A stretch of DNA of 23,401 nucleotides from a virus. The translations under genes were made by a program, and so were the position numbers. Positions 1 to 23,401 of the stretch are shown here, in pieces. The stretch lies in IMG/VR virus record IMGVR_UViG_3300042555_002766, positions 1 through 23,401 of that record, one strand, 5' to 3'. Under the pieces are notes generated by a model that saw only the letters and a program-made list of their open reading frames with translations, made no database searches and was not told the origin of the DNA. Numbering within the stretch: position 1 is the stretch's first letter; each line of letters opens with the position of its first letter.

Positions 1-2
1 AA

Positions 3-47
3 TTATTATTTAATACTGGAACTGGAACTAGTAGAAGTTTAGATTAA
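3..47 (+). CDS. C-terminal tail of an upstream gene (partial)
   Basis: An open frame enters from the left edge and ends at TAA 45-47, encoding a last peptide LLFNTGTGTSRSLD. The Gly/Thr/Ser-rich end looks like the C-terminus of a structural protein. In T4-like phages the sheath gene (gp18) usually precedes the tube gene, so a sheath or a related tail protein is the natural guess, but 14 residues cannot prove it. A second open frame ends at TAG 40-42, so even the frame is uncertain. The following 77 bases are A/T-rich and hold only the putative promoter element at 86-92. Confidence 0.35.
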   Translation, partial: LLFNTGTGTSRSLD

Positions 48-85
48 AAAAAACAAAAGTAAATAGAAAAAAATGCTAACCGCAC

Positions 86-92
86 TATTTAT
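86..92 (+). promoter_or_regulatory. TATTTAT element upstream of the tail tube gene
   Basis: TATTTAT lies 32 bases before the ATG at 125. The same heptamer sits 6 to 32 bases upstream of six other starts in this window, so it may be the core of a phage promoter, probably late. Function is inferred from recurrence and position only. Confidence 0.4.
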
Positions 93-124
93 AAGTAATA
101 AAACAAAATTAAAAATATAAAACA

Positions 125-613
125 ATGGCTGATTTACTGATGAAAATGCCGGTTCCTTACGAACCCAAAAGACAAAACAGATTCATTTTGAGATTCCCTT
201 CATCTTTAGGGATTAATGAGTGGTTCGTGGAATCAACATCAAGACCAAATATAAAAATTAATTCAACTGAAATTCAATTTTTAAATACTTCAACATATGT
301 TGCGGGTAGATTTACTTGGAATGAAATTAATGTTAAGTTCCGTGACCCAATCGGACCTTCTGCGGCTCAAGCTTTAATGGAATGGGTTCGTTTACATGCT
401 GAATCTGTTACAGGACGTATGGGATACGCAGCTGGATATAAGAAAGATATTGATTTGGAATTGTTAGACCCAACAGGAGTTGTTGTTGAGAAATGGATTC
501 TACAAGGAACTTTCTTAACAAATGTGAACTTTGATAGTTTGAATTACTCTCAAGACGCTTTGGCAACAATTTCGGCAAGTCTAAGACCTGACCGTTGTAT
601 CTTAGTATACTAA
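125..613 (+). CDS. 19: Tail tube protein, gp19-like
   Basis: The 162-residue protein matches T4 gp19 in length (163) and layout. It has an N-terminal segment leading into RFILRFPSSLG, a mainly beta-strand body, the segment VAGRFTWNEINVKFRD near residues 59-74, and a C-terminal half with LELLDPTG and WILQGTFLTNV. This is typical of the tube fold that stacks as hexamers to form the inner tail tube. The start ATG at 125 has no Shine-Dalgarno sequence; the upstream region is A-rich. A strong terminator follows 27 bases after the stop, as suits an abundant structural protein. Arg codons include several CGT, unlike the AGA-dominated tape measure gene, also consistent with high expression. The related tube-fold proteins gp48/gp54 are much larger, so gp19 is the better fit. 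Confidence 0.8.
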   Translation: MADLLMKMPVPYEPKRQNRFILRFPSSLGINEWFVESTSRPNIKINSTEIQFLNTSTYVAGRFTWNEINVKFRDPIGPSAAQALMEWVRLHAESVTGRMGYAAGYKKDIDLELLDPTGVVVEKWILQGTFLTNVNFDSLNYSQDALATISASLRPDRCILVY

Positions 614-620
614 AATTTAT

Positions 621-627
621 TATTTAT
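621..627 (+). promoter_or_regulatory. TATTTAT element after the tube gene
   Basis: TATTTAT lies 25 bases before the possible ATG at 653. It falls between the stop of the tube gene and its terminator, so a transcript starting here would run straight into the hairpin. It may be fortuitous in this A/T-rich spacer. Confidence 0.2.
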
Positions 628-639
628 TAATAAAAATTT

Positions 640-674
640 GTTCCATATACTTATGTGTATGGAACTTTTTTTTT
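640..674 (+). terminator. Intrinsic terminator after the tail tube gene
   Basis: An 11-bp stem pairs 640-650 with 655-665 (one G-U pair), closed by the loop TTAT and followed by nine T residues (666-674). This is a textbook Rho-independent terminator on the plus strand, 27 bases after the tube gene stop. Confidence 0.9.
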
Positions 675-772
675 CAGGTAATACCGAATTTGTATGTCCA
701 ACTTGTGGTAAAAAATTTGAAACACAAGAAGAATTTGATAATAGACATAACAAAAAAGAGAATAAGGATTGA
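653..772 (+). CDS. Small Cys-pair (zinc-finger-like) protein, 39 aa
   Basis: A short frame from ATG 653 (or ATG 659) to TGA 770 encodes a 39-residue peptide. Its core FVCPTCGKKFETQEEFDNRH resembles a C2H2 zinc finger: Cys15-x2-Cys18, a Phe at the usual place, then His32 after 13 residues. The second His expected about four residues later is replaced (HNKKE), so metal binding is uncertain. The start codon lies inside the terminator hairpin, so translation would need read-through or a transcript starting nearby. The frame is open back to 614, so a TTG start at 638 is also possible. The motif is too specific to dismiss as noise, but the gene may be a remnant. Confidence 0.45.
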   Translation: MCMELFFSGNTEFVCPTCGKKFETQEEFDNRHNKKENKD

Positions 773-786
773 TTTATTTCCTTAAC

Positions 787-793
787 TATTTAT
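787..793 (+). promoter_or_regulatory. TATTTAT element upstream of the gp26-like gene
   Basis: TATTTAT lies 19 bases before ATG 813 and is followed by a T-run and an A-run of nine. Same heptamer as at 86, 1717, 3727, 15654 and 20033. Promoter role is inferred from recurrence. Confidence 0.4.
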
Positions 794-812
794 TTTTTTA
801 AAAAAAAATACT

Positions 813-1562
813 ATGGACCAAACATCTCAATATGGACAAATGAATTTTAGTCTACCACATGATGTAGTACCACTACCATCAAAGGGTAAATTTTATGCAA
901 ATAAAAAGAAAAGTTTAAAGATTGGGTATTTAACCGCAGCCGACGAAAACATTTTAATGGGAGGGAGCACCAAAGAAGGATTAATGATGACTTTACTAAG
1001 AAATAAAATTTATGAACCAGACATCAGACCTGAAGAACTATTAAATGGTGATGTTGAGGCGATTATGGTCTTTCTAAGAAACACATCATTTGGTCCTCAA
1101 TATAATATTAAAGCGACTGACCCTGAAACAGGAAAACAATTTAGTACTGAATTAATTTTGACTGAGTTATACACTAAAGATACTCAGGTTGAACCAAATG
1201 ACGAAGGTTTTTTTGAAACGGTTTTACCAAAATCAGGTTCAAAAGTTCTATTAAGACCTCTTACTGCTGGTGATAGTGCTGAAATTGACAGGATTATTGA
1301 TTCGTACCCAGCTGGTAGAGTTGCTCCAAGACAAACTTTAAGATTGTCAAAAATGATTGTTGAGATTGACGGAATTAGAAATAAGGAAGAACTTTCAAAA
1401 TACATTGATAATATGCCAATTATGGATTCAAAACACATAAAGAATTTTATGCTTGAAAATGAACCAAGATTGGATTTAAGACAAACAGTTATAGCCCCGT
1501 CAGGAAAAGAGGTCGTCGTAGATATTCTCTTTGGGGTTGAGTTTTTTCGTCCTTTCTTCTGA
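813..1562 (+). CDS. 26: gp26-like baseplate/tail assembly protein, frame-0 product
   Basis: This 249-residue protein resembles the T4 gp26 group of baseplate hub assembly proteins. The signs are an N-terminal LPSKGKFY motif (residues 21-28), the segment YLTAADENIL (39-48), a later LLRPLTAGDSAEID, and a C-terminus ending in FGVEFFRPFF. Members assist hub or tape-measure assembly in the cytoplasm and are not necessarily kept in the virion. The gene sits directly before the tape measure gene, where tail assembly chaperones lie in many phages. It ends in TGA, whereas the large genes here all end in TAA. In the +1 frame an open reading frame continues to 1701, so a longer frameshift product of about 295 residues is likely. 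The gp26 assignment comes from motif memory and is moderate. Start ATG 813 has an A-run but no Shine-Dalgarno sequence. Confidence 0.6.
   Translation: MDQTSQYGQMNFSLPHDVVPLPSKGKFYANKKKSLKIGYLTAADENILMGGSTKEGLMMTLLRNKIYEPDIRPEELLNGDVEAIMVFLRNTSFGPQYNIKATDPETGKQFSTELILTELYTKDTQVEPNDEGFFETVLPKSGSKVLLRPLTAGDSAEIDRIIDSYPAGRVAPRQTLRLSKMIVEIDGIRNKEELSKYIDNMPIMDSKHIKNFMLENEPRLDLRQTVIAPSGKEVVVDILFGVEFFRPFF
1542..1548 (+). other. Candidate +1 ribosomal frameshift site (TTTTTTC)
   Basis: In frame 0 the ribosome reads GAG TTT TTT CGT, then meets TGA four codons later. A Phe-tRNA on UUU at 1545-1547 can re-pair with UUC at 1546-1548, its cognate codon, moving the ribosome +1 into the frame that stays open to 1701. 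The +1 frame is closed upstream by TAG 1519-1521, so any shift must happen between 1522 and 1562. A -2 shift would give the same frame. The exact site is inferred. Confidence 0.45.
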
Positions 1563-1701
1563 TTACTCACAGGGTAGAAACCTTGAATTTTATTATTTAG
1601 CAAAATTTCTTCATATATCGTATAGTGATTTTATGATAATGCCTATAAGCACTAGAAGATTTCTTTTGGATAAACTAGTAAGTGATAGCCGACAAGAGTA
1701 A
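1549..1701 (+). CDS. +1-frame extension of the gp26-like gene (tail assembly chaperone C-terminal part)
   Basis: This frame encodes 50 residues after the proposed shift. The region around residues 31-42 (MPISTRRFLLDK) together with the preceding FLHISYSDF resembles small proteins and chaperone extensions seen near gp26 in other T4-like phages. Those carry a similar hydrophobic run followed by MP-x-R-R-F-hydrophobic-K. It has no ATG until 1633, which would leave only 22 residues. TTG codons at 1531 and 1537 are the only alternative early starts. Placement between a gp26-like frame and the tape measure gene mirrors the G/GT arrangement of phage tails, where a frameshift makes a minor longer chaperone. 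A single-base indel in the T6 run, real or an assembly error, would also join the two frames. Confidence 0.6.
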   Translation, partial: VLSSDYSQGRNLEFYYLAKFLHISYSDFMIMPISTRRFLLDKLVSDSRQE

Positions 1702-1716
1702 ATTTAGTTATTAAGG

Positions 1717-1723
1717 TATTTAT
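1717..1723 (+). promoter_or_regulatory. TATTTAT element upstream of the tape measure gene
   Basis: TATTTAT lies 13 bases before ATG 1737 and is followed by an A-run. Same element as upstream of other tail genes; promoter role inferred. Confidence 0.4.
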
Positions 1724-1736
1724 TTAAAAAAAACTT

Positions 1737-3701
1737 ATGTTACAAACAGGAGAATCAGGTGAAGCTGGTAAAACAGAAAAACTGCAAACAAAAGATTTAG
1801 CCGACCCGTTAACGGAAGCCGGTGAAAGTATGGCAACGTATTTTAAAAATGCGTTTAATCCTGCTGAAATTTTAAAGTCGTTTGCATCAATTTTTAGTCA
1901 ATTAGAAGGACTTGCATCGTCGTTTAATAAAACGATGGGTGGAGGTGATATATACTCTCAAAAAATTAAACAAAATCTTATTGCGGGTAAAGAAGCGGCT
2001 GAAGAATATGGTTTTACATTCGCAGATATTGCGTCTTTACAACAAAAAATTACTGAACAGGAACAAACTAATTTTACATTACAGGGGGACCAATATGAAA
2101 GATTTTTAGTTCAAGCTGAGTTAACAAAGGGTATATCACAAACTGCAGTTCAGGCTGCGTCTAGTAATTACGAAACTTTTAAAAATTTAGGATTAACCGT
2201 TCAAGGAACACTAAAAAGTTCTGAAGATATTATACAATCGGCATCAAGATATGGTGTAAGTGCCAGTGCGGTATTTAAACAAATTAACGCAAATGCTTCT
2301 GAGTTAAATCTATTTAATTTTGATAATGGAGTTCAAGGAATGGCTAAAATGGCGACTGAATCAATTTTGTTTAAAGCTAATATGAAGACCACTTTGGATT
2401 TGGCAAACAATTTATTTGACCCTCAGAAGGCTCTTGATATGGCTGCGGGTCTACAAAGAATGGGGGTCCAAGTAACAGGAATGTTAGACCCAATATCTTT
2501 AATGAACATGGCTGAAAATGACCCTGCGGAGTTACAAAGAAATATTGTTGAGATATCAAAATCATTTATGGAATTTGATGAAAAACAACAAAGATTTGTT
2601 GTTATGCCAGGGGCTCAAAGACAGATTAGAGAAGTTGCAGCAACATTAGGTATACCGGCTAAAGAGTTGGAAAAAATGGGTAGAAATGCTTTTGAATTGG
2701 AAGCTAAAATGGGACAAATTAAATTTCCAAGTATTGATGAATTTGCAAGTGAGGAAGCTAGAACGATGGTTGCGAATATGGCTCAACTTAATGAGACAAC
2801 TGGAAAATATGAAATTGAAGTTTATGATAAAGACCTAGGTTATAATGTTATTAAAGCTGTTGATGACCTTAAAAAAGATGATTTAAAGGGTGTTGAAAAA
2901 GCTCAACAAAACGCAAATAAAAGTACTGAGGAATTATTAAGAGATGCGAATGGACATTTAGCGAATATTTCAAACGCATTTAAAGCGGGAACAAGTAGAG
3001 TTCCGACCGCTTTGGCAGCATCAAAAGTTGCTCAGGATAAAGTGTCGTTTGCAGGGGGGTCTGTTGAACCTGTTGTTCAGACATTAATGGATGTTTTATA
3101 TGGAGAAGAAGGGACAAAAGGTATTACAACTAAAATTAACTTGGCGAGTAAACAAATTGACCAAATGTTAGAGTCCCTCATCAAGGGTGAAACAACTTTG
3201 GCAGATGCTGGAAAAAAACTGACAGAGGTTATTAAAGAGATTGGGGCAAAAAAAATAGAAGATTTTAAAGAATTTTCAGATGTTTATGGGAAAAACCAAC
3301 AGGAAGCATTCCAAAGCAATCCCGAATACGACACCCCGTTTCAAATTACTCCTGATATGATTAATGCATTACAAAATTTTGTAAAATCTTTAATGAATGG
3401 TAGACAAGTTTCCGATGGTGTAATTAGTCCAGATGGTGGCTTAGTTGTAATGGGTGAAAAAGGAAGTTTTTTTGCTGATAAAGACGACTCAGTTTTATTA
3501 TCTCCAAATATACCAACGGGTAGTTCTGATAATAAATCAGGGGGTCAAACCAATTCAACGGTTACTGCATCGGGTAAGGTTGAAATTGAACATAAGTTTA
3601 GTGGAGTTGAAGCGTGGTTTAAAGATTATATGTTATCCCAAGGGTTCTTGGCGGATTTCGTTCCAACTTTAGAAAAGTTTTTAACAAAAACGGAAGGTTA
3701 A
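1737..3701 (+). CDS. 29: Tape measure protein, gp29-like
   Basis: The 654-residue protein is Ala-, Gln- and Lys-rich and predicted mostly helical, with long amphipathic stretches in the first 450 residues. This is the usual look of a tail length ruler, and T4 gp29 has 590 residues. Near residues 557-592 it has DGVISPDGGLVVMGEKGSFF followed by KDDSVLLSP, a pattern I associate with the C-terminal region of tape measure proteins. It follows a gp26-like chaperone with a probable frameshift extension, the standard position for a tape measure gene. At the usual 1.5 angstrom per residue it would specify a tail near 100 nm, similar to T4. ATG 1737 is preceded by an A-run and CTT, with no Shine-Dalgarno sequence. 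Arg codons are almost all AGA. Confidence 0.75.
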   Translation: MLQTGESGEAGKTEKLQTKDLADPLTEAGESMATYFKNAFNPAEILKSFASIFSQLEGLASSFNKTMGGGDIYSQKIKQNLIAGKEAAEEYGFTFADIASLQQKITEQEQTNFTLQGDQYERFLVQAELTKGISQTAVQAASSNYETFKNLGLTVQGTLKSSEDIIQSASRYGVSASAVFKQINANASELNLFNFDNGVQGMAKMATESILFKANMKTTLDLANNLFDPQKALDMAAGLQRMGVQVTGMLDPISLMNMAENDPAELQRNIVEISKSFMEFDEKQQRFVVMPGAQRQIREVAATLGIPAKELEKMGRNAFELEAKMGQIKFPSIDEFASEEARTMVANMAQLNETTGKYEIEVYDKDLGYNVIKAVDDLKKDDLKGVEKAQQNANKSTEELLRDANGHLANISNAFKAGTSRVPTALAASKVAQDKVSFAGGSVEPVVQTLMDVLYGEEGTKGITTKINLASKQIDQMLESLIKGETTLADAGKKLTEVIKEIGAKKIEDFKEFSDVYGKNQQEAFQSNPEYDTPFQITPDMINALQNFVKSLMNGRQVSDGVISPDGGLVVMGEKGSFFADKDDSVLLSPNIPTGSSDNKSGGQTNSTVTASGKVEIEHKFSGVEAWFKDYMLSQGFLADFVPTLEKFLTKTEG

Positions 3702-3726
3702 AAATCATATAAAACTATATGAATAG

Positions 3727-3733
3727 TATTTAT
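3727..3733 (+). promoter_or_regulatory. TATTTAT element immediately before the large baseplate gene
   Basis: TATTTAT ends only 6 bases before ATG 3740. If it is a -10-like promoter core, the transcript would be nearly leaderless. An alternative ATG at 3736 closes after five codons. Confidence 0.4.
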
Positions 3734-3739
3734 TAATGT

Positions 3740-6700
3740 ATGCCGATAGATAGTCCATTATCATTTTTTAATACTGAAAATTTCAGGAATGGTTTAGTCG
3801 TAAGAAACTTACAACCATATACGATTGCGGGTTCTTATACTCCACCTGTTGCTCAACAAAATTTTGAATATGTTCAGAGTAATTTTTCAGTTATTGATTC
3901 ACCTGATAGTTTAATTGCTGACCCACCCTCTAATTTAGTCCCACCCCAATATCATGGATTATATGTTTTAAATGAATATGGACCTGAAGGTGGATATGGT
4001 GTGACAATAACACAATCTTTACCTTTAGTTCAAAACGCTAATGCTGGCGAGTATGATGTTATGGACGCTTCACTTCCACAACAAAGTTTAGTGGGACAAG
4101 GGTGGCCAAATTATGCTCAAGTTACGGCAGAACAAAATATTCCTGCGTTAAATAAGTATTCATTTGACCAAGTGTTCTTGGAGGAGATAAATAACTTACA
4201 ATTTGTCCCAACGTATTCATTTTACGCCAACCCAACACCTGTTAATTTTTTACCATCTTCATATTCTCCATATTCAATTCTTTTTGATAATACACCACAA
4301 GGAGATAATGGGTCACTTTCACAGGATAGTCAGTTGGCCCAACTTGGGGCGACCTTTTTAAGGGATGCGTTACAATATAGAGTAGATAGAGAAATTGAAA
4401 GAGCGACATTTGGTCGTGAGAATCTTTCAGAAGCTTTGAGTGACCCTGTCGCATTGGCACAAGTTGCAAGTGGTAGAATTCCTTTAATTGAAAAGAATTA
4501 CTCAATTACAGTTCCTGAAAATCCTATTGATTTTGCAGCTAATTTCTTATTGAAGTTATCAGGAACATATTTTCCAGCATCTCCTATTCCTGGTGATTAC
4601 TTTGATGAAGATATGGCTCAGTGGAGACCTACTGCTGCCAATCAAATTGTTTCCGCATTTGCGGGAGGTAGAGACCCAAGAACAATATTTGGAAGTTTAG
4701 ATACTAATACAGATTATTCACAAGTATTTTTAAGTAATACAGGGCAAGGACAAAGGTCTGCGTTATTTAATAACATTGATTATAACAAATATAAGCCAAG
4801 ATATAATAGAGGTTTAGCAAGAAATCTTGGTAGAGGTCTTTTAGAAATTATTGAAAGATTAACTGATGGGGAAGAAGCTCCACCGTCAGATTTTTATATT
4901 GGACAGAATAACTCAGACCCATCATCAATTTTCTCACCTCCAGGTCAATTACCTACAAATTCAGTTGGACAACAGGTTAAATCACCTGTTATTGGACCTG
5001 ATGCGATGGGTAAGTTGTATGAGGGGGAAGACCAAGATTTTAAATTTGGTTTAAAAGGTAACCCAACAATTAATGCTGGAGGTATTGCTGGTGGTTTTGT
5101 TTGGACATCCCAAGGGTATAATAATCCTGGATTCGGAGCAAAAGTCGGAGGAGATTTTTCCTCAAGTCAAGACCCTGAATTTAATCAGATTAGTAGTCAA
5201 TTTGATGGTAATTATAGTTCATCAAATGTTAATTTCAAAAATGGTAGTATATTAGATAATACTCAGAGATTATTAGACTCAACACCTGCAGGTACTGCTA
5301 GATTGGGACATGTCGGTAACGCAATTAATCAATTATCTAAAGTTTTCCATGACGGATATAGAGAGTTGACAAAAGGTTCAAGAGTTGTTAGTTATACGTA
5401 TGATTCCGCGACAAACCAACATGGAGGGGGAGTAGAATATTGTAGAGTGTTTGCTAAAGATACTCCATACTATACTTATAATGATTTACAAAAGACAGAC
5501 GGTATTACTACCTCTGGAAGAAAGTTCACATATTCAATAATTGATAATACATACAATTTAAATATTGCTCCGTTAAAAAATCCAGGGTCAACAAATATTG
5601 TTGATAATAAAGTTAAAAAGTATATGTTCTCAATTGAGAATTTAGCTTGGAGAACTTCAAACAGACCTGGATTTACGTATGATGATTTACCTGTTTGTGA
5701 GAGAGGACCTAATGGAGGTAGAGTTATGTGGTTTCCACCGTATGATTTATCATTTAATGAGACAATATCACCAAGGTTTGATAGTGTTGAAATTTTGGGA
5801 AGACCTGAGCCTGTTTATACTTATAGAAACACAACCCGTTCTGGTTCATTGAGTTGGAAAATGATTGTTGACCATCCTTCGGTATTGAATACAATCACTA
5901 ATAAGATATTACAAAACGAGTCAAATGTTGAAAGAGTTAACTCAATTGTTGATTCATTTTTTGCAGGATGTTTAAAATATGACCTGTATGAATTAGCGAG
6001 AAGATTTACAACTATCCCAACAAGAGATTTATTTACTTATCAACAAATTATCACAAACCCATCTGTTAATGCTGACCAATTGGCTCAAGTTGGTGCTGAA
6101 GCGGGTATAAATACAACTAGTACTGATGAAGGGGTTATTGAAGGTGATGAGGGTATTAATGGTGGTGGAGGAGGAAACGGAACTGGAGGTTCTGAGACTA
6201 AACCTGAAACTAATAAAACGGACCCTGGTTCTGATTTAAACAATAAATATTTGAATTTAGGATGGTATTTTCATAACGATGTTCCACCACCACAACAAAA
6301 GGGTGTTGCTACGGCTAGTTATAGTTGGAAAACAGCATATAACAGCTATATTGGAATGAAATCAAAGTATAATACTAACGCACCTGCTGCAAATAGACAA
6401 CAAGTTGCAAATACTTTTACGAATGTTGTTGAACATAATGCCACTATTGAAAAAGATTTTAGAAAAGATGTCGTATCAGTTTTAAATAATAATACAAATA
6501 TTAAAACAATTACAATAACTTTAGTTGGAAGTGCGTCAAGACCTGCGACTATTCAATATAACGAGTGGTTATCTAAAAGAAGGATTGATTCTGTTTTACA
6601 ATGGTTTAAAGAAGATACTACGGATTACGGTAAGGCCTTTCAAAAATTTATTGAAGATAAAAAAATTGTAATAAATCAAGAACCACAAGGTGAAGAGGCT

Positions 6701-8776
6701 GTTAATGTTGTTGCTAAGGAATTAGGGGCAACTAGTCCAAGTGTAAGTTGTAGTGACCAAGATTCTGCTAGTTCAAATAATAACTATAATACAATTTATT
6801 CTTACCAAGCGATGTGGTGTAGAAGAGTTGCAATTAAAGATATTAAAATTGAGACAGGTAATCCTTCAGGTGACCCAACAGGGGACCCAACAGGAGACCC
6901 AACAGGAGAGACTCCTCCTAATATTTTAAATAATATAGGTTCTAACACAGTTCCGAGTATAAATACTCCAGTTATTACACCACCAACAATTACAACAACA
7001 CAAAAAATTAAAGACGGAATTTCCAAAAAAGTTTTAAGAGACTTATTATCTGAATGTGATTATTTTACCGCAATACAAGGTGAAAATCCTATGATATATG
7101 ACTCAATAAAACAAAAATTAAAATATTTTACACCGGCTTTCCACTCAATGACCCCCGAAGGTCTTAACTCAAGATTAACATTCCTAAACCAATGTTCAAG
7201 ACCTGGGGATACGATACCAACAATTGGGGCGGATGGAAAACCAAAATACAATGCCGCGACTAACACCGCTTTTGGTGCTCCTCCCGTATTGATATTAAGA
7301 ATTGGTGATTTTTATAATACGAGAATAATCCCGACTTCAATTAATATTACTTATGAACCTGTATATGATTTTAATCCTGAGGGAATTGGTTTCCAACCTA
7401 TGATTGCTAAAGTCACATTAGGATTTAACTTTGTTGGAGGTTCGGGATTGAAAGAACCAATTGATACATTACAAAATGCGTTGTCTTTTAATTATTATGC
7501 AAATACTGAAATATTTGATGAAAGGGCTGAATGGACTGATGACTCGTTCAAAAAATTAGATGAGGATTTGGTTAGACAAATATTAGAGGATAGAGGAGAA
7601 CAATCAGGTTCAACAATTATTCAAAACGCGATTCAAAATAACGGAGGTGGATATATTGGAACTCAAGAAACAAGGGAGGAATTACCTGAATCAACAACAG
7701 GAGTTATCAACTATAAAGAATTCATGAATGGGTTCTCGGCATCTTGTCAAAATTATATTAATACTATAATTTCTAAACTTACCGATTTTAAAACACCCTA
7801 TAACGGAACACTTATTCAAGTTTTTGGTTCTAAAAGAATATATTCTACGGGAACCGCAAGTTTACCTGATAGTTCGGCTAAAGTTGAAATTTTTGGTAAA
7901 CCTGATGAAATTCAGGGAGAGATTGATTATTGGTTTGAAGATATTATTGCAAATGTTAGTAGTGAAGGGTTATCATGGCAGATTGCAATTGAAAATAGAG
8001 ACGGAGGGGTATTATCTAGACGAGACCAACGAAGAGTATATCAAAATTTGACAACATATATTGAAAATTATAAAAATAATTTCACAGTAGATTTGAGTAG
8101 AGTAATACAGGAAATATTATCACCTCAAGAACAACTTGTCATTAATATGGAAAAGTCTGATTTTATTAGTTCTTTACACGACGGAAAAATTAATTCAGAC
8201 CAATCCGTGGAAGTTTTAGACATTTCAGGTATTACTGAAAATAATGTAAATACATTTACAAAATTTGGTGAAGATTATCAATCTATAACTAATCTATTAA
8301 ATGGTTTTCATAGTTCTTTAAAAGATGTTGGATTGATTCCTTCCGATAGTTTTGATGTTAATGGATTACTTGGATTTGAGTCACCAGTTACCCCCGGAGA
8401 TGCTAAATTTATGGTAATTATGGACCCTATTTTTAGAGATGACGCTAAGAAACAAGAATTTTTGACAGAGGTAGTTAAAGGTACTTCAAATGAGGAAAGT
8501 GTTAAACTATTGATAGTAGATTATATTTTTACAAGATTTTATGATGTATATAAAAATAAAATATTGAATGTTGACACTATGATTAGTAATTGGAAGACAA
8601 CATACGAACAACAGTATACAAAAATAGAAGGTGACACTAGTTTAGATAGGAAATTCACATATATCGTTAACACAAGTGCAAGTGAAGATTTACAAACCCA
8701 ACTAAGGAATATATATTTAACAGGGAATAGTAATGATGATAAACAAACATTCAATGGTAAACACAAATTTAACTAA
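3740..8776 (+). CDS. Giant baseplate structural protein with an inserted OmpA-like domain
   Basis: A 1678-residue protein without close T4 counterpart in size. Residues about 660-712 contain FDSVEILGRPEPVYTY then NTTRSGSLSWKM, a pattern of tube-fold baseplate proteins (gp48/gp54 type). The other half of that fold seems to resume near 1181-1232 (PPVLILRIGDFYNTRIIPTS, then KVTLGFNFVGG). Between them lies a Gly-rich linker (about 800-833), an OmpA-like domain (about 836-1038) and a GDPT-repeat linker (1040-1055). The OmpA motif is visible as N941, L944-S945 and R948, before V952. The E. coli OmpA Asp that binds diaminopimelate is a Ser here (S933). The gene follows the tape measure, where T4 has genes 48 and 54, and its stop overlaps the next start by one base. 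It is probably a virion baseplate part that may touch the cell wall. The first 650 residues and the C-terminal 440 are unassigned. Confidence 0.65.
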   Translation: MPIDSPLSFFNTENFRNGLVVRNLQPYTIAGSYTPPVAQQNFEYVQSNFSVIDSPDSLIADPPSNLVPPQYHGLYVLNEYGPEGGYGVTITQSLPLVQNANAGEYDVMDASLPQQSLVGQGWPNYAQVTAEQNIPALNKYSFDQVFLEEINNLQFVPTYSFYANPTPVNFLPSSYSPYSILFDNTPQGDNGSLSQDSQLAQLGATFLRDALQYRVDREIERATFGRENLSEALSDPVALAQVASGRIPLIEKNYSITVPENPIDFAANFLLKLSGTYFPASPIPGDYFDEDMAQWRPTAANQIVSAFAGGRDPRTIFGSLDTNTDYSQVFLSNTGQGQRSALFNNIDYNKYKPRYNRGLARNLGRGLLEIIERLTDGEEAPPSDFYIGQNNSDPSSIFSPPGQLPTNSVGQQVKSPVIGPDAMGKLYEGEDQDFKFGLKGNPTINAGGIAGGFVWTSQGYNNPGFGAKVGGDFSSSQDPEFNQISSQFDGNYSSSNVNFKNGSILDNTQRLLDSTPAGTARLGHVGNAINQLSKVFHDGYRELTKGSRVVSYTYDSATNQHGGGVEYCRVFAKDTPYYTYNDLQKTDGITTSGRKFTYSIIDNTYNLNIAPLKNPGSTNIVDNKVKKYMFSIENLAWRTSNRPGFTYDDLPVCERGPNGGRVMWFPPYDLSFNETISPRFDSVEILGRPEPVYTYRNTTRSGSLSWKMIVDHPSVLNTITNKILQNESNVERVNSIVDSFFAGCLKYDLYELARRFTTIPTRDLFTYQQIITNPSVNADQLAQVGAEAGINTTSTDEGVIEGDEGINGGGGGNGTGGSETKPETNKTDPGSDLNNKYLNLGWYFHNDVPPPQQKGVATASYSWKTAYNSYIGMKSKYNTNAPAANRQQVANTFTNVVEHNATIEKDFRKDVVSVLNNNTNIKTITITLVGSASRPATIQYNEWLSKRRIDSVLQWFKEDTTDYGKAFQKFIEDKKIVINQEPQGEEAVNVVAKELGATSPSVSCSDQDSASSNNNYNTIYSYQAMWCRRVAIKDIKIETGNPSGDPTGDPTGDPTGETPPNILNNIGSNTVPSINTPVITPPTITTTQKIKDGISKKVLRDLLSECDYFTAIQGENPMIYDSIKQKLKYFTPAFHSMTPEGLNSRLTFLNQCSRPGDTIPTIGADGKPKYNAATNTAFGAPPVLILRIGDFYNTRIIPTSINITYEPVYDFNPEGIGFQPMIAKVTLGFNFVGGSGLKEPIDTLQNALSFNYYANTEIFDERAEWTDDSFKKLDEDLVRQILEDRGEQSGSTIIQNAIQNNGGGYIGTQETREELPESTTGVINYKEFMNGFSASCQNYINTIISKLTDFKTPYNGTLIQVFGSKRIYSTGTASLPDSSAKVEIFGKPDEIQGEIDYWFEDIIANVSSEGLSWQIAIENRDGGVLSRRDQRRVYQNLTTYIENYKNNFTVDLSRVIQEILSPQEQLVINMEKSDFISSLHDGKINSDQSVEVLDISGITENNVNTFTKFGEDYQSITNLLNGFHSSLKDVGLIPSDSFDVNGLLGFESPVTPGDAKFMVIMDPIFRDDAKKQEFLTEVVKGTSNEESVKLLIVDYIFTRFYDVYKNKILNVDTMISNWKTTYEQQYTKIEGDTSLDRKFTYIVNTSASEDLQTQLRNIYLTGNSNDDKQTFNGKHKFN
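6857..6904 (+). repeat. 12-bp tandem repeat encoding GDPT linker
   Basis: Three nearly identical 12-base units (6869-6880, 6881-6892, 6893-6904) encode GDPT-GDPT-GDPT. A degenerate first unit, GNPS (6857-6868), and a trailing GETP flank them. They form the C-terminal linker of the OmpA-like insert in the giant baseplate protein. Such repeats can change copy number by slippage and alter linker length. Confidence 0.85.
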
Positions 8777-9099
8777 TGGCTGAAAGCACCTACGATAGAT
8801 ATTCTACATTTTTAATTAATGGTCAACAGACGGTAGTACCTGGTATTAAGTTAAACTCTAAAGGTACTGATAAACGATATGTTTACATGGTTAATGTATC
8901 ACGTTTGGATAAAATATCTCAGGAATATTATGGCTCTCCGTTATTTGGGTGGTTAATCTTACAAGCTAATCCTCAGTATGGGGGATTAGAGATGAATATC
9001 CCTAATAATGGATTATTGACAATACCATTTCCATTAATACCGTCATTACAAGATTATAAAGCTTTGTTAGATAACCATTTCTATTATTATGGTAGGTAA
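8776..9099 (+). CDS. 53: Baseplate wedge protein, gp53/LysM-like
   Basis: The 107-residue protein contains a LysM-like unit at residues 34-85: RYVYMVNVSRLDKISQEYYG, then WLILQANPQ, and a closing NGLLTIPFP. The order Asp-hydrophobic-Tyr-Tyr-Gly, Trp, Asn, Gly and Ile-Pro is the LysM hallmark. T4 gp53, a baseplate wedge protein, carries such a domain but is longer (196 residues), so this may be a minimal version. Its ATG shares one base with the upstream stop (TAATG) and its end overlaps the next start by 11 bases. The three baseplate genes are therefore translationally coupled. A LysM-based wall-binding role is possible, but in the baseplate the fold is mainly structural. Confidence 0.65.
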   Translation: MAESTYDRYSTFLINGQQTVVPGIKLNSKGTDKRYVYMVNVSRLDKISQEYYGSPLFGWLILQANPQYGGLEMNIPNNGLLTIPFPLIPSLQDYKALLDNHFYYYGR

Positions 9100-12000
9100 A
9101 GAAAAAAATATATTAGTTGAATTTGACTATGAAAACATTATCCTTGTTGACCCAAATAAAACTATTGATGAAGAAGGTAATGTTGGGGAAAGATTTTTAC
9201 CCCCCGAAAATTTAGTTTGTTATGCAAATTTAGAATGTAATCTATTCCCAAGAACCCGACTTGCATTGGGTTTAAATGGGGCCGCAACAGGAGAACTTGT
9301 TAATATTGCGTCAATAAATTTCATGAAACCTGGTGGAGGTAGTTCATTAACGAATGAATTTTACGATGAGTTCACAGGTGAAAACACAATTAAAGGTGAG
9401 GGACTTAATCAACCATCAGAACAAGGTCAAAAGATTTCATCTACAGACAAACCAACGGAATTCTATTTTCAACAGCAAACTATAAATAATAAGGATACTG
9501 GATTACTCGGTATTCAAAGTATAACTATAACAAACAATTGGAACCAACCTACAGTAAGAATTAAATTCGTAGATATTAGAGGTAGGGCTCTTTTTGAAAA
9601 AGGAGAAAATTCTCCATATGCAACATTTTTTAATTTTCCATATCCTATTTTTTATTTAACGATAAAAGGTTATTTGGGACAGGCCGTTAAATTACAGTTA
9701 ACTCTTAACAAATTTAATTGTAGTTTTAATTCAACAACGGGAAATTATGACATTGATACTGAATTTCAGGCGTTTAAATATAATATTTTAACAAGTATTA
9801 TGATGTCCCATGCTTTGGCGACACCATATATGTATAATAAAAAATATACTGTAACCCCAACAATTACTAATAGCTTAGCTAAATTAGGTACTAATGTTTT
9901 AACATTAAATGAGGCAAAGGGGTTACAAAAAATAAAAGAAGTATATTCTGAATACAAGGCTAAGAATTTAATACCTACGGATTTTCCTGAGATTACAATG
10001 CAGGAAATGATAGAGAGATTAACAAGATTAGAATCTTATATTTTAAAATCATTTGGTCAACAAGATTTAAGTCCACTTACAGATACTGACAAGTATAAAA
10101 GATTAGTTCAAGAGTATGAAGGGGATATCCAAACATACGTTGGTGGTAATAGTTGGTTTAACAAATATTGTGACCAAAATACATATTGGATTTTAAAGGA
10201 CAGAGATATTAAAGTTTACCAACTTAGACCTGAATATGCATTTGGTGGTGGAATTCTTGAGGCGGTTAAAGATTTAGATACAAGATTAAAAACAAACAAA
10301 GATAAATTATTACTGAATAAAACATTTGGTGGGACCGGTGAGATTTTAATTGATGGTAAAAAAATTGTAACTAAAATAAATCCAACAGGTATTAGTATTG
10401 ATGATTTTTTAAGAAATTCTAAAAGTGAAAACGATATTAATTTTCAAAAAACATACGAGGAAAGGACAGGTAAAGTTGCTACTGCAAATGATATTGCCAA
10501 ATTAAGAATTGAGTATAATACTCAGGTTTTATTACCTTTGAAGGCTTTAATTCAGACAACATTAGAAGGTGGTGGTAATAATCAAAGTAGTCAACAATCA
10601 CAACAACAAGATGGTGGAGGTAAAAAAGAAATTACTATTGAATTAGAAAAATATGGAATAAAACCAGAATCAACCCCTTTATTTATAATTGAAGGTGATA
10701 ATATAAATTCATTTGAAAGTTATATTAAAAAAATATACGCCCAAATTGATGAAAAAAAGAAAACAATTGACGACGCTTTAAATGCTGCACTTGCTGAAAA
10801 AATAGGTAAATCTGAAGAAGGATTAGGTTTCCAACCGACAATAAGAAATGTATTAGCGGTTATTATGGCGAGTACTGAAGGATTTATCAGATTAATGGAA
10901 GATGTTCACGAATCGGCATGGAACCAAAGACAAAACAAATATAGGTTAGCTGCGGTATTAGGGGATGATAAAACGGCCCCATCTCCTGACTCAAAAGATT
11001 CAGTTAGGGGTGCTGATGGTAATTTAATACCTGTATATCCTTGGCCTCATTATTATGTTGAAACTAATAGTGATAAGGGTGAAAAATTTGAATTAAGATA
11101 CCCTGGTGATAGTTCAGTAAAGTCAAAAACTAAGGGATATATATATCAATATTGGCCTGAAGTTGAATTTGTTGAAGAATATTTAAAGGGTAGATTACAA
11201 ATTGACACCCCACCAAATAATCCTCAAATTGTTGGTAATAATGCTGAATTGATTAATAGAGCTTCATACAATGCTATTGAATACGAACTATCAAATGTTA
11301 TAATGGCAAATAAAGAGGAGGTTAAATTCTTTTATGAGATGTATGAAAGAATGATGTTACCTTTTTATTATCAGAGGTTTAATAAACCATCATTTATTTC
11401 ATCCCAATCCTATTTACCAATTGGAGATGCTGAGTTCATTAATTTACAAAAATCTTTGGGAGCTGGTTCTCCATATTTAATACAGAAAATTAAAGAATAT
11501 AACTTAAACTCTAATGTGTATTTGAATTTCTTAGCAGGAATTTCAAATAACGGAGTTGGACAAAGTTGGCAAAATTATATTAGAGGGTATTTCAATACTC
11601 CATATATTAAAGCTAAAGTTGAGAGTCCATTTGTTATATATGATTTTGAATCCTTTAATACTAAAGTTTCAGTTGAATCTCCTGTTACTGAAGATAAAAT
11701 CTCGGTTTACTTACAATCAACACAGAACAACGAAAAAAATATTGTAGATGTTTTTCCATTTGCAATTAATGGGTGGAATAGGAATCAAATGAGTTATGGT
11801 ATTGGTTCAACAAACGAATCAATAATGAACACCTCAAAAACGTTATTTTTATACGATACAAAAAATTTGGTAGCTAATTTTAACAATCAGAATTTTGCAT
11901 CTGCCGATAAGGTAAAACCTGTTACTAACTTCTTATATTTAAGCGAAGCGGGTCCAATACAACCTGATGTTTTAGATTTTAAAAATTTCTATAGAAAATT

Positions 12001-15000
12001 TACGGATAGTAGAAAAATGTTTACAACTCAAGGAGCTGTAGAATACTCAAACTATAATGGTGGGTTATCAGGTAGTCAAACTACGTCAATAATTAACACA
12101 CCTTATTTTGTAAATGCCATTTCAAAAGGGGTGGAAAAGTGGCAATTAGGGGATGCTCATCCTTATAAAGCAGCTGCGTATCTTTTCCTAAACTCATTAC
12201 CAATTGCAACCCTAAGGGAAAAATACCGTTCAAGAGAAAATGGGGTGGAAACCTCACTTGATTACATTTTTGCGGGTATGACTAAATTTGGAGGATTACA
12301 TAAAGTACCATACGCCTTTATATTAAAAATTGGTTCAGTTTGGAACAGATATAAAACATTTATTGAAACTGGAGTTGATTTTCTTGATGAAGTTTGGGAT
12401 GATATTGATGTAAATAATATGTACGACCCAATTGGTAATAATCCACAAACAACTTATCAATTTAATTATGGTTCAGGATTAAGAAAAATACAACTACAAA
12501 CAACGCAAGAAATTAATGGGGTTGATACAACAATTATGAATGTTGGGTTTTATCCTAAATTGATTAATGATATTTCGTTATTTACAACAGGTCTTAATTT
12601 TTTAACAAATTACTCAAGTCAAGAAATTAATCAAAAAATACAAAGTGGAGATATAAGTGTTACCTATATGAATAATGACGGGGCCTCATTTACACTACCT
12701 GCGGGATATGATGATACTTTACCTAACCAAGCTTTAACTTTTAATAGTTGGTCGGTAATTTTTAAAGACAATAATAGTGGAAGAAGTTATGTTGTTCCAT
12801 CTGTTGGTGGACAACTTAATCAGGCTAAATATGATTGTTTAAATACACAATTAAATAAAGCTAAAAATAGTATACCAAACAATAGTTCGGTTTTTAATGG
12901 GTCGGCTAGAATGTTTTGGGCGGTGTCTCAATATGGGTATTTTAATAATAATTTAATTACAAAACCGACACCAAAACAATGGATGAAAAAAATTAATAGT
13001 GATTCTGAAGACCAAATGGCTTTCCATTTGTCAAATCAATATTCATCAATTGAAGATTTATTTGGAACATTCTCTAAAGAAGAATTGGACCAATTTGAAA
13101 ACCACTTTTTAAATTTTAGTAAATCTGAATGGGAGTTTCAAATATTAAAAAAACAAGAGACCAGTGTTGACACACAAGGAGTATTTAATGGAAATCAAGA
13201 AAATATTACGGTTAGTGAAGTCACTATTAGACAAACTATTAATAGAATACAAAATGTACCAAATAAAGAATATTTAAATTTCCAATTATTATTTAAAGAA
13301 TTATTTGGATTTAATGGGTCAACAAACCCCAACGAGTTATTGAAATTTTCAGAAAACTATAATACTCAGCTAAACAATTTTTTCACTAATTTCCAAGGGT
13401 TCATGAATTATGAAAAATTCATAAAAATTGGAAATCCATCAAAATATGATAAAAGAGTATTTTATAGTTTTGCTTTGTCAACTGAGTTCTTTATTGAAGA
13501 ACCATATACTTTTGGACAATATGAAATTGGTTCTTTACCATCATTGAATGATACCACTACCTTAGCTCAATCCCAAGCATCTTTTCCTGAAACATGGAAA
13601 AAATTACAAATTTATGTTGGGTTTTCTGATTACCCTGGTATGGCATATAGTAATAATTTTTCATATATAACTGATTTCTTTGTTGATAATAATGTGAGAT
13701 TTTCTGAGGAAAATATTGAAATACTTGCACCACTTATCAAAATGTACGCAACGCAAAAACGTAATAACTCAATTTATAACGGTACAACATTCTTGGCAGA
13801 TATTAGAAGTTATCTTAGAGAAACTCAAAATTATATGAATGTTGTGTTAAATTATTACTTGTTAAAAGCTAGAAATGAATTACCTAATGTTTCTGAAGTA
13901 AATGAAGCAACCCCTAAAGTTTCATATGATGGGGACCAAATGAAATTTTTATTATATGATGATTTTAAGGCATTAAATGATACTTGGATTGCGGGTAATG
14001 ATTATAGTGAAACTACATTATTTGAGGATTTTCTATTTTTAGATAGAGCGAGTAGGGATATTGGTGACAAAATAATTGTGAATCCGTTTGAATTAAAAAA
14101 CATGTTTAAGAATTTAAATAAATCGGCAAGTACTTTCACATTTATTAATGGTATAATTATGGGACATAATATGTATACCATGATGATGCCTCAGTGGATT
14201 AATTTTTATAATGCTGATGAAGTTGCAACTCAAGACATACCAAGAGTAGATTCCACTTTAGAATTTGGAAATCAATTGTTTGGTACTTTTATGTCGGTAG
14301 ATACCCGAAAAAGTTCACCAAAATTATTATGTATCTATAATGATACAAAATCTACGTATTTAGATATGGGTAATAATGATGATTACCGATATAAGTCAGA
14401 TACATTTGAATTACGAAGAGCGTCAGACAATCCTTTAATTGAGACATTACAGGGTAAGACGGATTATGCGAAATCAAATAGAGTAGTTGGGTTTAATGTT
14501 GACATTGGAATACGAAACCAAAATATATTCTCAACCTTTAATGTTAGTACTAATCCTGCTAAGATGACTAAAGAGGCTGCGGCAGCTCTTGACCAACAGA
14601 TTAATCAGGCTTCAGGTAGAAAAACTATAACTCAAAATACGTCTCTTTGGAATTTTTATAGAAGTAGAAGTTATGAATGTTCGGTAACTTGTTTAGGTAA
14701 TGCATTAATACAACCATTAATGTATTTTAACTTGAGACACGTTCCTATGTTTAATGGAACATATATGATTACTAAAGTTGAACACCAAATAAGTCCTGGT
14801 TCATTTAAAACCACTTTTGCTGGTAGTAGACAATCAATGTTCTCAATGCCACCAATTGATTCTTATGTTCAGGGTGCGATTAGGGAAATACTAGAAGATA
14901 TTGTTGAAACAAGAAAACAAGAGGAAAATGCTGCGTCACAGATTAATAATCTCTCCAATAGTACTCAGGGTATTATTACGACAACAACAACTGCTGCCAA

Positions 15001-15637
15001 TAATATAGACGGCTCAACAAAACCAATTACTCAAGAAATTAGTAATACTGCCTCAAATAATGTTAATTGTGGTAATTTACTTAGTTCAAAGTTTAAAAAT
15101 TATATATTTACTGGAGCTTCACAAACACAAGAACTTACACCTTCTATGTTACAACAAAAATTATCAGTTATAACAAATGAAAATGTTAGATGGTTAGTTT
15201 ATAACACTATTTATGATTCAGAATCAAATGGAGCAAAAGGGTTTAATTATAATATAGGTAAGGTAAGATTAAATAGAGATTGGGGAGGAAATTTAGGTAC
15301 CTTCTTTAATGAAACATATTATTGTCAACAAGATAGTAAGGGGAACTCAATACCAATGGCATCTTTTGAAAGTTATGATAAGGCAATACAAATGATGGCA
15401 GCCTATTATAGTAATAGTGGTGGTAATTTAATAATACCTACAGAATCTCAAATTCAAAGCGGGGAAATACCTGACGATTTCATAAATAATACTTTTTCAG
15501 AATATTCCAGGTTATGGCTGTCTATGACAGATAATCAGATTGATTCTTTTAAGAGAGATAATAAAGATGTTTGGAATTTGTTTAAAAATGAAATTAAATC
15601 CGCATTAAAAAATGCTAAAGCATCAAGAGTTCTGTAA
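9089..15637 (+). CDS. Giant baseplate hub protein with gp27-like region and possible C-terminal wall hydrolase
   Basis: A 2182-residue protein, far larger than T4 hub proteins gp27 (391) or gp5 (575). Residues about 130-250 hold a beta-rich region with VRIKFVDIRGRALFEKG and YPIFYLTIKGYLGQ, resembling hub/tail-associated barrel domains. A Gln/Gly-rich linker lies near 490-512. Residues about 1770-1930 include GNALIQPLMYFNLRHVPMF and TYMITKVEHQISPGSF, a pattern I recognise from the C-terminal part of hub proteins of T4-like environmental phages. The last 190 residues are separated by a Thr/Asn-rich linker. They contain YDSESNGAKGFNYNIG (Glu2045) and SFESYDKAIQMMAAYY, reminiscent of glucosaminidase or lysozyme-like folds, in which a Glu follows a helix. 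That would parallel the lysozyme of T4 gp5, but the assignment is tentative. The middle 1200 residues are unassigned. Confidence 0.65.
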   Translation: MVGKEKNILVEFDYENIILVDPNKTIDEEGNVGERFLPPENLVCYANLECNLFPRTRLALGLNGAATGELVNIASINFMKPGGGSSLTNEFYDEFTGENTIKGEGLNQPSEQGQKISSTDKPTEFYFQQQTINNKDTGLLGIQSITITNNWNQPTVRIKFVDIRGRALFEKGENSPYATFFNFPYPIFYLTIKGYLGQAVKLQLTLNKFNCSFNSTTGNYDIDTEFQAFKYNILTSIMMSHALATPYMYNKKYTVTPTITNSLAKLGTNVLTLNEAKGLQKIKEVYSEYKAKNLIPTDFPEITMQEMIERLTRLESYILKSFGQQDLSPLTDTDKYKRLVQEYEGDIQTYVGGNSWFNKYCDQNTYWILKDRDIKVYQLRPEYAFGGGILEAVKDLDTRLKTNKDKLLLNKTFGGTGEILIDGKKIVTKINPTGISIDDFLRNSKSENDINFQKTYEERTGKVATANDIAKLRIEYNTQVLLPLKALIQTTLEGGGNNQSSQQSQQQDGGGKKEITIELEKYGIKPESTPLFIIEGDNINSFESYIKKIYAQIDEKKKTIDDALNAALAEKIGKSEEGLGFQPTIRNVLAVIMASTEGFIRLMEDVHESAWNQRQNKYRLAAVLGDDKTAPSPDSKDSVRGADGNLIPVYPWPHYYVETNSDKGEKFELRYPGDSSVKSKTKGYIYQYWPEVEFVEEYLKGRLQIDTPPNNPQIVGNNAELINRASYNAIEYELSNVIMANKEEVKFFYEMYERMMLPFYYQRFNKPSFISSQSYLPIGDAEFINLQKSLGAGSPYLIQKIKEYNLNSNVYLNFLAGISNNGVGQSWQNYIRGYFNTPYIKAKVESPFVIYDFESFNTKVSVESPVTEDKISVYLQSTQNNEKNIVDVFPFAINGWNRNQMSYGIGSTNESIMNTSKTLFLYDTKNLVANFNNQNFASADKVKPVTNFLYLSEAGPIQPDVLDFKNFYRKFTDSRKMFTTQGAVEYSNYNGGLSGSQTTSIINTPYFVNAISKGVEKWQLGDAHPYKAAAYLFLNSLPIATLREKYRSRENGVETSLDYIFAGMTKFGGLHKVPYAFILKIGSVWNRYKTFIETGVDFLDEVWDDIDVNNMYDPIGNNPQTTYQFNYGSGLRKIQLQTTQEINGVDTTIMNVGFYPKLINDISLFTTGLNFLTNYSSQEINQKIQSGDISVTYMNNDGASFTLPAGYDDTLPNQALTFNSWSVIFKDNNSGRSYVVPSVGGQLNQAKYDCLNTQLNKAKNSIPNNSSVFNGSARMFWAVSQYGYFNNNLITKPTPKQWMKKINSDSEDQMAFHLSNQYSSIEDLFGTFSKEELDQFENHFLNFSKSEWEFQILKKQETSVDTQGVFNGNQENITVSEVTIRQTINRIQNVPNKEYLNFQLLFKELFGFNGSTNPNELLKFSENYNTQLNNFFTNFQGFMNYEKFIKIGNPSKYDKRVFYSFALSTEFFIEEPYTFGQYEIGSLPSLNDTTTLAQSQASFPETWKKLQIYVGFSDYPGMAYSNNFSYITDFFVDNNVRFSEENIEILAPLIKMYATQKRNNSIYNGTTFLADIRSYLRETQNYMNVVLNYYLLKARNELPNVSEVNEATPKVSYDGDQMKFLLYDDFKALNDTWIAGNDYSETTLFEDFLFLDRASRDIGDKIIVNPFELKNMFKNLNKSASTFTFINGIIMGHNMYTMMMPQWINFYNADEVATQDIPRVDSTLEFGNQLFGTFMSVDTRKSSPKLLCIYNDTKSTYLDMGNNDDYRYKSDTFELRRASDNPLIETLQGKTDYAKSNRVVGFNVDIGIRNQNIFSTFNVSTNPAKMTKEAAAALDQQINQASGRKTITQNTSLWNFYRSRSYECSVTCLGNALIQPLMYFNLRHVPMFNGTYMITKVEHQISPGSFKTTFAGSRQSMFSMPPIDSYVQGAIREILEDIVETRKQEENAASQINNLSNSTQGIITTTTTAANNIDGSTKPITQEISNTASNNVNCGNLLSSKFKNYIFTGASQTQELTPSMLQQKLSVITNENVRWLVYNTIYDSESNGAKGFNYNIGKVRLNRDWGGNLGTFFNETYYCQQDSKGNSIPMASFESYDKAIQMMAAYYSNSGGNLIIPTESQIQSGEIPDDFINNTFSEYSRLWLSMTDNQIDSFKRDNKDVWNLFKNEIKSALKNAKASRVL

Positions 15638-15653
15638 TTTCAGATAATCAGTA

Positions 15654-15660
15654 TATTTAT
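15654..15660 (+). promoter_or_regulatory. TATTTAT element upstream of the 74-aa gene
   Basis: TATTTAT lies 16 bases before ATG 15677, directly after the giant hub gene and followed by an A-run. Same element as at other tail gene starts; promoter role inferred. Confidence 0.4.
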
Positions 15661-15676
15661 ATAAAAAAACAAAGTT

Positions 15677-15901
15677 ATGAGCTTACAATTAATTTTAGAC
15701 AATTATCTTGGTAAAAGAACAAGATATTCAGAAAAAGATGCTGGAAACGGGTTCAAAGAGGTATGTGATTTAGACAGTGGAGATTGTTACACTGTTAGAA
15801 TGAAAGATGGACTTATTGAAAGAGTAGATAACACAATGAGTGTTAATAAGAAAGTTAATGTTGAAACTCCAAACGGAATTAAAAGATTATTAAACGGATA
15901 A
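15677..15901 (+). CDS. Small protein of unknown function (74 aa)
   Basis: I do not recognise this protein. It has 74 residues, a basic N-terminal segment (LGKRTRYSEKD), and two cysteines in VCDLDSGDCYTV. No signal peptide or membrane segment is visible. It follows the hub gene by 39 bases, is preceded by a TATTTAT element, and its stop lies 4 bases before the next start, so the two small genes likely form one unit. The start context AAAGTTATG is typical of this genome, which supports a real gene. Confidence 0.65.
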   Translation: MSLQLILDNYLGKRTRYSEKDAGNGFKEVCDLDSGDCYTVRMKDGLIERVDNTMSVNKKVNVETPNGIKRLLNG

Positions 15902-15905
15902 TAAA

Positions 15906-16583
15906 ATGGCAATTGATAAAAAAATCATTTCTGAAATTAAGAGATACAGAAGTATTAATCAATACTTAAATGAACAAGATGCTCTTCCACCTATAGAAGA
16001 GCCAATTCCTGGTGTAGGTGAAACACCACCAATTGGAGATACTGCAACACCACCTGCGGACCCAACTTTAGCCGGACCACCCGCACCTGCGGAACCTCAA
16101 GTTATTGATGTTGAGACAGATTCTGAAGTGGAAAAAATTGATGACTCAGGTAAATCAGAAGAGGAAATGGATTCTGAAGAAACAGGTTCTGAGGAATTAG
16201 AGATAACTGATTTGGTAAATGCTCAGAAAGAAACTCAAACAAAACAGGATGATTATTTTGGACAATTATTTGGACAACTTGAAGAATTAACATCTAAGTT
16301 GGCTGATATGGACCAAATCGTAGATAAAATAAATCAACTTGAAATGAAAGTTGATAAAATGAGACCAAAAACTCCTGAAGAAAAATTAGAATTGAGAAGT
16401 TTAGATTCCTACCCATTTAATCAAAAATTAAGTGATTTTTTTGAAGATAAAGAAGAGGATTTAGAAAAAACTGGTAAAAACGAATACATTTTAACTTCTG
16501 ATGAGGTTGAGGATTACTCTCCATCAGAAATTAAAAAAACATTCATGCCACCGACTGACCAACAAGATTTGTACAAGATGTAA
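15906..16583 (+). CDS. Pro-rich, acidic, coiled-coil protein of unknown function
   Basis: A 225-residue protein in four visible parts. It has a basic N-terminus (IKRYRSINQYLNEQ, residues 11-24), a Pro/Ala-rich stretch (27-64) and a strongly acidic Glu/Ser stretch (66-102). A heptad-like coiled coil (about 114-152: FGQLFGQLEELTSKL and on) is followed by a charged tail. This looks like a flexible linker or scaffold-type virion protein rather than an enzyme. It closes the structural half of the window; the promoter for the next gene begins right after its stop. A head-core, scaffold or tail accessory role is possible, but no family is recognised. Confidence 0.6.
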   Translation: MAIDKKIISEIKRYRSINQYLNEQDALPPIEEPIPGVGETPPIGDTATPPADPTLAGPPAPAEPQVIDVETDSEVEKIDDSGKSEEEMDSEETGSEELEITDLVNAQKETQTKQDDYFGQLFGQLEELTSKLADMDQIVDKINQLEMKVDKMRPKTPEEKLELRSLDSYPFNQKLSDFFEDKEEDLEKTGKNEYILTSDEVEDYSPSEIKKTFMPPTDQQDLYKM

Positions 16584-16584
16584 T

Positions 16585-16614
16585 TTGACTTTTGACTATT
16601 TTGGATTATATTTG
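16585..16614 (+). promoter_or_regulatory. Bacteroidota-type promoter for the gp32-like gene
   Basis: TTG at 16585-16587 is followed after 19 bases by TATATTTG at 16607-16614. This exactly fits the Bacteroidota housekeeping consensus TTG-N19-TAnnTTTG. A transcript would begin near 16621, giving a leader of about 27 bases before ATG 16648. A second TTG at 16592 has a poor spacing. Confidence 0.75.
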
Positions 16615-16647
16615 TTTTAATAATTAACTTTTTAAAACTTATAATTT

Positions 16648-17493
16648 ATGTCATCAGTCTTAGATTCAGTTCTGGCACAGTACGAAAAATCAAAACAATC
16701 AGGCGGAGCGTCAAACAAAATGACGCAGGAAGAGCGAATGAAAAAGTATTTCGCAGCAATTCTTCCACAAAATCAATCATCGGCTCAAAAACGAGTTCGT
16801 ATCCTTCCTACTAAGGACGGTAGTTCACCATTTGTTGAAGCGTGGTTTCACGAAGTTCAAATCGGAGGACAATGGAACAAGTTGTATGACCCAGGTAAAA
16901 ACGACAATGAGGCAACACCTTTAACAGATGTTCATGATGCTCTTATTAGTACAGGTAAAGATTCTGACAAAGAACTTGCTAAACAGTACAAAGCTCGTAA
17001 ATTCTACATTGTTAAAGTTATTGACCGTGATAACGAAGCGGACGGACCAAAATTCTGGCGTTTCAAACACAACTATAAGAACGAAGGTGTTCTTGACAAA
17101 ATCATTCCAATTTGGAAAGCAAAAGGAGATATTACAGACCCTGAAAAAGGACGTGACCTTATCATTGAATTAGCTAAAGCTAAAACTCCAAAAGGTAAGG
17201 AATATACAATCATCCAAACAGTTATGTATGATGATGCTACTCCAATCCACACTGACGAGGCAACAGGTAAATCTTGGGTTAACGATGAGTTGACTTGGAG
17301 AGATGTTTACTCTAAAAAACCAACCGAATATCTTGAAGCAATTGCTCGTGGAGAAACTCCAAGATGGGATTCTGACAAAGGTGGTTATGTATATGGTAAC
17401 AGTGAATCAGACGAAATGGTAATTGGTGGTGGTTCTACATCATACACTGACCCACAAGCTGAGTCAGAACCTGATGGTGACTTACCATTCTAA
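16648..17493 (+). CDS. 32: Single-stranded DNA-binding protein, gp32-like
   Basis: The 281-residue protein matches T4 gp32 (301) in plan. It has an N-terminal helical arm (1-35), an OB-type core starting at KRVRILP (48-54) with FYIVKVIDRDNEADGPKFWR (119-138), and an acidic tail from about 252. It would coat single-stranded DNA during replication and recombination and organise UvsX and the helicase. There is no cysteine in the protein. The T4 zinc site (one His, three Cys) is replaced by a Cys-free loop around residues 76-100. The tail ends in GDLPF, like the DDDIPF tip of bacterial SSB. The gene has its own promoter and terminator, fitting a protein needed in bulk. Six of ten Arg codons are CGT, against mostly AGA in the large tail genes. 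Start ATG 16648 follows the context ATAATTT. Confidence 0.85.
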   Translation: MSSVLDSVLAQYEKSKQSGGASNKMTQEERMKKYFAAILPQNQSSAQKRVRILPTKDGSSPFVEAWFHEVQIGGQWNKLYDPGKNDNEATPLTDVHDALISTGKDSDKELAKQYKARKFYIVKVIDRDNEADGPKFWRFKHNYKNEGVLDKIIPIWKAKGDITDPEKGRDLIIELAKAKTPKGKEYTIIQTVMYDDATPIHTDEATGKSWVNDELTWRDVYSKKPTEYLEAIARGETPRWDSDKGGYVYGNSESDEMVIGGGSTSYTDPQAESEPDGDLPF

Positions 17494-17500
17494 TTTATAC

Positions 17501-17532
17501 GGATGGGCACTTGCATGGTGTCCATCCTTTTT
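17501..17532 (+). terminator. Intrinsic terminator after the gp32-like gene
   Basis: A 10-bp stem (17501-17510 with 17518-17527, one G-U pair), loop TTGCATG, then five T residues. It starts 8 bases after the gp32 stop and separates gp32 from uvsX. Confidence 0.9.
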
Positions 17533-17568
17533 CATTTTCATACTAACAATTTAAACACATAGACATTT

Positions 17569-18561
17569 ATGGCTATAAAGAAAAAAGAATTCTCATTAGA
17601 TGCGATTAAGGACAAATACTCCACAAAAACCAAATATAAAGAAACAGACTTTTATGAAGTCGGTGAAGCTTTCCATAGTAGTTGCGGTTTACCTGGTCCT
17701 GCTTTGGGCAACATCAATATGTTCTTGGGGCACTCAAATTCTTCCAAAACGACGGCTCTTGTCAAAGCCGCTGTGTCTGCTCAGAAGAAGGGGCATTTGC
17801 CTGTTTTCATTATCACCGAGAAAAAATGGAGCTGGGACCACGCAGTTGAACTCGGTTTGGTGGCGGAGATGACCGACGGTGAATGGGACGGACAGTTCAT
17901 ATTCAACGACAACTTTGACTATATTGAACAAGTAACTGACTACATTAATGAATTATTGGATGAACAAGAAAAGGGTAATATTCCTTATTCACTTTGTTTC
18001 CTTTGGGATTCAGTAGGTTCTATTCCTTGTAAGATGACCTTTGATGGTAAAGGCGGTAAACAACATAATGCGTCGGTATTGGCAGATAAGATTGGTATGG
18101 GTATCCAAGCTCGTATTACTAAATCACGTAAGGAAGATTATCCGTATACAAATACAATGGTTGTAGTCAATCAACCTTGGGTTGAATTACCTGATAATCC
18201 ATTTGGACAACCAACTATTAAAGCGAAGGGTGGTGAGGCACTTTGGTTAGCATCAGCTCTTGTATTCCTATTTGGTAATCAGAAAAATGCAGGTATTAAT
18301 CACATTACGGCAACTAAAAATGGTAGAACAGTATCTTACGCTATTAGAACTAAAATCTCTGTTCTAAAGAACCATATTAATGGATTAGGATATAAAGACG
18401 GTAAGATTATTGCAACACCGCAAGGATATATTGCTGACGATAAAGACGCTCTTGAAAAATACAAAAAAGAGTATTCACAATATTGGAACGCAATCCTTTC
18501 AGGTACAGGGGAAATTACCCTTGACGAGAATGAAGAAACTTTTGAAAACGAACAATTTTAA
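17569..18561 (+). CDS. uvsX: Recombinase UvsX (RecA family)
   Basis: The 330-residue protein has the RecA core. A P-loop GHSNSSKTT lies at 54-62, Glu84 in IITEKKWSWD matches the catalytic Glu position, and Walker B SLCFLWDSVGS (Asp147) follows. VNQPW (200-204) and KAKGGEAL (218-225) fit the DNA-binding loop region. It would form filaments on single-stranded DNA and drive strand exchange and recombination-dependent replication with gp32. The P-loop lacks the last Gly of GxxxxGKT (Ser instead), as T4 UvsX also deviates there. It is about 60 residues shorter than T4 UvsX (391) and ends in an acidic tail (DENEETFENEQF). Its start lies 37 bases after a terminator and no clear promoter is visible, so it may depend on read-through or on a phage-specific promoter. 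Confidence 0.85.
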   Translation: MAIKKKEFSLDAIKDKYSTKTKYKETDFYEVGEAFHSSCGLPGPALGNINMFLGHSNSSKTTALVKAAVSAQKKGHLPVFIITEKKWSWDHAVELGLVAEMTDGEWDGQFIFNDNFDYIEQVTDYINELLDEQEKGNIPYSLCFLWDSVGSIPCKMTFDGKGGKQHNASVLADKIGMGIQARITKSRKEDYPYTNTMVVVNQPWVELPDNPFGQPTIKAKGGEALWLASALVFLFGNQKNAGINHITATKNGRTVSYAIRTKISVLKNHINGLGYKDGKIIATPQGYIADDKDALEKYKKEYSQYWNAILSGTGEITLDENEETFENEQF

Positions 18562-18571
18562 TTAGTTTTCA

Positions 18572-19576
18572 GTGAAAAAAACATTACTTGTTGACGGAAA
18601 TAATCTGATGAAGATTGGGTTCCACGGAGTGAAAGATTACTTTCATAATGGTGAACATATTGGAGCATTGTATCATTTTATGAATACTCTTCGTAAGTTC
18701 ATTGACGAACAAAATTTTGACAAGGTAGTGGTATTTTGGGACGGTGAAGACTCCACGAGTTTGCGTGGGGTTCTTTATCCCCAATATAAACAAAATCGTA
18801 AATTAACGATGGAGGACGCAGTCTTTATGTCCTACCTAAAACAAAAAAATCGTATCAAACAATATCTTGAGGAAGTTTATATCAGACAACTTGAGATTAG
18901 TGGAAGAGAAGCTGATGACTTGATTGCCTATTATTGTCAAGTTTCTGAAAATGAGAACAAGTTAATTTTTTCTTCAGACAGGGACTTAACCCAACTTATT
19001 TCTGAAAAGGTGTCAGTATACTCACCATCACTTAAATCCACGTTTAAACACGGGGATAAGATTAAATTTGATAGTTTTGAATTCCCACACTATAATGTTA
19101 AAACTTTAAAAATATTAACAGGTGATAAATCTGATAACATAGAGGGTATATATTTGCTCGGAGAAAAAACATTAGTTAAATTTTTTCCTGAGATACTTGA
19201 AAAAGAAATTTCTTATAACGATATTTTAACAAAGGCTGAAGGTTTATTAAAGGAACAAAAAGATAATCAAACTTTAAAAAATCTTCTAACAGGTAAAACA
19301 AAATCAGGTATCTTTGAAAACGAATTTTTTATAGTAAATGAACAAATTGTTGATTTATCTAACCCTCTACTCACGGATGAGGACAAACAGGAAATTATTG
19401 AAATCGTTAACGAAACATTAGAGCAAGAAGGTAGAAGTTACAGAAACATTATTAAATATATGGTTGAAGATGGACTCTTCAAGTATCTACCTAAAGGTGA
19501 TGACGCTTGGACATATTTCCTTAAACCATTTATGAAACTAACAAGAAAAGAAAAAAACAAACCAAAAAAAAGATAA
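18572..19576 (+). CDS. rnh: 5'-3' exonuclease / RNase H, FEN family (T4 Rnh-like)
   Basis: The 334-residue protein shows the full acidic metal-binding set of FEN-type nucleases. These are Asp8 (LLVDGNN), Asp57 (VFWDGED), Glu113/Asp115/Asp116 (GREADDLI), Asp136/Asp138 (SSDRDL) and Asp185/Asp188 (GDKSDNI). A helical-arch segment with QYKQNRK lies near 71-77, and a helix-hairpin-helix-like part follows at 188-200. T4 Rnh (305 residues) removes RNA primers and short flaps during lagging-strand synthesis; the same is expected here. The start is GTG at 18572, 10 bases after the uvsX stop; this is the only non-ATG start chosen in the window and it places the VDG motif at the normal depth. The C-terminus is very basic (RKEKNKPKKR). 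Its stop lies 3 bases before the next start. Confidence 0.85.
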   Translation: MKKTLLVDGNNLMKIGFHGVKDYFHNGEHIGALYHFMNTLRKFIDEQNFDKVVVFWDGEDSTSLRGVLYPQYKQNRKLTMEDAVFMSYLKQKNRIKQYLEEVYIRQLEISGREADDLIAYYCQVSENENKLIFSSDRDLTQLISEKVSVYSPSLKSTFKHGDKIKFDSFEFPHYNVKTLKILTGDKSDNIEGIYLLGEKTLVKFFPEILEKEISYNDILTKAEGLLKEQKDNQTLKNLLTGKTKSGIFENEFFIVNEQIVDLSNPLLTDEDKQEIIEIVNETLEQEGRSYRNIIKYMVEDGLFKYLPKGDDAWTYFLKPFMKLTRKEKNKPKKR

Positions 19577-19579
19577 AAA

Positions 19580-20032
19580 ATGAATCAAAATGAAATGACA
19601 AAAATGGAGTTTTTGTTAACTCTAAATGACAACATCGTTGTTCAACGTTTTTACAATGTCAGAGGGTATAACCCAAAGGCAAAAAACTCAATGGATGTTT
19701 ATGACCAAGTTTATGACTTTACAGAAAGACTTCAAAAGTATTTGAAGATGAGGTCTGTGGATTATTTGCTTGAAAATGAATATCAAATATCTGAAGACCC
19801 ACAAGTATTGGAAACTTCTTTTACTGATGGTCCCGAAAATTTTAATATCTTTGTAAAAATTGACGGAGACATGATTCATCACAGACAATTTGATGCTAAG
19901 ATTTACCCACCAAAAGTTAGATACACTGTTGATGTTAGATTCCTATTGAAGGATTTACTCAGAGAATTGACAGAAATTTTTTCATCAAAAAATTTAACTT
20001 TAGATTACATGGGTGTTCGCTTGGCTCGTTAA
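19580..20032 (+). CDS. Protein of unknown function between rnh and helicase (150 aa)
   Basis: I do not recognise this 150-residue protein. It is mixed alpha/beta, with a helical segment around DVYDQVYDFTERLQKYLKMR (39-58) and a strand-rich middle (FNIFVKIDGDM). No cysteine, P-loop, signal peptide or membrane segment is visible. It lies 3 bases after rnh and 27 bases before the helicase gene, within the replication block, so a role in replication such as helicase loading or primosome support is conceivable. It does not obviously resemble T4 gp59 (217 residues) or gp33, and I see no motif that would decide it. Confidence 0.7.
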   Translation: MNQNEMTKMEFLLTLNDNIVVQRFYNVRGYNPKAKNSMDVYDQVYDFTERLQKYLKMRSVDYLLENEYQISEDPQVLETSFTDGPENFNIFVKIDGDMIHHRQFDAKIYPPKVRYTVDVRFLLKDLLRELTEIFSSKNLTLDYMGVRLAR

Positions 20033-20039
20033 TATTTAT
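20033..20039 (+). promoter_or_regulatory. TATTTAT element upstream of the helicase gene
   Basis: TATTTAT begins immediately after the stop of the upstream gene and lies 20 bases before ATG 20060. It is the only occurrence of this element ahead of a replication gene here. Confidence 0.35.
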
Positions 20040-20059
20040 CAAAAAACCAACAGACACTT

Positions 20060-21433
20060 ATGAGTTCAGACAAGAATTTTGATTATTTAGGACAAACATT
20101 TCAGTTACAGTTACTGAATCAAATTATAACAGACAAGGACTTCTCACATTCAATTGTGGGGGTTCTTGAAGCTGGATATTTTGAAAACAAATATTATAAA
20201 ATCATCATACAGATGATTAAGGAGTACTATTCTAAGTACGAAGCTAGCCCTAATTTTGAAACTCTGTCTCAAATCGCAAAAAGTGAAATTTCGCAAGAAT
20301 TAGCAAGAAAAATTGTGTTAGATACGATAGGTGAGATTAAAATCGCACCTGACGAAGGTAAGTCATTCGTTCAAGAAAAGGCATTAAAATTCTGTAAACA
20401 ACAAGAATTACAGAAGGTAATGGGTAAGGCTCAAAAAATCATTGATTCAGGTGAGTTTGAGTCTTACGACCAACTTGAATCAATGGTAAGAGATGCGTTA
20501 CAGGTAGGGAATGTAGACAGAGGAACAGAAAACGTATTTGATAACCTTGATGACGTGTTATCTGACGATTACAGACATCCAATACCTATGGGTATACCAG
20601 GAATTGATAATCTATTAAAAGGTGGATTAGCAAAGGGGGAAATCGGAGTAATTTTAGCACCAACAGGTGTTGGTAAAACTACCGTAACTTCAAAAATTGC
20701 TAATCACGCTTTTAACATGGGGTTCAATGTTCTTCAAATATTTTTTGAGGACAATCCAAAGATTATCCAAAGAAAACATTTCACTATGTGGACAGGTATT
20801 GCTCCTGACAAATTAGGTGAACACAAAGAAGAAGTTTTGGAGAAAGTAAGAGTTATTAAGGAAACAATGCCAAATAAACTTTTACTAACTAAGTTACCTT
20901 CGGACACACTTACAATGTCCCAAATAAAAAGTCAGATTAGAAAATTAATTGCTGATGGAACAAATATTGATGTAGTTATTTTGGATTACATTGATTGTGT
21001 AACCCCTGAAAAGGCATTAGAGGATGAATGGAAGAGTGAGGGTTCAGTAATGAGAGCATTTGAAGCAATGTGTCACGAACTGCACATCGCAGGTTGGACG
21101 GCAACTCAAGGTAATAGGAGTTCAATCTCGTCTGAGGTTGTTACTACTGACCAAATGGGAGGTTCAATTAAGAAAGCTCAAGTTGGTCACGTTATTATCA
21201 CAATTGCAAAATCTTTACAACAAAAAGAATTAAATTTGGCAACAATTGCAATTACAAAGTCACGTATTGGTAAAGACGGGATTGTATTTGAAAATTGTAA
21301 ATTTAATAATGAGTTGATGGAAATTGACACTGAAAGTTCTGTTACTTTCTTAGGATTAGAAGAAAACAGAGAGCAACAGAAAAAAGACAGAATTAAAGAA
21401 GTTATGGAGAAAAGAAAACAACAACAAGCATAA
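20060..21433 (+). CDS. 41: Replicative DNA helicase, gp41/DnaB type
   Basis: The 457-residue protein is close to T4 gp41 (475). Residues 1-150 form a helical N-terminal domain of the DnaB type. The RecA-like motor follows: MGIPGIDNLLKGGLAKGEI (177-195), Walker A APTGVGKTT (200-208), Walker B IDVVILDYID (303-312), TATQGNRSS (347-355), and ITKSRIGKDG near 398-407, which fits the arginine-finger region. It would form a hexamer that unwinds the fork 5'-3' and works with a primase. No primase gene lies in the window. The C-terminal 25 residues are charged and Gln-rich (KKDRIKEVMEKRKQQQ). The start context GACACTTATG is nearly the same as that of uvsX (GACATTTATG). Confidence 0.87.
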   Translation: MSSDKNFDYLGQTFQLQLLNQIITDKDFSHSIVGVLEAGYFENKYYKIIIQMIKEYYSKYEASPNFETLSQIAKSEISQELARKIVLDTIGEIKIAPDEGKSFVQEKALKFCKQQELQKVMGKAQKIIDSGEFESYDQLESMVRDALQVGNVDRGTENVFDNLDDVLSDDYRHPIPMGIPGIDNLLKGGLAKGEIGVILAPTGVGKTTVTSKIANHAFNMGFNVLQIFFEDNPKIIQRKHFTMWTGIAPDKLGEHKEEVLEKVRVIKETMPNKLLLTKLPSDTLTMSQIKSQIRKLIADGTNIDVVILDYIDCVTPEKALEDEWKSEGSVMRAFEAMCHELHIAGWTATQGNRSSISSEVVTTDQMGGSIKKAQVGHVIITIAKSLQQKELNLATIAITKSRIGKDGIVFENCKFNNELMEIDTESSVTFLGLEENREQQKKDRIKEVMEKRKQQQA

Positions 21434-21457
21434 TTATTAAAACACAAAGTTATACAC

Positions 21458-22405
21458 ATGGAAAAAATATTAGTAGAAAACCCGAATAGATTTGTAATCT
21501 TCCCAATTCAATATAATGATATTTGGGAATTTTATAAAATGCACCAAGCGGCATTTTGGACCGCTGAAGAAATTGATTTAAGTGGTGATATTAGAGATTG
21601 GGAAAATTTATCAGAAAACGAACAATACTTCATTAAGAACATTTTGTCGTTTTTTGCGGCTTCAGATGGAATTGTTAATGAAAATTTAGCTGAGAATTTC
21701 TATCGTGAGGTTCAGTACCCTGAAGCAAAATTCTTTTACGGAATCCAACTTGCAATGGAAAATATCCATTCATTAATGTATTCTCTTCTTATTGATACTT
21801 ACGTTTCAAATGAAGAGGAAAAAAATAAATGTTTTACAGCATTGGATAATCTTCCAGCAGTTCAAAAGAAAGCTAAATGGGCTTTGGATTGGATTGAAAA
21901 CGCATCGTTCCAAGAAAGATTGGTAGCATTTGCTGCAGTAGAAGGAATCTTCTTCTCAGGTTCATTCTGTTCAATCTTTTGGTTAAAGTCTCGTGGTATT
22001 ATGCAAGGTTTATGTAACGCTAACTCTTTAATCTTTAAAGATGAAAATTTACATTGTGATTTTGCAATTCATTTGTTGAATAATCATATTGAAAACAAAC
22101 CAAGTGAGAAAAGAATTAAAGAAATTCTATTATCCGCTTTGGAAATTGAAAAAGAATTTATCACAGAATCATTACCAGTATCTCTTATTGGAATGAACCA
22201 AAATTTAATGAAACAATATTTGGAGTTTGTGGTAGATGGTCTACTTGTTAAATTTGGATGTAAGAAACAATTTAATGTTGAACAACCATTTAAATTTATG
22301 GAACAAATTGCCGTTGAAACAAAAGGTAATTTCTTTGAGTCTAGAACTGTTGAATATCAAAAAGCAAAGTTAAATGAGACTCTCTCCTTTACTGATGACT
22401 TTTAA
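21458..22405 (+). CDS. nrdB: Ribonucleotide reductase class Ia, small subunit
   Basis: The 315-residue protein has all R2 ligands in place. They are Asp70 ([13 protein letters not shown]), Glu101 and His104 (AMENIHS), the radical Tyr108 (HSLMYSLL), Glu162 (VEGIFFSG), and Glu196/His199 (DENLHCDF). It therefore builds the diiron-tyrosyl radical that starts ribonucleotide reduction. Overall it reads like eukaryotic R2 ([40 protein letters not shown]) rather than E. coli or T4 NrdB. Its C-terminus, FTDDF, matches the type of tail that docks on NrdA, encoded 19 bases downstream. It would supply dNTPs for phage DNA synthesis. The order nrdB-nrdA is the reverse of T4. The start ATG 21458 is preceded by an A/T-rich leader. 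Confidence 0.93.
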
Positions 22406-22424
22406 TTTACTATCTTTTTAAACT

Positions 22425-23401
22425 ATGATGTCACTAAGAATTAAAAAACGTAGTGGAGACGATGCGTCGTTCAATCCACAAAAAATTTATCAAAGAATTA
22501 AACGAGCTTCAAAAGGATTGAACGTTAATTCTGATGAAATCTTTATTAAAGTGATAACCTCAGTTCCGACTGAGGGTCTTATCACTACAAAGGATTTGGA
22601 TAAGTTAATTTATGAAATTGCTGCGGCTTTTACAGGAAGTCATCATGACTATTCTCGTTTGGCTTCATCAGTTGCTATTTCATCTTACCATAAAGAAACT
22701 GACCCAAGTTTCTCAAATACGATGAGTATATTACACGTTGACGGTATTGTGAGTAATGAGTTAATGGAAATTGTTGAGTCTTACGGACCAAGTAAGATTG
22801 ATGAGATTATCAATCACGATAACGATTATAACTTTGACTATTTTGCTTGGAGGTCTTTATCTGAAATGTATTTGTTGAAATTACCAAGTGGTAAGGTTGT
22901 TGAAAGACCACAACATATGTATATGAGAGTTGCTCTTTGGGTGACCAATACATTTGAAGAGGCCGTTGAGTATTACCAAGCGTTATCAAGTCAAAGAATA
23001 TCACCAGCGACTCCAATTATGATTAATGCGGGTACAAAGGTTCCACAACTTGCATCTTGTGTTCTTCATTACAACGATTCAGATTCTCGTGAAGGATTGT
23101 TGAATACTATGAGAGACATCTCAACATATTCATCTGATGCTGCGGGTATTGGATTATCAATGTCAAATATTCGTAGTAAAGAAAGTCGTATTACATCTTC
23201 AGGTGGATATGCTGGTGGACTTTTGAAATACTTAAAGATTGTTAATGAGTCACTTCGTTTCTTTAACCAACAAGGACGTAGACCTGGTTCAGCTGCCATC
23301 TATTTGGAACCTTGGCATAAAGATATCATGGATTTATTGGAGATTAAAAAGAACACAGGTGCTGAAGAATTGAGAGCTCGTGATTTATTTACCGCACTTT
23401 G
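22425..23401 (+). CDS. nrdA: Ribonucleotide reductase class Ia, large subunit (N-terminal part, cut by window end)
   Basis: The 325 visible residues begin with an ATP-cone (about 4-95: RIKKRSGDDASFNPQKIYQR, then AAAFTGSHHDYSRLASSVA), which gives allosteric on/off control by ATP and dATP. The catalytic domain starts with ISPATPIMINAG and QLASCVLHYND. Cys212 is the first redox-active cysteine. RRPGSAAIYLEPWH and EIKKNTGAEELRARDLF match the eukaryotic-type large subunit closely. The remaining active-site cysteines and the C-terminal redox pair lie beyond the window. I used the first of two tandem ATG codons (22425); the second, at 22428, is equally possible. No long-ORF call covers this frame because it runs off the edge, but it is open throughout. 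Confidence 0.93.
   Translation, partial: MMSLRIKKRSGDDASFNPQKIYQRIKRASKGLNVNSDEIFIKVITSVPTEGLITTKDLDKLIYEIAAAFTGSHHDYSRLASSVAISSYHKETDPSFSNTMSILHVDGIVSNELMEIVESYGPSKIDEIINHDNDYNFDYFAWRSLSEMYLLKLPSGKVVERPQHMYMRVALWVTNTFEEAVEYYQALSSQRISPATPIMINAGTKVPQLASCVLHYNDSDSREGLLNTMRDISTYSSDAAGIGLSMSNIRSKESRITSSGGYAGGLLKYLKIVNESLRFFNQQGRRPGSAAIYLEPWHKDIMDLLEIKKNTGAEELRARDLFTAL

What the first reader, a model, noticed from the sequence alone, without database searches (positions are those of the whole stretch)
1522..1701. Candidate programmed +1 (or -2) frameshift joining a gp26-like protein to a chaperone-like extension before the tape measure gene
Seen: the frame-0 gene ends at TGA 1560, while the +1 frame is open from 1522 to 1701. 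That frame encodes a 50-residue, protein-like stretch (FLHISYSDF, MPISTRRFLLDK) with no useful ATG. The overlap contains TTTTTTC, where a Phe-tRNA can slip from UUU to its cognate UUC, and a TGA four codons later. TGA is otherwise used here only by the 39-residue ORF; the other complete genes end in TAA. Known: frameshifts making a minor longer tail chaperone just before the tape measure gene are conserved across tailed phages (lambda G/GT, -1; Mu-type, -2). Inference: this phage uses a +1 or -2 version within a gp26-like protein, which I do not know to be described for T4-like phages.
Basis: partly seen in the sequence, partly recalled or inferred. Interest (0 to 1): 0.78.

Follow-up and report, generated by a model that had tools for sequence, protein, structure and literature searches.

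The report
Hairpin-linked +1 frameshift, phage tail chaperone
A T4-like virus of bacteria appears to make two versions of a tail-building helper protein by having some ribosomes skip one base at UUU-CGN, helped by a conserved RNA hairpin just upstream; hundreds of related viruses keep this arrangement, which in bacteria had been shown only in artificial constructs.

Summary
The 249-residue T4 gp26-like gene (813-1562) overlaps a +1-frame extension (to 1701). Every ingroup relative with a readable 3' end keeps both frames and the same junction. The extension evolves as protein. With it, a relative's fused product matches PHROG 150 end to end, as T4 gp51 does. The pair is therefore a tail assembly chaperone: short TAC-N and long TAC-NC. 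The shift site is UUU_CGN. Across 2.9 million viral contigs, TTT is never TTC (0) and CGN is never AGN (0), while the codon before may be TTC (64 contigs). That excludes a -2 shift and a homopolymer error, and argues against transcriptional slippage. Of 171 third-position column pairs, the four showing most excess base-pairing are four predicted stem pairs. A hairpin at that spacing stimulates +1 shifting in yeast ABP140, and upstream hairpins do so on bacterial ribosomes in synthetic tests. Frameshifted chaperones in T4-like phages were reported in 2022, so the principle is known. The UUU_CGN plus 5' hairpin form looks new for bacteria and their phages. No protein evidence exists yet.

The parts
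813..1562 (+). TAC-N: short tail assembly chaperone, T4 gp26-like, 249 aa, stop TGA
   Evidence: Pfam PF12322 T4_baseplate E 5.7e-9; PHROG 150 E 9.7e-10; homologues in more than 590 viral contigs
1493..1538 (+). 5' RNA hairpin: outer stem 1494-1499/1532-1537 (1493/1538 pairs in many relatives), inner stem 1509-1517/1523-1531 (partly imperfect in the window); base 6-7 nt before the slip codon
   Evidence: RNAalifold on 72 sequences; pair counts; tree-based covariation; fold -14.1 kcal/mol; strongest or near-strongest hairpin in the gene
1500..1508 (+). 9-nt bulge in the hairpin (UCAGGAAAA here, UCAGGAGAA in most relatives), GGA invariant in 72 sequences; role unknown
   Evidence: pairing with 1554-1562 tested and not supported by covariation
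1545..1550 (+). Shift site UUU_CGU (consensus UUU_CGN): Phe-tRNA in the P site re-pairs from UUU to UUC while CGN waits in the A site
   Evidence: TTT 72/72 and CGN 72/72; collection scans: TTC at the slip codon 0, AGN 0, TTC TTT CGN 64
1546..1701 (+). +1-frame extension TAC-C, 51 aa (F-VLSSDYSQGRNLEFYYLAKFLHISYSDFMIMPISTRRFLLDKLVSDSRQE), stop TAA; predicted fusion TAC-NC 295 aa
   Evidence: conserved in all ingroup relatives with a readable 3' end; third-position variation in the +1 frame; full-length PHROG 150 match of a fused relative
1551..1562 (+). CCTTTCTTCTGA: double-coding stretch (RPFF-stop in frame 0, LSSD in +1), nearly invariant
   Evidence: variants in L091 and L093 show CCT is not the slip codon
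125..613 (+). Tail tube protein, upstream neighbour
   Evidence: PHROG 4542 E 4.1e-29
1737..3701 (+). Presumed tape measure gene (by position only), downstream neighbour
   Evidence: no significant family match; same gene order with annotated tape measure genes in Flavobacterium phage immuto_2-6A and Listeria phage LIS04

Best explanation
This is a tail assembly chaperone gene that makes two products by programmed +1 ribosomal frameshifting. Most ribosomes read frame 0 and make the 249-aa TAC-N. A minority pause with Phe-tRNA on UUU (1545) in the P site and the scarce CGN codon in the A site. The mRNA emerging behind the ribosome refolds into the conserved hairpin, whose base is 6-7 nt upstream of the P-site codon. 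This pulls the mRNA in the 5' direction, or blocks backward movement, so Phe-tRNA re-pairs on UUC one base downstream. Translation then continues to 1701 and gives a 295-aa TAC-NC carrying the TAC-C domain that T4 encodes in one frame in gp51. Shown by sequence: both frames, the UUU_CGN constraint, the hairpin, and the homology of the extension. Inferred: the ribosomal mechanism, the pulling action, the low efficiency, and the chaperone role.
For: Both frames are kept in every ingroup relative with a readable 3' end, and the extension varies mostly at its own third positions. UUU_CGN is absolute in the ingroup: TTT 72/72 where other Phe codons are 78% TTT, and CGN 72/72 where other Arg codons are 91% AGR. 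CCT_T as slip site is excluded by L093 and L091, GGG_G by L102, and a stop-driven shift by L014, L098, L103, L105, L139 and L141. Hairpin: found unsupervised; 94% of cells paired against 39-65% for slid versions; 38 double compensatory changes on a 207-taxon tree against 1-11 for slid partners; the four third-position column pairs with most excess pairing out of 171 are four stem pairs. Precedents: UUU_CGN +1 shifting in influenza PA-X, shown by mass spectrometry (PMC3498833); upstream hairpins stimulate +1 shifting on 70S ribosomes (PMC6321510); yeast ABP140 has a natural stem-loop 6 nt upstream that acts only at re-pairing sites (PMC12661321).
Against: No protein, ribosome-profiling or reporter evidence. 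The hairpin is not universal: a marine clade with the same UUU_CGN site mostly lacks it, and distant +1 relatives use UUU followed by other codons. Nearly all covariation comes from related metagenomic phages of unknown host. One search's shuffle control does not remove relatedness; the tree counts reduce but do not remove that concern. CGN being slow in the host is inferred from phage codon usage only.
Confidence: 0.85

Rival explanations
1. Stem-loop-assisted transcriptional slippage: RNA polymerase drops one U in the T6 run behind the nascent hairpin, as in the Roseiflexus IS630 element, and ordinary translation of the shortened mRNA gives the fusion.
For: A stable hairpin precedes a U-run by about 4 nt; a natural precedent with a nascent-RNA hairpin is described in PMC5009743; the first TTT codon is also enriched (70/72).
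Against: 64 contigs have TTC TTT CGN, with at most three T in a row, and keep the extension. C then G after the T-run is absolute (AGN 0), which a homopolymer does not need. The hairpin base is about 10 nt from the RNA 3' end, not adjacent to the slippery run as in the precedent.
Confidence: 0.06
2. Programmed -2 ribosomal frameshifting on the T-run, as in phage Mu; same frame, one extra residue.
For: U6 would allow a -2 re-pairing in the window; -2 is known for the equivalent Mu gene (PMC3498833).
Against: In TTC TTT CGN relatives a -2 shift puts Phe-tRNA on UCU, a mid-codon mismatch. It does not explain why CGN is required. A 5' pulling hairpin favours the forward direction.
Confidence: 0.03
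3. No frameshift: the extension is translated from its own start (TTG or internal ATG) or is a decaying remnant.
For: TTG codons lie at 1531 and 1537 in the +1 frame and ATGs at 1633 and 1639.
Against: Upstream starts are not conserved; in L056 no ATG, GTG or TTG precedes the core of the domain in the open frame, and in L013 and L062 none lies upstream of the slip site. The extension is under protein-level constraint. The junction is the most constrained stretch at synonymous sites.
Confidence: 0.03
4. The hairpin has another role (transcription pausing or termination, mRNA stability, autoregulation) and the shift is driven by UUU_CGN alone.
For: The marine clade keeps UUU_CGN and the extension mostly without the hairpin; PA-X has no known 3' stimulator (PMC8310308); the conserved bulge is unexplained.
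Against: The base of the hairpin is at a fixed 6-7 nt from the slip codon in the ingroup, the spacing that is critical in yeast ABP140.
Confidence: 0.2

Closest known systems
Lambda G/GT-type tail assembly chaperone frameshift (Xu, Hendrix and Duda 2004), and the T4-like phage chaperones of Vladimirov, Gautam and Davidson 2022
   Same: A short and a frameshift-extended long chaperone from one gene next to the tape measure gene; gp26/gp51 family.
   Different: Direction +1 rather than -1; slip site UUU_CGN instead of a -1 heptamer or poly-T signal; a 5' hairpin. T4 itself uses two genes, 26 and 51. Whether the 2022 paper lists this group or any +1 case could not be checked.
Influenza A PA-X and plant amalgavirus UUU_CGN +1 shift sites (PMC3498833, PMC5052127)
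   Same: Identical UUU_CGN core; P-site re-pairing from UUU to UUC with a CGN codon in the A site.
   Different: Those are RNA viruses of eukaryotes; no 5' hairpin is described for PA-X in the papers read, where a UCC E-site codon matters; here the E-site codon is UUU or UUC.
Yeast ABP140 upstream stem-loop stimulator (PMC12661321) and synthetic refolding upstream hairpins (PMC3639245, PMC6321510)
   Same: Stem-loop about 6 nt 5' of the slip codon, proposed to pull mRNA and favour P-site re-pairing in +1.
   Different: Eukaryotic gene or artificial constructs; here a natural phage gene with many independent compensatory changes and a conserved 9-nt bulge.
Bacterial prfB (RF2) +1 frameshift
   Same: Forward push from a duplex just upstream of the P site, plus a slow A site.
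   Different: prfB uses Shine-Dalgarno pairing to rRNA and a UGA in the A site; here an intramolecular hairpin and a CGN sense codon, with no stop needed.
SPP1 and Listeria phage PSA +1 frameshifts in tail genes
   Same: +1 shifting in tail genes of phages.
   Different: Proline-codon slip sites (from memory), siphophages, no UUU_CGN.

Membership tests
Frameshifted tail assembly chaperone (TAC-N / TAC-NC) | Gene lies between tail tube and tape measure genes | tested here: met
   Tube gene 125-613 upstream; downstream ORF has no family match but gene order matches annotated phages
Frameshifted tail assembly chaperone (TAC-N / TAC-NC) | Overlapping second frame conserved as protein across relatives | tested here: met
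Frameshifted tail assembly chaperone (TAC-N / TAC-NC) | Extension homologous to a known TAC-C domain | tested here: met
   Fused L038 protein matches PHROG 150 at 12-293 to 10-278 of 282, as T4 gp51 does at 3-248 to 13-280. The window's own fusion matches only to profile position 241; direct A2-gp51 hhalign was not significant
Frameshifted tail assembly chaperone (TAC-N / TAC-NC) | Both proteins made in infected cells and needed for tail assembly | not testable with these tools
   no proteomics or genetics available
T4 gp26 family (Pfam PF12322) | Match above the curated cut-off | tested here: met
   36.4 bits against 24.5; T4 gp26 and gp51 both match
UUU_CGN +1 shift sites (PA-X class) | UUU_CGN at the 5' side of the overlap, synonymous alternatives absent | tested here: met
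UUU_CGN +1 shift sites (PA-X class) | +1 junction peptide | not testable with these tools
   needs mass spectrometry
5' hairpin-stimulated +1 frameshifting | Conserved stem with compensatory changes, base about 6 nt before the slip codon | tested here: met
   mostly absent in the marine clade
5' hairpin-stimulated +1 frameshifting | Disrupting and restoring the stem changes the shift level | not testable with these tools
   needs reporters
[quoted passage not shown]
   TGA is four codons downstream and absent in six relatives
Transcriptional slippage on homopolymer | Uninterrupted homopolymer run | tested here: not met
   64 contigs with TTCTTTCG; the 62 that could be read keep the extension

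The most novel reading that the evidence does not exclude
The first natural bacterial or phage case in which an RNA hairpin folding behind the ribosome drives programmed +1 frameshifting, coupled to the UUU_CGN slip site known from eukaryotic viruses. It would have the same 6-nt geometry as yeast ABP140 and would not depend on Shine-Dalgarno pairing, which may suit hosts that hardly use it (none of the 15 window ORFs has an SD-like sequence upstream).
Probability: 0.6. Interest if true: 0.85.

Novelty: new variant of a known kind. Interest (0 to 1): 0.72.

Why it matters
A 2016 review stated that G-T frameshifting is conserved in long-tailed phages 'except T4', and that 5' mRNA structure could 'perhaps' stimulate +1 shifting (PMC5009743). 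This locus bears on both. It offers a natural, highly conserved bacterial test system for hairpin-pulled +1 shifting, with many natural compensatory variants, and shows the same solution as a yeast gene. It also gives a simple pattern (UUU_CGN plus 5' hairpin) for finding missed chaperone extensions in environmental phages, where the long form is usually unannotated.

Tried and rejected
Slip at CCT_T: rejected (L093 has GTT, L091 has CCG). Slip at GGG_G: rejected (L102). RF2-like stop-driven shift: rejected. -2 shift and sequencing error: rejected. Pseudoknot between the bulge and UUCUUCUGA: no covariation. Rfam: nothing beyond a chance match. Covariance model in outgroup phages: only the window found; the small E-value for the window is by construction, since a contig with its exact sequence was in the model. 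Direct hhalign of A1 and A2 with single T4 sequences: not significant; the link rests on Pfam and PHROG profiles. L102's GGAC could also pair with a nearer GUCC, so I do not rest the stem on L102. Upstream hairpins in distant +1 phages: mixed (strong in LR756508, fair in immuto; absent or unremarkable in LIS04, SP-15 and Mel-JY01).

Full report
WHAT WAS CHECKED. The window is a 23,401-base IMG/VR virus record with T4-like genes: tail tube, gp32-like, UvsX-like, exonuclease, DnaB-type helicase and ribonucleotide reductase. The frame-0 product (813-1562, 249 aa) is a member of Pfam T4_baseplate (36.4 bits, cut-off 24.5), the family that also contains T4 gp26 and gp51.

THE TWO FRAMES ARE CONSERVED. 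In all 58 first-round loci with a readable 3' end (21 classes), frame 0 ends shortly after ..EFFRPFF and the +1 frame continues for about 46-58 residues past that stop, with the pattern F-x-LSS-x-Y-R...DEFYYL...SYSDF..MP..xRKYLIDK; later ingroup loci agree. In close pairs, substitutions in the extension fall mostly at the third position of the +1 frame (for example 12 of 16 in L017/L074 and 20 of 30 in L112/L123). No conserved start codon precedes the domain. The window's exact sequence recurs in six other contigs from different samples.

WHAT THE EXTENSION IS. T4 gp51 matches PHROG 150 from its start to its C-terminus (3-248 on profile 13-280 of 282), while gp26 stops at profile position 235. 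A fused relative (L038) matches the same profile at 10-278, E 5e-17. The extension is therefore the TAC-C domain. T4 encodes the short and long chaperones as separate genes (26 and 51), as reported by Vladimirov et al. 2022 according to later papers. The window's own fusion matches only to position 241, so this step rests partly on relatives.

WHERE AND HOW THE SHIFT OCCURS. In 72 non-redundant genes (under 90% nucleotide identity) the slip codon is TTT in 72 and the next codon CGN in 72, although other Phe codons are 22% TTC and other Arg codons 91% AGA or AGG. Only UUU_C re-pairing (Phe-tRNA from UUU to its better partner UUC) with a CGN codon in the A site fits this. TTC-TTT-CGN relatives exclude a -2 shift and make homopolymer slippage of RNA polymerase unlikely. 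L093 (CGG GTT TTC) and L091 (CCG) exclude slippage on CCT; L102 excludes GGG_G; L014, L098, L103, L105, L139 and L141 show the stop codon is not required. UUU_CGN is the core of the +1 site proven by mass spectrometry in influenza PA-X, and the site proposed for amalgaviruses (PMC3498833, PMC5052127).

Synonymous constraint also appeared 40-50 nt upstream (GCC 59/59 of Ala, GGA 72/72 of Gly) and at a GGG codon (71/72) just before the slip site. RNAalifold found, without guidance, a hairpin pairing these two patches: outer stem GCCCCG/UGGGGU, a 9-nt bulge UCAGGAGAA, and an inner stem. 94% of cells are paired against 39-65% for slid versions. On a tree of 207 sequences there are 38 double compensatory changes against 1-11 for slid partners. 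The cleanest test uses only third codon positions: of 171 such column pairs, the four with most excess pairing are four of the predicted stem pairs, and the five stem pairs average 17.8 double changes against 1.2-4.0 for controls. In the main clade the hairpin is among the five strongest of about 220 positions in the gene, except in L102. Rfam has no such family.

MECHANISM. Upstream hairpins that refold behind the ribosome stimulate +1 shifting in yeast and on 70S ribosomes in synthetic constructs (PMC3639245, PMC6321510). In 2025 a natural stem-loop 6 nt 5' of the yeast ABP140 site was shown to stimulate +1 shifting only where P-site re-pairing is possible, and to lose its effect when moved by one codon (PMC12661321). 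Here the base is 6-7 nt from the slip codon and re-pairing is perfect. I infer the same action. The conserved bulge has no tested explanation; pairing with UUCUUCUGA shows no covariation.

LIMITS AND SCOPE. No protein data exist. Hosts are unknown; 28%-identical cultured relatives infect Flavobacterium. Distant cultured phages also carry a +1 extension with other contexts: immuto TTT_CTT, Mel-JY01 TTT_TGG, SP-15 TTT_CAC, LIS04 TTT_AGT, GXN1 TTT_CGT, LR756508 TTT_CTA; XacN1 and LR756511 look like -1. A marine clade keeps UUU_CGN but mostly not the hairpin. So +1 chaperone shifting looks broad in this family, while UUU_CGN with the hairpin characterises the large group around this window.

NOVELTY. 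Frameshifted tail chaperones, UUU_CGN sites and 5' stem-loop stimulation are each known. Their combination in a phage gene, and a natural 5' hairpin at a bacterial +1 site, I did not find described in the papers that could be searched. I therefore rate it a new variant of a known kind.

Noticed in passing
window 1500-1508 (A3 columns 19-27): Nine-nt bulge UCAGGA(G/A)AA inside the hairpin with GGA invariant in 72 sequences; looks SD-like and is complementary to UUCUUCUGA 3' of the slip site, but no covariation supports that pairing.
   Followed up: partly
L337, L338, L343, L344, L345, L347, L352, L353, L358, L373, L374: A marine clade (extension VLSTAYRNALLQEFYYLM) keeps TTTTTTCGTCCTTTCTACGGCATATAGGAATG almost invariant but mostly lacks the 5' hairpin, so it may use a different stimulator.
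   Followed up: partly
L395 2730-2970 (Flavobacterium phage immuto_2-6A) and L396 2776-3012 (Microcystis phage Mel-JY01): Cultured phages have the same +1-frame TAC-C extension, unannotated or split into separate small ORFs.
   Followed up: partly
L066, L067, L068, L065: Listeria LIS04, Streptococcus GXN1, Bacillus SP-15 and LR756508 also carry a +1-frame extension near the end of the chaperone gene; GXN1 has TTT_CGT and an upstream hairpin of similar layout.
   Followed up: partly
L069 around 3255-3290 and L397 around 2700-2769: Xanthomonas phage XacN1 and uncultured LR756511 have the extension in the -1 frame at T-rich runs, so the shift direction has changed within the family.
   Followed up: no
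window 638-772: Small ORF between tube and chaperone genes encoding a zinc-finger-like CPTCGKKF..RHNK motif.
   Followed up: no
window, all 15 larger ORFs: No ORF has a Shine-Dalgarno-like sequence upstream; starts are preceded by A/T-rich sequence, as in many Bacteroidota phages.
   Followed up: partly
L151 (contig JAFSKR010000029.1): A 26%-identical relative sits in a Bacteroidaceae MAG contig from goat reticulum, with a TTTCGN near its end but no long +1 extension.
   Followed up: no
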